Position numbers and translations under genes: made by a program | Notes under the pieces: model-generated | What the model saw: only the letters and a program-made list of their open reading frames with translations | What the model was told of the DNA's origin: nothing | Database searches by the model: none | Shown: positions 1 through 64,000 of the stretch, piece after piece | How the letters are laid out: every line of letters begins with the position of its first letter | Numbering within the stretch: the first letter of the stretch is position 1 | Assembly (NCBI RefSeq): GCF_001998865.1 | Contig: NZ_CP019607.1 | Location: forward strand, 1,798,001-1,862,000 | From: Tessaracoccus flavescens | Lineage (GTDB): Bacteria > Actinomycetota > Actinomycetes > Propionibacteriales > Propionibacteriaceae | Length of the DNA: 64,000 nucleotides | Direction: 5' to 3'

Positions 1-30
1 AGTCCGGCCCCGACAATCTCGGCCGGACGG

Positions 31-100
31 GGATATCCACCCGCTCTCCACAAGTTATCCACAGGGTTGTGCACACCGGGGGATAAGTTACACACGTGTC
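31..100. other. DnaA-box-like cluster
   Basis: This non-coding stretch contains a perfect DnaA-box consensus TTATCCACA at 55-63. Near matches lie at 44-52 (CTCTCCACA) and 67-75 (TTGTGCACA), with further TTACACAC-like text around 87-94. Such clusters are known from actinobacterial oriC and from regions near replication genes. The flanking gene is not visible, so whether this is an origin, a regulatory cluster or chance cannot be decided. The rest of 100-418 shows no convincing gene apart from the dyad at 152-193. Confidence 0.45.
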
Positions 101-151
101 GTTAGGTGATCCGGTCCCCGCGGCCGGCACGCTCCTGTGTCGAGCCGCAAC

Positions 152-193
152 CTACTTTGTACAAACGGGCCTCCATATGGGTGTCCAAAGTGC
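152..193. repeat. Left copy of dyad flanking the ars module
   Basis: CTACTTTGTAC (152-162) is followed after 19 bp by TGTCCAAAGTGC (182-193), forming an imperfect inverted repeat. The same pair recurs in the same orientation at 7056-7099, just beyond the last ars gene. Two direct copies bracketing a functional module suggest recombination sites, but no dedicated recombinase lies between them. They could also be regulator-binding sites. Confidence 0.45.
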
Positions 194-418
194 GTTGCTC
201 CGCGGCTGTGTCCGGGTGCGGTTGGGGCTGGTGGCATGTCACGACGCACACCTCCTGAGGTGACCCGAGCAGGGGAACTCTGCACACGACAAGCAGCTGA
301 GGCTCTGCGAAAGGCGCGGACGCTTTTCTTTCCTGCTGGCTGGTGAGGGAGCGTGTCACGCTTCTGCGGCTGAGTGGGCCGAGGCCAAGCGGCCAGCGCG
401 ATTCGGCAGGCCAGGGTG

Positions 419-2176
419 CTAATGGGTGGCGAGTCGGTGCAGCAAGGCAGGCTCCGTGGGTTCTTCGAGGAGGAGGGGGATGGTTGCGACTCGTGTGGCA
501 AGCGTGTTGACGGTGGCGATGTGGGGTGCCTCTGCTTCGGCGCGTGCGGCGAGGAGCGGGTGCTGGGTGCCGGTCTGACTGATGGCCTGGTTGACGACCC
601 ATCCCCACGGAACAATGCCGGCTCGACGGAGGTCCGCGTCGAGGTCGGCTGCCTCCTGGACTGGGGTGGCGTCGGGTAGCGTGACGATGACGATCCGGGT
701 CAGGTCGGGGTCTTGGAGCCGCATGAGCGGAGTCACGATCCTGGCATCGGGGCCCATGCCGCGGACGATCTCGCGGTGGTACGAGCCGGTGGCGTCCATG
801 AGAAGGAGAGTGTGGCCGGTCGGTGCGGTGTCGATGACCACGAACTCTTCCTTTGCCCGAGAGACGAGGTGCGAGAACTCGCCGAACACGGCGACCTCCT
901 CGGTGCAGGGTGAGCGAAGGTCCTCAAGGAGCTGTGCCTTGCCTGCCTCATCGAGGCGCGACCCCTTTGTTGCCAGTACCCGGTCGCGGTAGGCCCGGGT
1001 TGCCTCTTCGGGGTCGATGCGTGACGTGGTTAGGTTCTCGACGGCCTCCCCCAGGGACTGGTCGAGGCGGCCGGCTGGATCCGTGGTGGAGAGATGGACC
1101 CGCTTGCCCTTGTGTGCCAGCGCGAGGGCGATCGCGGCTGCAGCGGTGGTCTTGCCCACGCCCCCCTTGCCCATGCACATGACCAGGCCGTGATCGTCTT
1201 GGGCGAGCTCGTCGACCATGTCGGCAATCGACGACGTGGTCGAGCTCGGTGCCGATGGGGCCGCGAGGGGGTTGGGCGGGGCTGAGTTGGTGACGGCCAG
1301 GAGGGCGCGGATGTTGTCGAGTCCGACGATGCCGCTTGCCCGGAGCGGGATCTGGGACGTCCCCAGTGCCCTCAGAGCGAGGGGCATGTTGCCGATGGCC
1401 TGCTGCTCTCGTGCGATGACTGCCCGCGCAAGGGCGTCGTTCCCAGCCGCCTCGTCAAGCACGGCGTTGATCACCAGCCGCTGCTCGGTGATGCCGAGGG
1501 CAGCTAGTTCCTCTGCGGTTCGGGCAGCCTCGTCCAGCGACGCCTTCTGAGCTCGCGTCACCAGAACCAGCGCAGTGGCGGCGGGGTCGCTGAGCTTGGC
1601 CAGCGTCTGCGCGTACTGGGTTCTGGTCTTGTCCAGTCCGGACATCGGCCCGAGGCATGAGGCGTCTCCCTTGCCTTCGTCGAGGAAGGCGGTCCACTCC
1701 CCGGGGAGTTGGAGCAACCGGATCGTGTGGCCGGTGGGGGCGGTGTCAAAGACGACGTGGTCGTGTTCAGCGGTTCCTTGCACGTTGGTCAGCAGGTCGG
1801 TGAACTCGTTGAACGAGGCGATCTCGGTGGTGCAGGACCCCGAGAGTTGTTCGGTGATGCTGGCGAGTTCGGCCTCGGGAAGAAGCCCGCGGACCGGGCC
1901 GATGATCTTCTCGCGGTAGGCCTCGGCCGCCGCCTCCGGATCGATCTCGATTGCCGAGAGGCGATCCACCGCGGCGATCCTGGTGATCTGGTTGCCGATG
2001 GTCTGGTCCAGAACCTGGGCGACGTTGGACGCCGGATCGGTCGAGACAAGCAGTACCCTACGGCCGGAGTCGGCGAGGTTGACTGCAGTCGCGCAGGCGA
2101 TCGAGGTCTTCCCGACCCCGCCCTTGCCGGTGAAGAACACGTACCGCGGAAGATCGCTCATGAAGGAGTAGCTCAT
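419..2176 (-). CDS. arsA: Arsenite-transporting ATPase ArsA
   Basis: A 585-residue ArsA with the duplicated architecture of the family. P-loops GKGGVGKT lie at residues 17-24 and near 335, and each half has a DTAPTGHT switch. The arsenite-binding cysteine contexts SGSCTTEIA, DASCLGPM and SPCTEEVA are all present, so both halves look functional. ArsA normally energises the ArsB arsenite channel and receives As(III) from ArsD. It starts 3 bp after the stop of the upstream ArsD fusion, so the two are co-translated. An alternative in-frame ATG lies at 2161. No pump gene is visible nearby, so its membrane partner must be elsewhere or lost. Confidence 0.95.
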   Translation of the reverse strand: MSYSFMSDLPRYVFFTGKGGVGKTSIACATAVNLADSGRRVLLVSTDPASNVAQVLDQTIGNQITRIAAVDRLSAIEIDPEAAAEAYREKIIGPVRGLLPEAELASITEQLSGSCTTEIASFNEFTDLLTNVQGTAEHDHVVFDTAPTGHTIRLLQLPGEWTAFLDEGKGDASCLGPMSGLDKTRTQYAQTLAKLSDPAATALVLVTRAQKASLDEAARTAEELAALGITEQRLVINAVLDEAAGNDALARAVIAREQQAIGNMPLALRALGTSQIPLRASGIVGLDNIRALLAVTNSAPPNPLAAPSAPSSTTSSIADMVDELAQDDHGLVMCMGKGGVGKTTAAAAIALALAHKGKRVHLSTTDPAGRLDQSLGEAVENLTTSRIDPEEATRAYRDRVLATKGSRLDEAGKAQLLEDLRSPCTEEVAVFGEFSHLVSRAKEEFVVIDTAPTGHTLLLMDATGSYHREIVRGMGPDARIVTPLMRLQDPDLTRIVIVTLPDATPVQEAADLDADLRRAGIVPWGWVVNQAISQTGTQHPLLAARAEAEAPHIATVNTLATRVATIPLLLEEPTEPALLHRLATH

Positions 2177-2179
2177 TGC

Positions 2180-3028
2180 TCAGCAGCACCCCGTCGCGGC
2201 CGAGGTGGGAGTGCAGCGTGCGGTCTGCTGTGGAGCTACTGGCTCCGGACAGCACCCTGCTGCCTCGGTTCCTTCGCAACAAGAGTTGTCAGCCGCGAAG
2301 CCGAGGTCGTCAGCAAGACCCGCGAGCCTGCGAAGCTCGTCTCGATCGGGGTAGCGACCTGTTGCGACGGTCACCTGATCGACTAGGACCAACGGCAGAC
2401 CCGCTGAGCCGGCAACGCGGAGGAAGTCGGAGGCGACTGGGTTCTCCGCAAAGGCGGTCGGGTTGTTGGCCAAGTTATGGCGGGCGATGTCGACGCCTTG
2501 TGCCTTGAGGTAGTCAAGGTCGGCTGTGAACGTCACCAGAGCCTCGTCCACGTCTGTGCCACACACCCCGGTGTTGCAGCACAGCGCTGGCTCGAACACT
2601 CGAATCTGAGGAGTTGCCGGGCCGAGGAGTTCGTCATGCAACGTCTCCACCCTGGCCGCGATGTCCGCTACGACCAGCCGCATCCGCTCCATCCCTTCGA
2701 TGCCACGCTGCGACGGCTCGTCGGTGATCCATGTCTCGATCCGGCCACGCATACCCGCCACCGGCTCCACCACTGCCTCCGCGCCGAGCACCACGACCCG
2801 ATCCACGCCCGCGACCTCCTCGGCGTTGATCAGGCGGGGCATCTCGCCTGCCATCGAGGCACCCCGTTCCGCCACCGCCATGGCAGCCTCCTCGTTAAGC
2901 GCCGAACCAGGCTTGGTGCCTGCCGAAGACACGCTCACGCCCCCCAGTTTCCGCATCAACGCTGCCGCGATCTGGGATTTTCCACCGTTCTTCACGCAGA
3001 CGAACAGCACCGACGGCTGACCACTCAT
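2180..3028 (-). CDS. arsD: LMW-phosphatase-like domain fused to ArsD metallochaperone
   Basis: Residues 1 to about 125 resemble low-molecular-weight protein tyrosine phosphatases of the arsenate reductase type. Residues about 135-250 are ArsD, with FEPALCCNTGVCG carrying the Cys-Cys and Cys that hand As(III) to ArsA, plus vicinal Cys pairs at the C terminus. The phosphatase signature reads C11-VKNGG-K17-S, so the invariant arginine of C-x5-R is lysine. The domain may therefore bind oxyanion poorly or serve another role. The start at 3028 has GGAGG in the leader; an upstream ATG at 3040 is possible. It is transcribed divergently from arsR across two operator-like dyads. Confidence 0.85.
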   Translation of the reverse strand: MSGQPSVLFVCVKNGGKSQIAAALMRKLGGVSVSSAGTKPGSALNEEAAMAVAERGASMAGEMPRLINAEEVAGVDRVVVLGAEAVVEPVAGMRGRIETWITDEPSQRGIEGMERMRLVVADIAARVETLHDELLGPATPQIRVFEPALCCNTGVCGTDVDEALVTFTADLDYLKAQGVDIARHNLANNPTAFAENPVASDFLRVAGSAGLPLVLVDQVTVATGRYPDRDELRRLAGLADDLGFAADNSCCEGTEAAGCCPEPVAPQQTARCTPTSAATGCC

Positions 3029-3040
3029 CACAACCTCCAT

Positions 3041-3060
3041 GTATTGAAGCTCATCAATAC
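3041..3060. promoter_or_regulatory. ArsR-type operator 1
   Basis: GTATTGAAGCTCATCAATAC is a perfect 7-6-7 inverted repeat with ATTGA/TCAAT half sites, the usual shape of SmtB/ArsR operators. It lies 12 bp upstream of the arsD-fusion start, in the divergent intergenic region. Confidence 0.75.
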
Positions 3061-3076
3061 GAGAAGCAAACCGGAC

Positions 3077-3096
3077 ATATCGAGAGATGTCAATAT
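3077..3096. promoter_or_regulatory. ArsR-type operator 2
   Basis: ATATCGAGAGATGTCAATAT is a 7-6-7 inverted repeat with one mismatch and half sites like operator 1. It ends 16 bp before the arsR start, so it probably controls arsR itself. Together the two sites would repress both divergent units. Confidence 0.65.
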
Positions 3097-3112
3097 GGCT
3101 TACCATGGGGGC

Positions 3113-3484
3113 ATGGTGACCACCGAGCAACTTCGCGAAGAGCCCGCACACTGCTGTCCGGATAACGGTGAGACGCTCCTTGACGGCGATAATGCGGCTG
3201 TGCTTGCGGACGTCTTCAAGGCGCTCGCCGACCCTACGCGGGTGCGCCTGCTGCGCTACCTGGCCGACTCGGCGAATGGGACCGTCTGCGCCTGCCACCT
3301 GCCGGACGCCCTGGGGATCACCCAGCCCACGCTCTCCTTCCATATGCGCAAACTCCATGACGCCGGCCTGGTTGAGCGCGAGCAGCGCGGACGCTGGGCC
3401 CACTGGTCGGTCAATGCGGCCGCGCTGGATCCGATCCGCTCTTTCTTGCGACTGGAGACTCCTACTGGATCTACATGCTGTTGA
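3113..3484 (+). CDS. arsR: ArsR/SmtB-family arsenic repressor
   Basis: A 123-residue winged-helix repressor. The HTH follows ADPTRVRLLRYLAD, and a CxC pair (VCACHL) lies at the third helix, as in As(III)-sensing ArsR. Extra Cys pairs sit at residues 14-15 and at the extreme C terminus. Binding of As(III) or Sb(III) should release the operators at 3041 and 3077. I chose the ATG at 3113; an in-frame upstream ATG (3094) would overlap operator 2. It is followed after 62 bp by the ArsR-arsenate reductase fusion. Confidence 0.92.
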   Translation: MVTTEQLREEPAHCCPDNGETLLDGDNAAVLADVFKALADPTRVRLLRYLADSANGTVCACHLPDALGITQPTLSFHMRKLHDAGLVEREQRGRWAHWSVNAAALDPIRSFLRLETPTGSTCC

Positions 3485-3546
3485 CCCTTTCGGTACGCAG
3501 GTAGTTCAGTCAAGATTGAATCAAATCTGGCTAAAGGGAGATTACG

Positions 3547-4206
3547 ATGGAGCTGGAACAGCGTGCGGAACTCTATGCGGCCCTCGGGGATGTCACCCGA
3601 CTGAGACTGCTCGACGCCTTGGCGTGCGGCGACCTCACCCCGCGGGCCCTGGGGGAGGAACTGTCCCTGCCAGGCAATCTGCTCACCCACCACTTGGGCG
3701 TCCTCGAGGCCGCAGGGCTGATCCACCGTCGACGCTCAGATGCGGATCGCAGAAGCAGCTACATCCAGTTGGCCGACCGTGCCCGCCCGATGCTGTCGCC
3801 TCGCCTCCCAAGCCAACCTCCGCCGCGTGTGGCCTTCATCTGCACCCACAACTCGGCCAGATCGCAACTGGCCGCGGCCTTGTGGCGGCGGGCCAGCAAC
3901 ATCCCGTCCGTCTCCGCAGGAACCGAGCCGGCGACACGCGTGCATCCGGGAGCCATCCTGGCGGGGCGACGCGCAGGGGTGGATATCAGCGCTGCCACTC
4001 CCCAGTCGCTCGACGGCGTGCTGAGTAAGGAAGACCTGGTCGTGAGCGTCTGCGACAACGCAGGCCGGCAGCTCCCGGTTGACCACGTGCACTGGTCGCT
4101 ACCTGACCCGGTGGCGGTCAACACCCGTGCAGCATTCGACGAGACTTGCGCCGAGCTCAACCAGCGAGTTCACGCCCTCGCCGACATCATCCAAGGAGAA
4201 CCATGA
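3547..4206 (+). CDS. ArsR-type HTH fused to arsenate reductase
   Basis: 219 residues. Residues 1-85 are an ArsR-like winged helix (ELYAALGDVTRLRLLDAL, LTHHLGVLEAAGLI) without the CxC sensor motif. Residues 92-215 are a low-molecular-weight-phosphatase arsenate reductase with an intact C99-THNSA-R105-S loop and a LPDP acid loop near residue 180. It should reduce arsenate to arsenite using a thiol or mycoredoxin partner, and may link reduction to regulation. Such fusions are known in actinobacteria. GGGAG precedes the ATG, and AT-rich ATTGAATCAAAT text at 3517-3528 may be another operator. The stop overlaps the next gene by 4 bp. Confidence 0.88.
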   Translation: MELEQRAELYAALGDVTRLRLLDALACGDLTPRALGEELSLPGNLLTHHLGVLEAAGLIHRRRSDADRRSSYIQLADRARPMLSPRLPSQPPPRVAFICTHNSARSQLAAALWRRASNIPSVSAGTEPATRVHPGAILAGRRAGVDISAATPQSLDGVLSKEDLVVSVCDNAGRQLPVDHVHWSLPDPVAVNTRAAFDETCAELNQRVHALADIIQGEP

Positions 4207-4335
4207 CCACCACCGAAGAACGCACCTGGGAGTCCCTCTGGCTCGACGAACGCCGCGCCCTCACCAACGCGGCCGAGCGCCTCGCGGCAGAGTTCGAACC
4301 ACGTTCGGCCGCGAAACCATCGAACGCTTCCTCGC
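4203..4335 (+). pseudogene. arsC: 5' fragment of a third arsenate reductase gene
   Basis: Starts at ATG 4203 inside the stop of the preceding gene. It encodes the helical N-terminal extension of a stand-alone actinobacterial arsenate reductase (TWESLWLDERRALTNAA). The reading frame is lost near 4304-4305. Restoring one T gives FEPRFGRETIERFLA, which joins in frame with the fragment after the IS21 element (ERFLA-SSYDQLA). The gene therefore carries a 1-nt deletion and an insertion at 4335/4336. The deletion could be a sequencing error; the insertion cannot. Confidence 0.85.
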
Positions 4336-4405
4336 TGTCGATGCCGCATGAATACTGACCCCCAGGTGCCGAGCGAAAGTTGACCCCCTCGGTCAGAGTG
4401 AGGGA

Positions 4406-5659
4406 GTGATCAGCGTGGAGGATTGGGCCGAGATCAGACGGCTCCACAAGTCGGAGAAGATGGCGATCAAGGCGATCGCCCGCCAGTTGGGGGTGGCGCG
4501 GAACACGGTGCGGGCGGCGCTAGCATCGGATGGTCCCCCGAAGTATGAACGAGCTCCTGCGGGGTCGGTGGTGGATGCGTTCGAGCCACAGATCCGGGCG
4601 TTGCTGTCGAGGACGCCGACGATGCCGGCCACGGTGATCGCGGAGCGGATCGGGTGGACGCGGTCGGCATCGGTGCTGCGGGGCAAGGTCGCCGAGCTGC
4701 GGCCGTTGTTCGCGCCGCCGGACCCGGCCGACCGGACCGAGTACCAGCCTGGGGAGATCGTGCAGTGTGATCTGTGGTTCCCGCCCAGGATCGTGCGGGT
4801 CGCGCCAGATGTGTGGATGGCGCCGCCGGTGCTGACCATGGTGGCGGCGTGGTCGGGGTTCATCGCCGCGGTGCTGCTGCCGTCTCGGACCACGGGGGAT
4901 CTGCTGGCGGGGATGTGGCAGCTTCTGTCTGGCAGCTTCGGTGGAGTGCCGAAGACGCTGGTGTGGGACAACGAGTCCGGTATCGGTCAGCATCGCCGCC
5001 TGACGGTGGCTGCGCGGGCGTTCGCTGGGACGTTGGGGACCCGCATCTTCCAGACCAGGCCCCGGGATCCGGAGGCCAAGGGGGTGGTGGAACGGGCCAA
5101 CGGGTATCTGCAGACGTCGTTCCTCCCGGGTCGGGAGTTCGGGTCCCCGTCCGAGTTCAACACCCAACTCGCGGCTTGGCTGCCGCGGGCGAACCAGCGG
5201 CTGCTGCGCCGCACCGGCGCTGCTCCCGCGGCACGGTTGGCAGCCGAAGTGGCGGCGATGACCGCGCTGCCACCAGTGCCGCCTGCGGTCGGGTTCACCG
5301 ACCGGATCAGGTTGGGGCGGGACTACTACGTGCGGGTGATGGGCAACGACTACTCCGTGGACCCGGCCGCCATCGGACGCTTCGTCGACATCACCTGCGA
5401 TCTGGAGCACGTCACGGTCAGCTGCGCCGGGACCGTGGTGGCCGAGCATGGGCGGTGCTGGGACCTTCGGCGCACGATCACCGACCCAGCCCATGTCGCG
5501 GCCGCCAAGCAGCTGCGCGCAGCCTTCCAGTCCCGCAACACCCCGACCACCGGGAGGGTGGAGCCAAGCCATCAGGTCGGGATGCGGTCGCTGAGTGACT
5601 ACGACGCACTGTTCAACCTGAACACTGCCACCGCGCTGTCGGTGAAGGAGGTGGCGTGA
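4406..5659 (+). CDS. istA: IS21 transposase IstA
   Basis: A 417-residue DDE transposase with an N-terminal helix-turn-helix (AIKAIARQLGVARNTVRAAL). The RNase-H core has QCDLWF (first Asp), LVWDNESGIG (second Asp) and EAKGVVERAN (Glu). The GTG start follows GAGGGAG. The stop overlaps istB, the usual coupled arrangement. It appears intact, so the element may be active. Confidence 0.93.
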   Translation: MISVEDWAEIRRLHKSEKMAIKAIARQLGVARNTVRAALASDGPPKYERAPAGSVVDAFEPQIRALLSRTPTMPATVIAERIGWTRSASVLRGKVAELRPLFAPPDPADRTEYQPGEIVQCDLWFPPRIVRVAPDVWMAPPVLTMVAAWSGFIAAVLLPSRTTGDLLAGMWQLLSGSFGGVPKTLVWDNESGIGQHRRLTVAARAFAGTLGTRIFQTRPRDPEAKGVVERANGYLQTSFLPGREFGSPSEFNTQLAAWLPRANQRLLRRTGAAPAARLAAEVAAMTALPPVPPAVGFTDRIRLGRDYYVRVMGNDYSVDPAAIGRFVDITCDLEHVTVSCAGTVVAEHGRCWDLRRTITDPAHVAAAKQLRAAFQSRNTPTTGRVEPSHQVGMRSLSDYDALFNLNTATALSVKEVA

Positions 5660-6429
5660 TGACCACCGGCAAGGACGTCGCAGCCGAGATCGCGTTCCTG
5701 GCCCGGGAGTTGAAGACCCCGGTGATCACTGAGACCTTCACCTCCCTGGGTGACCAGGCACGGGAGGCCGGCTGGTCCCACGAGGAATACCTCGCCGCGG
5801 TCCTGGGCCGGCAGGTCGCCTCCCGCACCGCCAACGGCACCAGGATGAGGATTTCGGCAGCCCACTTCCCACAGGTCAAGACCATGCAGGACTTCGTCTT
5901 CGACCACATCCCCGCCACCACCCGCGACGTGGTCGCGCACCTGGCAACTGGCACCTTCATCGCGAAACGGGAGAACGTGGTCCTGCTGGGACCACCCGGG
6001 ACCGGCAAAACCCACCTGGCGATCGCATTGGGCATCAAGGCCGCCGAAGCGTCCTACCCGGTGTTGTTCGACTCCGCGACCGGCTGGATCCACCGGCTGG
6101 CCCAAGCCCATGCCAAGGGCGGTCTCGAGCGAGAACTACGACGGCTGAACCGCTATCGACTGCTCATCATCGACGAAGTCGGATACCTGCCCCTGGACGC
6201 CGCCGCAGCAGCGTTGTTCTTCCAACTCGTCGCCTCCCGCTACGAGACCGGCTCGATCATCGTGACCTCGAACCTGCCCTTCAGCCGCTGGGGCGAGACC
6301 CTCGGCGACGACGTCGTCGCAGCCGCCACCATCGACCGGCTCGTCCACCACGCCCACGTCATCGGCCTGGACGGCGACTCCTACCGAACCCGCGCACACC
6401 GCGACACCATCAACCAGCAAACCAAGTAG
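5656..6429 (+). CDS. istB: IS21 helper ATPase IstB
   Basis: A 257-residue DnaC-like AAA+ ATPase with Walker A GPPGTGKTH (about residue 115), Walker B LLIIDEVGYLP and sensor SIIVTSNLPFSRW. In IS21 elements it regulates and targets IstA. The GTG at 5656 and the ATG at 5659 are both possible starts, with GAAGGAGGTG upstream overlapping the end of istA. No damage was seen. Confidence 0.93.
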   Translation: MMTTGKDVAAEIAFLARELKTPVITETFTSLGDQAREAGWSHEEYLAAVLGRQVASRTANGTRMRISAAHFPQVKTMQDFVFDHIPATTRDVVAHLATGTFIAKRENVVLLGPPGTGKTHLAIALGIKAAEASYPVLFDSATGWIHRLAQAHAKGGLERELRRLNRYRLLIIDEVGYLPLDAAAAALFFQLVASRYETGSIIVTSNLPFSRWGETLGDDVVAAATIDRLVHHAHVIGLDGDSYRTRAHRDTINQQTK

Positions 6430-6500
6430 CCAACCAACAAGAAACCCACCGAGAGGGGTCAATTTTCAATCAGCACAGGGGGGTCAGATTTGGCCCGGCG

Positions 6501-7025
6501 TTGACACTCGCAAGCTCCTACGATCAACTCGCAGCAACGGCAAAGGTCGTGCACTTCCTCCCCCTGCTCGCCGAGCGCTTCGCGCGGCAGCGACTCCAAG
6601 CGGTCGCCCGGCTCGACGATCACCACAACGACGGCAAAGCCGTCGTGCTGTTCCTCTGCACCCACAATGCCGGCCGTTCCCAGATGGCGCTCGGGTTCTT
6701 CGAAGCACTTGCAGGCGACACCGCCATCGCCTGGTCTGGGGGCTCCACACCGGCAGACAGCATCAACCCGATCGCCATCGGGGCAATGCAGGAGCGGGGG
6801 GTCGACATTTCGCGGGAGTTCCCCAAGCCCTGGACTGACGAGACGGTCAGGGCCGCTGACGTCGTCATCATCATGGGGTGTGGCGACGCCTGCCCAGTCT
6901 TCCCCGGAAAGCGCTACGAGAACTGGAACGTCGATGATCCCCATGCGATGAGCATCGACACCGTTCGACGCATCCGCGACGACATCGAACGCAGAGTCCG
7001 CACTCTCATTGCCGAGTTGGACTGA
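6501..7025 (+). pseudogene. arsC: 3' fragment of the third arsenate reductase, possibly still translated
   Basis: The fragment resumes at SSYDQLAATAKVVHFLPLLAERFARQRL and contains a complete phosphatase-fold reductase domain with C-THNAG-R-S, PWTDETVRAADVVIIMGCGD and a DDPHAM acid loop. A TTG at 6501, donated by the IS21 end, is in frame, so a 174-residue protein lacking the N-terminal helices could be made. The same bases read TTGACA, a -35 consensus, but no good -10 lies at the right distance. Expression is therefore unproven. Confidence 0.75.
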
Positions 7026-7055
7026 TCGCAGCCACCGGGCCGCTCGGCAGGGCGG

Positions 7056-7099
7056 CTACTTTGTACGCCGCCGCAACGGGGCGGATCTGTACAAAGTGC
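7056..7099. repeat. Right copy of dyad flanking the ars module
   Basis: CTACTTTGTAC (7056-7066) and TGTACAAAGTGC (7088-7099) form an inverted repeat with a 21-bp centre. Nine bases in each arm (ACTTTGTAC / GTACAAAGT) pair perfectly. The 11-bp left arm is identical to, and in the same orientation as, the copy at 152. It begins 30 bp after the last ars reading frame. The remaining sequence to 7189 holds no gene. Confidence 0.45.
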
Positions 7100-7195
7100 T
7101 GAGCGTGAGGCTGCACAAACTAGGTCGCGACTCGACATCGCGAGGCCCACTCTCGGCTGGTCGTGGTGACTGTTGCAGCCCTGTTAAGAGGCTCT

Positions 7196-7252
7196 TCACA
7201 ATGCAGGGTGTAGGTGGGGTTTGAATCCTCCGGTTTCGAGGAGGCTTCTGGC
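7196..7252 (-). pseudogene. 3' end of the split ISL3 transposase
   Basis: On the minus strand this reads ARSLLETGGFKPHLHPAL followed by a stop inside the terminal repeat. It is the expected C terminus of the ISL3 transposase whose main body lies at 10397-11653. The two pieces join at HYTA/RSLL once the intervening RIT insertion is removed. Confidence 0.88.
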
Positions 7253-7272
7253 TATGGTATGTCGACCTCGGG

Positions 7273-7340
7273 GTTATGTTGACCGACGTCGTGGGGTGCC
7301 TGTTCCAGTGCGGGTTGGGGCCTGATCCGGTCAACATAAC
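7273..7340. repeat. RIT left-end dyad
   Basis: GTTATGTTGACC (7273-7284) and GGTCAACATAAC (7329-7340) are perfect inverted 12-mers 44 bp apart. The same pair forms the right end of the RIT element. This is the likely recombinase binding region. Confidence 0.8.
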
Positions 7341-7420
7341 GATGAATGCTCGGGTCGGGGTTCGCTTGATCTGACCGGGCGATCGTTGGGATCGCCTGGC
7401 TTCGGGTCAGGAGGACCAAG

Positions 7421-8359
7421 ATGGTGATTCATCGTGATCAGTGCCGCGCTGACGCGCGGGACGTGCTGGACGAGTTCGAAGCGTGGCTGCTGCGGGAACG
7501 GTCCACGCAAGAGGGCACCGCTGCTGCCTACACCGCCCGCGTCGCGGGGTTCGTGGAGTGGCTTCCCGCGCCGGTCGATCAGTCGCTGAAGACGCTGACT
7601 GCGGCGATGCTGACGCAGTGGGTGAACCTGGAAGCGGCACGCGGGCTGAAGGCATCGACCCTGAGCAAGCAGCTGGTGATGCTGCGCTCGTTCCTGCAGT
7701 TCTGCCACCGGTCAGGGCGGACCGGGCAGGACTTCTCCGGGGTCGTGCCTCACGCGGCGGCATGGCGGCTCTCGTCGATCCCTGACCCGGTCCCGTCCGG
7801 GACGATCGAGGCGTTGTTCGGCACTCTCGATCTGCGGTCGGCGAAGGGGATGCGCGACCGGGCGATCCTGATGTTGTTGACCGGTCTGGGCCTGCGGGCC
7901 TGCGAGATCGCCGGCCTGCGGCTGGGCGACATCGGTTGGCGCACCGGAACCCTGCGCATCCGTGGGAAGGGCGACAGGGTTGACGAGTTGCCGCTGCCCG
8001 AGGATGTCGGGCAGGCGTTGGAGGACTACGTGCTCCACGGCCGCGGAGGCCGGACTGCTGGCGAGGAAGTGTTCTGGACTGTGATCGACCCGGTCCAGCC
8101 GCTGACCGCGAACGGTGTCTGCGGGACAGTCCGGCAGATCTGCGTCAAGGCCGGGGTGGAGAAGTTCGGCCCGCACCGGCTGCGGCACACGTTCGCGACC
8201 GGGATGCTCGCCTCCGGGGCGACCCTGCAAGAGGTTCAAGGGCTGCTACGCCACGCTCACCTGCGCACGACCGCGATCTACACCAAGGTCGACAAGAACC
8301 GGCTGAGCGCACTGGTCACCGAGTGGCCGGCAACGGCATCGGGCAGGTGGTCACGATGA
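7421..8359 (+). CDS. RIT tyrosine recombinase A
   Basis: A 312-residue site-specific recombinase. The N-terminal SAM-like DNA-binding domain (LDEFEAWLLRERSTQEGTAA) is followed by the catalytic domain with GLGLRACEIAGLRLGDI (first Arg), HRLRHTFATGML (HxxR), RHAHLRTTAIYTKV (His and nucleophile Tyr). AGGAGG lies 6 bp before the ATG. The stop overlaps the next gene by ATGA, so the three recombinases are translationally coupled and probably act together. Confidence 0.92.
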   Translation: MVIHRDQCRADARDVLDEFEAWLLRERSTQEGTAAAYTARVAGFVEWLPAPVDQSLKTLTAAMLTQWVNLEAARGLKASTLSKQLVMLRSFLQFCHRSGRTGQDFSGVVPHAAAWRLSSIPDPVPSGTIEALFGTLDLRSAKGMRDRAILMLLTGLGLRACEIAGLRLGDIGWRTGTLRIRGKGDRVDELPLPEDVGQALEDYVLHGRGGRTAGEEVFWTVIDPVQPLTANGVCGTVRQICVKAGVEKFGPHRLRHTFATGMLASGATLQEVQGLLRHAHLRTTAIYTKVDKNRLSALVTEWPATASGRWSR

Positions 8360-9291
8360 ACGGCCTACGCGACCTCCTGGACGACTACCTGGCGACCCGG
8401 CGGGCACTCGGGTTCAAGCTGACCGCGCCGGGCAAGGCGCTGGACGGGTTCGTGGGCTGGATGGAAGAGGCTGGCGAGCCCACGATCCGTCGCGACCTGG
8501 TGATCGCCTGGGCGGCGCAGTTCTCTCGCGGCACGGTGCTGGAGCGGTTGAACTACGTCCGCCAGTTCGCCGAGCACGTCGCCTGGTTCGACCCCGCGAC
8601 CGAGGTCCCGATCCTCGACGGGCGCCCCTATGGCGCTCATCGCCCTCGCCCGCTGATCTTCACCAGCGACCAGATCGACACGCTGCTCGCCGCGGCGGGG
8701 AGGCTGACCCCGCAGGTCCGGGCCGCGTCCTGGCAAACACTGCTCGGGCTGCTGACGGTGACCGGGATGCGGATCAGCGAGGCCCGGAACCTCAACGACG
8801 ACGACATCACCACCGACGAGGACGCCGGTGATGGCAGCGGCTGGGCCAAGGTGACCGACACGAAGTTCGGCAAGTCCAGGCTCGTCCCGCTACACAAGTC
8901 CACGATGGACGCGATCCGCCGATACCAGCGGCTCCGGGATCGGACGTTCCCTACCCGGGCCACGACAGCGGTGTTCGTCGCCAGGCGGGGCACCCGGATC
9001 GCCCGCTCGACCGCGGGGAACACGTTCCGTGAGATCCGCGAGGCAGCCGGGCTGGCCGGCGGTCCGACCGGACCGGCGGCGAGGTTGCACGACTTCCGGC
9101 ACACGTTCGCCACGACCACTCTGATCGAGCACATCCGTGTTGGTGGTGATGTCGATCAGATGATGCCGGTCCTGTCGGCGTTCCTCGGACACGTCGGCCC
9201 GGAAGCGACCTACTGGTATCTGTCGAACACCCCGGAACTGGCAGCGGCCCTCGTCGAGCGCATCCAAGCGAACGGGGCCGGCGATGAGTGA
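8356..9291 (+). CDS. RIT tyrosine recombinase B
   Basis: A 311-residue recombinase from ATG 8356, chosen because it gives the ATGA overlap with recombinase A; a GTG at 8323 is also in frame. Catalytic signatures are GMRISEARNLNDDDI, HDFRHTFATTTL and FLGHVGPEATYWYL, so Arg, His-x-x-Arg, His and Tyr are all present. A region of about 35 residues between the first Arg motif and the HxxR motif is longer than in recombinase A. The stop overlaps recombinase C by 8 bp. Confidence 0.91.
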   Translation: MNGLRDLLDDYLATRRALGFKLTAPGKALDGFVGWMEEAGEPTIRRDLVIAWAAQFSRGTVLERLNYVRQFAEHVAWFDPATEVPILDGRPYGAHRPRPLIFTSDQIDTLLAAAGRLTPQVRAASWQTLLGLLTVTGMRISEARNLNDDDITTDEDAGDGSGWAKVTDTKFGKSRLVPLHKSTMDAIRRYQRLRDRTFPTRATTAVFVARRGTRIARSTAGNTFREIREAAGLAGGPTGPAARLHDFRHTFATTTLIEHIRVGGDVDQMMPVLSAFLGHVGPEATYWYLSNTPELAAALVERIQANGAGDE

Positions 9292-10276
9292 CCTCGCGCC
9301 GCTGCTGCAACGGTTCTTCACCGACAAGCTCGACCGGCACCTGAACGCCAGCCCGCACACGAAAGCCGCCTACGCCGACACGTTCCGGCTCCTGCTGACC
9401 TACGCCCAGCAGGCCACCGGGATCGCCCCGTCGGCGTTGACCCTGGCCGATCTGGACGCGGACCTGATCGGCGGATTCCTCCAGCATCTGGAAACCGAGC
9501 GCGGGAACTCCGCCGCGACCCGCAACGCCCGCCGGGCCGCGCTGCGGTCGTTCTTCAGCTACGCCAGCTACCGGGCACCCGACGCGATCGCGACGATCAG
9601 CCAAGTCCTCGCGATCCCCGCGAAACGCACCAAGACCACCCTCGTGTCGTTCCTGACCGCTGCCGAGGCCGAAGCCCTCATCGCAGCCCCGGACACCGGC
9701 ACCTGGTTGGGGCGCCGTGACCGGCTCCTGCTGCACCTGGGCATCCAAACCGGACTCCGCGTCAGCGAGCTGACCAGCCTGCGCGTCGACAGCATCCAGA
9801 TCGGCCCGCACAGCCAGCTCGAATGCATCGGCAAGGGCCGCAAGCAACGCGTGATCCCACTCCAGAAGAACACCGTCCAACTCCTCAACGCCTGGTTCGG
9901 CGAGCTTCCACCCGTACCGGACGGGCCACTGTTCCCGACCCACGCCGGGACACCCCTGACCAGGGCCGCCGTTGGGAAGCTCGTTACCCGCCACGCCGCG
10001 ACCGCGGCCGAGAGGTGTCCTTCGTTGACAGACAAGAACGTCACGCCGCACACGCTGCGGCACACTTGCGCAATGAGCCTGCTGCACGCCGGGATCGACA
10101 CCGCGAGCATCGCGCTCTGGCTCGGGCACGCGAACATCCAGACCACGCAGATCTACCTCCACGCCGACCTCGAACTCAAACGACGAACCCTCGAACGCGT
10201 CCCCGCGCTCGACGAGCGGCCACCAGCCCGATACAAGGCATCCGACGCTCTCATCGCGTTCCTCAAGAACCGCTGA
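9284..10276 (+). CDS. RIT tyrosine recombinase C
   Basis: A 330-residue recombinase with a XerC-like layout. The N-terminal core-binding domain (TLADLDADLIGGFLQHLE) precedes a catalytic domain with GLRVSELTSLRVDSI, HTLRHTCAMSLL, WLGHANIQTTQIYLH. All catalytic residues are seen. It overlaps recombinase B, completing the trio. A hairpin-forming end repeat begins 11 bp after its stop. Confidence 0.92.
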   Translation: MSDLAPLLQRFFTDKLDRHLNASPHTKAAYADTFRLLLTYAQQATGIAPSALTLADLDADLIGGFLQHLETERGNSAATRNARRAALRSFFSYASYRAPDAIATISQVLAIPAKRTKTTLVSFLTAAEAEALIAAPDTGTWLGRRDRLLLHLGIQTGLRVSELTSLRVDSIQIGPHSQLECIGKGRKQRVIPLQKNTVQLLNAWFGELPPVPDGPLFPTHAGTPLTRAAVGKLVTRHAATAAERCPSLTDKNVTPHTLRHTCAMSLLHAGIDTASIALWLGHANIQTTQIYLHADLELKRRTLERVPALDERPPARYKASDALIAFLKNR

Positions 10277-10286
10277 CACTGCGATG

Positions 10287-10354
10287 GTTATGTTGACCGG
10301 CTCAGCCGTTCACGCCCGCCTGGCCACGGCGCTCACCGAGCCGGTCAACATAAC
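10287..10354. repeat. RIT right-end dyad
   Basis: GTTATGTTGACC (10287-10298) and GGTCAACATAAC (10343-10354) match the left-end dyad with the same 44-bp spacing. The central sequences differ. The dyad extends on both arms into GGCTC/GAGCC-type text (GACCGGCTCA and GAGCCGGTC). Confidence 0.8.
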
Positions 10355-10373
10355 CCACAGGCCGACATACCAT

Positions 10374-10399
10374 CGCTTATGCGGAATTCCGCATAAGCG
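10374..10399. repeat. 26-bp perfect palindrome at RIT/ISL3 junction
   Basis: The half site CGCTTATGCGGAA is followed by its exact complement and centred on an EcoRI-like GAATTC. It spans the right boundary of the RIT insertion. The last bases (10397-10399) belong to the interrupted ISL3 gene. No equivalent palindrome exists at the left boundary. Confidence 0.85.
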
Positions 10400-11653
10400 G
10401 TGTAGTGGGTCAGGTTCCTAAATCCCAAGGCGATCCCGCGGAGGTGTTCGAGGCGTCCGTTGATCGCTTCGGTTGGGCCGTTGCTGGTGCCTGGGCGGTC
10501 GAAGAAGGCGAGCACGTCGGCCGCCCGTCGGTGGAGGGTCCGGCCCAGGCTGACGAGCTCGACGAGGTCTCTCGGGACGCCGGTGCTGACCGAGTCGATC
10601 ACGCCTTGAAGGAGGAACCGTCCAAGTTGCTTGTCGGGATTCCGGTAAGCCACGACGAGTCGTTGGTAGATACTCCATGTCGCGTAGACCTCGGTGTGCT
10701 GTTCGTCGGCGAACAGTGCCTCCAGTCGGGCGACTTGCTTGTCGGTGAGTAGATCGACGCCGGTGAGCAGGGTGCGGCGGGCGCGGTAGAGCGGGTCACC
10801 GGCGCGGCCAGCCCCGATGCCCGCAGGTGTCTTGCTGGACGCGCTGGCGGCAGCGGGTGAGCGCTTCGCCGGCGAGCCGGACGACGTGGAACGGGTCCAT
10901 CACCGTGGTGGCGTTGCCGAGTTCCTCGACCGCCGCGGTCTTGTAGCCGGTGAATCCGTCCATCGCGACGACCTCGATCCCCTTGCGCCAGGCTCGGGGG
11001 CGGGCGGCGAGCCACGTCTTGAACACCTGTTTCGAGCGTCCCTCGACCATGTCCAACAAGCGCGCCGGACCGGTGCCGTCCCTGGTGGGGGTGAGGTCGA
11101 TGATCACGGTGACGTATTTCTCACCACGGCGGGTATGGCGCCAGCAATGCTCGTCGACCCCGATCACCTTGACCCCGTCGAACCGGGCCAGGTCGCTGAT
11201 GAGGACGCGCTGTCCTTCTGCCAGCACGGCGTCGTTGGCGGTGTTCCACGCGACGTCGAGACCGGCGGCGATCCTGGACATGCTCAGGTGTTGGACCACA
11301 AGTCCTTCCAGTCCCCAACGCAGCGCCGCGCGCGACAGCTTCGAACGCGGCTCGGCTGCGGCACTGGTGTCTTGACGCCACACCCGCCCGCACTCGATGC
11401 ACCGATAGCGCCGGAGCCGCACGTGCAGCACGGTAGGGCGCCACCCCAGCGGGACATGCGACAAGAGTCGCACCACCGAGCCCCGGATGAGGCCCTGGCC
11501 GCCGCAGTCTCGGCACCAGTCGTCGGCGTCGACCGGGCGGCAGGCCAGGATCGCACGGTCGGGTTCGATGCGCTGGCCGGTGACTTCCAACCCGAGGCCG
11601 TCGAGACGGCAGAAACTAGTCAGATCAGGGCACGTGAAGGTAGCGTCGGACAC
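10397..11653 (-). pseudogene. ISL3-family transposase, main part, broken
   Basis: From GTG 11653 it encodes SDATFTCPDLTSFCRLDGL, a zinc-finger region (CRPVDADDWCRDCGGQG...YRCIECGRVW) and the DDE core (VIGVDEHCWRH, VVAMDGFTGYK, PFHVVRLAGEALTRCRQRVQQ). A frameshift at the C4 run 10812-10815 takes reading out of AGDPLYRARRTLLTG. The frame then continues to GFRNLTHYTA, where the RIT element cuts it. The final codons survive at 7196-7252. The element cannot make full-length transposase. Confidence 0.9.
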
Positions 11654-11809
11654 GTCGAGGTCTTCCAGATGGGGAGCGTGAGAACTTCCATCTTCGGAGG
11701 GCCTCGACCCCTTCAGCCAGCCGCCACGCCGCAACCCCGAACAGCGCTACCTACACCCTCGATTGTGAAGAGCCTGTTAAGATGCCGCCCGAACGGGTAA
11801 GGAGTGCCC

Positions 11810-12202
11810 ATGGGAGCAGTTGTCTGGTACGCCGACTGGCAGATGGAGTGCTGCGGTGAGCCGTTCGAACTGGGGGACCGGGTGACCTGGACCGTCGAGG
11901 AGGCCGACGACCGCGAATGGCTCCCGGCAGCGCTCGGCCCAGACCACGCAGCGACGGTCACCCATCTCGAGGAGCACCACGCGCAGGATGAGTCCCGACT
12001 CCTTACCCTGACCGGCTTCGTGACCAAGATCACCGGGGCCTGGTGCGCCTACGGGCCGCGACACGTCGGTGACGACACCAGTTACCCGACACCGGGCACC
12101 GAGCGGTTCGTCGACCTCTACGGATCCCACGACCTCGAGGGCCAGCCAGCGGCCGGCCAGTCCTTCAACGGCTGGCTCGTCGAGCTCGACACGGACGACT
12201 GA
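11810..12202 (+). CDS. Small acidic protein, DUF6578-like
   Basis: 130 residues, cytosolic, acidic, with the opening VVWYADWQMECCGEPFELGDRVTW and the ending SFNGWLVELDTDD. It resembles a small actinobacterial family of unknown function. The ATG at 11810 is preceded by GTAAGGAG; an in-frame GTG lies at 11804. Its promoter region was hit by the ISL3 element, whose 8-bp target duplication ends 27 bp upstream. Expression may have changed. Confidence 0.65.
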   Translation: MGAVVWYADWQMECCGEPFELGDRVTWTVEEADDREWLPAALGPDHAATVTHLEEHHAQDESRLLTLTGFVTKITGAWCAYGPRHVGDDTSYPTPGTERFVDLYGSHDLEGQPAAGQSFNGWLVELDTDD

Positions 12203-12280
12203 GCCGCCGACCGAGACGATTGACATCCGTCGAGCACGTCTCTACTGTTTCCCTGTCGTCGATTCGAAGGAGGTGCCTTG

Positions 12281-12337
12281 ATGGATATCAACGTCGGCAC
12301 CGGTGTCCTCGGTCGACTGCGCGCTCTCACAGCCTGA
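12281..12337 (+). CDS. 18-codon ORF with strong ribosome site ahead of ABC exporter
   Basis: MDINVGTGVLGRLRALTA, preceded by GAAGGAGGTGCCTTG, one of the best ribosome-binding sites in the window. It ends 86 bp before the ABC transporter pair. It could be a leader peptide for translation-dependent attenuation or, less likely, a secreted peptide handled by the exporter. It has no Cys and no obvious processing site. Its small size makes it uncertain. Confidence 0.45.
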   Translation: MDINVGTGVLGRLRALTA

Positions 12338-12423
12338 TCGAAACGCGCCCCTGACGCCTTCCGCGTCCACCCCCTCCCAGACATTTTCGCGTCGACGACG
12401 CCGTCCCACTCAGGACTCTCCTC

Positions 12424-14274
12424 ATGCATGCAGCACCTCGCGGGCGCTACGACTTTCCGCCTGCCATCACCGCCGACTCGCGCCCGGACGTCACCTCACC
12501 GAGCCGGTTCCTGTTCTGGCTGATCCGTTCCTACGGGTGGGTCGTGCCCGCCATGACGCTGTCCGCGGCCACGTGGCTCATCCCCGCCGCCTTCACGCCC
12601 TGGCTGCTTGGGCGCGCCATCGACACGGGCATCGAACACGGCATCGCAGGGGCGCTCGGCTGGGTGCTGGGGCTGCTCGGCGTCATCGTCATCGGAGTGA
12701 TGGGCGGCATCGCCTTCCACACCTTCGCGGTGCGCATGTGGCTACTCGGCATCTACGGCATCCAGCGCAGGGTCTCGCGGCAGTCGGTCCACCTCGGCCA
12801 CGTGCTGAACCGGCGCGTCCCGACCGGCGAGGTGCTGAGCGTCTCGTCGTCGGACAGCGACCAGTTCGGGGCGACCATCGAGTCGTTCGGCCACGCCATC
12901 GCGGCCGCGATCAGCTTCCTGCTCGCCTCGGTGCTCATGCTCACGACCTCGCCGACCCTCGGGATCGTCGTCCTCGTCGCCGTGCCGCTGCTGGTCGCGG
13001 CCTCGACGCCCGTGCTGCGCCCGCTCACAAGGGCGCAGGAGGCGGAGCGGACCGAGTCCTCGTCGCTGACCTCGCTTGCCACCGACATCGCCACCGGCCT
13101 GCGCATCCTGCGCGGAGTCGGCGGCGAGCGCACCTTCGCCGCGAACTACGAACGCCAGTCGCAGAAGGTGCGTCGCCTCGGTGTGCGCCTCGGCACCTGG
13201 CAGGCGGTCGTCGAGGCGATCAGCATCCTGCTGTCCGGGCTGCTGCTCGTGGCGCTGGTCTACCTGGGGTCGCTGCGACTCCTGGAGGGGACCCTCAGCG
13301 TCGGCGAGCTGATCAGCTTCTTCGGCTACGCCGTCTTCCTGATCTCGCCCATGCAGACCTTCTTCGACTTCGCGCAGAAGTGGGTCCAGGGCCTTGTCGC
13401 CGCAAGCAAGACGATGGCCCTCCTCGGCGCCGACGTGCCGTGGGCCCCAGCCAGTCAGACGCTGGGCGCCGCCCCCGTCCTGCACGACGAGGCCTCCGGG
13501 GTCTCGGTGCGCCCGGGCCGCATGCTCGGGGTGGTCTCGGCCGACCCCGACGCCTCGGCCGCGCTGGCCGACCGGCTCGGACGCTACCTCCCCGAGGCCG
13601 TCTCCGCGACCGCCGACGACGAGGACCTGTCGGGTCGCGCCAAGCGACGCGCCCGCAGGGAGCGGCTCGCCGACCGCAGGCGCCGTGCCGAGGAGGACGC
13701 CGAGGCCGCGGCACGGCCGTGGGGCGTCACGGCCGACGGCGTGGACTACTCCGTGCTCGACATCGAGGATCTGCGGGAACGCGTCGTCGTGTCGCACACG
13801 GGAGCCATGCTGTTCGCGGGCACGCTGCAAAGTGCGGTCGACCCGTGGGGAACCCACTCCAGGACGGACGCCGAGGAGGCGCTCCGGGTCGCCTCCGCCG
13901 AGGACATCTACGCGTCGCTTCCGGAGGGCTGGCAGGGGCGCATCGACGAGAAGGGTCGCGGCCTCTCCGGGGGCCAGCGGCAGCGGCTCATCCTGGCGCG
14001 CTCGCTGCTCCTCGACCCCGACGTCCTCGTGCTCGTGGAGCCCACCTCCGCGGTGGACGCCCACACCGAGGCACGCATCTCCGAGCGGCTGGCCGCCCAC
14101 CGCGCCGGCCGCACCACCGTCGTGGTTACCGCCTCGCCCCTGCTGCTGCGCCGCTGCGACGAGATTGCGGTGCTCGTCGACGGCCGGGAGGTCGCCCGCG
14201 GCACCCACGACGAACTACACGACAATCCTGACTACCGCGGCGTCATCGCACGCGGGATGGAGGACTCGCCATGA
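12424..14274 (+). CDS. ABC exporter half-transporter with degenerate ATP site
   Basis: 616 residues with six membrane segments in the first 330 residues and a nucleotide-binding domain behind. Walker A is lost (GRMLGVVSADPDAS replaces GxxGxGKS/T) and Walker B reads VLVLVEPTSAVD with the Asp replaced by Val. The signature LSGGQRQR is canonical. A basic linker (AKRRARRERLADRRRRAEED) interrupts the NBD. It should pair with the next gene, whose Walker A and B are intact but whose signature is degenerate. The pair would therefore have one competent ATP site. The stop overlaps the partner by 4 bp. Confidence 0.88.
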   Translation: MHAAPRGRYDFPPAITADSRPDVTSPSRFLFWLIRSYGWVVPAMTLSAATWLIPAAFTPWLLGRAIDTGIEHGIAGALGWVLGLLGVIVIGVMGGIAFHTFAVRMWLLGIYGIQRRVSRQSVHLGHVLNRRVPTGEVLSVSSSDSDQFGATIESFGHAIAAAISFLLASVLMLTTSPTLGIVVLVAVPLLVAASTPVLRPLTRAQEAERTESSSLTSLATDIATGLRILRGVGGERTFAANYERQSQKVRRLGVRLGTWQAVVEAISILLSGLLLVALVYLGSLRLLEGTLSVGELISFFGYAVFLISPMQTFFDFAQKWVQGLVAASKTMALLGADVPWAPASQTLGAAPVLHDEASGVSVRPGRMLGVVSADPDASAALADRLGRYLPEAVSATADDEDLSGRAKRRARRERLADRRRRAEEDAEAAARPWGVTADGVDYSVLDIEDLRERVVVSHTGAMLFAGTLQSAVDPWGTHSRTDAEEALRVASAEDIYASLPEGWQGRIDEKGRGLSGGQRQRLILARSLLLDPDVLVLVEPTSAVDAHTEARISERLAAHRAGRTTVVVTASPLLLRRCDEIAVLVDGREVARGTHDELHDNPDYRGVIARGMEDSP

Positions 14275-16199
14275 GCGAACAACTGCTGAACCTCACCTCC
14301 GCCGACACGTGGCGCGAGGCCCCCGATGCGCCACGGATGCCCGAGGGGCTCGAGGTGCCGCGCGATGCCGGGCCAAGGCGTCGCCTCTCCGCGCTGCGAC
14401 GCCGTCACGGGATCCGCGGTGCGACGGCACGAGCCGTCTACGCTGACGCCCGCGCGCCCAGGCAGGGCTTCCCGGTGGCGACCTCCGGACAGGCGGCCGG
14501 CTTCCTGCGCGACCTGCTGCACGGACGCAAGGGCCCGCTTGCGCTTGCGATCGTGCTGAACCTGGCCGGGGCCGGCGTCGGGTTGGTCGCCCCGCTCCTG
14601 CTCGGGCAGCTTGTCGACGAGGTCACCGCCGGCGCCCTCGACCGATCGAACGTGACCACGATGGCGGGTGTGATCACCGGCCTGATCGTGGCCCAGGCGG
14701 TGCTGACGTTCGGCGCCCGAAGGGCCTCGGCCGTGCTCGGCTACGACCTGCTCGCCGCCGCGCGCGAAGAGGTGGTGCGGATCGTGCTGCGCCTCCCTCT
14801 CGGTCACGTCGAGTCGTCCGGCTCGGGAGACCTGCTGACCCGGATCACCTCCGACGTCGGCAAGATGGCCACGGCCGCCCGCTGGGCGCTGCCCAACCTG
14901 ATCGTCTCCGTGGTGCTGATCGGCGCGACGCTCACCGCCATGGTCGTGAACTCGTGGCTGCTCGCCCTCCCGATGCTCGGCACCGCGCTGATCATGACGT
15001 TCGGCGGGCGCTACTACCTGGCGAGGGCCACGGCCGGCTACATCACCGAGTCGGCGTCGTACTCCGTTATCAACTCGACCACCACGGAGACGGTGGAGGG
15101 CGCGAGGACGGTCGAGGCCCTTCGCCTCGGGCGGCAGAGGATCGCCCAGGTGGACGAGGACACGGAGGTCTCGGCGCAGGCTGAGCGCTACACCATGACG
15201 CTGCGCAACATGCTCTTCGCCATGGTCGACTCGTCCTTCCAGCTGCCTCTGGTCGGGGTCGTGCTGCTCGGCATCTGGGGACACTCCCAGGGATGGGTCA
15301 GCATCGGCCAGATCACGACGGCGGCGCTGTACGTCTCGCAGTTGCAGGGCCCCCTCGACCGGGTGATCGCGGTGCTCGACCACCTGCAGCTCGGGATCGT
15401 GGCCACCGCCCGTCTGATCGGTGTCGCCCAGCTGGACGACGACCGGACCCCCGGCGAGGCGCAGCCCGACGGCGTGAAACTCACCGGAAGCGACCTGCGG
15501 TTCGGCTACCGGGAGGGCATCGACGTCCTGCACGGCGTCGACGTCGATCTGCGTCCGGGGGAGCGCCTCGCCATCGTCGGCCCCTCGGGGTCGGGCAAGT
15601 CGACCCTCGGCCGACTGGTGGCGGGGATCAACCGCCCGCGGGTCGGCGACGTCACCGTCGGCGGCGTGGACGTGATGGACCTGCCGCTCGACCGGCTGCG
15701 CACCGAGGTGGCGCTCGTCACGCAGGAGCACCACGTGTTCGTCGGCACCGTCCGCGACAACGTCGTCCTCGCCCGCGAGACCAGCGCCTCCGACGCCGAG
15801 GTGCAGCAGGCGCTGGCCACGGTCGGCGCCTGGGGCTGGGTGTCGAAGCTGAACGGAGGGCTGAACGCGCAGCTCGGCCATGGGAAGACGTCACTCACGC
15901 CCGCCCAGGCCCAGCAGGTCGCGCTCGCCCGGCTGATCATCGCCGACCCGCACACCCTCGTCCTCGACGAGGCGACGTCGCTGATCGACCCGTCCTCGGC
16001 CCGCAACCTCGAGGGTGCGATGGCCGCGCTGCTGGACGGGCGTGCCGTCATCGCCATCGCCCACCGGCTGCACACCGCCCACGACGCGGACCGGATCGCG
16101 GTCGTCGACGACGGGCGCATCGTCGAGCTGGGGGCGCACAACGAGCTCCTCGAACTCGACGGTCAGTACGCCCACCTGTGGCGCACCTGGCGCGACTGA
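14271..16199 (+). CDS. ABC exporter half-transporter with intact Walker motifs
   Basis: 642 residues: an N-terminal soluble stretch of about 85 residues, six membrane segments, then an NBD. It has Walker A GPSGSGKST, Q-loop VTQEHHVF, Walker B TLVLDEATSLID and H-loop AHRLH. The signature is LTPAQAQQ rather than LSGGQ. With the upstream subunit it forms the canonical composite site (its Walker A plus LSGGQRQR). This asymmetry is well known in heterodimeric exporters such as TM287/288 and BmrCD. The substrate cannot be inferred. A hairpin terminator follows at 16203. Confidence 0.9.
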   Translation: MSEQLLNLTSADTWREAPDAPRMPEGLEVPRDAGPRRRLSALRRRHGIRGATARAVYADARAPRQGFPVATSGQAAGFLRDLLHGRKGPLALAIVLNLAGAGVGLVAPLLLGQLVDEVTAGALDRSNVTTMAGVITGLIVAQAVLTFGARRASAVLGYDLLAAAREEVVRIVLRLPLGHVESSGSGDLLTRITSDVGKMATAARWALPNLIVSVVLIGATLTAMVVNSWLLALPMLGTALIMTFGGRYYLARATAGYITESASYSVINSTTTETVEGARTVEALRLGRQRIAQVDEDTEVSAQAERYTMTLRNMLFAMVDSSFQLPLVGVVLLGIWGHSQGWVSIGQITTAALYVSQLQGPLDRVIAVLDHLQLGIVATARLIGVAQLDDDRTPGEAQPDGVKLTGSDLRFGYREGIDVLHGVDVDLRPGERLAIVGPSGSGKSTLGRLVAGINRPRVGDVTVGGVDVMDLPLDRLRTEVALVTQEHHVFVGTVRDNVVLARETSASDAEVQQALATVGAWGWVSKLNGGLNAQLGHGKTSLTPAQAQQVALARLIIADPHTLVLDEATSLIDPSSARNLEGAMAALLDGRAVIAIAHRLHTAHDADRIAVVDDGRIVELGAHNELLELDGQYAHLWRTWRD

Positions 16200-16202
16200 G
16201 CC

Positions 16203-16232
16203 CCGCGTGACCCTCCCCTGAGGGTCGCGCGG
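16203..16232 (+). terminator. Hairpin after the ABC operon
   Basis: CCGCGTGACCCT and AGGGTCGCGCGG form a 12-bp stem with one G-T pair and a 6-base loop, 4 bp after the ABC stop codon. There is no T tract. Confidence 0.65.
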
Positions 16233-16235
16233 GTC

Positions 16236-17360
16236 TCCCGGCCCGACTGTCCGGGACACGAGCCGGTGGAGAGCACCGAGGTGTTGATCCCCTTCCTGGA
16301 GGCTGAGGGCTTCGACGTCAGGGTCGAGGGGGACACGGCCGTCTACGCCGACGCCGACTACATGCGTGGCGTCGACCTCGTGGTCCAGGTCAACACCATG
16401 ACCACCATCGAGAAGGCGGAGCTCGAGGGCCTGATCGACGCGGTGAAGGCGGGCACCGGGCTGGCGGGGTGGCATCGCCGACAGCTACCGCAACGAGGCC
16501 GACTACCTGCACCTGATCGGCGGCCAGTTCGCCTCCACGCGGGCATCGAACCGTCGCTGCGCACCGGCGAACAGAGCGACAACTACCTGACCTACACCAT
16601 CGAGCTCACTGACCTCGCAAGAACGCACCCGATCCTCGAGGGCATCGACGACTTCGAGTTGACCACCGAGCAGTACTGGGTGCTCAACGACGAGTACAAC
16701 GACGTTCTCACCACCACGACGCAGGAGGTGCGGCCCTGGACGCCTGGAACCGTCACGTCACGGCGCCGGCCATCTGGACAAGGCAGTGGGGGAAGGGCCG
16801 CGTCTTCGTCTCGGCGCCCGGCCACGAACTGTGGCATCCCAACCCGTTCTTCTACTACCAGCCAGGAGGTGGACCCCTGTTCGACATGGGCCCTACTACC
16901 TGAGCAGCCTCGTCACCTTCTTCGGGCCGGCCGAGCTGGTCAGCGGCGCCTCGTCCCGCTCGCAGCGTCGACGCACGGCCGCGACAGGGCCGCGGGCGCT
17001 GAGCCCGATCGACGTCGGCGTCGACACCCACGTCACGGCGCTGCTCACGCATGCCTCAGGAGTGATCTCGACGGTGACCATGTCGTTCGAGGTCTGGGCC
17101 ACGAGGGTGCCGCTGTTCGAGGTGTACGGAACCGGCGGGACGATCGCGGTCGCCGATCCGAACACGCTCGACGGCGTCACCAGCGTCGCCACCGCGGGCG
17201 AGCGCGAGTTCACCGAGGTGCGGCCGCTGGCCGGGCAGACGGGACGCTCGGCTACCACGTGCTCGAGGTGATGGAGGCCATCGCCGCGGCGGCCGGCGAG
17301 CGGCGCACGGTCGAGATCGAGTCGACGTGCGAGCGCCCGGAGCCGGTCGCGCTGAACTGA
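16236..17360 (+). pseudogene. Fused, frameshifted remnants of ThuA-like and Gfo/Idh/MocA genes
   Basis: The first part reads GHEPVESTEVLIPFLEAEGFDV, then EADYLHLIGGQFAS and SLRTGEQSDNYLTYTIEL, the ThuA-like sugar-utilisation fold, lacking its N terminus. Around 16815 it passes into [20 protein letters not shown] and continues as the C-terminal domain of a Gfo/Idh/MocA oxidoreductase, lacking the NAD-binding half. At least four frameshifts are needed to read it. An internal deletion at a GH(E)LWHPNP-like sequence probably joined two neighbouring sugar-catabolism genes. It cannot give a functional enzyme as read. Confidence 0.75.
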
Positions 17361-17362
17361 GA

Positions 17363-17390
17363 AGAGGCCGGTCCCTCCGGACCGACCTCT
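17363..17390. terminator. Bidirectional hairpin between convergent units
   Basis: AGAGGCCGGTCC and GGACCGACCTCT form a 12-bp stem with one mismatch and a 4-base loop, between the oxidoreductase remnant and the convergent CBS gene. Confidence 0.7.
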
Positions 17391-17395
17391 CCACC

Positions 17396-17821
17396 TCAGA
17401 CTGACAAGTCAGTCCTTCGAGATCTCCTTGACGACCTAGCCCGTCTCGGCGGCGGCCAGGTCGCGAGCCACGTGGGCCTGGAGATGACGCCGACGAGGAC
17501 CTCGCCGTCGACCACCGGTACGCGTCGGATCTGGTGGCGAGAGAGGGTCTCGGCGACGACGTCGGCCGAGTCGTCCTGGTTCACCGTCACCACGTTGCCG
17601 GTGGCGATCTCGCCCACCGTCGCGGTGTTGACGTCCAGCCCGGCCGCCATCCCCGACACGACGATGTCGCGGTCGGTGATGATGCCGACGAGGGAGTCGC
17701 CGTCGGCTACGGGCATCGAGCCGATCCCCAGTTCGGCGAGGCTGCGGGCAGCGTCGACGAGGGTCGCGCCAGCGGCAAGCGTCTGCGCGGGTGACGTCAT
17801 CAGGCCCTTGGCGGTGGTCAT
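17396..17821 (-). CDS. CBS-domain protein with altered C terminus
   Basis: 141 residues. Tandem CBS motifs (TLVDAARSLAELGIGSMPVADGDSLVGIITDRDI and DSADVVAETLSRHQIRRVPVVDGEVLVGVIS) form a small adenosyl-ligand sensor of the stand-alone actinobacterial type. After GVIS the frame shifts to a basic tail (RPTWLATWPPPRRARSS). In the other frame the expected ending AHVARDLAAAETG is followed by TAG where Lys is normal and then VVKEISKD. Either the C terminus is mutated or the assembly has an error. The start at ATG 17821 has GGAGGA upstream. Confidence 0.7.
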   Translation of the reverse strand: MTTAKGLMTSPAQTLAAGATLVDAARSLAELGIGSMPVADGDSLVGIITDRDIVVSGMAAGLDVNTATVGEIATGNVVTVNQDDSADVVAETLSRHQIRRVPVVDGEVLVGVISRPTWLATWPPPRRARSSRRSRRTDLSV

Positions 17822-17964
17822 CGTGTCCTCCGTGTGGTTGGTGTGTCCCTGAGCCCAACACATCTGGGCCGCTCCCGTGCCAGGAACGCCAAGTGCGGGG
17901 TCGGTCGAGGGGCGCTGCACCCGGCTCGGGTTACGCTCGGCCGACCCACGAAAGGAAGGCAGCC

Positions 17965-18537
17965 ATGCCCTGGAGAATCGTCGTCGTCGCGGCCGCGATG
18001 CTGCTCGTCGGCTGCACCCCGTCGTCCCAGACTCCTCCGCCGACGCAGAGCGCCCCGACCAAGGCGGCGTCTCCCGATCCGGAACGTCTCGCCTACCTCG
18101 CCGAGGAGTGCGGGGCCACCTGGACGGAGCCTTCGGCCGACAACTCCTTCACCGCTGACGTCTCCGCGGCGTCAGAGGGGGAGGGCATGAGGCTCAGCGT
18201 CGAGGTCGATGTGTCGCTCGACTCGTCCCACGGCAGACACGAGGCGCACCTCAGGTGGTTGCAGGGATATGTGGGCGACGCGGACGACACTGTCGTGGGC
18301 ATGGTCACCACCAACACGGCGGACGAGACGACGTCGAACTCCGCGACCGTCGAGATCACGCTGGGCGCCTGTCCGGGAGGCGGGCTCGACCTCGGCGATC
18401 CACTCGCGGACGGCACCTATGCGCTGCGGCTCTACGGGATCATCGACCCCACCGACCATGCCCACGCCCAGGCCGAGAACTGGGTGGCGGAACCACTCAC
18501 CGTCACCGTCGCGGACGGCACGGCGCGGCTGGGTTGA
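17965..18537 (+). CDS. Secreted lipoprotein of unknown function
   Basis: 190 residues with a lipoprotein signal (MPWRIVVVAAAMLLVGC, lipobox LLVGC with Cys17), a Pro/Thr-rich spacer and a beta-rich acidic domain. Two further Cys (ECGATW and GACPGG) may form a disulfide. No known family was recognised. AAAGGAAGG lies 5 bp before the ATG. It is probably anchored outside the membrane. Confidence 0.75.
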   Translation: MPWRIVVVAAAMLLVGCTPSSQTPPPTQSAPTKAASPDPERLAYLAEECGATWTEPSADNSFTADVSAASEGEGMRLSVEVDVSLDSSHGRHEAHLRWLQGYVGDADDTVVGMVTTNTADETTSNSATVEITLGACPGGGLDLGDPLADGTYALRLYGIIDPTDHAHAQAENWVAEPLTVTVADGTARLG

Positions 18538-18547
18538 ACCGATGCCG

Positions 18548-18907
18548 TCAGGGCAGGCAGAGGCAGAACGGATGCCCGACCGGATCGAGGAAGACCCGGA
18601 AGCTGGTCCCCGGCTGGGTGGCAGCCTTCGTCGCGCCCAGCTCGAGCACTGCGGGCTCAGCGACGTCCAGGTCGTCGACGGTGACGTCGAGGTGCATCTG
18701 CTGAGGCCGGCCCTGGCCGGGCCAGTCGGGCGCGACGTAGTCGTCGACCTTCTGGAACTGGATGGCGTCACCGTAGTCGGCGCGGATAGAAGCCCAGTCG
18801 TCATCGTCCAGGGTCACCTCCCAGTCGAGCAGGGCCCCGTAAAAGCGGGCGAGGGCGGCCGGATCGGGGCAGTCGATGGCGACGATGGGAAAACGTGCGA
18901 TTGCCAT
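18548..18907 (-). CDS. VOC-superfamily (glyoxalase-like) protein
   Basis: 119 residues with the bleomycin-resistance/glyoxalase fold: RFPIVAIDCPDPAALARFYGALLDWEV at the start and DPVGHPFCLCLP at the end. It belongs to the common single-domain actinobacterial VOC group of uncertain substrate. It ends 10 bp from the convergent lipoprotein gene. The ATG at 18907 was chosen; a GTG two codons upstream is possible. Confidence 0.82.
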   Translation of the reverse strand: MAIARFPIVAIDCPDPAALARFYGALLDWEVTLDDDDWASIRADYGDAIQFQKVDDYVAPDWPGQGRPQQMHLDVTVDDLDVAEPAVLELGATKAATQPGTSFRVFLDPVGHPFCLCLP

Positions 18908-19103
18908 GCCCACACGCTACGACGTCGACCGAGGTCACACGCCCGTTCAGGGATCACCTGATCGGAGCGGATCACACGCTGTGGATGGCTCCCGAAATCC
19001 ACCCGGCGTGTCGCGCGCGCCGAGTTGCCGGGCCGTCTTGTGCTGCGGGGCTGGTCGGAGACACGATGTCACTGAACCCACCTCCTGTGTGGTCGGTGCC
19101 TGA

Positions 19104-19466
19104 TACCACGGCCGCGTCGGTTCGCACGCCGTCGCCTCGCGGCCCGGCGGGTGGCCGGTCGCCGCGCAGGGGCCCAACTCCGTCCTCTTGGTCACAGACT
19201 CGGGCGAGATCAGCACCCTTGCGGTGCTGCCCTCCGTCGAGGTGGTGCTGACAGCTAGGCTGGCGGTCAGGTTCGGCCTGCCCGCGTGCGCAGTCGGCGA
19301 CACCTTCCGCATGGAGCCCGTGCCCACCGGAGTCGCGGGCGGACACGGAGGCCCCGTCTACGTCAGCGCAAGCCCGGCGGGTACCGGCGAGGAATCGATG
19401 GTGTGGCGGATCGACGTCGAGACGCGGGAGGTGACGCGGCTGCCCGTCCGTCGACCCGTGCGCTGA
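19104..19466 (+). pseudogene. 5'-truncated hypothetical gene
   Basis: An open frame after a stop at 19101 reads GWPVAAQGPNSVLLVTDSGEISTLAVLPSVEVV and ends MVWRIDVETREVTRLPVRRPVR. It looks like the end of an extracellular, beta-propeller-like protein, but no good start or ribosome site precedes it. The region 18920-19100 upstream shows no gene. Probably a remnant. Confidence 0.4.
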
Positions 19467-19587
19467 ACCGCGCGTCACCCGCGGGTGACGACTGCGCCTG
19501 TCCCACCCGCGGGCGATGCCGGAGGCGGTAACGTACGACGATCAGCGGCCGTTCTGACAAGGCCGGTCAGCCTCACAGGGGGTCGTC

Positions 19588-20199
19588 GTGCCGAACAGGG
19601 TCAAGAGTGGTCTGGGTCTGGTCTTCGCGCTGGTGCTCGGCGCGGGACTGATGCTGCTGGCCATCCGCGTGGTGCCGAGCATGGTCGCTCTGAGCCACGA
19701 GTCCGAGAGCCGCAACACCCAGGTGATCGAGTCGGTCACCAAGAAGCAGGAGGTGGTCCTGCTCAGCCTCGGCATCCAGGGGATCGCGGAGCGCAGCGGC
19801 AGGAGCAGCTTCCTCGGCTTCGACATCCCGGGCAGCGAGCGCGCCGCGTTCATGCAGTACACGTTCAACGCGAAGGTCGGGCTGAACGGTGAGGACGTGC
19901 GGATCGTCGAGACCGGCGAGGGCGCCTACCGGGTCACCATCCCGACCTTCATCTTCATCGGCCACGACGACGTGACCTTCAGGCTGGTCGCGGAGGACAA
20001 CGGCGTGCTGAGCTTCGTCACGCCCGAGGTGGACACGGTGGAGATGGTCAACAGCATCCTCGACGACGAGGCGCAGGACAAGTACGTCGACTCCAACCTC
20101 GAGACGCTCAAAGAACAGGCCGAGACCTTCTACGGCGGCATCATCCACGGCATCGACCCCGAGGCGCAGGTCGTCTACGACTTCGTCGGCGGGCGCTGA
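19588..20199 (+). CDS. Membrane-anchored DUF4230-like protein
   Basis: 203 residues: one N-terminal membrane helix (LGLVFALVLGAGLMLLAIRVV) and a mixed extracytoplasmic domain. That domain has repeated phrases typical of DUF4230 proteins (KKQEVVLLSLGIQGIAERSG, GAYRVTIPTFIFIGHDD, YGGIIHGIDPEAQVVYDFVG). Its function is unknown. GTG start. It is followed after 6 bp by a P-loop kinase-like gene, so the two may be one unit. Confidence 0.65.
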   Translation: MPNRVKSGLGLVFALVLGAGLMLLAIRVVPSMVALSHESESRNTQVIESVTKKQEVVLLSLGIQGIAERSGRSSFLGFDIPGSERAAFMQYTFNAKVGLNGEDVRIVETGEGAYRVTIPTFIFIGHDDVTFRLVAEDNGVLSFVTPEVDTVEMVNSILDDEAQDKYVDSNLETLKEQAETFYGGIIHGIDPEAQVVYDFVGGR

Positions 20200-20205
20200 A
20201 CCGCC

Positions 20206-20658
20206 GTGTCGCGCGTGCTGGTGACGGGCATGTCGGGGGCGGGGAAGACGACCCTGCTCGCCGAGCTGGCCGGTCGCGGACACCACACCGTCGACACCGA
20301 CTACGACGGATGGGTGCTCCCAGACGGGACCTGGGACGAGGACCGGATGGGGCGGCTGCTCGCCGAACCGGCCGACGTCGTGGTGTCCGGGACGGTCGAG
20401 AACCAGGGCCGGTTCTACGACCGGTTCGAGCATGTCGTGCTGCTCACCGCGCCGCTGGAGGTGCTCCTTGAGCGGGTGACGTCGCGCACGACCAATCCCT
20501 ACGGCTCAGCGGAGGGCGACCGTGCCCTGATCGAGCAACACGTCACGACGGTCGAGCCGCTGCTTCGGCAGACGGCGACGGCGGTGCTGGACGGTCGGCT
20601 CCCTGTGAGCGAGCTCGCCGACACCGTGGAAGAACTGCTCGCGCGAGACCTCCCGTGA
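20206..20658 (+). CDS. Small P-loop kinase-like ATPase
   Basis: 150 residues with Walker A GMSGAGKTT (residues 8-16), a DTDYDGW segment and an R-rich lid (LERVTSRTTNPYG), resembling shikimate- or nucleoside-kinase folds of the AAA_18/33 type. The substrate is unknown. GTG start. The stop overlaps the next gene by 4 bp. Confidence 0.75.
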   Translation: MSRVLVTGMSGAGKTTLLAELAGRGHHTVDTDYDGWVLPDGTWDEDRMGRLLAEPADVVVSGTVENQGRFYDRFEHVVLLTAPLEVLLERVTSRTTNPYGSAEGDRALIEQHVTTVEPLLRQTATAVLDGRLPVSELADTVEELLARDLP

Positions 20659-21434
20659 CCGATCGCGGCCTCGACGCCGAGGGGTTCATCCGACGCGAAG
20701 GCTCACCGTCGCGGGTACAGCCCCAGTTCGCGGAACTGGTGGCCGACTACGTCGCAGGATGCCGAGGCTCGCTCGGCGACCGGCTCGACGGCGTCTACCT
20801 GTACGGCAGCATCCCGCGCGGCGCGGCGAGGGTCGCCGTCTCCGACCTCGACGGCCAGGTGCTGTTCACCTCCGACCCCACCGACGACGATCTCCTCGCC
20901 CTGCGCGACCTGGAGCGGCGCCTGGCGGCTGCGCACCCCGTCGTGTCGGGGGTGGAGATCCTTGCCCATCGCCACAGCGACCTGACCACGCCCGAGCAGC
21001 GCCATGACGGTGGCTTCCATCTCCGTGTCCTCTGCACACCCTTCTGGGGAACCGACCGCGGCGCGGAGGTGCCGCGGCACCGGCCCGATATCGACCTCGC
21101 CCGCGGCGTGCAGGGCAACTGGCGCGCAGCGCTGGAGCGGTTCCGCTCCCGCGCCGCCGAACCCGGTGCGGATGCCAGGGCCCTGACCCGTTCCATCGGC
21201 CGCCGCCTCACGAGGATGGCCTTCACCTGGGTGATGCCCACATGGGGTGGCTGGACGAGTGATCCCGCCGTCATGGCCGGGGCCGTTGCCCAGGTCGAAC
21301 CCGGCTGGTCGGTCCCGATGGCCGAGGCCGTCGAACTCGGCTGGGAGGGGCGCGCCGACCTGGCGTCGGCCCTTCGCGTGCTCGACGACTGGGGCGGCCG
21401 CCTGACCGAGGCCGGGGAGGCCCTCGGAGCCTGA
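20655..21434 (+). CDS. Nucleotidyltransferase-domain protein
   Basis: 259 residues with the pol-beta nucleotidyltransferase signature YLYGSIPRGAARVAVSDLDGQV (GS motif and SDxD) near residues 48-70. A helical C-terminal part follows, as in aminoglycoside adenylyltransferase-like proteins. Whether it modifies an antibiotic or another molecule is unknown. It is translationally coupled to the preceding kinase-like gene. Confidence 0.75.
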   Translation: MTDRGLDAEGFIRREGSPSRVQPQFAELVADYVAGCRGSLGDRLDGVYLYGSIPRGAARVAVSDLDGQVLFTSDPTDDDLLALRDLERRLAAAHPVVSGVEILAHRHSDLTTPEQRHDGGFHLRVLCTPFWGTDRGAEVPRHRPDIDLARGVQGNWRAALERFRSRAAEPGADARALTRSIGRRLTRMAFTWVMPTWGGWTSDPAVMAGAVAQVEPGWSVPMAEAVELGWEGRADLASALRVLDDWGGRLTEAGEALGA

Positions 21435-21455
21435 ACGGCTGTAGCGTTCACCACC

Positions 21456-22142
21456 ATGAGCTCCGACTATGACGACTTCGCCGCCGAGTACGACGCGGAG
21501 AACGCAGCCAACCTGCTCAACGACCACTACGAGCGCCCCGCAATGCTGCGGCTCGCCGGAGACGTCACCGGACGGCGCATCCTCGACGCCGGATGCGGCT
21601 CCGGGCCGCTATCCGTGGCGCTGATCGAGCGCGGCGCCGTCGTGTCGGGTTTCGACGGCAGCCCCGCGATGGTCGACCTCGCCCGCAGACGACTCGGGCC
21701 CGACGTCGACCTGTGCGTCGCCGACCTCGGCGAACCGCTGCCCTACGCGGACGACTCCTTCGACGACGTGATCGCCTCGCTCGTGCTGCACTATCTGCGC
21801 GACTGGTCAGGCGCGCTCGCCGAGCTGCGACGGATCCTGCTGCCCGGCGGGCGTTTGCTGCTGTCGGTGAACCATCCGCTTGTCCAGCCGCTCAGCACTG
21901 GCGGCGGTTACTTCGGCGTCTCCGAGTTCCCGATCGAGGCCACCATCGCAGGTCGGGAGGTGACGCTCATGACGACGCACCGCCCGCTCCACGCCATGGT
22001 CGACGCGTTCCACGAGGCGGGCTTCCTGATCGAGGACATCGCCGAGCCGCCCATCGCGGACGACACCCCGGAGGAGCTCGTCCCCAACGGGACACGACGG
22101 TTCGTGTCCTTCATCTTCTTCGTGCTCCGCAACCCGGAGTAG
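21456..22142 (+). CDS. Class I SAM-dependent methyltransferase
   Basis: 228 residues with the classic motifs LDAGCGSGPLSVALIERGA (motif I), GFDGSPAMVDLARRRL (acidic loop), FDDVIASLVLHYLRDW (motif II) and LLPGGRLLLSVNHP (motif III). It is of the methyltransf_11 type; the small-molecule substrate is unknown. The ATG start lies 22 bp after the nucleotidyltransferase gene. Confidence 0.88.
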   Translation: MSSDYDDFAAEYDAENAANLLNDHYERPAMLRLAGDVTGRRILDAGCGSGPLSVALIERGAVVSGFDGSPAMVDLARRRLGPDVDLCVADLGEPLPYADDSFDDVIASLVLHYLRDWSGALAELRRILLPGGRLLLSVNHPLVQPLSTGGGYFGVSEFPIEATIAGREVTLMTTHRPLHAMVDAFHEAGFLIEDIAEPPIADDTPEELVPNGTRRFVSFIFFVLRNPE

Positions 22143-22166
22143 TCCCCGGCTGCAAAGAGTGGAGGG

Positions 22167-22911
22167 ATGATCGACCAGCAGCAACTCTGGGATGACGAGG
22201 CCGCCGCCGAGTACGACTCACCGGGCGAGGGGATGTTCGCCGATGACGTGCTCGGCCCGACTGTCGCCGCGCTCGCCGAGCTCGCCGACGGTGGGAGCGC
22301 CGTCGAGTTCGCAGTCGGCACCGGGCGCGTCGCGATCCCGCTGATCGCCGCCGGCGTGCCCGTCTCGGGGATCGAGCTGTCGCACGCGATGATCAGGCGG
22401 CTGAGGGAGAAGGTGGACGAGGCGACGCTTCCGGTCGTCCAGGGAGACATGACGTCAACCCTGGTCGGCGACGGTCACAGCCTCGCGTTCCTCGTGTTCA
22501 ACACGATCTCCAACTTGCTCCCCCAGGCCGAACAGGTCGAGCTTCCGCAACGCGGCCCGGCACCTGCGGCAGGGTGGACGGTTCGTGGTCGAACTGTGGG
22601 TGCCGCAACTGCGGTCGCTGCCTCCGGGCCACGAGGCCACGGTCGAGGTGAGCGAGCCCGGCTATCTGCTGGTCGACACCTACGACACGCTCAACCAGCA
22701 CGTCGTCTCGCACCACTTCCGGTTCGACACCGGCCTCGCGGAGCACGAGGCGAACCTCGGGCGCACGCCGCACCGCTACATCTGGCCGAGCGAACTCGAC
22801 CTGATGGGTCAGCTCGCGGGGTTCGAGCTCGAGTCACGCTGGGCCGACTGGGACCGCAGCCCGTTCACCGCCGGGTCGCGCAGCCACGTGTCGGTCTACA
22901 GGCTCGGGTGA
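22167..22911 (+). pseudogene. Second methyltransferase, frameshifted
   Basis: It opens with LWDDEAAAEYDSPGEGMF and VEFAVGTGRVAIPLIAAGVPVSGIELSHAMIRRLREK, a SAM-binding domain. After LLPQAEQVE near 22540 the frame shifts, then continues as FRNAARHLRQGGRFVVELWVPQL to FTAGSRSHVSVYRLG. One indel separates two otherwise well-preserved halves, so this may be a real recent mutation or a base-call error. It is unrelated in detail to the neighbouring methyltransferase. Confidence 0.75.
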
Positions 22912-22942
22912 GGAGCATGCTGACCTTCCAGCCCCCACGGGT

Positions 22943-23035
22943 GCCAGGTTCGAGCAGGCCGGATTCACCGTCGACGGACACCTGGACGGCAGCCGTGACG
23001 GCTACCGGCAGGCCGTGATGCGCCGCTCGTTCTAG
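22943..23035 (+). pseudogene. C-terminal scrap of an acetyltransferase-like gene
   Basis: Thirty codons reading ARFEQAGFTVDGHLDG and DGYRQAVMRRSF then TAG. They resemble the last strand-helix of GNAT enzymes (GF..EG..DGYR..VMRR). No start or upstream domain is present. Confidence 0.35.
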
Positions 23036-24154
23036 CTACACCAGCTCGGCCACCGGCCCCTCGTGCACCGCGAGGTAGATGCGGTTGCGCAGCTCGTTGG
23101 CCTGGTCCGCGGTGAGCGTGCGGTCGATCGGCCGCAACAGGATCCGCAGCAGCAGGTTCACCTGCCCTTCCACCGTCGCGAGCCGGGCCCGGGCCGCGGG
23201 CGGCAGGTCGCGGTGGGCCGTACGGCTGAGCACCTCGACCGACTCGACCACGTCCGCGTCCTCGCCCAGCGCCGAACGGATCCGGTCGCCGATCGTCTCC
23301 TCGTCCTGAGTCTCGTCGACCACGACCGAGATGTCGCGACGCGACTGCGGCAGCGGTGAGACGTGGCGCCAGGGCTCGAGGTCGAGCAGTTGGTCGGCGA
23401 TCCTCGGATCCTTCGCGCGCAGGTACCGGATGTCGGGGATCGCCTTGCGCAGCATCAGCGCCCGCTCCAACCCCATGCCGAGCGCGAGCCCCGACCAGCG
23501 CGCCGGGTCGAGCCCCGAGCCGGACAGCACGCCTGGATGGATCAGGCCGCATTCGGCGAGCTCCAGCCACTGTCCGTTGTGTCGCACATCGATCTGCCGA
23601 CCGCCGACGGTGTAGGGATGCTCGACCTCCGACACCCGCCACTCGGCTCCAGGAAGGACGGCCTCGACGAGCAGCGCGATCATCTCGAGCAGATCGGTCG
23701 CGGCTGTGGCGGGGGTGCTGCGGATCCGCCACAGGTCGACCTGGTGCGGCTCGCCGACGTGCGACCGGTCGACGACGTCGCGGCGGTAGGCCAGGCCTGG
23801 CACGACGATCAGCTCGTCCACGTCGTCGGACCGGCGATAGGCCTCGAGCGCGGTCGGAAGCTCGGCGCTGGTGTGGCTGCGCAGCATCACGGTCGGGCTG
23901 AGGTAGCGGGTGTAGCGGCGGGCGCGGGTGACGTCGTCGGGGGCGTAGCCGAGCCGGTCGTAGTTCTCCCGGACGGGAACGATCGGCGAGGACCGGACGG
24001 TACGGATGCTCGCTCCCCAGGCGGTGCTCAGGGCCTCGACGACGTGGTCGAGGAGCAGTTGGATGGCGTGCGGACCCTGCCGCGGGTCGGTCAGGTCGCG
24101 CAGGGCGAGGGCGCGTGCGATGGCGGCGCGGTCGAGGTAGGTGGGGTGTGACAT
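23036..24154 (-). CDS. srmL: PheS-related ligase-like protein (SrmL type)
   Basis: 372 residues combining a class II tRNA-synthetase-like core with a C-terminal ferredoxin-fold anticodon-binding (FDX-ACB) domain in one chain. The core has RTVRSSPIVPVRENYDRLGYAPDDVTR and the motif 3-like GSGLDPARWSGLALGMGLERALMLR. The FDX-ACB domain starts RRDISVVVDETQDEETIGDRIRSALGE. It is much shorter than PheS plus PheT and lacks the editing domains. I relate it to the actinobacterial family named PheS-related mystery ligase, whose substrate is unknown. ATG 24154 has GGAG upstream. A short leader ORF precedes it. Confidence 0.65.
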   Translation of the reverse strand: MSHPTYLDRAAIARALALRDLTDPRQGPHAIQLLLDHVVEALSTAWGASIRTVRSSPIVPVRENYDRLGYAPDDVTRARRYTRYLSPTVMLRSHTSAELPTALEAYRRSDDVDELIVVPGLAYRRDVVDRSHVGEPHQVDLWRIRSTPATAATDLLEMIALLVEAVLPGAEWRVSEVEHPYTVGGRQIDVRHNGQWLELAECGLIHPGVLSGSGLDPARWSGLALGMGLERALMLRKAIPDIRYLRAKDPRIADQLLDLEPWRHVSPLPQSRRDISVVVDETQDEETIGDRIRSALGEDADVVESVEVLSRTAHRDLPPAARARLATVEGQVNLLLRILLRPIDRTLTADQANELRNRIYLAVHEGPVAELV

Positions 24155-24226
24155 GTCGATCTCCGAGGTGTGCTGGCGTGGATGGGAGGAGTGCTTCCCC
24201 CGGCCGTGCCTGCGGAGACCGATGAG

Positions 24227-24298
24227 CTACTGGCGCGCGTCGAGAACCCCGCGGCCGTTACCCGGCCGGGGGTGCAGAAATCGCTGCTGCCTGTGCAT
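24227..24298 (-). CDS. Possible leader peptide ORF upstream of the PheS-related gene
   Basis: A 23-codon ORF (begins MHRQQRFLHPRPGNGRG) ends 72 bp before the PheS-like start. It overlaps a GC-rich hairpin at 24247-24272 (CCCCGCGGCCG/CGGCCGGGGG). GAGG lies 5 bp before its ATG. The arrangement resembles translation-coupled attenuation, but no run of a single amino acid is present. Confidence 0.4.
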   Translation of the reverse strand: MHRQQRFLHPRPGNGRGVLDARQ

Positions 24299-24362
24299 GG
24301 CCTCAGGGTACGCCTCCACGCCTGGCTGCGAAACCCTCCGGCGGGTCACTAGGCTGGCGTCC

Positions 24363-24932
24363 GTGAGCAACGTGAGCACCGGCCGGAGGTGGCGCAGGAT
24401 GCTCGTCGCGCCCATCGCGGCCCTCTTCGGAACCTCGTGCGCCCTGCCCGGGCTGCTGGATCTCAATGGTCACGATGGGTTGGGCGGTACTGTGGACGGG
24501 CCGCCGAGCAGGATCACGATCGTGCCCGACGACTACCACGTGCCGTATGCGGGCACGGCCGAGGACGGTCGACTCTTCTTCCTGAGCGACGAGCTGTTCT
24601 CCCAGGATGCGGCCTACATCGGCCTGTTCCTCTGGCACCCGGATGGAACTTTCGACGAGGTTCGCGTCGAGGTCGTCGGGCGCTCCGGCGAGGTCCCTTC
24701 CGGGCAGGCGGTTCCTGCCGACGCGGATGATGCGCTCAGGGAGGTGCTCGACGTCGTGGGTGACTACACCCTCGAGCCGATCACCGTCGAGCCTTTCCTC
24801 CAGGAGGTGGATGGCGTCGAGTTCGGTTGGCGGACGGGTCAGTACGAGGACGGGACCCAGTACGTCAACGTCGAGCCCGGCGACTTCATCGCCTATTACG
24901 CGCCCTGGGACGGGCTCGAGTACGACACCTGA
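24363..24932 (+). CDS. Hypothetical lipoprotein-like acidic protein
   Basis: 189 residues from GTG 24363, or 177 from ATG 24399. The N terminus MLVAPIAALFGTSCALPG resembles a lipoprotein signal with Cys in a TSC lipobox. The body is acidic and beta-rich (RITIVPDDYHVPYAGTAEDG, DFIAYYAPWDGLEYDT). No family was recognised. It is divergent from the PheS-like gene and convergent with a reductase remnant. Confidence 0.6.
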   Translation: MSNVSTGRRWRRMLVAPIAALFGTSCALPGLLDLNGHDGLGGTVDGPPSRITIVPDDYHVPYAGTAEDGRLFFLSDELFSQDAAYIGLFLWHPDGTFDEVRVEVVGRSGEVPSGQAVPADADDALREVLDVVGDYTLEPITVEPFLQEVDGVEFGWRTGQYEDGTQYVNVEPGDFIAYYAPWDGLEYDT

Positions 24933-24935
24933 GGT

Positions 24936-25658
24936 TCAACCGCCGATCCGGTAGCGGGTGCGGACGGCGTCGCCGTCGGTGGCGACGTCGACGAGGACCA
25001 GCCGCAACGGTGTCTCGCGGCGGTCAGTTCCGGGCCGTCGAACATCGTCGGGGCACCGGCGCCGCCGACCAGGCCAGGGAGGGTCACCACGTCGATGTAC
25101 TGGACGAGGCCCTGCCGGAGGAGCGACGCGTTCAGCGTGCCGCCCGAGTCGGCGACCACGCGCTTGATGCCCGACTCGCCGAGTGAGCGCAGGCCCTCCC
25201 TCAGGTCGACCCGCTCGTCGCCCACCACGAAGTAGCCGACCTCCAGGTCGCGCAGACGCTGCAGGTAGCCGGCGGGGGTCGATCGGCAGACCAGCACGTG
25301 CAGGATGCGCCGACCGTCACCGGTGTACTGCCAGTCGACCCGGCCCCTGCCGTCGGCAACCACGAACCAGCGCTGCGCCATGTGGGGGGAGGTGGTCGCG
25401 GTAGAGCTCGTCGTCCGGAAGCGACGGGGCGGGCCAGTCGGGTGCGATGGCGTCGATGTCCACGAGTGAGCCGCTGCCCTCGAGGATCGCGCCGGCGTCG
25501 AGCCGGTCCTGCCGGTCGGCGAACGGGGCGGACTCCGCGATGACACCCCAGCGCGCCCAGACGGCCGGGTCAAGCAGCCGCTGATGCCTGCCGAGCGAGA
25601 TCCGTCCGTCCACGCTGGAGGTGGTGGTGAGGATGACCTCCGGAAGCTCTGCGCTCAT
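24936..25658 (-). pseudogene. RibD C-terminal/dihydrofolate-reductase-like gene, frameshifted
   Basis: It starts MSAELPEVILTTTSSVDGRISLGRHQRLL, the RibD_C opening, and later reads RRILHVLVCRSTPAGYLQRL, GIKRVVADSGGTLNASLLRQGLVQYIDVVTLPGLVGG and RLVLVDVATDGDAVRTRYRIGG. Two frame changes are needed, one near the G6 run at about 25384-25389 and one near 25015. The homopolymer context makes sequencing error a real alternative to decay. Confidence 0.72.
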
Positions 25659-25710
25659 TGTCCGAAACTAGCCGGTTCCCCCGACGCTCGGATCACCGGG
25701 TGCGGGTGGG

Positions 25711-28188
25711 TCACTCGTTGTCGCCTCCGGTGGAGACGGCGGCCTGCACCTGTGACTGGTCGACGGCGTCGCCCGCGTCGGGCCACACCCAGTCGCGCAC
25801 CTCCGGGATGTCGTCTCCGTGCTGCCGGGCGTAGGCGCGGGCGTCGAGCCGCTTGTCGACCATCTCCTGGCGCAGGCCGGCGTACCGCGCGCCGAGGCCG
25901 GGGGTCCGGTCGATCACGTCGATGACCAGATGGAACCGGTCGAGGTCGTTGAGCATCACCATGTCGAACGGCGTCGTGGTGGTGCCCTCCTCCTTGTAGC
26001 CGCGCACGTGGAGGTTCGAGTGCCCCGTGCGTCGGTAGGTGAGCCGGTGGATCAGCCACGGATAGCCGTGGTAGGCGAAGATGATCGGCTTGTCGTCGGT
26101 GAAGATCGTGTCGAAGTCGCGGTGCGAAAGGCCGTGCGGATGTTCGTCCTCGTCCTGGAGGCGCATCAGGTCGACGATGTTGACCACCCGGACGCGCAGC
26201 TCCGGGATGCGGCGGCGCAGGATCTCGGCCGCGGCGAGGACCTCGATGGTCGGGATGTCGCCCGCGCAGGCCAGGACCACGTCGGGCTCGGTCCCCTCCT
26301 CCTCCGTGCCGGCCCAGTCCCAGATGCCCAGGCCGCGTGTGCAGTGCTTGACCGCCTCGTCCATCGTCAGCCAGTTCGGGTTCGGCTGCTTGCCTGCGAC
26401 GACCACGTTCACGTACTGCCTACTGCGCAGGCAGTGGTCGAACGTCGAGAGCAGAGTGTTCGCGTCCGGGGGCAGGTAGACGCGCACGACGTCGGCCTTC
26501 TTATTCACGACGTGGTCGATGAAGCCAGGGTCCTGGTGTGAGAAGCCGTTGTGGTCCTGCCGCCACACGTGCGAGCTGAGCAGGTAGTTCAGGCTCGCGA
26601 TCGGGCGGCGCCACTCCAGATGGTTGGTCACCTTCAGCCACTTGGCGTGCTGGTTGACCATCGAGTCGACGATGTGGATGAACGCCTCGTACGACGACAT
26701 GAGCCCATGCCTGCCGGTCAGCAGATAGCCCTCGAGCCAGCCTTGGCACTGGTGCTCACTGAGCACCTCGACGACCTGGCCGACGCGCGCCAAGTGCTGG
26801 TCGACGTCGGGCGACTCGTACTCGGCCACCCACTGCTTGTCCGTCACGTCGTAGACCGACTGGAGACGGTTCGACGCCGTCTCGTCCGGGCCGAAGATGC
26901 GGAAGTTCGTCGGGTTGTCCTTGACCACGTCGCGCAGCCATCCGCCGAGCACCTTCGTCGCCTCGTCGATGCTCGCCCCAGGGGCAGGCACCTCGACGGC
27001 GTAGTCGCGGAAGTCGGGCAGCCGCAGGGCCTTGCGGATGATGCCCCCGTTGGCCTCGGGCCGCTCGCCGAGCCTCAGGCCCACCGGTGGGGTGGTGGCG
27101 TCCAGTTCAGCGACAGGGGCACCGTTCTCGTCGAACAGGTCGCCCACCTCGTACGACTCCAGCCAGGTCGCAAGGTCCTGCAGGTGCCCGTCGGTGTCGC
27201 GGGCGCTGGCCAGCGGCACCTGATGGCTGCGCCAGCTTCCCTCGGTCTTGTTGCCGTCGATCTCCTTCGGACCGGTCCAGCCCTTCGGCGTGCGCAGCAC
27301 GATCATCGGCCATGCCGGGCGCTCGGCGGCGTCGGCGCCCTGTTCGGCCGCCACCGTGCGGATCTCGGCGATCTCGTCCATCACCTGATCGAGCAGTTCG
27401 GCGAAACGCCGGTGGAAGGCCTCGGGCTCCTCGTCGTCGAAGCCAGCCGTGAAGATGTGCGGATGGTGGCCGTAGCCCTTCATGAGGGCGACCAGTTCCT
27501 CCTCGGGGATGCGCGCCAACACCGTCGGGTTGGCGATCTTGAAGCCGTTGAGGTGCAGCACCGGCAGGACGACGCCGTCGGTGACGGGGTTGAGGAACTT
27601 GTTCGAATGCCAGGACGTGGCGAGCGGGCCGGTCTCGGCCTCCCCGTCGCCCACGACCGCGAACACGAGCAGGTCGGGGTTGTCGAAGGCGGCGCCATAG
27701 GCGTGCGACAGCGCGTAGCCGAGTTCGCCTCCCTCGTGGATCGACCCCGGCACCTCGGGCGCCACGTGCGACGGGATGCCGCCCGGGAACGAGAACTGCT
27801 TGAAGAGGCGCTGCAGGCCTGCCTCGTCGCGGGTGACCGCCGGGTAGACGTCGCTCCAGGTGCCGTCGAGGTAGCTGTTGGCGACGAGCCCCGGGCCCCC
27901 GTGGCCGGGGCCTGTGATGTAGAGCGCCGGTTGGCTGCGCTCGGCGATGATGCGATTGAGATGCGCGTACAGGAAGTTCAGGCCCGGTGTGGTTCCCCAG
28001 TGGCCGAGCAGGCGTGGCTTGACGTCGTCGCGTTCAAGGGGTCGGCGCAGCAGCGGGTTGTCGAGCAGGTAGATCTGTCCGACCGACAGGTAGTTGGCCG
28101 CGCGCCAGCGTGCGTGGATCCGGTCGAGGTCCTCGCTGGAGAGTTCGGGGGCGCCTGCGTCGGCGCGGGTCTGCCAGGTCAGGTTCAT
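25711..28188 (-). CDS. xfp: Xylulose-5-phosphate/fructose-6-phosphate phosphoketolase
   Basis: 825 residues, full family length. It is a thiamine-diphosphate enzyme cleaving xylulose-5-P or fructose-6-P to acetyl-P and an aldose phosphate. Signatures are [64 protein letters not shown], the ThDP motif [12 protein letters not shown] and [14 protein letters not shown] in the C-terminal domain. ATG 28188 has GAAGGAG upstream. No acetate kinase is adjacent. Its presence suggests a bifid-shunt-like capacity. Confidence 0.96.
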
Positions 28189-28387
28189 GGAAGGCTCCTT
28201 CGTCACCTCCATCCAAACACCCGTGCCTGACCGATGTGTGGCTTTCGGAATAGAGCCGGTTCGTGCCACCTCGGCCGGGTCAGGAACAGCAGGTCTGACC
28301 GATCTGGCCTGCCCCGCGAGCCGGTCCGACAGGTCAGCGCCCAGGAGGTCTAGCGTCGCTCAGGACGACACCTGGAAGGACGCGCGG

Positions 28388-29113
28388 ATGCGACGCATCA
28401 AGGCCCTGTTACTGACCCTGATCACCCTGGGGGCGCTCGCCTGGGCTCCTCCGACCGCGAGCGCAGACGTGGACGTCTACGTCACTCCGGGCAACCACAA
28501 CGTCAACGGCCGACAGTGGCGCACCACCTGCGAGAAGTACTCAGCCACCGACCGCTGCCGCACCGAGATCTGGGCGACCGTGATCGTGAAGAAGGACGGC
28601 GGCGGGTACGCCGTCACCAACGGCTGGCAGTTCAACAACCTCACCTACGCCGCCAGCGACTACACCCTGTGGATCGAGAACCCGCTCGCCACCCCGAGCG
28701 AGAGCTGGACGCAGGCCGGGAGGCAGTGGCGCACCGAATGCTTCACGTCGCTGACCGGACGAGGCTGCCGCTCCTGGATCAAGGCGACCGTCATCGAGAC
28801 GTACACCAACGACGCGGGTAACTCTGCCTACCGCCAGGTCGACAAGTGGATCCTGAACAACATGGTCCGGTTCACCACCTCACCGATCGCGCCGTTCACC
28901 GTCGCCTCGTCGCTCACCTGCGTCAACAGCGCGGGCGGCCGCACCATCTCGATCGACGCCGTCGACCCCGACCGCAAGGGCTTCAGCCTCGCGTTCATCC
29001 TGGAGGACGAGAAGACCTCGCCCATGCAGCGTTACACCGGCACCCAGAAGGTGTCGTACCTCGACAAGGGCGCCACGTGCGCCGACGAGTGGTCGGGCGT
29101 CCAGTTCGGCTGA
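28388..29113 (+). CDS. Secreted two-repeat disulfide protein, paralog 1
   Basis: 241 residues with a Sec signal (LLLTLITLGALAWAPPTASA). The mature start [26 protein letters not shown] is shared with paralogs at 42589-43605 and 53595-54581. Two related units follow, each with WRTxC, a second Cys 8-9 residues later (DRCRTEIWAT and RGCRSWIKAT) and a closing W-x-x-NN motif (GWQFNNLTY, KWILNNMVRF). A distinct C-terminal domain has two more Cys. Function unknown; probably extracellular. Confidence 0.78.
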   Translation: MRRIKALLLTLITLGALAWAPPTASADVDVYVTPGNHNVNGRQWRTTCEKYSATDRCRTEIWATVIVKKDGGGYAVTNGWQFNNLTYAASDYTLWIENPLATPSESWTQAGRQWRTECFTSLTGRGCRSWIKATVIETYTNDAGNSAYRQVDKWILNNMVRFTTSPIAPFTVASSLTCVNSAGGRTISIDAVDPDRKGFSLAFILEDEKTSPMQRYTGTQKVSYLDKGATCADEWSGVQFG

Positions 29114-29133
29114 GCAGAACGCCCGACCGAGCG

Positions 29134-30048
29134 TCACAGACCGACCGAGGTCGCTCCATGCTCGGCCTGCTCGGAGGTGAACCCCTCGAACTCGAGCTGG
29201 TCGATCAGGCCTGAGCGGGAGAAGGCCGAGTAGTCCATGTAGGAGGCCGCCTTCTTGGCTGCCTGCGCCATCCAGTCGGCATCGACCGTGGCGACCCCGT
29301 GCGCGGCCTCCTCGGGAGTGAAGCCCTCGAACTCCAGTTGCTTGGCGAGCCCCGACTCGGAGAAGGCAGAGTACTCGAGGTAGTCCTCGGCCTTCGCCGC
29401 TGCCTGAGCCATCCAGTCGACCGTTACGGTGTCGACGGCGAACGTCGCGTCCTCGGTGCTGAAGCCCTCGAACTCGAGCTGGTCGATCAGACCGGTCCGG
29501 GAGAAGGCGGAGAACTCCAGGTAGGTCTCGGCCTTCCGCACGGCCTGGCTCTGCGACGTCGTGGCGTCGGCCGCGGCGTCGTCAGGGGTCGCCTGCTCGC
29601 TGGGGACCACCGCCTCGGCACTCGCCGGGGTGCTCGACTCGGAGGCCGGCTCCGAGGCGGCGACCTCCTCGACCACGGGCGTCGGTACAGCGGTCGGCTT
29701 CGTCGACGGAGCCGCCGTCGGCTTGTCGTTGACCACGTTCTGCTCGGCGGGGGTGCCCGAAGGAGACGCCGACTTTGCCGGTGCCGCCGCATCGTCGGAA
29801 CCGCCGCTGAGAGCAGCGCCGAACCCGGCGACCACGAGCAGCGCGGCCGGGATGATCACCCGCTTCCTCGCGAACCACGGCCGGGCGGGCTTCGGGGCGC
29901 TCTGGCCGCCCACGAGGCCCTGCTGCTGCCACTGGGCGCCCTGCGCCGCCTGTGCTGGCGCCACGTGGTTCGTCCACTGGCGTCCGTCCCAGTACCGCTG
30001 GGATCCGTCGGGCTGGGGATACCAGCCCGCTGGGTGCTGCTGATTCAT
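29134..30048 (-). CDS. Ltp-type surface protein with DUF2510 and three repeats
   Basis: 304 residues. The DUF2510 motif GWYPQPDGSQRYWDGRQWT lies at residues 8-26. One membrane helix (RVIIPAALLVVAGFGAALSG) is at about 65-85, followed by a Pro/Thr/Ala-rich stalk. Three copies of a roughly 48-residue repeat end the protein (KAETYLEFSAFSRTGLIDQLEFEGFS, then two near copies). The repeats match the host-surface lipoprotein (Ltp) family, known from phage TP-J34 superinfection exclusion. Here they are exported but anchored by a helix rather than a lipobox. Confidence 0.85.
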   Translation of the reverse strand: MNQQHPAGWYPQPDGSQRYWDGRQWTNHVAPAQAAQGAQWQQQGLVGGQSAPKPARPWFARKRVIIPAALLVVAGFGAALSGGSDDAAAPAKSASPSGTPAEQNVVNDKPTAAPSTKPTAVPTPVVEEVAASEPASESSTPASAEAVVPSEQATPDDAAADATTSQSQAVRKAETYLEFSAFSRTGLIDQLEFEGFSTEDATFAVDTVTVDWMAQAAAKAEDYLEYSAFSESGLAKQLEFEGFTPEEAAHGVATVDADWMAQAAKKAASYMDYSAFSRSGLIDQLEFEGFTSEQAEHGATSVGL

Positions 30049-30059
30049 GCCGTCTCACT

Positions 30060-30363
30060 AAGGCTTGAAGGGGTACAGAGGGCACCGGTTCTCCAGTCGC
30101 GTCATCGTCCCTGGTGCGGGTGCCTGGGAATCACGGTACGGACAGCTACCGACATACATGATGGTAGGCGTCTTGGGGAGTCGTGACCCTGCCTCTGACT
30201 GGTGCCCTGCTGGGCTACCGACAAATTGATCCGTCCGGCTCTCCAAGGCATGGGTGACGACCGCCCGGCCATGACCTAATACGAGCCTGATCACGAGTCC
30301 GGTGTATGTCCTGTCTGACCAGACGGCCGTCACTCGACCCATCCCAGCGTTCAGGAGTAGGCC
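30060..30363 (+). ncRNA. Non-coding leader of IS110 element, candidate bridge-RNA region
   Basis: About 300 bp without a convincing gene precede the IS110 transposase. IS110-group elements carry a bridge RNA in the non-coding end upstream of the transposase, so the proximal 150-200 bp (about 30180-30363) is where it should lie. I could not delimit the element end or draw the two binding loops by eye. Confidence 0.35.
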
Positions 30364-31572
30364 ATGACCATCATGACAAATCCCGGCGACCATGTCGCCG
30401 GCATCGATTCACACAAGGACACCATCCACATCGCGGTGATCACCGCCACCGGCATCGAGGTCGCCGACCACGAGTTCGACACCACCACCGCGGGATACCG
30501 TCAGGCAGTGGCCTGGCTGGTCGCTCACGGCCCGATCACCGCTGTCGGCGTGGAAGGAACCTCCAGCTACGGGGTCGGGATCACCGCCACCTTGCGCCGC
30601 AACGGGATCGGTGTCGTCGAGGTCAACCGCACCCGCCCCGCCGAACGGCGCAAACAAGGCAAGACCGACCGGCTCGATGCCTACCGCGCTGCCCGGGCAG
30701 TCCTGTCCGGTGAGGCCACCACCGCCCCCAAGCACGACACCATCGAGCCCTTACGGGCGCTGGTGATCACCCGCCGCAGCGCGAACAAGGCCCTTCAGGC
30801 CTGCTGGCGTCAGATCAACAGTGTCCTGGTCAACGCCAGCCCCCGACTCCGCGACAAATACCGTGAACTGGGCCGCGACAAGCTTGTCGACCAGTTGGCC
30901 AGCACCCGCCCCGACCAGATCAAAGACCTCCACGACGCCACCAGCCTGCGTGCCCTGCGTAGCCTCGCCCGACGTCACCAGTTCCTCCGCGCAGAGCTCG
31001 ATGACCTCGATACGCAACTCGACGAGCACACCACCGCCCGCAACCCAGGCCTGCGCGCTATCCACGGTATCGGCCCGGCACTGGCAGCGATCTTGCTGAT
31101 CACCGCCGGTGACAACCCCGACCGGCTACGCAGCCAAGCATCCTTCGCTGCCCTCTGCGGCACCAGCCCCATCCCCGTCTCCTCCGGCAAAACCCAACGC
31201 CACCGCCTCTCCCGCGGAGGCGACCGGCAAGCCAACTGGGCACTGCACCAAGCGATCAAAGTCCGCATGTCCCAGGACCAACGTACCCGCGACTACCGCG
31301 ACCGCCACCTCGCCACTGGCAAGACACTCGCAGCCGTCTACCGCAGCCTCAAACGCGCCCTCGTCAGAGAAGTCTTCAAAGCCCTCACGGGCCACTGCGA
31401 GATCCCCAACTACACCGACCTCAGACCAGCCCGACAAGCCAAGAACCTCACCCTCACCAACGCCGCCGAAGCCTGCCACACCTGGCCAGCACGCATCTCC
31501 GAAATAGAACTCGGCAAACGCCGAGACGACAACCTCGCCCACCGCTACCGCGAATGGCTCACCGCCGCTTGA
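30364..31572 (+). CDS. IS110-family transposase
   Basis: 402 residues with the RuvC-like DEDD domain at the N terminus (VAGIDSHKDTIHIAVI, AVGVEGTSSYG, KTDRLDAYRAARAVL). The C-terminal Transposase_20 domain has IHGIGPALAAILLITAGDNPDRLRSQASFAALCGTSPIP and RGGDRQANWALHQAI with its conserved Ser region. A basic tail with HTH-like text (NAAEACHTWPARISEIELGKRRDD) ends it. It appears intact. IS110 elements lack inverted repeats and clear target duplications, so the borders were not called. Confidence 0.94.
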   Translation: MTIMTNPGDHVAGIDSHKDTIHIAVITATGIEVADHEFDTTTAGYRQAVAWLVAHGPITAVGVEGTSSYGVGITATLRRNGIGVVEVNRTRPAERRKQGKTDRLDAYRAARAVLSGEATTAPKHDTIEPLRALVITRRSANKALQACWRQINSVLVNASPRLRDKYRELGRDKLVDQLASTRPDQIKDLHDATSLRALRSLARRHQFLRAELDDLDTQLDEHTTARNPGLRAIHGIGPALAAILLITAGDNPDRLRSQASFAALCGTSPIPVSSGKTQRHRLSRGGDRQANWALHQAIKVRMSQDQRTRDYRDRHLATGKTLAAVYRSLKRALVREVFKALTGHCEIPNYTDLRPARQAKNLTLTNAAEACHTWPARISEIELGKRRDDNLAHRYREWLTAA

Positions 31573-31631
31573 CACCACATAGGAGCATCAGTTTCGGTGC
31601 CCATGGCCCCGACTGGTGTTGAATCGGCCCC

Positions 31632-32519
31632 ATGCGCATCACCATGACGACCCCCGCACCGGACGACGTGGTGTCACTTGCCGAGACGCTGGACGGCTGG
31701 CAGCTCGACGGTGGCCCTCTCCAACTGCACCCGGGTGACCTCGGCTGGTTCTCGATGCGCGGGATCGAGGCGACGGCGTCCGCGATGCGCGTCTGGCTGC
31801 GTGAAGGCCGACCGGTGGCCATCGGCCTGCTCGACGGCGACGATCTGCTCCGGCTCGGGATCGCGCCCCCGGCGCTCGACGACGGCGAGCTGGCGGCCGC
31901 GATCGCCAGGTCCGTTGCCGATCCGTCGCGCGGTGTCCTCCCTGCCGGCGTCGTCAGCGTCGAGGCACGGGGCGCCGACGCGCTCGCCGCGTGCCTCATC
32001 GGTGCGGGATGGGGCACGGGAGATCCCTGGGTCCCTCTCCACCGTGACCTGAGCGACCCTGTCGAGGCGACGCCGCTGCGGGTCGAGGTGGTCGAGGGCG
32101 ATCTTGTGGAGCCCTGGTCCGAGGTCCACTTCTCGGCGTTCCGAGGTGGCGAGTTCACCGATGCGGTGCGCGGACGGATGGTGCATAACTGGCAGACGAT
32201 GGCCGCCGGGCCGCTCTACGACCGTGCGCGCAGCCTCCTCGGCCGCGACGAGGCAGGCACGCCCGTCGCGGCCGCCGCCGTGTGGTCCGCAGGGCACGGC
32301 AGGCCAGGCCTGATCGAGCCCCTGGCCGTGCGCCGTGGCCAGCAGGGAAAGGGATTCGGCAGAGCGATGACACTCGCCTGCGCGTCTGTGCTGCGCGACC
32401 TCGGAGCCTCGAGTGCCACCGTCTGCGCCGAGGCGTCGAACCCGGCAGCAGTCGCGACCTACGCCTCGGCAGGCTTCACAGCCGCGCCGGAGGTGCCGGA
32501 TCTCCGGCGCCACGCCTGA
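31632..32519 (+). CDS. GNAT-family N-acetyltransferase
   Basis: 295 residues. The C-terminal GNAT domain has PLAVRRGQQGKGFGRAMTLACASVLRDLGASSATVCAEASNPAAVATYASAGF, the acetyl-CoA-binding Q/RxxGxG/A loop and beta5-alpha4. The N-terminal half looks like a decayed second GNAT fold. The substrate is unknown. ATG 31632. The IS110 stop lies 60 bp upstream, so the element may have separated it from its old promoter. Confidence 0.85.
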   Translation: MRITMTTPAPDDVVSLAETLDGWQLDGGPLQLHPGDLGWFSMRGIEATASAMRVWLREGRPVAIGLLDGDDLLRLGIAPPALDDGELAAAIARSVADPSRGVLPAGVVSVEARGADALAACLIGAGWGTGDPWVPLHRDLSDPVEATPLRVEVVEGDLVEPWSEVHFSAFRGGEFTDAVRGRMVHNWQTMAAGPLYDRARSLLGRDEAGTPVAAAAVWSAGHGRPGLIEPLAVRRGQQGKGFGRAMTLACASVLRDLGASSATVCAEASNPAAVATYASAGFTAAPEVPDLRRHA

Positions 32520-32708
32520 CGGGCTGCTCGACGCCGAGACGACGCTGCCTGCGTGCAGCGGAGGGGTCTGCGTCGCTGGAAACAGCGTTGGCCGTTATCA
32601 GCCGAGAAGGGGCCGAAATGGGTCCTCCGGGGCGGGTGGAAGCAGGAAATTCCCCGCCCAGAGTCAACCTCCGTCGAAAACTCTGACCGCAAATGCCCTC
32701 CGAGCGCC

Positions 32709-32714
32709 TATACT
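32709..32714 (+). promoter_or_regulatory. -10 element upstream of the cold-shock gene
   Basis: TATACT, five of six to the SigA-type consensus, lies 74 bp upstream of the cold-shock ATG. No strong -35 was seen at 16-18 bp. The implied 5' leader of about 65 nt is typical of cold-shock mRNAs. Confidence 0.45.
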
Positions 32715-32787
32715 CGCAGCGTCGGGTGCCCCCCGAGCGCACACCCGGTGCGCGGTCGGGTAGCCGGCACGAAGGAAAGCAAGAAAC

Positions 32788-32991
32788 ATGTCCACTGGCA
32801 CCGTCAAATGGTTCAACTCCGACAAGGGCTACGGATTCATCGCTCCCGATGACGGTAGCGCCGATCTGTTCGCCCACTTCAGCGCGATTCAGGGCTCCGG
32901 CCGTCGCGATCTCACCGAAGGCCAGAAGGTCGAATTCGACACTGAGGCCGGGCAGAAGGGTCCTCAGGCGACGAACATTCGCGCCCTCTGA
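32788..32991 (+). CDS. Cold-shock protein, CspA family
   Basis: 67 residues, complete OB-fold with RNP1 [10 protein letters not shown] and RNP2 DLFAHFSAI. It binds single-stranded RNA or DNA and acts as an RNA chaperone. GAAGGAAAG lies upstream of the ATG, and a perfect intrinsic terminator follows 15 bp after the stop, so it is monocistronic. Confidence 0.96.
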
Positions 32992-33006
32992 TCTTGACTG
33001 ACTGAA

Positions 33007-33043
33007 CGAGGGGCGGGCCCATGCCCGCCCCTCGTCTTTTTTT
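33007..33043 (+). terminator. Intrinsic terminator of the cold-shock gene
   Basis: CGAGGGGCGGGC and GCCCGCCCCTCG form a perfect 12-bp stem with a CCAT loop, followed by TCTTTTTTT. It is the clearest rho-independent terminator in the window. Confidence 0.97.
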
Positions 33044-33170
33044 CCGGGACCTCCCGGAAGGCGAGATGCAGGGCCCGGGTTGGTGGCACCCCGTAGGCTT
33101 CGAACAGGAATCGGCGATCCGCCTTTGCCGTGAGCGGGGCCGAAGGCCCTCGACAGACAGGGCCACCGAC

Positions 33171-34265
33171 ATGACCACCTCGCCGACACTCGACGCCAGG
33201 CCGTCCCCGTACGCGGACGCGACCACCTTCCCGCCGCTGATCAGGGCCTACACAGACCTGGCGCACGAGGTCCGGGAGTCCAACCTGCTGCGGCGTGCCC
33301 GCTGGTTCTACGTCCTGATCGGCGTCGCGCTGCTGCTCGGCCTCGGTGGTGCTGTCACCGGCTTCGTCCTCCTTGGCGCGAGCTGGTTCCAACTGCTGAT
33401 CGCCGCAGCGCTCGGCATCCTCTTCACCCAGGTCGCGTTCATCGCCCACGAGGCCGGTCACAAGCAGGTGCTCGGCTCCGCCCCCGCCAATGACCGCCTC
33501 GCCCGGATCCTCGCGGGCACCATCGGGATGAGCTTCTCCTGGTGGGATTCCAAGCACACCAGGCACCACTCCAACCCCAACCGGGTGTCGAAGGATCCCG
33601 ATGTCGCCGTCGACACCATCTCCTTCGTCGAGGAGGACGCCGCACAGGCCCGCGGGCTGCGCAGATGGATCACCAGGCGACAGGGCTGGCTGTTCTTTCC
33701 GCTGCTCACGCTGGAGGGGATCAACCTGCACGTCCAGAGCCTGCGCTACCTGTTCTCGCGGGGGAAGGTGAAGTCGCGTTGGCTGGAGATCACGCTGCTC
33801 TCGGCCCGCTTCTCCCTGATCCTCGTCCCGGTCTTCCTGTTCCTCCCGGTCGGCATGGCCTTCGCCTTCATAGGGGTGCAGCTCGCCGTGTTCGGGGTCT
33901 ACATGGGGGCCTCCTTCGCGCCCAACCACAAGGGCATGCCGGTCATCGCGCCCGAGGCGAAGCTCGACTTCTTCTCCAAGCAGGTCCGGACCTCGCGCAA
34001 CATCCGCGGCGGTTGGTGGGCCACGACGCTGATGGGTGGGCTGAACTATCAGATCGAGCATCACCTGTTCCCCAACATGCCGCGACCCCATCTCGCAAAG
34101 GCCAGGCGCCTCGTCCGCCAACATTGCCGCTCGCTGGATGTGCCCTACACCGAGACCTCGCTGTTCAGGTCGTACGGGATCGTGATCGCCTACCTGAACC
34201 GGGTCGGCCTTGCGGCCCGCGACCCGTTCGAGTGCCCCGTCACCGCCCAGCTGCGCAGGGCGTGA
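33171..34265 (+). CDS. Membrane fatty-acid desaturase
   Basis: 364 residues with the three histidine boxes of acyl desaturases: HEAGHK, HTRHHSNPN and QIEHHLFP. Membrane segments lie around residues 45-90 and 205-245. It should introduce a double bond into an acyl chain using an electron donor not encoded here. ATG 33171 was chosen. The upstream in-frame extension to 33021 would read through the terminator and is not protein-like. A 20-bp palindrome follows before tam. Confidence 0.9.
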   Translation: MTTSPTLDARPSPYADATTFPPLIRAYTDLAHEVRESNLLRRARWFYVLIGVALLLGLGGAVTGFVLLGASWFQLLIAAALGILFTQVAFIAHEAGHKQVLGSAPANDRLARILAGTIGMSFSWWDSKHTRHHSNPNRVSKDPDVAVDTISFVEEDAAQARGLRRWITRRQGWLFFPLLTLEGINLHVQSLRYLFSRGKVKSRWLEITLLSARFSLILVPVFLFLPVGMAFAFIGVQLAVFGVYMGASFAPNHKGMPVIAPEAKLDFFSKQVRTSRNIRGGWWATTLMGGLNYQIEHHLFPNMPRPHLAKARRLVRQHCRSLDVPYTETSLFRSYGIVIAYLNRVGLAARDPFECPVTAQLRRA

Positions 34266-34277
34266 CGAAAGCGCCAC

Positions 34278-34297
34278 ATATCTCGACGTCGAGATAT
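34278..34297. promoter_or_regulatory. Perfect 20-bp palindromic operator candidate
   Basis: ATATCTCGACGTCGAGATAT lies 12 bp after the desaturase stop and 11 bp before the tam start. A perfect palindrome of this size in such a short gap is best explained as a dimeric-repressor (MarR/TetR/GntR-like) site overlapping the tam ribosome-binding region. The regulator is not identified. Confidence 0.7.
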
Positions 34298-34308
34298 GGC
34301 GTGGGGTC

Positions 34309-35016
34309 ATGGACGCCTGGGACCCTGGCACGTACCTGAGCTACTCCGACGAGCGTGGCCGACCCTTCTTCGACCTGGTCGCTCGCGTGTCTGCCCGATG
34401 GCCGGGCACCGTCGTCGACCTCGGCTGCGGACCGGGAAACCTGACGCTGACGCTCGCAGAGCGCTGGCTCACCGCCCGGATCCAGGGGGTCGACTCCAGC
34501 GAGGCCATGATCCGGGCCGCCCGCGGGACCGACTGGGTGCGCTTCGCGGTCGGCGGCATCGAGGAGTGGGCCGCAGGGACTGACCGGGCCGACGTCGTCG
34601 TGGCCAACGCCTCCCTGCAGTGGGTCCCTGGACACCTCGAGCTCCTCGGTGCGCTCAAGGAGCGGGTGGCCGAGGGCGGCTGGTTGGCCTTCCAGGTCCT
34701 CGGGAACTTCGACGAGCCGAGCCATGCGATCCGGCGGGAACTCGCCGCGCTTCCCGAGTACGCCGCGCATGTCAACGGGGTCGCCGTCCCCTCCTCGCAC
34801 GATCCACGGGACTACCACCGGGTTCTCGCCTCTGACGGCTGGCGGGTCGACGCCTGGGAGACGACCTACCTGCACGAACTCACCGGCGTGGATCCCGTCT
34901 TCGCGTGGGTCAGCGGCACCGGAGCGCGGCCGACCCCGTCCATGATTGCGGCCGCGTCAGGAGGGGTGAGCGGGCGCCAGTTGGTCACGTCGGGGTTTCC
35001 CATCGGTCAAGGCTAG
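34309..35016 (+). CDS. tam: Trans-aconitate 2-methyltransferase-like, altered C terminus
   Basis: 235 residues opening MDAWDPGTYLSYSDERGRPFFDLVARV, then VVDLGCGPGNLTLTLAERW, GVDSSEAMI and NASLQWVPGHLELLGAL, a close match to Tam. The C terminus diverges after FAWVSGTGARPT. The usual 25-30 residues that follow in the family are replaced by a Ser/Gly-rich tail. The family methylates trans-aconitate, a dead-end aconitase by-product. The truncation may impair it. Confidence 0.78.
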   Translation: MDAWDPGTYLSYSDERGRPFFDLVARVSARWPGTVVDLGCGPGNLTLTLAERWLTARIQGVDSSEAMIRAARGTDWVRFAVGGIEEWAAGTDRADVVVANASLQWVPGHLELLGALKERVAEGGWLAFQVLGNFDEPSHAIRRELAALPEYAAHVNGVAVPSSHDPRDYHRVLASDGWRVDAWETTYLHELTGVDPVFAWVSGTGARPTPSMIAAASGGVSGRQLVTSGFPIGQG

Positions 35017-35095
35017 GACGTTCTCCGCAGTCAGGGCTGAACCGCCTCCATGTAAGGCTAGGGGATCCGACGGACCATTGAGCAGGAGTGCAGAC

Positions 35096-35614
35096 TTGCG
35101 TTTCGACGAAGCCCTATCCACCTGGCTCGACGACCCGAGCCGTGAGAACACTGCGACGCTGAGGACAGCGATCCAGGGCGCGCCCAACTACGTGACCTCC
35201 CCGGACTTCGAGCCGGCCGCGACGGCCGTCCAGACCGGCGACTACCGCAAGGCATTCGACGCGTTGATGGGCCTGATGCCCGCGGTCTTCCTCTCACCGC
35301 TTGCGCACAGCCTCCTGGCCAGGACGCTGCTCGGACTCGGGCAGGAGGACGACGCCTCCCGCGAGAAGGCGTTCGCACGGGCATCGCTCGTGACCATCGT
35401 CGACTCAGGAGATGGGTCGCTCGCCCGGCCGTGGATCGTGCTTCGGATCACAGACGAGTACGACGTGCTCGCATCGCTGGGCGAGAAGAGCAGCATGCAG
35501 GTGCCGCTCGAGGACGGCGGCCGACTGATCGACGCCATCACCACGAGGACCGGCAACACCTACCACTTCGAGCTCTGGCGACGGGGCGAGCGGGTGAAGG
35601 GGAGCGCCGCGTGA
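35096..35614 (+). CDS. Hypothetical TPR-like protein, first gene of the WXG operon
   Basis: 172 residues from TTG 35096, preceded by AGGAG; a TTG at 35078 is also in frame. The helical region PAATAVQTGDYRKAFDALMGLMPAVFLSPLAHSLLARTLLGLGQEDDAS resembles a tetratricopeptide pair. The C-terminal half is mixed alpha/beta (RIIDAIT-like, TYHFELWRRGE). Its function is unknown. The stop overlaps the next gene (GTGA), so it is co-translated with the downstream secretion-type genes. It might be a chaperone or immunity protein. Confidence 0.65.
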   Translation: MRFDEALSTWLDDPSRENTATLRTAIQGAPNYVTSPDFEPAATAVQTGDYRKAFDALMGLMPAVFLSPLAHSLLARTLLGLGQEDDASREKAFARASLVTIVDSGDGSLARPWIVLRITDEYDVLASLGEKSSMQVPLEDGGRLIDAITTRTGNTYHFELWRRGERVKGSAA

Positions 35615-36165
35615 GCGGGGTGGCGACGTGGGTCGGGAGCCCCGATGGGCGGTATGAGGCTGAGCTGCTCGATGGCCGCCTCGTCCGGCTGAGGCTGCCC
35701 GGGGACCTGGTGGATCCTTCCAGGTCGGCCCAGCTGGAGGCAGAGCTCGTCTCGCTCCTGAACGAGGCGTCCAGTCGACATCTTGACGACCTGCTCGCTG
35801 ACCGCGAGGAGAAGGACGACGTGCGGTACGCCGCGGAACGCATCGCCCGAGAGGCCCTCACGGAGGCGGCGCGGCTTCTCGGTGAGGCCGAGCCCGAGCC
35901 GTCTCCGGCGCCCGAGCTGCCGGAGGCCGAGGGAGTCGGAGTCGCGTGGCGAGACGGGTCCATCGCGGCGATCCGGATCGGGCACGGCCTTCTCACCGGG
36001 GGCGGCGCGCGTCTCGCGCAGGCCGTCATGGACGCTGTGAACGCTGGCCCCCCGCCCGAGGACCTCGAGGTCGAGGCCGACCTGTCCCAACTTGACCCCG
36101 AGACGGTGCGCGCGGAGTTGCAGCGCGTCGTCGCCGAGTACGAGCGAAGAGGAGCACGACGGTGA
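35611..36165 (+). CDS. Hypothetical protein, second gene of the WXG operon
   Basis: 184 residues. The N-terminal part (WVGSPDGRYEAELLDGRLVRLRLPGDLVDPS) is followed by helices with heptad-like EAELVSLLNEASSRHLDDLLADREEKDD and a C-terminal region (DGSIAAIRIGHGLLTGGGARLAQAVMDAVN, LDPETVRAELQRVVAEYE). This resembles the YbaB/EspG-like alternation of sheet and long helix. No firm family. Overlaps at both ends put it in a coupled operon. Confidence 0.6.
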   Translation: MSGVATWVGSPDGRYEAELLDGRLVRLRLPGDLVDPSRSAQLEAELVSLLNEASSRHLDDLLADREEKDDVRYAAERIAREALTEAARLLGEAEPEPSPAPELPEAEGVGVAWRDGSIAAIRIGHGLLTGGGARLAQAVMDAVNAGPPPEDLEVEADLSQLDPETVRAELQRVVAEYERRGARR

Positions 36166-36467
36166 CGAATCAGTTCGATCCGACGGCGTGGAACACCGGC
36201 GCCGACCTGTTGGACGCGGCGCGTGAGGCCTGGGAGACGAGCAGCTTTCAGGCTGTACAGTCCCAGCCCGTCTCGGGGAACGGGAGCGTCCCCGTGGATG
36301 CTCTCCTCGCCAAGAAGACGGCCGAGCTGAAGCTCAAGTGGTACGACCTCATCGGCGAGGTCGGCGTCGCGATGGGAAGCGACGTCTCCAAGATGCGCGC
36401 GACCGCAGCCAACTACGCGGCATCGGAGGAGCAGGCGGTCGCCGCGAACGAGAGATTCTGGGAGTGA
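36162..36467 (+). CDS. WXG100-like small helical protein
   Basis: 101 residues, mostly helical, with tryptophans in two amphipathic helices (TGADLLDAAREAWETSS and KWYDLIGEVGVAMGSDVSKMRATAANYAASEEQAVAAN) and a flexible centre. Size and layout resemble ESAT-6/WXG100 secretion partners, though the W-x-G turn itself is not clear. It sits directly before the large effector-like gene, as such partners often do. GTG start; overlaps the preceding gene. Confidence 0.6.
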   Translation: MTNQFDPTAWNTGADLLDAAREAWETSSFQAVQSQPVSGNGSVPVDALLAKKTAELKLKWYDLIGEVGVAMGSDVSKMRATAANYAASEEQAVAANERFWE

Positions 36468-36468
36468 C

Positions 36469-37560
36469 ATGAACTTCGTGATCTACTGGATGACCGGTGT
36501 CCGCAAGCCAGAGGTGAAGCCGGCCGAGATGCAGGCACTCTCCGACCTGTTCGAGGTGGTGAGATCGGCGGCCGTGACGGCCGACCAGCAGGTGCAGGGG
36601 GCCGTCGCCGTGACCCTCGCCTCGAACCAGGGAAACGCGACCGACGCGTTCAACGCCCACGCGACCGGGTCCGACTCCGCCAAGACGCAGCTGCTGAGGA
36701 TCGCGGACGCGGCGAGCGCGACCAGGGACGCCCACAAGGCGGCGGGCACCCTCATCGAGTCGACCGTCACCAGCATGGACGCCGTCGCGACGATCGCCGC
36801 CCAGGACGTCATCAAGGCCCAGGCACTGCCCCTCGGCATCGGTGCGCCGATGGTGAAGCAGATCATCGCCAGGGCGAAAGCCGACCTCACCAAGATCAAC
36901 GCCGCGGCCGCCGTGGCTGCGGTCGGCATCTACGCGGGGCTGGGGCTTCCCGACCCGATGTACCTCAGCCAGGACGACACACGGGGCTCGATTCCGCAGG
37001 AGATCGCCGACGTCTGGGCCGAGATGACCCCGGCCGAACGGAAGGAGTTCTACGAGGCAGTGGCCGAGGACGTCACGTCCGACTGGCCGCCGGACAAGGA
37101 GCGACCCGAGGTCCTCTTCTACTCCAACGCTGAGCCGCTGCCACCGGGTGCCGTCCGTCCGCCCGATCCCAAGGACGACTGGTCGGGCAACTACGGCGTG
37201 GCCACCGACGGGAAGATCTACATCAACTACGACATCATGGCCAGCGACGACACACCCGTGCAGCTGCACACCGTCGTGCACGAGATCCAACACGTCAACC
37301 AGGCCCATCTGCGAGACCAGTACGACGCGATGGTGGCCGCGGATCCGGACGTCATCGACGACATCCGTGCAGGACGCCGACCCGACCCGTTCATCGCCGA
37401 GGGCACCACGGTGGACGAGGTGGAGCGCTGGAAGACCCGGTACGAGGGAGGCGGCAGTCCGTACTACACCCACCAGCCGGTTGAGATCGACGCCCGCCGC
37501 TCCGGCACCGAGTACGTCGACTCCCTGACGCCCGAGCAGATCGAGGAGCTGCTCGAGTGA
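36469..37560 (+). CDS. Effector-like protein: helical N domain plus HExxH C-terminal domain
   Basis: 363 residues. Residues 1-165 are Ala-rich helical, like the export domains of type VII-secreted proteins. From about residue 220 a globular domain begins (EVLFYSNAEPLPPGAVRPP, GVATDGKIYINYDIM). It contains VVHEIQHVNQAHLRDQYD, a zinc-metallopeptidase-type HExxH, and later EIDARRSGTEYVDSL, where E or D could be the third ligand. This matches HExxH toxin domains of polymorphic systems. It starts 1 bp after the WXG-like gene and overlaps the lipoprotein gene. Confidence 0.68.
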   Translation: MNFVIYWMTGVRKPEVKPAEMQALSDLFEVVRSAAVTADQQVQGAVAVTLASNQGNATDAFNAHATGSDSAKTQLLRIADAASATRDAHKAAGTLIESTVTSMDAVATIAAQDVIKAQALPLGIGAPMVKQIIARAKADLTKINAAAAVAAVGIYAGLGLPDPMYLSQDDTRGSIPQEIADVWAEMTPAERKEFYEAVAEDVTSDWPPDKERPEVLFYSNAEPLPPGAVRPPDPKDDWSGNYGVATDGKIYINYDIMASDDTPVQLHTVVHEIQHVNQAHLRDQYDAMVAADPDVIDDIRAGRRPDPFIAEGTTVDEVERWKTRYEGGGSPYYTHQPVEIDARRSGTEYVDSLTPEQIEELLE

Positions 37561-38612
37561 GGTTCCGCCGCCGGACCGTGCTTCTCGGTGGGATTCTTGG
37601 TGTTGTCGCGTGTACGCCGTCCGACCCAGGCTCGCCCAGCGTGGGGCCGTCGAGCACGGAACCGGAACCGAGCGCGGTGCCGAGTAAGAGTCCTCAAGGA
37701 GGAGACATGGGAGACCTCGCAACGCGGGCCGCGGGCGAACTGTTCGACCCCCAGGCCGAGCTGCTGGTCAACGACGGAAGGGTCGGTGCCGTCGGCAGCG
37801 GCGAGTTCGTCCTCTGGGACGCGAGCTCCGGCAACATCTCCGCGCGGGTGAAGGCCGAGGTCGGCGAGGTCGCCGCGCTCTGGGCGTGGGGAGGCGACCG
37901 GCTCGCGCTGCGCAGGCCGGGGGCGACCGCGGTCGCGATCCTGGACGAGCAGGGGGCCGAGGTGGAGACCGTCGAGTTCGACCCCCAGGTGAGCGCATTG
38001 GCCGTCAGTGCCGGGGGAGAGCGGATCATTGCGGCGCTGCCCGGAACCGTACGGCTGGTCGAACTCGGCCGCGACCAGTTCGTGGATCTGCCGGTCGAGG
38101 GTCTCGCGCCGGAAGGGCGGGTCACCGTCGCGTTCCTGGACGACGGGCGCAGCGTCATCGGCTCAGCGCAGGACCAGTGCCCTCCCCAGCTGTGGGAGGG
38201 AGACGAGCTCGACTGGAGCGCGGACGCGCCTGCCGACTACTGGCACCTGCGTCCCATCTCCTCTGGCTTCGTGACGGTCGAGGCGGAGGGGGATTCGTTC
38301 GCAGTCGTCGTCCGCGATCCCGACTTCATCGAGACGGCCCGGCACCCGCTCGGCTTCCGACCGACCGCGCTGCGGGCCTCGGACACGCACGCCGTCCTGA
38401 CGATCGGAGACGGGCGCGCCTCGGATCGTCGGTCTGCGGTCGTCGTCCGCCTCGCCGACGGCGCAACCGTCCGCACCGACCCAGGGGAGGGAAGGGTGGT
38501 CAGCGTGAACCTGGTCGGCAGCGAGGTCCTCACCCTGACGGCGACCACCGGTGTCGCGGCCTTCGACGCGGACACCGGCAAGCAGTTGCGCGCCTTCGCC
38601 CTGCCCGACTGA
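37557..38612 (+). CDS. Lipoprotein with beta-propeller-like repeats, last gene of the WXG operon
   Basis: 351 residues with a twin-Arg/lipoprotein-like signal (RFRRRTVLLGGILGVVAC, Cys19) and a Ser/Pro-rich spacer. Repeated four-strand units follow (GEFVLWDASSGNISARVKAEVGEVAALWAWGGDRLAL, RVVSVNLVGSEVLTLTATTGVAAFDADTGKQL), typical of a PQQ/WD-type propeller. It could shield the producer or act in the envelope; this is inference from position. GTG start overlaps the effector stop. A hairpin follows at 38632. Confidence 0.68.
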   Translation: MRFRRRTVLLGGILGVVACTPSDPGSPSVGPSSTEPEPSAVPSKSPQGGDMGDLATRAAGELFDPQAELLVNDGRVGAVGSGEFVLWDASSGNISARVKAEVGEVAALWAWGGDRLALRRPGATAVAILDEQGAEVETVEFDPQVSALAVSAGGERIIAALPGTVRLVELGRDQFVDLPVEGLAPEGRVTVAFLDDGRSVIGSAQDQCPPQLWEGDELDWSADAPADYWHLRPISSGFVTVEAEGDSFAVVVRDPDFIETARHPLGFRPTALRASDTHAVLTIGDGRASDRRSAVVVRLADGATVRTDPGEGRVVSVNLVGSEVLTLTATTGVAAFDADTGKQLRAFALPD

Positions 38613-38631
38613 ATCGGAGCCTGGAGGGGCG

Positions 38632-38655
38632 TCCTGGCCGGCTGAGCCGCCAGGA
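38632..38655 (+). terminator. Hairpin after the WXG operon
   Basis: TCCTGG-CCGGC and GCCG-CCAGGA flank a TGA loop, 19 bp after the lipoprotein stop. The stem has one unpaired base and there is no T tract. Confidence 0.5.
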
Positions 38656-39018
38656 TGGTGGCATGGCCGCCGCTCTCGACCTGTTCACCGCGCGACGCGA
38701 TCGTGCACGGCTCCGATGTCGTCATCGACCGACCCCGTGGCTCGGCGCATCCACGGTTCCCCGCCGTCATCTACCGCTCGACTACGGGTTCCTTGAGAGC
38801 ACCAGCAGCGGCGACGGACAAGCCATCGATGTTTCGTCGGCACCGCTGTCGGGGCCGGCGTGTGCGGGGTCGCGGTGATCGCCGATCCGCCCAAGCGTGA
38901 CTCGGAGATCACGATGCTGCTGGACTGCGCACCCGGTGAGGTTGAGGTCGCGCGGGCCTTTCTCCTCGACCTCAAGGTGGGGGTCGCGTTGCTGCCCAGG
39001 CCTACCTCGACTTCCTGA
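38655..39018 (+). pseudogene. Inorganic-pyrophosphatase-like gene, frameshifted
   Basis: The pieces DAIVHGSDVVIDRPRGSAHPRFPAVIY, PLDYGFLESTSSGDGQAIDV and GTAVGAGVCGVAVIADPPKRDSEITMLLDC lie in three frames. They add up to a short actinobacterial pyrophosphatase-like protein. Single-base losses near 38772 (TACC-GCTC) and 38832 (GAT-GTT-TCG) explain the shifts. The end overlaps the convergent hydrolase by 17 bp. Confidence 0.7.
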
Positions 39019-40120
39019 GCGATTCGAGGAACTGGCGCCCGCCTTCGGCGTCGACGTCCCTGCCGGTCAGCAGCCTCACCAACGCGGGAAGGCCGTCGTA
39101 GGCGAGGTCCGGATCGTCCGGGTTGAGGATCCGGTCGATCCACTGGTCGCGCGAGCGCAGCACGGCGGCGGTGAGGGAGCCAGTGGGGGCGTACGCCTCG
39201 AAGCCGTGGACGCCGCCAGGCAGGACGTGGAGCTCGCAGTCTCCGCCGTCGCGCCAGATGCCCGTGGCGAAGTCGACGTCCTCGTCGCGGAACGGATCGG
39301 CGCTGCCGACTGAGATGTGGATCGGCGGAAGGCCGCCCAGCCAGGTCGCGCGGGCGGGCGCGTCGTAGGGGGAGACGTCGTCGGTTCCGCGGGCGGCGCC
39401 GAGCAGGGCCGTCCAGCCGAACTCGTTGCTCTGCGCGCACCAGCCGGAGGCGACGTCGTACTGGCGGATGGAGGTGGAGTCGTTGCGGTCGTCGAGCATG
39501 GGGCACTCGAGCAGCACGCCCGCCGCCTGTGGGGCCTTGCGGTCACGGGCCAGGAGCGCGACCCCCGCCGCGAGGCAGCCTCCCGCGCTGCTTCCGGCCA
39601 GGATGAAGCGTTGAGGATCGAAGCCGAGGTCGGCGGCGTGCTCGAACGCCCAGGCGTAGGCCGCGTAGCAGTCCTCGACGGGGATCGGTGCCGGATTCTC
39701 GGGGGCGAGCCGGTATTCGGGGGTGACGAGCGTTCCTCCGTGCTTGAGGATCTGCTCGAGGTAGGGGCGGACGCCGGAGAAGCGGTTGCCGGTGATCATG
39801 CCTCCGCCGTGGATCCACATGATCGCCGGCCCGACGCCTGCCCCGATGCGGAAGACGCTCAGGGTGACCTCGGCGCCGTCGGCCGTGGGGACGGTCGCCT
39901 CGGTGTGGGTCAGTCCGTCGAGCCCGTCCAAGGCCGCCTCGGCGCTGTCTGCGAGGCCGGCGCGCATCGCTGGCAGCTGCTCGGCCGTCACCGGGTTCGG
40001 CGGGAGCGCATCCTCGACGACGGCGACGACGCGGTCGAGTGGGGGACGCGGCGTCTCGCCCCGCTCGTCGCGGCCCCGCTCGGCCTGGCGCATCGGGGGA
40101 AGGCCATGGGTGATGCTCAC
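39002..40120 (-). CDS. Alpha/beta hydrolase, HSL/acetyl-esterase family
   Basis: 372 residues with the oxyanion motif IMWIHGGGMITGN, nucleophile elbow LAGSSAGGCLA, Asp in GSADPFRDED and His in LPGGVHGFEAY, so the catalytic triad is complete. It belongs to the hormone-sensitive-lipase group of short-chain esterases. GTG start overlaps the stop of the NERD-helicase gene (GTGA), so the two are co-translated, an unexpected pairing. An ATG start nine residues on is possible. Confidence 0.87.
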   Translation of the reverse strand: MSITHGLPPMRQAERGRDERGETPRPPLDRVVAVVEDALPPNPVTAEQLPAMRAGLADSAEAALDGLDGLTHTEATVPTADGAEVTLSVFRIGAGVGPAIMWIHGGGMITGNRFSGVRPYLEQILKHGGTLVTPEYRLAPENPAPIPVEDCYAAYAWAFEHAADLGFDPQRFILAGSSAGGCLAAGVALLARDRKAPQAAGVLLECPMLDDRNDSTSIRQYDVASGWCAQSNEFGWTALLGAARGTDDVSPYDAPARATWLGGLPPIHISVGSADPFRDEDVDFATGIWRDGGDCELHVLPGGVHGFEAYAPTGSLTAAVLRSRDQWIDRILNPDDPDLAYDGLPALVRLLTGRDVDAEGGRQFLESLRKSR

Positions 40121-41799
40121 TGATTCTCCTGGGAGTTGGACTGACGGGCGAGTTCGCGTGCCACCTCACGACCCGCATGGCTGATGGCGTCGAGGTCGCC
40201 GACGACAACCAGCCGGTCGGTGGCGCGGGACAACCCGACGTAGATGCGCTCTTTGAAACGCTCGCGGGTCCCGTCTTCGTTGACGCACAGGACGACGGCC
40301 CGTCGTTCGAGGCCCTTGAAGCCCAGCACGTGGCCGTAGAAGAGGTCGTCCTCATGGAAGGTCGCCCAGTAGCCGGCCTGGTCGTAGCGGTCCTGGAGGC
40401 TCTTCTGCTCGGGGTGCCGCGCGCCGGTGGTCAGCAGCGCGATGCTTCCCGGCTCCCAACCCTCGTCGAGGAGGGCCTCGACCTGGTCGTCCGCGGCCTC
40501 GAGGGCGTCGTCCGGGCTCGCCTGGACGTGTTTGACCTCCGGGCCCTCGCCGCCCTGGAGCCGCATCCTGGAGGGGGCGAGGGGCCGGAAGACCTCGGCG
40601 ATCTGCCTGGTGTTGCGCAGGTTGTGGTCGAGCATCAGCGGCACGAGCGGCACCGGCGGGTTGCCGAAGCGCTGGAAGAGTCGCTGGTTCTCGTCGGAGT
40701 AGAGGTAGAGGCCGCCGTCGTGCTGGTCGTGGAGGGCGGCGATGAGGGGGTGCCACCAGGATTCGGCGAAGTCCTGCGCCTCGTCGACGACGAAGGAGTC
40801 GAAGCGTTGTCCGGGCGGCAGTTCGGCGGCCTGCTCGGCCATCAGGCCGGGGAGGCGTTCCTCCCAGAAGGCGGAGTCGTCGCGCGAACCGGAGGCGATG
40901 CCCCAACTGTTGGCGAGGGCCTCGAAGGTTCCGACGAACGCGGGTCGCTGCTTGTACGGCCAGGCCGCGACCTCGCGTTTGAAGTGGCCGGCCAGGCCGA
41001 CGGAGTAGCAGAGCAGGGCGACGCGTTGGGGTCTGCGGCCGTCGCGGCCCTGGGTGAGTTGGCGGGCCTGGGTCAGCGCGAGGACGGTCTTGCCGCTGCC
41101 GGCGCCGCCGCGGATCTCGACGCGGTTGAGCAGGCGGGTGACGCTGAGGATGAGGCCCTGCTCCTGGGTGAGGTGGTCGGCGCGTTCCTGGCGCTCGTCC
41201 GATGCGTCCTCCACGCTGCGGGCGGCGTGCACGGAGCGTCCGGTGAGGATCTCGACCAGCAGTTCGCAGTCGTCCTCGGACGGCGCTGGGCGATGGGTCT
41301 CGAAGCCGAGCGGGATGTCGGCGAGGCGTTCAGCGAGGGCTGCCTGGTCGTGTTTGTCGTGCACCATCCAGCGCGGGCAGTCGGGCAGGTCGAAGTCGTC
41401 GCCCAGCGTCGTGAACGGCGCGACGACGGAGTGGGCGTAGCGGATCCGGCCGCGCGAGCTCTGCGCCCAGCGCGGGTCGCTCTCGACGTAGCTCTGGATC
41501 GCGTAGCGCGTCTCGCGGGCCTGACCGACGGGGTCGATCGGTTCGTCGCGGCCGTCGCGCCACATGTACCACTGGCCCTCGCGGACGCTCAGGCCTGCAC
41601 CCTTGACCTCGACGATGAGGACGCCGACGTCCGGCATGACGACGACGAGGTCGGCCTCGTGGTCCTTCGCCGAGTCGGTGAGCCGGTAGTTCGCGATCAG
41701 GGTGTCCTGGGGGCGGAGGGCGTCGCGCAGGCGGGCCCAGACGGCGCGCTCCGAGTCGGTCGGGAACTTCGGCTCGGCCGGTACCAGTCGCGGTGGCAT
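40117..41799 (-). CDS. NERD-domain nuclease fused to UvrD-like helicase
   Basis: 560 residues. The N-terminal NERD domain (residues about 15-125) has DSERAVWARLRDAL, KDHEADLVVVMPDVGVLIVEVKG with the nuclease-like D...ExK, and VGQARETRYAI. An SF1 helicase follows with Walker A GGAGSGKTVLAL, Walker B SFVVDEAQDF, the motif III region SDENQRLF and motif VI VGLSRATDRLVVVG. It may act in repair, plasmid or phage defence. It is the upstream gene of a two-gene coupled unit with the hydrolase. ATG 41799. Upstream 41800-42086 holds no gene. Confidence 0.88.
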   Translation of the reverse strand: MPPRLVPAEPKFPTDSERAVWARLRDALRPQDTLIANYRLTDSAKDHEADLVVVMPDVGVLIVEVKGAGLSVREGQWYMWRDGRDEPIDPVGQARETRYAIQSYVESDPRWAQSSRGRIRYAHSVVAPFTTLGDDFDLPDCPRWMVHDKHDQAALAERLADIPLGFETHRPAPSEDDCELLVEILTGRSVHAARSVEDASDERQERADHLTQEQGLILSVTRLLNRVEIRGGAGSGKTVLALTQARQLTQGRDGRRPQRVALLCYSVGLAGHFKREVAAWPYKQRPAFVGTFEALANSWGIASGSRDDSAFWEERLPGLMAEQAAELPPGQRFDSFVVDEAQDFAESWWHPLIAALHDQHDGGLYLYSDENQRLFQRFGNPPVPLVPLMLDHNLRNTRQIAEVFRPLAPSRMRLQGGEGPEVKHVQASPDDALEAADDQVEALLDEGWEPGSIALLTTGARHPEQKSLQDRYDQAGYWATFHEDDLFYGHVLGFKGLERRAVVLCVNEDGTRERFKERIYVGLSRATDRLVVVGDLDAISHAGREVARELARQSNSQENQ

Positions 41800-42086
41800 G
41801 GCCCAACGCTAGTGGTCGGCGTGTGGTTGCGGGGAGGGTGAGGAGCAGTCTGTCCCCGTGGTCGACAGGACATCTTTCGCCCCCACACCGCAGCGTGGGG
41901 AGGCAGGGGGTGCCCGGGCCTCGAAAGCCAACTGGCCAATGTGGACCGGCGGATCCGTCGGACTTCGCCGCCGTGCGACCAACCCGCCCGGCTCAGCGAG
42001 CCGCCGCCATGTCGGCCCGCCGCTTTGCCTGCGAAGTTTGGCGCTCGTTCGTAGGGTGAAGGTGACCACTCAACTTTGGAGGAAGC

Positions 42087-42512
42087 ATGTCTGTCAGCAG
42101 CAAGGCCACCACCACTTGGCGCGGTTCCCTCTTCGAGGGATCGGGCGAGGTCGCCTTCGACTCGTCCCACATCGGGACGTTCCCGATCAACTGGAAGGCC
42201 CGCAGCGAGGGCTCCGAGTCGACCACCACCCCTGAGGAGCTGATCGCGGCCGCGCACGCGTCGTGCTTCTCGATGGCGCTTTCCAAGGCGCTTGCCGACA
42301 ACGGCACCCCGGCCGAGAAGCTCGAGACGACGGCATCGGTCGGCTTCAAGCCCGGCGTCGGCATCACCGGAAGCCACCTGACCCTCCACGCCGACGTCCC
42401 CGGGCTCAGCGACGAGGCGTTCCAGGAACTGGCAGCTGGGGCCAAGGCAAACTGCCCAGTGTCGCAGGCACTCGCCGGCATCGAGATCACCCTCGACGCG
42501 AAGCTGTCCTGA
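42087..42512 (+). CDS. OsmC/Ohr-family peroxiredoxin
   Basis: 141 residues. OsmC-type protein with STTTPEELIAAAHASCFSMALSKAL (first redox Cys) and GAKANCPVSQALAG (second Cys), both present. It reduces organic hydroperoxides using dihydrolipoyl or similar thiols. GGAGGA precedes the ATG. A perfect hairpin terminator follows. Confidence 0.92.
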   Translation: MSVSSKATTTWRGSLFEGSGEVAFDSSHIGTFPINWKARSEGSESTTTPEELIAAAHASCFSMALSKALADNGTPAEKLETTASVGFKPGVGITGSHLTLHADVPGLSDEAFQELAAGAKANCPVSQALAGIEITLDAKLS

Positions 42513-42524
42513 CCCTCAACGCCT

Positions 42525-42556
42525 GACGGCCAGCACTCGGAAGGGTGCTGGCCGTC
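42525..42556 (+). terminator. Hairpin terminator after the OsmC gene
   Basis: GACGGCCAGCAC and GTGCTGGCCGTC form a perfect 12-bp stem with an 8-base loop, 12 bp after the stop. It also stands 32 bp past the convergent secreted-protein gene, so it could serve both. Confidence 0.8.
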
Positions 42557-42588
42557 ACTGGCTTGAGATGTGCTCGTGGGCTTCGGTC

Positions 42589-43605
42589 TTAGCGGATGGA
42601 CCAGTTGCCATCGGCCATGAGTTCGATAATGGAGGGGCCGGCCAAGAATGGGCGGCTCGCCGAGTAGGCACCAATCTCGTTGACCAGGCCTCGGTAGTCT
42701 TCCGCCGTCTCTTGGGACACGATGAAGTTGCTCTCGCCATCGTGAGTGAGGGTAAAACTCCTGGCCGGACCGTAGTACCAGAGGATGTCGCTCCCCCTGC
42801 CACTCAAGCCTGATGCGGTCAGGGTGGGTGCGGCTGAGAGTGGCTTGACGACGAGCGTCCAGTGCCCGTCGGCCTCAACGTCAAGTTTGGTGGTGTCATC
42901 GTCATAGATTCCGACTGCGCCGGCACCACGCGTGGTGCCGATCTCGTTGATCACGTAATCCGTCACGCGGTTTCCACTGTCTAGTCCGTGAACCATGAAG
43001 TTACTCTCGCCACGATGTGTTCCGATCACGTAGAGCTCCGTGGCTCCCCTCGGCAGGGTGATCGTCTTCGGGCCCGTTCCGCTGTACGTCGCGTATACGT
43101 CGTTCGTGAACCGGACCATGTTATTGAATTGCCAGCCCTCCTGCTGCACGTACGTCGTGCCAGACGAGGATGCCTTTGCGGAGATCGCCGTTCCCCAGAT
43201 GTACGAGCGGCACCCGTTGCGGCCTGTCGTCGGAGTATCGCATTGCGTGTACCACCTGCGACCGTCAGCGCTGGTCCACTCCGCGGTTTTTCCCAGGTTG
43301 TTGTTCGACCACTGGGTTCGTGGCGAAGCCTTGTAGGTGAGATTGTTGAACACCCACCCGTTGGTGCTGACGTAGCGGCCGTTCTTCAGGGAGATCTGGG
43401 TGGCGTAGATGTCGGTTCGGCAGCGGGTCACCGTCGAGGAGTACCTTTCGCATGCGGTGTTCCACTGGCGGCCGTTGACGTTGTGTTTGCCAGGCGTGAT
43501 GTAGACGTCAATGTCTGCGTTGGCGGGCTGTGCCAGAAATGCCACAGCAGAGAGCGCGACCATGGCAGCAGAGGCTGCCACTCCAAGGAGTCGACGGGGT
43601 TTCAT
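42589..43605 (-). CDS. Secreted two-repeat disulfide protein, paralog 2
   Basis: 338 residues with a Sec signal ([21 protein letters not shown]). Mature start [26 protein letters not shown], then two repeat units closing GWVFNNLTY and [10 protein letters not shown], as in the paralogs at 28388 and 53595. The C-terminal half adds two beta-sandwich-like copies ([26 protein letters not shown] and [19 protein letters not shown]), which look like carbohydrate- or surface-binding modules. Codon use seems less GC-biased than in its neighbours. It sits where a ribosomal-protein operon lost its front. Confidence 0.8.
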
Positions 43606-43684
43606 GCACGGAGCATAGGACAGCGCTCAGACCTTTCTCACGAATTGTCGCTCAGAAAGCCATGCGCAAATAGCTGGTTGAGGA

Positions 43685-43822
43685 GTGAAGCTCTGCTCCA
43701 CCGCGGGCACCGGCTACACCTACGTCACCCGGAAGAACCGGCGGAACTCGCCGGACCGGCTGGCGCTTTCCAAGTACGACCCCGTCGTGCGCAGGCACGT
43801 CGAGTTCAAGGAGGCCCGCTGA
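43685..43822 (+). pseudogene. rpmG: 5'-truncated ribosomal protein L33 gene
   Basis: 45 codons from GTG 43685 give [45 protein letters not shown], a clear L33, but about ten N-terminal residues are missing. The upstream sequence does not resemble L33. It is the second gene of the usual L28-L33-S14 alternative operon; L28 is absent. It might still be translated, but the start has no good ribosome site. Confidence 0.75.
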
Positions 43823-44121
43823 TGGCGAGCAAGGCGAAGATCGCGGCCAACCAGCGGCGCAAGGGCATCGTCGCGCGCTATGCGGCCCGGCGTGCGGAAC
43901 TCAAGGAGCAGGTGCGCACCGGCACACCCGAGCAGCGGGAGGCCGCCCGGCGCGGGCTAAGCGCGCTTCCCCGCGATGCCAGCCCGGTGCGGGTCCGGAA
44001 CCGGGACGCGATCGACGGTCGGCCGCGTGGCTACCTCCGCAAGGCAGGCGTGTCGAGGGTCCGCTTCCGCAAGCTCGCGCACGCAGGAGAACTGCCCGGG
44101 ATCACCAAGTCGTCCTGGTGA
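43822..44121 (+). CDS. rpsN: Ribosomal protein S14, alternative type
   Basis: 99 residues, complete: [26 protein letters not shown], then [50 protein letters not shown]. It is the long, zinc-free S14 that in actinobacteria replaces the zinc-ribbon form under zinc limitation, normally under Zur. The ATG overlaps the L33 stop (TGATG). Since L28 and the operon front are gone, its expression is doubtful. Confidence 0.9.
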
Positions 44122-44136
44122 GCCAGAGCCAGGACG

Positions 44137-45090
44137 TCATCTGGTCGCGGCGAGCAGCGCCCGGCGGAGCAGGGCCGGGTCGCCGAGGCGGTGGCGGAGC
44201 GTGCGTTCCAAGCCGCTGACCGGGTAGAGATTCTGTGGGGCCCGCGGGTCCTTGAACGGCTCGCTCGCGTACCTGGGCAGGACGGCCTGCGAGAGGTGGG
44301 CCAGTGCCGCGGCCTCCTCCTTGGACAGGTCGGCGGAGCATTCGACGCGGACGATGCCCGCCCACGGCGAGCCAGAGGCTCCGGGCAGCCGCAGGTACCA
44401 GGAGTAGCGCTCCCAGGTGGTCTCCAGCAGGAAGACGGGGGTGCGTTCGCCCGCCTGGAGTTGGCCGACGACGCGATTCAGTTCGGACGGCAGGTAGGCC
44501 GACTGGTGCGACTTGATCACGCCGATCGCGCGCGGCACCTTCGCCCGCCCGTGCAGGGGGCCGTCGATCACCAGCAGATCGTCCGCGTCGTCCGGGGAGA
44601 CGGCGCGCGCATTGGCGGCGCAGATGATCTCCAACTCGGCCAGCTTCTGCTGGAGCGCGAGCGACAAGACGTCGAAGACCTGCCGGTTCGGATCGGGCTT
44701 GGCGTGCACGGCGCTCCAGGACCCGAGCCGGGTGGAGATGTTGTCGGCGTCGTCGGAGGTCGTGAGCATGGCCCTGCGCACCTCCGCGATCTCGACGGTC
44801 GCGCCCTTAGTCGTCGAGCGCACGACTCCCGCGGCGTACGAGGCGCACAGGCCCGGCTCGGCGTCTCCGCCCAGCTCGGGGCTGATCCATAGGCGCGCCT
44901 CGATCCGGCGCACCCCGTCGACGAAAAGGATCGTCGGAGGCGCCTTCACGCCGTTCGGTGCGATCGGTGACCACCTCTCGGCCGGGCGCTCCACCGTCGG
45001 GTCGAGCTGGTTGACCGACTCCGCGAGTTCCTCGACCTCCTCCAGGCTGGAGCCGTAGCTCGGTGCCCAGCCATCCACCATGAAGTGCAT
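44137..45090 (-). CDS. NurA-like nuclease, partner of the HerA-like ATPase
   Basis: 317 residues. PPTILFVDGVRRIEARLWI (about residues 52-70) matches the first acidic motif of the NurA fold (aVDGSRR). Further acidic and basic motifs are DDLLVIDGPLHGRAKVPRAIGVIKSHQSAYL and WAGIVRVECSAD. NurA nucleases resect DNA 5' ends together with HerA. Assignment rests on these motifs and on the neighbours SbcC, SbcD and a HerA-like ATPase. The start overlaps the sbcC stop by 1 bp, consistent with one operon. Confidence 0.68.
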   Translation of the reverse strand: MHFMVDGWAPSYGSSLEEVEELAESVNQLDPTVERPAERWSPIAPNGVKAPPTILFVDGVRRIEARLWISPELGGDAEPGLCASYAAGVVRSTTKGATVEIAEVRRAMLTTSDDADNISTRLGSWSAVHAKPDPNRQVFDVLSLALQQKLAELEIICAANARAVSPDDADDLLVIDGPLHGRAKVPRAIGVIKSHQSAYLPSELNRVVGQLQAGERTPVFLLETTWERYSWYLRLPGASGSPWAGIVRVECSADLSKEEAAALAHLSQAVLPRYASEPFKDPRAPQNLYPVSGLERTLRHRLGDPALLRRALLAATR

Positions 45091-48000
45091 CAGCCCTCCC
45101 GCACGACGGTGGACGTCCGGGAGGTGCGGCTGACCGTGAACCTGGTGGGGATCCGCTCCGCCAGACCTTGGACGTGGGTGACCACGCCGACCAGCCGGTC
45201 GCCCTGGGCGAGCCGCTCGAGGGTCAGCGCGACCACTTCGAGACTGTCCGGGTCGAGCGATCCGAAGCCCTCATCGAGGAAGATCGAGTCGAGCTTTGCC
45301 GCGTTCGACGACATCGACGACAGTTCCGCCGACAGTGCGAGCGCGAGGGCGAGGCTCGCCTGGAACGTCTCGCCGCCCGAAAGGGTCCGGACGGAGCGCC
45401 GCGCCTCGGCGTCGGTGTGGTCGATCACATGGAACTCGCCCTTGTCGTGCGAGAGCGTGAACTGCCCACCCGAGAGCTCGAGCAACGAGGACGAGGCCGC
45501 CTCCACCAGGACGTCGAGCGCCGCCCCGGCGAGCCAGCGCTGGAACTTCTTCGCGCTCAGGTGATCGGCGAGCATCGACGCGACCTGACGGCGCTGCTCG
45601 GCCTCCGCGCGCTGTTCGTGAAGCCCCGCCAGCCGCTCAAGGTCACGGGTGATCGCCGCGTGCCGGTCCCGTGCCCGCGCCGACTCGGTGGCCACGGCTA
45701 CCGCGGCCTGCGACGCGGACGACACCTCGAGTCCGCCGTCGAGGGCAGCCCCGGTCAGCGCCTGTTCGGCAGAGATGACAGCCGCGGCGGCCTCGGTGGC
45801 GGCCGTCTCGGCCTTCGCCAGCGTCTCGTCTGCGGAGGACCTCGCGGTCGCCGCCCACTTGGCCAGCGCCGCCCAGGCCGCGGGCAGATCCGACGTGTCG
45901 ACGGCGGGGGCGCCGAGCGGGACCAGCGGCTCGCGCGTCTCCCGGAGCTGGGCGTCTGCCGTCGCGAGTTCGTCGCGCAGCGCCCGCTCGGCGGCGACCG
46001 CCGCGTCGCGCGCCCGCCCGGCCGCTCGCAGCCCGTCCAGGGCCGTCCGCTCCGCGCGCTCGAGCCCGCTGAGGATCTCCAGCGACGCGCCGACCTCCGC
46101 GGCATCCGGCGCCCCGTCCAGAAGCTGGGTCAACTGCTCCGAGCGTTCGTGCGCGCGAGACAGTGCTGCCTCCGCGCGCAGCAACGCGGACCTCGCCGCG
46201 TCGGCCGCAGCGGTGACGCGCGTGCGCTCGGCCGCGGCATCGCTCAGGGCCTTGTCTGCCGCGGATCGTGCTGCGGCAGTCGTCTCGCGGGTGGAGGTCG
46301 CCTCGGGAAGCGCGACGGTGTCCAGGTCGGCGAGCGCGGTCGACGCCCACGCAGTGAGCTCGTGCCATGACTCCTGGAGCGAGCCGGCTTCGGCGACCGG
46401 GGCACCGTAGGCCAGGACCGAGCCGCGCGCCTCGCGCAGGGCGGTGAGGGCGTCGCGGCGTTCCGCCTCGAGGGCCGAGGCCTGAGTGACGGCGGAGGAG
46501 TGGGCCGCGCGAGCCTCGGCCCGGGCCGCAGCCGCGGTCTCCGCGACGTCCCGCGCCTTGGCGATCTTCGCGAGCGCGCCGACCGCCGCCTCGCGCAACT
46601 GGGCCGGGTCGCCGCCGTCGGGTACCAGCGTTGAGAGCTGCGCCCTCGCATCGGCGAGGGCTCTCGCCTGGGCTGCGACCTCGGCCTCTGCGCGGGTCAC
46701 GGCCTCCCGGGCGCTGCGCGCCGCGAGCTCGGCCTGGCGGAGCCTTCCGTCGGCTGCATCGGCCTCTGCCGCGTCGATCGGAGCGGGGAGGGTGGCGACG
46801 GTGGTCGTGCAGACCGGGCACTCGTGCCCGACCTCGAGGCTCGCGCGCAGCCCGGCCGCGGTGACGAGCAGGCGGGCCGCCTCGGCGTGAGCGCGCGCGG
46901 CGGTCACGTCGGCCTCGGAGGTCTGGGCCATGACGTGGGCGTCACCGAGAGCGGTCGCGGCGGTCGCCGAGCGACGCGTCAGATCCTCGATCCTCGCCTG
47001 GAGTGTGACGGCGCTCTCGAGCCGCGAGGCGTGTGCCGACAGCTCGGCAGGGTCGCCCGTTGCGCGGAGTGCGGCGCGGGCCGCGTCCTCTGCCGCCTCG
47101 GCCTCGGCGAGCGCGTCTGCCGCCGCGCCGACCGCGCTGCTGGCCCCGTCCAGCCGTTGCGCCAGATCGTCGAGCCCCTCCGGAGCCATGAGGGACGCGA
47201 TGGCTTCGCGCCGGGCGATCAGGGCGGTCAGCGCGGCGTCGGCCGCCTCGACCTCGCGTGCCGCGGCTGCCTGGGCCGAGAACGCGGTCGACCACGCGGC
47301 CTCCGCGGAGAGCCTCGCCTCGTCGGCCAGCGTGACGCCCGATGCCGTCCGTTCAACGTCCGATTCGAGCGCCGGCAGCGAGCCGACGAGGGTGCCGAGC
47401 TCGGCCCACTGGTCGCGCATCCGCTCGAGCAGGCTGCGGTTGCCGCCGGCCTCGAGCGCCTCACGGGCCGCGCTGTAAGCCGCCTCGGCCTCCGCGGCGG
47501 CGACGCGTCGGCGTTCGGCCTCGTCTCGGACGGTGGCCGAGCGTTCAGCGAGGTCGTTGATGCCTTCGGGGATCTGCACCGCCTCGAGCCTGCGCACGTT
47601 TGCCGCTGCGGCTGTCGCGGACTCGCCGGCCCTACGGGCGCCGTCACGGGCACCGTCGACCTTGGCCCGGAGGCTCTCGATGCGCTCCGACAACAGACGT
47701 AGCTCCTCGACGCGGGCCGCGGCCTCGTCTGCGGACTCCTTCGTCGTGCCGCCCAGGTCGCCGATCCGGGCGCCGATGGCGACCAGTTCCGAGTCGGCGG
47801 CACTGCGCCGGGCGCCTGCCGCCCGCATCACGATGTCGTACTGATGGGCGCCCAGCAACTTAAGCAGGATGACCTGGCGTTCGCCCACCGTCGCGTTGAG
47901 GAACTCGGCGAACCGCCCCTGGGGCAGGACGACGGCCTTCGTGAAGTCGTCGAACGACAGGCCGAGCAGTTCCTCGACAGCCGGTGTGACGTCTCGCACC

Positions 48001-48383
48001 TCGGAGGCGAGGACGTCGACCTCGTCGCTCGTCGCGCTCGGCTTCAACGGGTCGTCGAAGCGCTCCAGAACGGCGGACTTCTGCTGGATGTTCTGCCCCA
48101 CGCGTCGCACCTCGCGGGCGACCTGGAAGCGCTGATCTCCGACGTCGAAGACGAGCCGCACGGTCGCCTTCGTCGTCGTGGGGGCGAGCGCGTACTGCAC
48201 CGAGTTGGCGCGACCCCACCGCGGCGCTGAGCCGTACAGCGCGAACACCATGGCGTCGATCACCGTCGACTTGCCCGCTCCCGTCGGGCCGACGAGCGCG
48301 AAGTAGTCGGCGCCGTCGAAGTCGACCGTCGTCTGGGAGCGGAAGGACGCGAACCCGTCCATCTCGAGCCGGACCGGGCGCAT
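45090..48383 (-). CDS. sbcC: Exonuclease subunit SbcC (Rad50-like)
   Basis: 1097 residues. N-terminal ATPase half with GPTGAGKSTVIDAM. Two long coiled coils very rich in Ala/Glu/Arg flank the zinc hook GHECPVC near the middle. The C-terminal half has the signature LSGGETFQASLALALALSAEL and Walker B KLDSIFLDEGFGSLD. With SbcD it forms the Mre11-Rad50-type complex that opens hairpins and trims blocked ends. Start overlaps the sbcD stop by 1 bp. Confidence 0.96.
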   Translation of the reverse strand: MRPVRLEMDGFASFRSQTTVDFDGADYFALVGPTGAGKSTVIDAMVFALYGSAPRWGRANSVQYALAPTTTKATVRLVFDVGDQRFQVAREVRRVGQNIQQKSAVLERFDDPLKPSATSDEVDVLASEVRDVTPAVEELLGLSFDDFTKAVVLPQGRFAEFLNATVGERQVILLKLLGAHQYDIVMRAAGARRSAADSELVAIGARIGDLGGTTKESADEAAARVEELRLLSERIESLRAKVDGARDGARRAGESATAAAANVRRLEAVQIPEGINDLAERSATVRDEAERRRVAAAEAEAAYSAAREALEAGGNRSLLERMRDQWAELGTLVGSLPALESDVERTASGVTLADEARLSAEAAWSTAFSAQAAAAREVEAADAALTALIARREAIASLMAPEGLDDLAQRLDGASSAVGAAADALAEAEAAEDAARAALRATGDPAELSAHASRLESAVTLQARIEDLTRRSATAATALGDAHVMAQTSEADVTAARAHAEAARLLVTAAGLRASLEVGHECPVCTTTVATLPAPIDAAEADAADGRLRQAELAARSAREAVTRAEAEVAAQARALADARAQLSTLVPDGGDPAQLREAAVGALAKIAKARDVAETAAAARAEARAAHSSAVTQASALEAERRDALTALREARGSVLAYGAPVAEAGSLQESWHELTAWASTALADLDTVALPEATSTRETTAAARSAADKALSDAAAERTRVTAAADAARSALLRAEAALSRAHERSEQLTQLLDGAPDAAEVGASLEILSGLERAERTALDGLRAAGRARDAAVAAERALRDELATADAQLRETREPLVPLGAPAVDTSDLPAAWAALAKWAATARSSADETLAKAETAATEAAAAVISAEQALTGAALDGGLEVSSASQAAVAVATESARARDRHAAITRDLERLAGLHEQRAEAEQRRQVASMLADHLSAKKFQRWLAGAALDVLVEAASSSLLELSGGQFTLSHDKGEFHVIDHTDAEARRSVRTLSGGETFQASLALALALSAELSSMSSNAAKLDSIFLDEGFGSLDPDSLEVVALTLERLAQGDRLVGVVTHVQGLAERIPTRFTVSRTSRTSTVVREG

Positions 48384-49537
48384 CAGTTCACCCCCGTCGT
48401 CTCGTCGAGCAGGTCGGAGAACAGCGCTGTCAGGCGCGGATCTTCGATGCCCACCTCATCGCAGTAGGCCGCGAAGAGGTCGCGCGGCGAGCGCGTGGTG
48501 TGCTGGGCTGTGTGGCGCTGCTCCGTCTGGGCAAAGTCGGGGTGGATCCGCACCTCCAAGGCGTTGGGTAGGGCGTCGAGCACCTCGTCGCGCAGGCCGG
48601 CCCGGGTGCGTTCCTCGACGATGACCCGCAGGTAGTCGTCTCCGTAGTCGGCGGAGGCGGCCTTCAGCAGTTCGACGGTGCCGGAGACGGTGCGCAGGCG
48701 CCGCCCGGCGGTGATCGGGATGTCGGTGACCTTGGCCGGTGTCGTCGGGGAGACCTCGACGAGGCAGACGACCGAGGTGTTCTCCTGTTCGCCGAAGTCG
48801 ACGGCGAGCGGCGCACCCGAGTAGTGCACGGGGGCGGGGGCTGGGATCTGCTGGCGGCGATGGAGGTGGCCCAGCGCCACGTAGTGGGAGTTGATCGGGA
48901 ACGACTGAGCGGAGACGTGGTACTCGAAGATCGACTGGGCCTCGCGCTCGCCACCACCCATCACCCCGCCGGTGCAGGTCAGGTGGGCCATCACGATGTT
49001 GACGGTGTCGGCCCGGAACGACTCGGCGAGCGCCGCGATGATGTCTCGGACGGACTGCTCATAGCGCCCGGCGTTCTCCGACGGGGTGCCGGTGACGATC
49101 TCCTCGGAGCCGACGATGTGGCGCCGGGAGACGAACGGGAGCAGGGCGACAACGGCCTCCTCGCCGGTCGAGCGGGCGGTGAATCGGTGCACGCCGCCCT
49201 CCTGGGCGGCGCGGACCTGACCCGTGTACTCGATGCCGGCGGCGGCCATCAGTTGGCGCAGCGCCTCGAAGCTGCGGGCATGGTCGTGGTTGCCCGCGAT
49301 GACGACGACCTCGATGCCGGAGGTGGCCAGCTTCAGCAGGGCGGAGTTGACCAGCCGCTGCGCGTCGGCGCTGGGAGCGGCAGTGTCGTACAGGTCGCCC
49401 GCGATGAGGATCGCGTCGACCTCCTCGCGGAGGGCAACGTCGATGATCTCGGCCAGGACCGCGCGCTGTTCGTCGAGCCGGTTGCGGCCCTTGAGCGTCT
49501 TGCCGACGTGCCAGTCAGCGGTGTGCAGGAACTTCAC
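48383..49537 (-). CDS. sbcD: Exonuclease subunit SbcD (Mre11-like)
   Basis: 384 residues from GTG 49537, with AGGAG upstream; earlier in-frame codons overlap the HerA-like gene and are not conserved-looking. Phosphoesterase motifs are KFLHTADWHVGKTL, LIAGDLYDTAAP, VVIAGNHDHARS and ALGHLHRRQ, with all metal ligands present. The C-terminal capping region is normal in length. It is the nuclease partner of SbcC, with 8 bp between its start and the HerA-like stop. Confidence 0.95.
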   Translation of the reverse strand: MKFLHTADWHVGKTLKGRNRLDEQRAVLAEIIDVALREEVDAILIAGDLYDTAAPSADAQRLVNSALLKLATSGIEVVVIAGNHDHARSFEALRQLMAAAGIEYTGQVRAAQEGGVHRFTARSTGEEAVVALLPFVSRRHIVGSEEIVTGTPSENAGRYEQSVRDIIAALAESFRADTVNIVMAHLTCTGGVMGGGEREAQSIFEYHVSAQSFPINSHYVALGHLHRRQQIPAPAPVHYSGAPLAVDFGEQENTSVVCLVEVSPTTPAKVTDIPITAGRRLRTVSGTVELLKAASADYGDDYLRVIVEERTRAGLRDEVLDALPNALEVRIHPDFAQTEQRHTAQHTTRSPRDLFAAYCDEVGIEDPRLTALFSDLLDETTGVN

Positions 49538-49545
49538 GAGGCTCC

Positions 49546-51255
49546 TCAGAAGGGTGCCGGGTCGGCGTCTCGGGCCATGCGCGACATGATGCACGACGCG
49601 CCCGCCGACTCCGGGGCGGTCTCGGACTGGCGGGTCGCCCACGCCGGGAACGGGAACTCGACGGCGAGCGGGACGGGAAGCTCAGGCTGGGAGACGAACA
49701 TCGCCCCTGGCTTCGCGAGGGTCGCGCGTTGGCGCTGCGAGGCGGGCAGGAAGCCGTACTCGGGGCGTCCGGCCTCTGCCGGGTCGAGCCTGCCGACGAT
49801 CCGGATCGACGAGTTCGACACGATCCGGCGCTCCACCTCGGAGGCCGTCTGCTGGGCGCCGATCAGGATGATGCCCAGCGAGCGGCCGCGCTCGGCGATG
49901 TCGAGCAGCACCTCTTTGATGGGCGAGTTCCCCTCGCGCGGGGCGTGCTTGTTGAGCTCGTCCAGCATGGTGAACAGCAGCCCACCTGCGCCTGCGCGTT
50001 CCTTCGCCTCGGTCTCGGAGCGCAGCACCACGCCGACGACGAACCGCTGGGCGCGGTCGGGCAGGTTGTGCAGGTCGACGACGGTGACCCGGCTGTTCGC
50101 CGTCGACACCTGTCGCTTGTCCGCCCCGCCCGCAAGGTCGCCCCGGATGATTGGGCCGAGTGGCTTCAGGGAGGAGCGCAGCCGGCGGATGAAGGCGTTG
50201 ACCGAGCCGGCCGTCGTGGCTGCGCCCGCCCAGTCGGCCTTCGTCGCGTCGTCCTGCAGCCGGTCGGCGATGAACTCGACCAGTTCCGCGTAGGTGCGGA
50301 TCTGGGTGCCGCCGATCGACACGGCCCCGTCGGTGCCTGCTGCCTTCGCCTCGCGCCGCAGCTGGGCTGCGACCTGATGGATGACGAGCGTGTACTGGTT
50401 GCGGTCGTCCTCGGCGTCGGCGAAGACGTAGGGGAGCAGTTCCTTCTGGCAGAACTCGGCGAGCGTCCACCAGAAGGCGTCGACCCCACTGGTGCGGCCC
50501 GAGACGTGCGGTCGACCGGTCTGGTCGCCCGGCGTCGGTGGCGCGAAGAAGCGGACCGAGTCGAACGGGACGGCGGGGAGCCCGAGGCGGGCGTATTGCG
50601 CGCGCATCGTGTCGTCGAGCTTGACGTTCGGCTTGTCCAGGAACATCAGGTCCTCGCCCTTGACGGCGAAGATGAGGGCCTTCGCGGCGAGGGAGCGGTC
50701 GCCGAGTACGCCCGAGGAGAAGATCGAGTGGAGCAGGAACAGCGCGAAGCTGGTCTTGGTCGCCACCCCGGAGATGCCCGAGATCGACACGTGGGCGCCG
50801 CGGGTGCCGTCGAGGAAGTCGAGGTTGACGAACACAGGCTCCCCGTCGCGGCCGAGCCCGACGACGACCTTCTTGTCCATCGAGTCGAAGTAGAGGGCGC
50901 GGTCGCGGACGGCTCCGGTCGCGCGGCGTGCCGGGATGCCTGGCATGGGCGGCACGTAGACCTCCGGGTCGACCCGCGTCGTGGTCACCTCGGCCACCTC
51001 CTGGGTGTTGGCCGGGAGCACGCCGTCGGCGATCAGGAACGCGTCGGAGCCGAAGCTCGCACCCTCGTGACGGGCGACGACCTGGGTGACGACCCCCGAC
51101 GTGCGCACCGGACCGACGCCGGGGACCTCCCGCTCGGTGGTGACGACGTCGTCGAGCTGCAGGTACGCATCCGGCCCGACGGCCACGCTGAACTTGAGGG
51201 GCGTCGAGTCGCTTGTGCCGGCAACGAGGCCGACCGAGTCGTCGTGGAGTGTCAT
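49546..51255 (-). CDS. HerA-like DNA-pumping ATPase
   Basis: 569 residues. An N-terminal HAS-barrel-like region (VGLVAGTSDSTPLKFSVAVGPDAYLQLDD) is followed by an FtsK/HerA ATPase. Its P-loop is variant (SISGISGVATKTSFALFLL, G-x-x-G-x-x-TK-T) and its Walker B is GGLLFTMLDELNKHAP, then SLGIILIGAQQTASEVERRIVSNSSIRIVGRLD with the arginine finger region. HerA hexamers translocate DNA for NurA and Mre11-Rad50. It heads the minus-strand unit HerA-SbcD-SbcC-NurA-like. Confidence 0.88.
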   Translation of the reverse strand: MTLHDDSVGLVAGTSDSTPLKFSVAVGPDAYLQLDDVVTTEREVPGVGPVRTSGVVTQVVARHEGASFGSDAFLIADGVLPANTQEVAEVTTTRVDPEVYVPPMPGIPARRATGAVRDRALYFDSMDKKVVVGLGRDGEPVFVNLDFLDGTRGAHVSISGISGVATKTSFALFLLHSIFSSGVLGDRSLAAKALIFAVKGEDLMFLDKPNVKLDDTMRAQYARLGLPAVPFDSVRFFAPPTPGDQTGRPHVSGRTSGVDAFWWTLAEFCQKELLPYVFADAEDDRNQYTLVIHQVAAQLRREAKAAGTDGAVSIGGTQIRTYAELVEFIADRLQDDATKADWAGAATTAGSVNAFIRRLRSSLKPLGPIIRGDLAGGADKRQVSTANSRVTVVDLHNLPDRAQRFVVGVVLRSETEAKERAGAGGLLFTMLDELNKHAPREGNSPIKEVLLDIAERGRSLGIILIGAQQTASEVERRIVSNSSIRIVGRLDPAEAGRPEYGFLPASQRQRATLAKPGAMFVSQPELPVPLAVEFPFPAWATRQSETAPESAGASCIMSRMARDADPAPF

Positions 51256-51343
51256 GTGCCCTTCCGCGTCGGTGATGTGGCCACCGTAGCGCCGTCCACC
51301 GACAGACGGTGAAGCAGCCGGGCGGTCTCACCAGATGTCTGGC

Positions 51344-52711
51344 TCAGGAGGAGATGACCTGCTCGGGCCGCCGGTAGGTGATCTCGCCCTCGTACTCCGC
51401 CACTGTCGAGTCGAGCATCACGTCGAGATCGCCACCGTGGTTCGCCTGTGCCATGCGGCGGGCCGTCTCGGCGAGGATGCGACCGTTGATGAGCACAACC
51501 GGGTACTGGTCGTCGATGATCTCGATCTGGGCCTGCTTGGAGAAGGATCCGGTCGTCACGTAGACCCCGATCCAACCTCGCCGCAGCCGCGCGACCAGGC
51601 GGGCAACCTGTTCCGGCGAGATGGAGGAGTTCGGCTTGATGCACTTCGCCTGGCCGAGCACGACGACGGGGGTGCTCGCGGAGAGCGAACCCATGTCGAT
51701 GCGACCGACGAAGTCCACGCCACCATCTCCCGACGGACGCGACAGCCAGCCCTGTTTGTAGCGCGCGCCCGACTCGCGGAGCACCTCCGCCGCGACGCGG
51801 GAGGCCAGGAGTTCGAACGCATGCTTGCGTCCGTCGTAGAAGCGGTACAGCTTGGCGAGCACATTGGCCTCGGCGGTCCCCGGGAGTGGTTGCTGGTCCG
51901 CGGATGTCTTCACCGGACTGGTGTGGACCCGTCGCCGGATCCCAGGGATCGCGACCCTTCCCTTGGCGATCCAGTCCTTCCATCGTTGCGGAGCATGCTT
52001 GAGTGACTCCTCTGCAGAGAGCAACGGATCGCGTCGGTCATCGAGCCAGCGGAGGTCGATTCCGTCCACTGTCAGGTCGGATACGACCGCGAGGTCAAGC
52101 GCGATGTTCGGGAAGCTCTTGCCGGTCGCCGGGTCGCGCTGCACGACGTGTTCCAGGCGCTCGATGATCGCGGCACCGCAGAACTCGACGTGTCCCTTTT
52201 GGATCTGCCGTCCGCCGCGGTGAACCGAGACCGATCGGAACAGGAGCAACGGTGGCGCGAGCAGCCGTTCCTCACGAGTGGTCCCTGCGTGGAGCCGCAT
52301 GGCGTCCAGCAGCATGGCGTTGCCCCGCGTTGCTCCGGGCGCGCCCGTCGTTGTCGGCTTGTGGTCTCCGAAGTAGCGGACGTGCCCGTGGTCGAGGTCG
52401 AACTCGTCGTGCCAGGGGTTGGTCTCGTGGCCGGCCTTCCACGGGCTGGAACGGATGGCGATCAGGGATCGTCGCGGACCATCGCTCGCGACCGTGAGGG
52501 CAGGCGCGTTGATTCCAGCCTCGAGCATCACCTTGCGAATGTTCAGATGATCGGGGCTCATCAACCAGTGGTAGTTGGGGTAGCCGTCAAGCATCTGGTC
52601 GCTCTGGTTGGCGCCTTGGGCGTAGCGAAGCTCGTCGTGAACGAGGACGTAGCGCGGTCCTCCGAGCACGGGAGGCTGGCTCGGCCACAGCTCGTCGAAC
52701 TCGTCGCCCAC
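51344..52711 (-). CDS. Probable modification-dependent restriction endonuclease (AspBHI/Mrr-like)
   Basis: 455 residues from GTG 52711, with AGGAGGG upstream. The C-terminal PD-(D/E)xK core is Mrr-like: SGDGGVDFVGRIDMG, then VVVLGQAKC and EQVARLVARLRRGWIGVYVTTGSFS. The N-terminal half (NAPALTVASDGPRRSLIAIRSSPWKAG, HVRYFGDHKP) resembles the AspBHI-type reader domain that binds 5-methylcytosine. It would cut modified foreign DNA. It lies 88 bp from the HerA-like gene and has displaced the front of a response regulator. Confidence 0.68.
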   Translation of the reverse strand: MGDEFDELWPSQPPVLGGPRYVLVHDELRYAQGANQSDQMLDGYPNYHWLMSPDHLNIRKVMLEAGINAPALTVASDGPRRSLIAIRSSPWKAGHETNPWHDEFDLDHGHVRYFGDHKPTTTGAPGATRGNAMLLDAMRLHAGTTREERLLAPPLLLFRSVSVHRGGRQIQKGHVEFCGAAIIERLEHVVQRDPATGKSFPNIALDLAVVSDLTVDGIDLRWLDDRRDPLLSAEESLKHAPQRWKDWIAKGRVAIPGIRRRVHTSPVKTSADQQPLPGTAEANVLAKLYRFYDGRKHAFELLASRVAAEVLRESGARYKQGWLSRPSGDGGVDFVGRIDMGSLSASTPVVVLGQAKCIKPNSSISPEQVARLVARLRRGWIGVYVTTGSFSKQAQIEIIDDQYPVVLINGRILAETARRMAQANHGGDLDVMLDSTVAEYEGEITYRRPEQVISS

Positions 52712-52769
52712 CGACCCTCCTTTGAAGCCTGTGCGTCGTGGTTGCAGGACCAGGGTAAGGCTCCGGAGG

Positions 52770-53152
52770 CGTATGTGGCAGGTGGGGCCGGAGCAGCCGG
52801 GTTCCTGATCAAGGATGCCGAGCCGGACGAGATCATCCGGGCCGTCCGCGCCGCACACCACGGGGGATCACTGCTGTCGCCCAGCGTCACGACCCGGGTG
52901 ATCGGCACCTTCGCACGCCCCGGTGGGACGGCGCGCGTCGAGTCGAGACACCCTCGCCTCGACGACCTGACCGAGCGGGAACGCGAGGTCCTCGCCCTGA
53001 TCGCGGAGGGACTGAACAACGACGAACTGGCCGCCCGCCTGGTGATCAGTAAGGCGACGGCGCGCACCCACGTCGGCAACATCCTCAGCAAGCTCGGGGC
53101 CCGCGACCGGGCCCAGCTTGTGGTGATCGCCTACCGTTCAGGCATCGTGTAG
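52770..53152 (+). pseudogene. C-terminal part of a NarL/LuxR response regulator
   Basis: The fragment begins inside the receiver domain (GGAGAAGFLIKDAEPDEIIRAVRAAHHGG, with the switch Lys). It continues through the LuxR HTH LTEREREVLALIAEGLNNDELAARLVISKATARTHVGNILSKLGARDRAQLVVIAYRSGIV. The phosphoacceptor half is missing; upstream is the divergent restriction gene. No start with a ribosome site is evident, so it is probably dead. Confidence 0.82.
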
Positions 53153-53164
53153 CCGCAGGCCGTC

Positions 53165-53571
53165 GTGGGTGAGGGGCGTGCACAGATCTACGGTGAGCGC
53201 GGTTCGTGCCGATGGTGGCGCCGGTCGCGTTCCTCGTAGGTTTGTGCCCGCGAACCGGCTGGTGATGGCCGACGGTGCTGGCGGCGGGTGCCTGCTGGGC
53301 GCGGCCCTCACGTGGGATGGGCCGTGGGTGAGAGACGTGCACAGATCTACGGTGAGCGCGGTTCGTGCCAATGGTGGCGCCGGTCGCGTTCCTCGTAGGT
53401 TTGTGCCCGCGAACCGGCTGGTGATGGCCGACGGTGCTGGCGCCGGGTGCGTGCTGGGCGCGGCCCTTCACGTGGGGTGGGTCATGGGCGGGAGACGTGC
53501 ACAGATCTACCGTGAGCGCGGTTCGTGCCGATGGTGGCACCGATCGCGCTCCTCGTAGGTTTGTGCCCGGC
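53165..53571. repeat. Tandem repeat, about 160 bp, 2.5 copies
   Basis: Three starts of CACAGATCTAC lie at 53181, 53340 and 53500 (periods 159 and 160). Each is followed by GTGAGCGCGGTTCGTGCC and TTCCTCGTAGGTTTGTGCCC. The first two copies are nearly identical over the full period; the third ends after about 70 bp. No coding sense is conserved and the unit is far too long for CRISPR. It fills the gap between the response-regulator remnant and the CAP-domain gene. Function unknown. Confidence 0.9.
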
Positions 53572-53594
53572 ACACGTGCTGCTGGGTGCGAAGG

Positions 53595-54581
53595 TCACTC
53601 GAAGATCACCATGTTGTTGAAGATCCAGCGGTCCTCGCTGCGGTGTCCGGACCCGGCGGCGACGACCACCGTCGTCCTCGTATAGGTGCGGCAGCCGTTA
53701 CGCCCCGTCGCGGCGGTGTCGCACTCCGTCCGCCATGGCCTTCCGCCACTGGTCCAGGTGACGCTGACACCGACCTTTCCCTTTGCCGCGAGCGGGTTGC
53801 CCGCCCACAGACGGCGAGGCGAGGGGGCGTAGGTGAGGTTGTTGAACATCCAGCCGTCGCGCGTCACGTAGCGACCGCCGTCGCGCTGGGTCTGGCTGGC
53901 CCAGATCTCGGTGCGGCACCGCTTCGTCTGCGAGTACTTCTCGCACACGGTGCGCCACAGGCGGCCATTGATGTTGTGGGTGCCAGGGGTGAGGTAGACG
54001 TTGACGTTCGACTTGGGAACCGTCCGGGAGGCGAGCCATTCGGCCCCCGTCCGGTAGGTCGGCCCGGCGTCCTTGGGATCGGCGTAGAAGTTGGTGGTGG
54101 CGAAGAGCCAGTCGCTGTTGTCTGCGTAGGCGAAGCCGATGGCGATGGTGGTGTAGTTGCGGTTGAGCAGGTTGGTCCTGTGCCCAGACGAGTCCATCCA
54201 GCGACCGACCAGGTCTGCGGCCGTCTCGCCCCGGAACCCTCCGATCACATTCTCGGCCCAGTTGCTACCGCCGCGCCGGATGTCGTCGGCGTCGTTGTGC
54301 CAGATGGTGCCGTTGTCCGCCGCCGCCATCGTGTTGGTGAACGGCTGCGTCACGCGCAGCGAGATCGTCGGGCTGAAAACGAGCGCTGGCAGCCCGTGCT
54401 CGCGCCGCTGACGGTTGTGCTCGTCGAACAGGTCGGCGATCATCTGCGCGTTCTCCGACTGCACCCGGGCGGGAGCCCCGACGGCGTGCGCAGGCGACAG
54501 CATCAGGAAGGTGAGGAGGGATGCGATCGCGACGAGTACCCCCATACCCGCCATCGGTCGCCGGATCTGGGTGGTACCCAT
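53595..54581 (-). CDS. Secreted CAP-domain protein with two disulfide repeats, paralog 3
   Basis: 328 residues with a signal peptide (GVLVAIASLLTFLMLSPAHA). The CAP/SCP domain (about residues 45-165) has DLFDEHNRQRREHGLPALVFSP, HNDADDIRRGGSNWAENVIGG and GRWMDSSGHRTNLLNRNYTTIAIGFA. Then NVNVYLTPGTHNINGRLWRTVCEKYS and two repeat units follow, as in the paralogs at 28388 and 42589, closing DGWMFNNLTY and DRWIFNNMVIF. CAP domains are secreted and often wall-associated. Preceded by a structured leader. Confidence 0.85.
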   Translation of the reverse strand: MGTTQIRRPMAGMGVLVAIASLLTFLMLSPAHAVGAPARVQSENAQMIADLFDEHNRQRREHGLPALVFSPTISLRVTQPFTNTMAAADNGTIWHNDADDIRRGGSNWAENVIGGFRGETAADLVGRWMDSSGHRTNLLNRNYTTIAIGFAYADNSDWLFATTNFYADPKDAGPTYRTGAEWLASRTVPKSNVNVYLTPGTHNINGRLWRTVCEKYSQTKRCRTEIWASQTQRDGGRYVTRDGWMFNNLTYAPSPRRLWAGNPLAAKGKVGVSVTWTSGGRPWRTECDTAATGRNGCRTYTRTTVVVAAGSGHRSEDRWIFNNMVIFE

Positions 54582-54587
54582 GTGCGT

Positions 54588-54677
54588 GCGCCTTCGGGGA
54601 TGTCCGCACCCAACCTTTGGGCTGCGGACGTCTGCGGCCGCGGCATCGGCCGCGGTCTTTTCAGGTCCCCAAGGCGC
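54588..54677 (-). promoter_or_regulatory. Structured 5' leader (three-way junction-like) of the CAP gene
   Basis: On the transcript, GCGCCTTGGGGA (54666-54677) pairs with TCCCCGAAGGCGC (54588-54600). That encloses a GCGGC/GCCGC hairpin (about 54633-54655) and GTCCGCA...TGCGGAC (54602-54629). The closing stem contains GAAGG, the likely ribosome-binding site of the CAP gene. No known riboswitch class was recognised. Confidence 0.45.
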
Positions 54678-54791
54678 CGCCTGCAGACCGCCCTGGACGA
54701 GCGGGCGACACCCGATGGCGGAAAAATAGCGCCCCAGAACCGCCCGCGCAACAGGTCCTGTCAGGCCAGGGGATGAACCGCGCGGGAGTGA

Positions 54792-55160
54792 GTGACTGGC
54801 CACCTGGACATCACGGAGGCAGGTGGCATCGACGTCGCGGAGTTGGAGCGTCACTGGCCGACCGGTCGGGCCTGGGCCGCTCACGCCGAACGCGCCGACA
54901 GCGGTGACGTCACCTTCCTCGTCGCCTGGGATGGTGGCGCACCCGTCGGCGCGGGGCTTGTCCGGCCACTGTGCAGGTCTACACCGCGGCCCTGGTGGCG
55001 CACCCGTCGGCGCGGGGCTTGTCCAGTGGGATGGGTGCGTCGGAGCCAAGGCGCGTCCGTCTTCCCGTCTGTGACTGAACGCAACCACCTCCACGCGCGT
55101 GAACAGCACAGGGCTCGCGGAGTCGGGAGCCGGCTGATTAGGAGCGGCGAGCGACGTGCA
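54792..55160 (+). pseudogene. 5' half of a split GNAT acetyltransferase gene
   Basis: From GTG 54792: GHLDITEAGGIDVAELERHWPTGRAW and VTFLVAWDGGAPVGAGLV, then HAREQHRARGVGSRLIRSGERRA, the acetyl-CoA loop. An internal 32-bp duplication (54932-54963 repeated at 54993-55024, 61 bp apart) disrupts the frame. After about 55160 homology stops and resumes at 55612. Confidence 0.7.
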
Positions 55161-55352
55161 GCCCCGCGCGAAGGGGCTGTCGGGCCCGATGAACGGGTAC
55201 ACAGGACGAACCGGGGCCCACCCAGATCGGCGACTGAAAATGGAACTCGACGGCGAACGTCTGACTAGGGGTTTTAGGTCCAGCTCGGGCGGGTGGTCCG
55301 GCCGTTCTGGCCCGGGCATACCTTTGCCTCAAACACTCCCGAAAGGCCGGTC

Positions 55353-55532
55353 ATGTTCACACTTCGACCCGCAGGCGTCGCGCTCGTAGGCTTCAGCTCG
55401 GCCCTGGTCCTCTTCATCGCGGGAGTCAACGTGTGGGGCTCCGAGTTGGCGCTCACGTGGCCGATCCTGCCGATCGCCGCCGGTGCGGGGATCGCCATCA
55501 TCACGATCGACAAGCTGCGAGGCGAGCAGTAG
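55353..55532 (+). CDS. Small two-helix membrane protein
   Basis: 59 residues: two hydrophobic helices (GVALVGFSSALVLFIAGVNVW and WPILPIAAGAGIAIITI) and a short charged tail (DKLRGEQ). AAAGG lies upstream of the ATG. No family was recognised. It lies inside the roughly 450-bp insert that splits the acetyltransferase gene; the flanks 55161-55352 and 55533-55611 hold no gene. Confidence 0.6.
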   Translation: MFTLRPAGVALVGFSSALVLFIAGVNVWGSELALTWPILPIAAGAGIAIITIDKLRGEQ

Positions 55533-55611
55533 CTACCACTCCGACGTCGCGTCGCGAGCGAGGATCAGCTCTCGTCAGTGCAGGCAGCGTGAGTCGTGAC
55601 CAGTCGACGTC

Positions 55612-55760
55612 GACAATCCGGCGGCTCGGAGGCTCTATCTGCGCCTGGGCTACCGCCCGACGGGAGTGCTGAACGAATGCACCTATCGCTATCTGGGCCC
55701 GGACTGCAGGGAGCTGATCGCGTCGGAGACCTCCGAGATCCTGGTCAAGGAACTTCCCAC
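55612..55760 (+). pseudogene. 3' half of the split GNAT acetyltransferase gene
   Basis: DNPAARRLYLRLGYRPTGVLNECTYRYLG and SETSEILVKEL are the final strand and helix of a GNAT domain. They continue the fragment ending near 55160. The frame then runs on into non-homologous sequence. Confidence 0.7.
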
Positions 55761-55858
55761 CCGTCCAAGGGCATCGCGACCGTGGCCGACCGGGGCAGGG
55801 ACCGCTAATCTAAGTTTCGAGCGTAAGCGTTGCGACTGGATCGAGCTTGGAGGCCCAC

Positions 55859-56770
55859 GTGGCGACGAAGTCCCCGCAAACCGTCGCGGCGACACTGCCC
55901 GGCTACGCCGGAGGACGGCGCCATTCAGTGGCTGCTGGTTCCCTCACGCTGTTCACCGACTTCGACGTCGCCGCCTACACCCACGCCGCCCGCGGCCGGA
56001 TCCCCGTCGACAAGACGTTGGTCGGAGAGCTGGCCGACGACCTGCGCGCCGACCTCGGCTTCCTCTGGCGCCTCGACAGCGCCGCCCTCTCCGAGACCCG
56101 AGCGCTGCTTGCCAGCTGGACCGGCAACGAGGGGCGGGTGACGGCGTTCGTCGCAACCTGGGCGTACGAGCGGCTGTGGCTCGCCCATGCGGTGCGTGAC
56201 CTGCTGACCGCCGACGGTTCTGCGCTCCCCGAGCCGCTCCGCAGGGTCGACCTCCGCGCCAAGGCCCGCGGCTGGTACGTCGAGCGCGCACTGCCGATGA
56301 TCGTTCCCGTCTGGACCTCGATCGTCGGCGAGAGCGTCACGGCCGGGCAGCTTGCCAGGCTCGCCGTCCAGGAGGCCTCGCTACAGGCCGCCTACGCCGC
56401 GCTGCTACCACGGCTGGACGGTGAGGCGCGCCGGGTCGTCGAGGTGATCGTTGAGCGGCGCGACGAGATGATCCGCTTCTTCCGCATGGAGTCCTCGGCC
56501 CGCATCTCGCGCTCCCCGCAGGAGGCGAGGATGGCGCGCTGGCACCTCGGCGAAGGCTGGCGGCCGTTCCGCGTCGTCGGCGTCGCCGATCCCGACGAGC
56601 GGCGCGCCCTCTCCTCGATTTTCCGATCCGGGGATCACCGCGCAAGACTTGACGAGGCCGACGCCGACCTGCGGCGCCTGCTGCTCGAACGCCCCACCGG
56701 ATTCTGGGGTGCGGGCGCACCCACCCCCGGGCTGCTGTCGAGAAAGGAACGCCGTGGCGTTCGACCTTGA
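55859..56770 (+). CDS. Hypothetical helical protein coupled to the ferritin-like gene
   Basis: 303 residues from GTG 55859, with GGAGG 5 bp upstream. Predominantly helical (LVGELADDLRADLGFLWRLDSAALSETRALLAS, AFVATWAYERLWLAHAVRDLL, LARLAVQEASLQAAYAALL). Spaced E and H residues suggest a ferritin-like four-helix bundle, but the ExxH pairs are incomplete. It overlaps the clear ferritin-like gene by 17 bp, so the two probably form a complex or pathway. No product function can be assigned. Confidence 0.65.
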   Translation: MATKSPQTVAATLPGYAGGRRHSVAAGSLTLFTDFDVAAYTHAARGRIPVDKTLVGELADDLRADLGFLWRLDSAALSETRALLASWTGNEGRVTAFVATWAYERLWLAHAVRDLLTADGSALPEPLRRVDLRAKARGWYVERALPMIVPVWTSIVGESVTAGQLARLAVQEASLQAAYAALLPRLDGEARRVVEVIVERRDEMIRFFRMESSARISRSPQEARMARWHLGEGWRPFRVVGVADPDERRALSSIFRSGDHRARLDEADADLRRLLLERPTGFWGAGAPTPGLLSRKERRGVRP

Positions 56771-57542
56771 GAAGTACGCGGAGACCTCCGACCGCGTCCG
56801 GTGGGAGGACCTCGACCTCGATCTCTTCGAGGAACAACCCCTTGACGCGGAGACGCTGCGGTCGCTGCGCTACATGTGCGACGTCGAGTACCACACCTCG
56901 TGCTACCTGCGGGACCTGCTCGTCACCCGCTCGCATCGAGAGGACGAGGCAAGAGGGTTCATGACGACGTGGAACCGCGAGGAGTTCTGGCACGGCGAGG
57001 CGCTGTCGGCCGTCCTGAACCGCCACGGCATCGTCGTCGACTACGACGAACTCAAGGCAAAGCGGATCAAGCTGGGGTGGCAGCTCGCGCTCGGCCCGGT
57101 GAAGCAGGCGACCGGCTCCAACCTCGTCGGAGACGACTTCATCGCCGTGCACATGACCTGGGGCGCCGCGAACGAGCTCTCCGCCGTCGCCGCCTATCGA
57201 CGCCTCGCCGCCATGAACGACCACCCCGTCCTCTCGCCCCTGCTCGAGCGGATCGCCAAGCAGGAGACCCGACACGTCGCGTTCTACACGACCCAGGGCC
57301 GCGCCAAGCTCGAGGAGTCCACGCGAGCGCAGAAGATCGTGCGGTGGGTGATGTCGAAGGTGTGGCGGCCGGTCGGCTCCGGGATCATGGACGACGCCGG
57401 GATCAGGCACGTGATGAATCACCTGTTCACCGGCCAGGGCGGCGAGCTGGACAAGCTCGACCAGCGCGTCCAGCGCTTCCCCGGCCTCGACGGCATCACG
57501 ATCTTCCGCACCGCATTCGAGAAGATGGGCATCGTCCTGTGA
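56754..57542 (+). CDS. Di-iron ferritin-like protein (acyl-ACP-desaturase-like)
   Basis: 262 residues. Di-iron ligands are visible as TTWNREEFWHGEALS (E-x-x-H) and LLERIAKQETRHVAFYTTQG (E-x-x-H) in two helices of a bundle. The layout resembles soluble acyl-ACP desaturases and related oxygenases of actinobacteria. The substrate is unknown; the overlapping upstream gene is the likely partner. GTG 56754 follows AAAGGAAC. Confidence 0.78.
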   Translation: MAFDLEKYAETSDRVRWEDLDLDLFEEQPLDAETLRSLRYMCDVEYHTSCYLRDLLVTRSHREDEARGFMTTWNREEFWHGEALSAVLNRHGIVVDYDELKAKRIKLGWQLALGPVKQATGSNLVGDDFIAVHMTWGAANELSAVAAYRRLAAMNDHPVLSPLLERIAKQETRHVAFYTTQGRAKLEESTRAQKIVRWVMSKVWRPVGSGIMDDAGIRHVMNHLFTGQGGELDKLDQRVQRFPGLDGITIFRTAFEKMGIVL

Positions 57543-57676
57543 GGGTGACCCCCGGTCGTTGATAGTCTCACGCGTCGAAATGTTGCCCTGAACCAGGCGG
57601 CCGACCCACCGGAGCGGGGCACGTGCGACACGACACCCGACGACGCCCAGGCGCCGCCGACCAGACGAGGAGCCAC

Positions 57677-58237
57677 ATGCAGCATCATCCGAAGTTCTAC
57701 ATAAAGCAGCGCATCACCATGATGGTCAACCGCTACGAGATCCGGGCCGCCAACCCCGACGGCAGCGAGGGTGCGCTCATTGCGCTCGCCCAGCAGAAGC
57801 GGATGGCGCTGAAGGAACAGGTCACCTTCTACGCGGACGAGGCGAAGACGCAGCCGCTGTTCTCCTTCAAGGCGCGCAAGGTGATGGACCTGAACTCGGG
57901 CTACGACATCACCGACCCTGATGGCAAGCCGATCGCGTTCTTCAAGAAGGACTTCGGCGCCTCGCTGCTCCGCTCGACCTTCCTCCTGGAGGGCCCGGGC
58001 TACGAGGGGAAGGGCCAGGAGGAGAACCAGGTCGTCGCGATCCTGCGCCGCTTCGTCGACTTGCCGTTCCTGCCGATCCACTTCGTCTACCACGACAACC
58101 AGGGCAACCAGCTGCTGCGCATCGAGCGTCAGTTCGCACTGCGCGACCGCTACACCGTCACCGTCCCGGACCCGAGGATCGACTACCGCGTCGCAGCTGC
58201 GCTCGGCGTCGCCATGGACGCCCTGATGGGTCGCTGA
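57677..58237 (+). CDS. LURP-one-related/scramblase-like protein
   Basis: 186 residues with the tubby-like LOR fold pattern: KFYIKQRITMMVNRYEIRAANPDG, LFSFKARKVMDLNSGYDITDPDGKPIAFFKKDFG, LLRIERQFALRDRYTVTVPD. The family is common in actinobacteria, with no settled role. GAGGAG precedes the ATG. The C-terminal segment (VAAALGVAMDALMG) is hydrophobic and helical. Confidence 0.8.
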   Translation: MQHHPKFYIKQRITMMVNRYEIRAANPDGSEGALIALAQQKRMALKEQVTFYADEAKTQPLFSFKARKVMDLNSGYDITDPDGKPIAFFKKDFGASLLRSTFLLEGPGYEGKGQEENQVVAILRRFVDLPFLPIHFVYHDNQGNQLLRIERQFALRDRYTVTVPDPRIDYRVAAALGVAMDALMGR

Positions 58238-58308
58238 GTTTCCAGCCGTCGCCTGTCGGTCACGCACGAGCGGGCCGACGGACGACGACGGGCGTTCGCG
58301 ACGCCGGA

Positions 58309-58989
58309 TCAGGCAGGCAGGACCAGCCCAGGCAGGTCGTCCATCCGCGTGAACACCGCAGCGACGCCGAGTCCCAACAGCGCCTCCCCGGCGAGGTAGG
58401 TCGGGCCCTCGCCCGCGAAACCGAACACCGTCGAGCCCGCGGCGATGCCCGCCGCGACACCCGAGGCCGAGTCCTCCACGACCGGCCGCCGTCGCCGGAT
58501 CGATGCCGAGCGTCCTCGCGGCGGCCAGGTAGACGTCAGGGGCGGGCTTGCTGCGCTCCCGTTCCATCCCGCTGAACACGTTGTCGCCGAACACGTCCGT
58601 CAGCCCGGCCATGGCCAGCTGCATCTCGATCTTTCCGCGGTCGGCGCCGGAGACGCAGGCGACGGGGAGACGCTCCGCGACCGTGCGGACCGCCTCGACC
58701 GCGCCCGGGACGGATTGCAGCCGTTCCCTCAGGGCGACGTCACGCCTGGCGCGGAAGGCGAGGATCCAGTCCTGGTCGATCCGGTGCCCCGTGTGGCGTA
58801 GATGACCTTCCACTCCTCGATGAACGAGCGGCCGACGAAGCGTCTGATCGCCTCCTCGTCCGAGATGTCCCAGCCGAGCTCCTGCAGCATCTCGCGCAGG
58901 ACGGCGTTGGCGATCGGTTCGGAGTCGACCAGGACGCCGTCGCAGTCGAACAGGACGGCCGAGAAACGCGGAGTTGACACGGCTTGCAC
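58309..58989 (-). pseudogene. HAD-family phosphatase (beta-PGM-like), frameshifted
   Basis: It starts FSAVLFDCDGVLVDSEPIANAVLREMLQELGW (motif I DxD), continues QLAMAGLTDVFGDNVFSGMERERSKPAPDVYLAAARTLGID (motif III K) and ends near DDLPGLVLPA. Frame changes near 58801 and 58485 interrupt it. Each piece is well conserved, so the damage is recent or due to sequencing error. Confidence 0.78.
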
Positions 58990-59015
58990 CTTAGCCGCTC
59001 AGACGCCGGTCGCGT

Positions 59016-59660
59016 TCAGCCGGCCAGGCCCGCCCTGCGGAGCTCGCGCGTCGTCGCATAGCGGGCGTTGAACGACGCGCCCGCCGAGCCGCGCACCACG
59101 ATCCGGGGGAGGCCCGCCTGCGGCCGGGTCGGGATGGCGGTGCTCACCAAGCTCATCGCCGACGGGAACGAGGTCACGTCGACGCCCCACCCACGCGGCA
59201 CGACCAGAGTGAGCCCGCCCAGCCACGACGAGGTCAGCGTCATGTCGATCACGGGACTCAGGGGACGCGCCTGCAGGAAGTCAAGCAGCACCGAACCTTG
59301 GGAGGCGACGACCTCGATGAACGGTGGGACGTCCCACTCCCCGCGGATCTGCCGCGTCTTCCACCAGTGCTCGCCCTCGAACAGCAGGGGGGTGTCCCAG
59401 CTCATGCCCGGAGCGCTGCTGACCGGCAGCAGATCGGAGACCGTCGCCTCGAGCGCTGCACCTGGCAGCAGGTCGTAGAGGACGCTCGCCAGGTCGTCGC
59501 GGGTGCTGGCCCTGAGCACGGCGTCGCTGCGTGCCTCCAGTTCCTCGAACCGGAGCCGCTCGTCTGCTGCCGCGTCGCGCAGCGCGGCGAGCGCGCGGTC
59601 GCGTTGGGCCGGGGTGATCCGGACGTGGCCGTCGGGCAGGGCGATGTCATCGGTCGGCAT
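59016..59660 (-). CDS. DUF1707 protein with LiaF-like C-terminal domain
   Basis: 214 residues. The N-terminal DUF1707 motif (HVRITPAQRDRALAALRDAAADERLRFEELEARSDAVLRASTRDDLASVLYDL) is followed by a beta-helical cell-wall-stress-like region (VIDMTLTSSWLGGLTLVVPRGWGVDV). Unlike most members it lacks a membrane helix, so it is probably cytosolic. ATG 59660. Its role is unknown. Confidence 0.8.
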   Translation of the reverse strand: MPTDDIALPDGHVRITPAQRDRALAALRDAAADERLRFEELEARSDAVLRASTRDDLASVLYDLLPGAALEATVSDLLPVSSAPGMSWDTPLLFEGEHWWKTRQIRGEWDVPPFIEVVASQGSVLLDFLQARPLSPVIDMTLTSSWLGGLTLVVPRGWGVDVTSFPSAMSLVSTAIPTRPQAGLPRIVVRGSAGASFNARYATTRELRRAGLAG

Positions 59661-59734
59661 CTGACAGATCCTAGGCCGGAACGGGGTCGACAAGGCCCGA
59701 TGCCGACGGCGTCCGGCCGGTTTCCTTCCGTGAC

Positions 59735-61099
59735 ATGGCGGATGAAAACATGGTGCCCATGTCTGACGGCCGCTCCACTCCCGAGGTCCGGGAACTCAAC
59801 CTCATCCTCGATCTCGGGCTGAGGATCGGCGAGGTGCTGCTGTCCTCGGGCGGTGGTGCCGCGGACGTCACCGCGTCGATGCAGGTGGTGGCCCAGCACC
59901 TGGGTGTGCAGCGTCCCGAGGTCGACGTGACCTTCACCCAGCTGTCGATGAGCTACTCCTACGACCCCGAGGAGATGCCGATCACGCTGGTGCGGCGGGT
60001 CAAGCAGCGCGACATCGACTACGAGGACCTCACCCGGGTCAACCAGCTCGTTATCGACATCATGGCCGATCGGGTCGACCTGGCCGAGGCGCGCAGCCAG
60101 ATGGCCTCGATCGTCTCGACCCCGCACTCGCTTCCACGCTGGGCGGTCACCGTCGCCAACGGCGCGATGTGTGGCGCCGTCGCCGTCTTCCTCGGCGGCG
60201 GCCCGATCGTCACCGCGATCGCGTTCGTCGCCGCCATGGTGATCGACCGGGTCCTCCTGCTGTTGTCGCGCCTGCGGCTTCCGGGCTTCTACGTGCAGGT
60301 CGCAGGCGGCACCATCGCGACGCTGTTCGCCGTCGCCGCGGCCGCGTCGGGGCTCAACGTCGACCCGAGCCTCGTCGTGACGGCCAACATCATCATGCTG
60401 CTGGCGGGGATCGGGTTCATGGGTGCGCTTCAGGACGCGCTGACCGGCTTCTACGTCACAGCCGCCGCCCGCATGATGGAGGCGCTGCTGGCCACGGCGG
60501 GCATCATCGCGGGGGTCAGCGGCGGGTTGGCCTTCGCCGGGCTGTTCGGCCTCGAGATCGGCTATCTCGAGCCTGGCCGTGCCGGCTGGGAGGAGATGCC
60601 GGTTCTTGCGCTGGGCGCCGCCGCCTGTGCCGCGGCCTTCGCCGTCGCCGTCTACGCACCGTGGAGGGTCGTCGTGCCGATCGCGGTGATCGCGCTCGTC
60701 GCTGCCTGCCTCGACCGCCTCATCGCGAACTTCGGGCTCGGGCGCCCCTGGGGTGCCGGTGCAGCCGCGCTGGGCATCGGCCTTGTCGCCTACGCCGTCG
60801 CCGGCCGGGTGAAGGTGCCGCCGCTGGTGATCGTCGTGCCTGCGATCGTGCCGTTGCTGCCCGGCCTGTCGATCTACCGGGGGCTCTCCCTGCTGACGCA
60901 GGGCACCGAGGCAAGCTCCGCGGCGGGCATGCTGGCGATGATGACGGCAGCCTCTGTCGCGATCGCCCTTGCCGCAGGGGTGATCCTCGGCGAATGGGTC
61001 GCGCAGCCGCTCAAGCGCGAGGCGCGACGTCTCGAGACCCGCCTCGCCGGCCCCCGCCTCGTCGGTCCCTTCCGCGCCCGGGGGCGTCGCAAGACCTGA
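59735..61099 (+). CDS. thrE: Threonine/serine exporter, ThrE family
   Basis: 454 residues. The N-terminal cytosolic ThrE domain (LILDLGLRIGEVLLSSGGGAADVTASMQVVAQHLG) is followed by about ten membrane segments from residue 135 on, including GALQDALTGFYVTAAARMMEALLATAGIIAGV and VIVVPAIVPLLPGLSIYRGL. Both halves (ThrE and ThrE_2) are in one chain, as in corynebacterial ThrE. It exports small amino acids by proton antiport. Alternative ATG at 59759. Confidence 0.9.
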   Translation: MADENMVPMSDGRSTPEVRELNLILDLGLRIGEVLLSSGGGAADVTASMQVVAQHLGVQRPEVDVTFTQLSMSYSYDPEEMPITLVRRVKQRDIDYEDLTRVNQLVIDIMADRVDLAEARSQMASIVSTPHSLPRWAVTVANGAMCGAVAVFLGGGPIVTAIAFVAAMVIDRVLLLLSRLRLPGFYVQVAGGTIATLFAVAAAASGLNVDPSLVVTANIIMLLAGIGFMGALQDALTGFYVTAAARMMEALLATAGIIAGVSGGLAFAGLFGLEIGYLEPGRAGWEEMPVLALGAAACAAAFAVAVYAPWRVVVPIAVIALVAACLDRLIANFGLGRPWGAGAAALGIGLVAYAVAGRVKVPPLVIVVPAIVPLLPGLSIYRGLSLLTQGTEASSAAGMLAMMTAASVAIALAAGVILGEWVAQPLKREARRLETRLAGPRLVGPFRARGRRKT

Positions 61100-61176
61100 C
61101 AGGCGCTCCGTCGCGGGTGAGGGAAATGAGCACTTTTCCGGCTCTTGTTACCGATGTGTGGGTCGGGGGTGAGGGA

Positions 61177-61240
61177 CACGCCGCTTCTGGCTAGGTTCTT
61201 GTTTGTCTAAGAACAGGACCTGAAAGCGAGAAGCGGCGTG
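61177..61240 (+). promoter_or_regulatory. Inverted repeat over the ISL3 transposase start
   Basis: CACGCCGCTTCT (61177-61188) and AGAAGCGGCGTG (61229-61240) are perfect 12-bp inverted arms. The second arm contains the GTG start (61238) and lies at the ribosome-binding site. A transcript entering from outside would form this hairpin and hide the start. Transcripts starting inside the 40-bp loop would not. Confidence 0.65.
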
Positions 61241-61857
61241 CTTGGTTCCAGGGTATGTGCCCGGCTGGTTGGTGTCGAGAACACGGTCGTCGAAGCGATG
61301 GACTTCGATGAGGTATCGGGAGATCTGGTGGTGCGGGTCAGGCCGTTCAAGCGGTGCATGAACCGGTGCGGGATATGCGGGAGCCGGAGCCCTCGGTTCG
61401 ACAGGGGCCGGGGACGTCGTCGGTGGCGCAGCCTGGACGCGGGAACTACTCGGGTGTTCCTTGAGGCCGACGCTCCGCGGGTGTCGTGTCCTGCCCACGG
61501 GGTGGTCGTCGCGCAGGTTCCGTGGGCTCGTCATGGAGCCGGTCACACCTGCGAGTTCGACGCGCAGGTCGCCTGGCTGGTCACGCAGTGCTCGAAACGT
61601 GGTGTCAGTGAGTTGATGCGGATTGCCTGGCACTCGGTTGGAGCGATCATTGAGAGGGTCTGGGAAGACACCGCGTCAACGTTTGACCGGTTCGCTGACC
61701 TGACCAGGATCGGTGTCGATGAGATCAGCTACAAACGCGGCCACAAGTACCTCACCGTGGTGGTCAACCACGACACCGGGCGCCTGGTCTGGGCCGCTCC
61801 TGGACGTGACAAAGCGACGCTGAACCAGTTCTTCGACGAGCTCGCCGCGTCCGGAGA

Positions 61858-63318
61858 GAGCTTGTCAAGTTGTTTGTGTAAGTGGTGGTCTCCGGGGGTG
61901 GTTTAGAGGTAGGGGTTGATGCGGTCGGGGTAAGCGATGGCGAGTTGGGCCAGGGCCTGTTTCCAGTTCGTGGTGATTTGTCCTTCGACGAGGCGTCCCT
62001 CGGCGACGCGTTTCTCGCCTCGGCCTCGGCCGCGTTCCTTGGCCCGGTCACGTGCCCTCTTGTCCTCGATGTTGCAGATCGCCAGCCAGAGGAGTTTGAC
62101 CGCGGCATCGTCGGAGGGGAAGTGGCCCCGGTTCTTGGTGACCTTGCGCAGTTGGTAGTTCAACGACTCGATCGCGTTGGTGGTGTAGATCACGCGACGC
62201 AGCATCGGCGGGAACGCCAGGAACGGCACGAACTTCGTCCAGGCATCCTCGAACACGCGGATCGAGTGGGGATTCGCCTTCCCAAGCTCCGAGGCCGCGA
62301 ACGCGTCCAGAGCGGCTCTGGCGGCGTCCGCGTCGACGGCCTGGTAGATCGGCTTCAACGCCGCCGCCATGGCCTTGCGGTCCTTGTAGGACACGAACCG
62401 CATCGCCGCGCGGATCAGGTGGACCACGCAGGTCTGGACCGTCGATTCGGGCCAGGTGGCCTCGACCGCTTCGGGGAACCCGCTGAGCCCATCGACACAC
62501 ACGATCAGCACGTCCTTGACGCCCCGGTTCGCGAGCTGCGCGCAGACCCCGGCCCAGAAACGGGCACCCTCGGTGGCCTGGATCCAGATCCCCAACACGT
62601 GCTTGATGCCGTCCATGTCGACCCCGACAGCGATATGGGCGGCCTTGTTCCGGACATGGGCCCCGTCGCGGATCTTCACCATGATCGCGTCGAGGTAGAT
62701 CACCGGATAGAACGAGTCCAACGGGCGCTGCTGCCAGGCCAGGACCTCATCGGCGACCTCGTCAGTGATCTTGGAGATCGTCTCCCGGCTGATCTCAGTG
62801 CCGACCGTGGAGACCAGATGATGCTCGATATCGCGAACCGTCATCCCGCCCGCATAAAGGGACACGATCATGTCATCCAACCCGCCGACCCGGCGGGAGC
62901 CCTTCGGGACCAGCATCGGGGTGAAGGTCCCGTCACGGTCCCTGGGGATCGCCAGATCCACGTCACCGACGCTGGTGGCCACCGTCTTGGCTGAGGAGCC
63001 GTTACGTGAGTTCGGGAACGCCGCCGCATCGGGATCGCCCTTGTCGTATCCGAGGTGCTCGCTCAGTTCGGCCTGGAGTCCGCGTTCAAGGCCGGCCTTG
63101 ATCAACTGCTGGATCAGGCCATCCCTGCCATCGAACTGGACCTCGCCGACATCGATACGGGCATAGAGATCATCCAACGCTCCAGAGGCCTCCAACGCCT
63201 CCACGCCCGCCCTCTGAGCACGGCGCCGTTCATCACGAGACTGCTTATCAATCATGGACATCAGTGTGTCTGCTTCCTAATCAGGAGCCACCCCTTACAC
63301 AAACCATCTGACACCCTC
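61858..63318 (-). mobile_element. IS256-family insertion sequence
   Basis: 1461 bp with inverted ends, GAGCTTGTCAAGTTGTTTG at the left and GAGGGTGTCAGATGGTTTG on the opposite strand at the right, both continuing TGTAAG. The 8-bp target duplication TCCGGAGA lies at 61850-61857 and 63319-63326. It is inserted in the ISL3 transposase, antisense to it. One intact transposase gene. Confidence 0.96.
61903..63261 (-). CDS. IS256-family transposase
   Basis: 452 residues, full length. Mutator-type DDE transposase with YPVIYLDAIMVKIRDGAHVRNKAAHIAVGVD (first Asp), DVLIVCVDGLSGFPEAVEATWP (second Asp), CVVHLIRAAMRFV and IYTTNAIESLNYQLRKVTKNRGHFPSDDAAVKLLWLA (Glu). ATG 63261 or 63255. No lesions, so this copy could be active. 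Confidence 0.95.
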   Translation of the reverse strand: MSMIDKQSRDERRRAQRAGVEALEASGALDDLYARIDVGEVQFDGRDGLIQQLIKAGLERGLQAELSEHLGYDKGDPDAAAFPNSRNGSSAKTVATSVGDVDLAIPRDRDGTFTPMLVPKGSRRVGGLDDMIVSLYAGGMTVRDIEHHLVSTVGTEISRETISKITDEVADEVLAWQQRPLDSFYPVIYLDAIMVKIRDGAHVRNKAAHIAVGVDMDGIKHVLGIWIQATEGARFWAGVCAQLANRGVKDVLIVCVDGLSGFPEAVEATWPESTVQTCVVHLIRAAMRFVSYKDRKAMAAALKPIYQAVDADAARAALDAFAASELGKANPHSIRVFEDAWTKFVPFLAFPPMLRRVIYTTNAIESLNYQLRKVTKNRGHFPSDDAAVKLLWLAICNIEDKRARDRAKERGRGRGEKRVAEGRLVEGQITTNWKQALAQLAIAYPDRINPYL

Positions 63319-64000
63319 TCCGGAGACGCTGCTGGCCAGGACCGGGTCGCGATGATCAGCCACGTGAGCGCTGACGGGGCGAACTGGATCAAATCAGTGA
63401 TCCGGAACCGCTGCCCCAGGGCGGTGCTGTGTGCTGACCCGTTCCATGTCGTGAAATGGGTCACCGAGGCCCTCGACACGGTCCGCAGACAGGCCTGGAG
63501 CGCAGCGACCGGACGCCGCCGTCACGACCCTGAAACAGGGCAGCAGCCCCGCTCTGTCGGGCAGGCTCAACGCCTTCAGCATTCCCGGTTCTCGATCTGG
63601 AAGAACCCGGAGAACCTCACTGCTAACCAGCAGGTCCAACTCGACTGGATACGAACGTCTCACCCCACCCTGTTTCGGGCCTACCTGCTGAAAGAAGCCA
63701 TGCGCACCTTGTTCAAACTCTCCCCCCAGGAAGCCCCGGCAGCGTTCGATCACTGGATCAGTTGGGCCCGCCGCTCACGCATCCCCGCGTTCGTCGACCT
63801 ACAACGCCGGATCATGAAACACCGCGACGAGATCCTCGCCTCGATCACCCACGGTCTATCCAACGGACTGATCGAATCAGTCAACACCAAGATCCGACTG
63901 ATCACCCGAATCGCGTTCGGCTTCCACGGACCCGAACCCCTCATCGCCCTCGCGATGCTGAACCTCGCAGGCCCCAAACCCAGCCTCCCAGGCCGCCCAC

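Follow-up and report, generated by a model that had tools for sequence, protein, structure and literature searches.

The RIT element in the window (the 64,000-nucleotide stretch of the Tessaracoccus flavescens chromosome analyzed here) probably uses site-specific recombination to target a single codon of ISL3-family transposase genes, through a circle that would carry head-to-head dif-like sites; this reading, drawn from sequence comparison, is given a probability of roughly 0.7. Twelve RIT copies, not all of them independent, were found on the chromosome, and all 12 occupy the same ISL3 transposase codon, which is therefore more than chance. The preliminary description of the window regarded the insertion as a rare clean view; it is one among these 12 same-codon insertions. 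The codon is fixed, the elements lie in both orientations, and a palindrome with short cores stands on the side of the transposase body wherever a copy could be scored.

The host ISL3 element in the window shows both features of its family, terminal inverted repeats (7190-7214 on the plus strand and 11750-11774 on the minus strand, within 32-nt arms that are 91% complementary) and an 8-bp target duplication, TGTTAAGA, at 7182-7189 and 11775-11782 (features listed without a strand have none assigned). The interrupted gene is an ISL3 transposase, scoring 226 bits with model NF033550, whose cut-off is 180. The gene body lies at 10402-11734 on the minus strand, and the detached tail, RSLLETGGFKPHLHPAL followed by the stop, at 7196-7250 on the same strand, forming the distal flank on the side of the target called P' below. 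The reading frame of the window transposase is split (316 + 184 aa) because this copy differs by 4 bp in length from L010, which is open; two uninterrupted look-alikes of the element are also frame-split (316 + 185 aa).

The RIT element measures 3,116 nt end to end. Its left end, GGTATGTCGACC (7256-7267, plus strand), is common to all 12 copies, and its right end is GGCCGACATACC (10360-10371, plus strand). Subterminal repeats are present on the left (7272-7340, of the GGTTATGTTGACC kind, arranged inverted) and on the right (10286-10355). Between them lie three tandem tyrosine recombinase genes on the plus strand, ritA (7421-8359, 312 aa), ritB (8356-9291, 311 aa from an ATG overlapping the ritA stop) and ritC (9284-10276, 330 aa), with overlaps of 4 and 8 bp; all three products belong to PF00589, and the R, HxxRH and Y motifs were read in them by eye. 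XerC/XerD models are the best-scoring for these recombinases, though below cut-off, and the best score of RitC among solved structures is to XerD. The order and overlaps of the genes agree with the RIT description given in PMC3414803. The inverted repeats by which RIT elements are recognized are also found, as is the palindrome that overlaps them near one end. Copies L052 and L053 are identical to that of the window and L054 has one difference. A deletion derivative that encodes a single RitA-RitC fusion accounts for six copies.

Two uninterrupted ISL3 copies in the same genome, L008 (1,768.5 kb) and L009 (1,646.8 kb), are 100% identical to the window in both flanks, 400 bp on the body side and 61 bp on the distal side. 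The empty site reads CACTAC-ATAGC-CAGAAG, and the uninterrupted protein is therefore HYIARS, not HYTA plus RS. The insertion gained 3,146 bp (7256-10401) with zero loss, and 30 bp of this gain lie beyond the RIT right end: an inner core ATCGC (10372-10376, plus strand), the 20-bp palindrome TTATGCGGAATTCCGCATAA (10377-10396), which consists of two P arms head to head and has no counterpart in empty sites, and an outer core ACCGC (10397-10401, minus strand; GCGGT on the plus strand), which differs from the ISL3 word at that place. On the other side, the far core ATAGC (7251-7255, minus strand; GCTAT on the plus strand) equals that of the uninterrupted copies. The preliminary description had placed the RIT inside an ISL3 transposase gene, with the ISL3 ends and 8-bp duplication intact and no long target duplication at the RIT; this is borne out by the trio of PF00589 genes, by the transposase model, which scores over its cut-off, by the repeats at the positions given above, by the matching flanks and by the empty site, at which nothing was lost. 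It had also joined the tail to HYTA at 7252/10397. This is not where the junction lies, since neither the palindrome nor the outer core is ISL3 sequence and the uninterrupted copies differ at that place. That join had been described for removal of a 3.14-kb trio; the trio is present, but the exact gain includes the palindrome and cores. The uninterrupted copies do differ from the joined sequence proposed, in the short core only, and a larger rearrangement was not seen in this comparison. In place of a clear long duplication, only a shared GC had been noted. As the core words ATAGC, ACCGC, ATCGC and GTCGC all keep the GC end constant, a 2-bp duplication is rejected, and the shared GC is the invariant end of what appears to be a short exchanged core.

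The 12 copies are spread over divergent ISL3 types. Identical RIT elements are hosted by types just ~70% alike. The palindrome, outside the RIT ends, adjoins the transposase-body side in 12/12 copies, with the left RIT end beside it in 5 and the right end in 7. ISL3 insertions in other genomes have the palindrome on the body side in 7/7 scorable cases (5 left, 2 right), and two Rhodococcus RITs in IS701 (L171 and L172) lie in opposite orientations with the palindrome at the same target side. Genome-wide, the palindrome was matched 12 times, always adjoining a RIT, and a reversed control pattern 0 times; across 394 genomes of the class it was found in one, the window's own. The far core is the empty-site word in 7/8 testable copies. 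The outer core is foreign in 4/8 and the empty-site word in 4/8; two of these latter matches are uninformative and two (L052 and L061) go against a clean core rule, L052 having a wrong far core as well. Two rules for a pedigree of core words were tried by hand on 11 copies, L061 being left out: that the inner and outer words of a daughter are the inner and far words of its donor (extant donor for 5/11), and that inner and outer words are inherited jointly (partner for 7/11); neither is claimed.

The element end (E, GGTCGACATAC), a core of ~6 bp (C + NNNGC) and one palindrome arm (P, TTATGCGGAAT) form a putative site, E-core-P, with the 11-6-11 layout of dif (PMC2731167). The window site ties for the top dif score, with 14/22 arm positions; of 127,946 strand positions, 3 have this score. 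The match to dif is just 14-15/22. A search for chromosomal dif in the genome itself gave 16 matches; sequence and place assign 13 of them to RIT-type ends, and one sequence, CATCATGCCCCTTATGTCCA, occurs twice. A clear chromosomal dif was not found among them. Xer/dif resembles the RIT system in its two 11-bp arms flanking a central hexamer and in its XerC/XerD-like enzymes (PMC2731167); the RIT differs in that a mirror image of the second arm would provide another site, and in having a transposase-gene codon as partner. The arms of this target, read by eye, are hardly like E or P.

Movement would be through a circle in which the ends are joined as E-core-P:P-core-E. The predicted junction, CGACATACC-core-TTATGCGGAATTCCGCATAA-core-GGTATGTCG, would hold two head-to-head dif-like sites, both complete, that share the palindrome. 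The target would be polar, E'-core-P', with E' on the transposase-body side. Whichever circle site recombined with this target, E would come to lie beside P' and the palindrome beside E', so that the target, not the element, would set the palindrome side, and both orientations would follow. The core is probably the strand-exchange region, and the usual outcome would be the target core beside the bare element end and an imported core beside the palindrome. The fusion derivative may depend on complete copies acting in trans or be self-sufficient. The coupling sequences of Tn916 and CTnDOT are comparable to the RIT core in that a heterologous stretch of 5-6 bp moves from the donor to the new site; unlike the RIT, these conjugative elements have one main integrase plus Xis, a loose target choice and no known palindrome.

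Distinctly less probable than the circle with double-strand sites is insertion of a single strand folded into a hairpin, as for integron cassettes, with the choice of strand setting the palindrome side. The perfect 20-bp palindrome is able to fold, and strand bias with a 6-bp footprint is described for SEs (strand-biased circularizing integrative elements) and Tn554, which are also multi-recombinase systems (PMC10214605), but the arms of the palindrome are in keeping with double-strand recombinase arms on either side of a 6-bp core. It is improbable that the copies spread not by transposition but through gene conversion or homologous recombination among ISL3 elements: L052 (a type-1 patch inside a type-2 ISL3), L061 (a type-2 distal flank joined to a type-4 body) and L095 (distal-type flanks at both ends) speak for such exchange, and L052 and L061 look recombinant, yet the RIT lies both ways round within a single ISL3 type, and in the remaining testable copies each flank keeps to its ISL3 type as far as the core. 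A single RIT insertion carried along by its ISL3 as a composite is more unlikely still; the intact 8-bp duplication surrounds just such a composite in the window, against which stand the several ISL3 host types, the varying orientation and core triples that differ among copies save for one common to L052 and L055 (a full and a mini element). That RITs land next to a palindrome already present in the target, its origin being unstated where it is reported at RIT ends by Van Houdt et al. 2012 (PMC3414803), is refuted by the empty sites of ISL3 types 1, 2, 2b and 4, in which the palindrome was not found.

The RITs of PMC3414803 are likewise ~3-3.5 kb long, with three tyrosine recombinase genes that overlap and inverted repeats overlapped by a palindrome. 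Identical copies occur within one genome, and radC and a Tn6049-type transposase gene are among the sites occupied. Their ends were judged variable and their repeats unconvincing; the copies analyzed here define the ends, core, codon and target-set palindrome side, and the single fused gene of the derivative differs from the elements described there. In a 2023 paper on SEs (PMC10214605), RIT movement is entered as not tested, with no laboratory reproduction of transposition. SEs and Tn554 share with RITs more than one tyrosine recombinase and fixed targets, and carry 6 bp of donor flank to one side while keeping the 6 bp of the target on the other (PMC10214605). They differ in gene content (intA-tfp-intB-srap and tnpABC), the window RIT having three PF00589 genes, with ritC ending <100 bp before the right end; in the account of PMC10214605 a constant palindrome is not described, and the 6-bp side follows the element ends, not the target as in the RIT. 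GInts (PMC5385486) have three integrases, site-specific insertion at gene ends such as ssb and circular forms, but require a fourth gene and have cargo and direct imperfect flanking repeats; the window RIT has no room for the fourth gene of a ginABCD operon.

Among close relatives in other genomes, 12/16 have the same target by their flanks, and some distant RITs lie within conserved motifs of mobility genes, among them those of IS21, IS256 and IS701. RIT elements are widespread, with RitC relatives in 399 plasmid records (E <= 1e-40); the nucleotide matches listed on plasmids (20 records) cover the ISL3 side or the last insertion bases only, not the trio. Tentatively, RITs may be a large class of homing parasites of mobile elements, each lineage using one conserved-motif codon of a mobility or plasmid gene and all moving alike, through a circle junction at which two Xer-type sites lie head to head with a common palindrome, and with a single fused recombinase replacing the trio or carried by it. 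Two such sites sharing the palindrome would make insertion orientation-free with polarity fixed to the target. The motif codons concerned would be the ISL3 tail, IS21 IstA QVDYG or KTVRRYV, IS256 IVH and IS701 DTGF; IS66 TnpB and ArdC-type HExxH are perhaps also targets. With 12 insertions and their empty sites in one genome, the ends, core, target and polarity can be read per base and the circle junction predicted precisely, and the repeated landing at one codon with a target-fixed palindrome side hints at how this little-studied class moves. If the wider pattern is true, RITs occupy the codons of other mobile elements that are least tolerant of change.

The window belongs to a 3.65-Mb, two-contig genome, and its ISL3 element lies at window positions 7190-11774. 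The inverted repeats of the element are imperfect and 25 bp long, and the duplication TGTTAAGA flanks it on both sides; both features are intact, as the preliminary description had held. Its transposase piece exceeds the ISL3 cut-off by profile score, and a trio of overlapping tyrosine recombinase genes, the recombinase-in-trio (RIT) element, lies inside it. Two uninterrupted ISL3 copies of the same genome are 100% identical to the window over a 400-bp flank on the transposase-body side and a 61-bp flank on the distal side, that of the cut-off transposase tail; in both the junction reads CACTAC-ATAGC-CAGAAG, and the window differs from them by a gain of 3,146 bp (7256-10401) with no loss. The join of HYTA to RSLLETGG proposed in the preliminary description is near the true one, with the exact residues wrong, since the uninterrupted protein reads HYIARS. 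From the distal side the order is target, core ATAGC, left end GGTATGTCGACC, genes, right end CGACATACC, core ATCGC, palindrome TTATGCGGAATTCCGCATAA, core ACCGC and transposase body. The cores are named far, inner and outer, and each is read toward the palindrome arm or its target counterpart. In the five occupied copies read (window, L052, L053, L054 and L056) the frame at the transposase end continues across the palindrome, enters the element end and terminates in GGTTATGTTGA, which yields tails such as AYAEFRISYGMSTSGLC whichever element end adjoins; in the window 19 residues are replaced by 18 new ones. A split transposase frame is common to three ISL3 copies (window 10402-11734; L009 at 1,646.8 kb; L008 at 1,768.5 kb), 100% alike where compared, unlike L010 (99%), whose frame is open. 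The split-frame copies may have been mobilised by an enzyme acting in trans, or translation may pass the break. An IS21-like istA/istB pair, by reading, occupies 4406-6429 just upstream of an arsenate-reductase-like gene (6501-7025), and the motifs TTATCCACA and TTGTGCACA, which we take to be DnaA-box-like, stand close together at the window start (50-90).

The genome contains 12 palindromes of the TTATGCGGAATTCCGCATAA kind at up to three mismatches, 11 of them exact, and none of the reversed control pattern. A RIT adjoins each palindrome, and these 12 are all the strong RIT matches in the genome: six trio copies (window, L051, L052, L053, L054 and L057) and six deletion derivatives (L055, L056, L058, L059, L060 and L061). 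All 12 sit at the same codon of an ISL3 transposase tail, in several ISL3 types, with body flanks ranging from 100% down to about 68% identity to their closest uninterrupted relatives. Although the RIT is inserted both ways round, in 12/12 the palindrome lies toward the transposase body: the left end is beside it in five copies (L052, L053, L054, L056 and L060) and the right end in the remaining seven. Both orientations occur within ISL3 type 1 (window and L055 versus L056) and type 2 (L052 and L054 versus L058). L057 has another insertion and L061 further ones; the same extra gene of 442 aa, presumably IS256-like, is inserted in both. Weak RIT matches (64-65%) were seen at 1,047 kb (L068), at 2,269 kb (the L061 region) and perhaps at 2,087 kb. 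The first two have TTATGCCGA-type ends with dif-like spacing, and these matches may represent a second RIT family of the genome.

Empty-site words were taken from uninterrupted relatives for eight of the 12 copies, the comparison leaving aside L051, L053, L057 and L060, which are without a close one. The words are ATAGC (type 1), GTCGC (type 2), ACCGC (type 2b) and CGGCT (type 4). Far core and empty-site word agree in 7/8 (window, L054, L055, L056, L058, L059 and L061, the last scored by its type-2 distal flank); the exception, L052, has a short type-1 sequence patch there. For the outer core, four copies (window, L055, L056 and L059) have a word other than that of the empty site, whereas L052, L054, L058 and L061 have the same one. 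The outer cores of L054 and L058 are uninformative because far and outer cores are the same word, and those of L052 and L061, both of which look recombinant, count against a clean core rule. These comparisons suggest, without proving it, that the far core is usually derived from the target and the outer core often brought in. A target's own core on one side and an imported one on the other are described for SEs and Tn554 (PMC10214605), with which the usual pattern here would agree.

Over 3,116 nt the element is identical in the window, L052 and L053, with one difference in L054; L051 differs at 44 positions, every one in ritC. No difference separates five of the mini elements over 1,274 nt, and L061 has four differences from them in the first 1,200. 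In the deletion of the mini elements, about codon 37 of ritA is linked to the corresponding N-terminal-domain position of ritC, producing an open fusion gene of 337 aa that is the same in all six, judged by the printed ends. The ritC part differs from that of the window at 75 of the last 900 bases, and the mini element was therefore not derived from the window's version. It stands at six sites with different cores and has therefore been moved, either with the help of complete copies or through its own fusion.

A RitC scan of species genomes gave 44 loci, of which 16 reach an identity to RitC of 74% or more in the best segment (L085-L095, L101, L110, L111, L112 and L114). The target is an ISL3 tail in 12 of these, as read from the flanks (L085-L091, L095, L101, L111, L112 and L114). 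By record title the 12 come from nine groups (Propionibacterium, Tessaracoccus, Phytoactinopolyspora, Kribbella, Galbitalea, Acidipropionibacterium, a Propionibacteriaceae MAG, Actinomyces and Brooklawnia), Tessaracoccus contributing four loci of one genome. The palindrome is present in seven of the 12, two of them from the same genome, and is on the body side in 7/7 (five left-end, two right-end). It was not found in L087, L091, L095, L101 and L114; L087 and L101 stop at a contig edge, and L091 and L114 are without the left part, in L114 that of the element. L095 has distal-type ISL3 flanks at both ends and is probably a recombinant of two insertions. Three close loci (L092, L093 and L094) have another target, in or beside a DNA methyltransferase gene by reading, and L110 is without a target assignment. 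L092 (Propionibacterium cyclohexanicum) and L093 (Bifidobacterium subtile) share the same RIT and flanks in the stretches printed, a likeness that may reflect recent transfer or contamination in one assembly.

Among the 28 further, distant loci of the scan, a 20-bp palindrome of the TTATG...CATAA kind, perfect or nearly so, is located near an end in L096, L097, L098, L099, L100 and L107, and a looser one in L102 and L108; none was found in the more distant of the 28. It is on the left in L096, on both sides in L107 and on the right in most. In L107, a Rhodanobacteraceae RIT, each palindrome lies within a 62-bp inverted repeat, outside which the flank forms a 38-bp inverted repeat. The gene interrupted in L096 is an IS256 one, broken at profile position 216; in L098 and L099 the palindrome abuts an RHTF motif of a tyrosine recombinase, the scores being weak. 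From the 399 plasmid records that contain a RitC relative, 20 regions were read (10 of 30 listed, leaning to actinobacteria, and 10 of 24 spread rows), a sample that gives no rate and in which several sites were read by eye. In the Rhodococcus regions L171 and L172 the RIT breaks an IS701 transposase gene at profile position 87; its orientation relative to the gene is opposite in the two, and the palindrome is on the VD(D/E)TGFLKKG side in both. In L169 the insertion lies in an IS21 istA gene at QVDYG (profile position 118), with a score of 157.6 bits that falls slightly short of the 160-bit cut-off, and the junction of L170 is the same. The RIT of L173 interrupts istA at KTVRRYV, and an annotated IS21 istA lies next to L179. 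In L175 the split gene encodes an AAA ATPase and is broken at profile position 146-147, with a score far below the cut-off. L183, L184 and L187 adjoin annotated IS66 genes; the palindrome-side flank of L183 and L187 reads KG(F/H)(G/D)GL on the other strand, which we take to be an IS66 TnpB motif. L180 and L182 fall in HExxH sequence of ArdC-like genes by reading, with annotation supporting L182. The remaining eight of the 20 (L174, L176, L177, L178, L181, L185, L186 and L188) are without a target assignment.

Van Houdt in 2012 (PMC3414803) described RITs inserted into radC and into a transposase gene of the Tn6049 type, with variable ends and an overlapping palindrome. Neither the fixed side of the palindrome, the ISL3 target nor the fused one-gene derivative was seen in the available parts of that paper and of PMC10214605; some of this may stand in the main RIT survey, Ricker et al. 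2013. Element end, core and palindrome arm form GGTCGACATAC-CATCGC-TTATGCGGAAT, an 11-6-11 arrangement. Against E. coli dif, this left-end form agrees at 15/22 arm positions and the window's right-end site at 10360 at 14/22. Of the window's 127,946 strand positions, 3 attain the latter score, the other two lying elsewhere. The same 11-6-11 layout is given for dif in PMC2731167. The best-scoring models for the recombinases are XerC or XerD, all below cut-off, and the nearest solved relative of RitC by sequence is XerD. The sequences show the target codon, the two orientations, the side of the palindrome, the empty sites and the spread of the mini element; from these we infer a circle, the pairing of its sites, strand exchange in the core and the roles of the three enzymes. 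In the simplest reading the circle junction would hold two dif-like sites head to head with the palindrome common to both, and either could pair with the polar target. Two head-to-head sites and a polar target would account for both orientations, the fixed side, the constant palindrome and core swapping.
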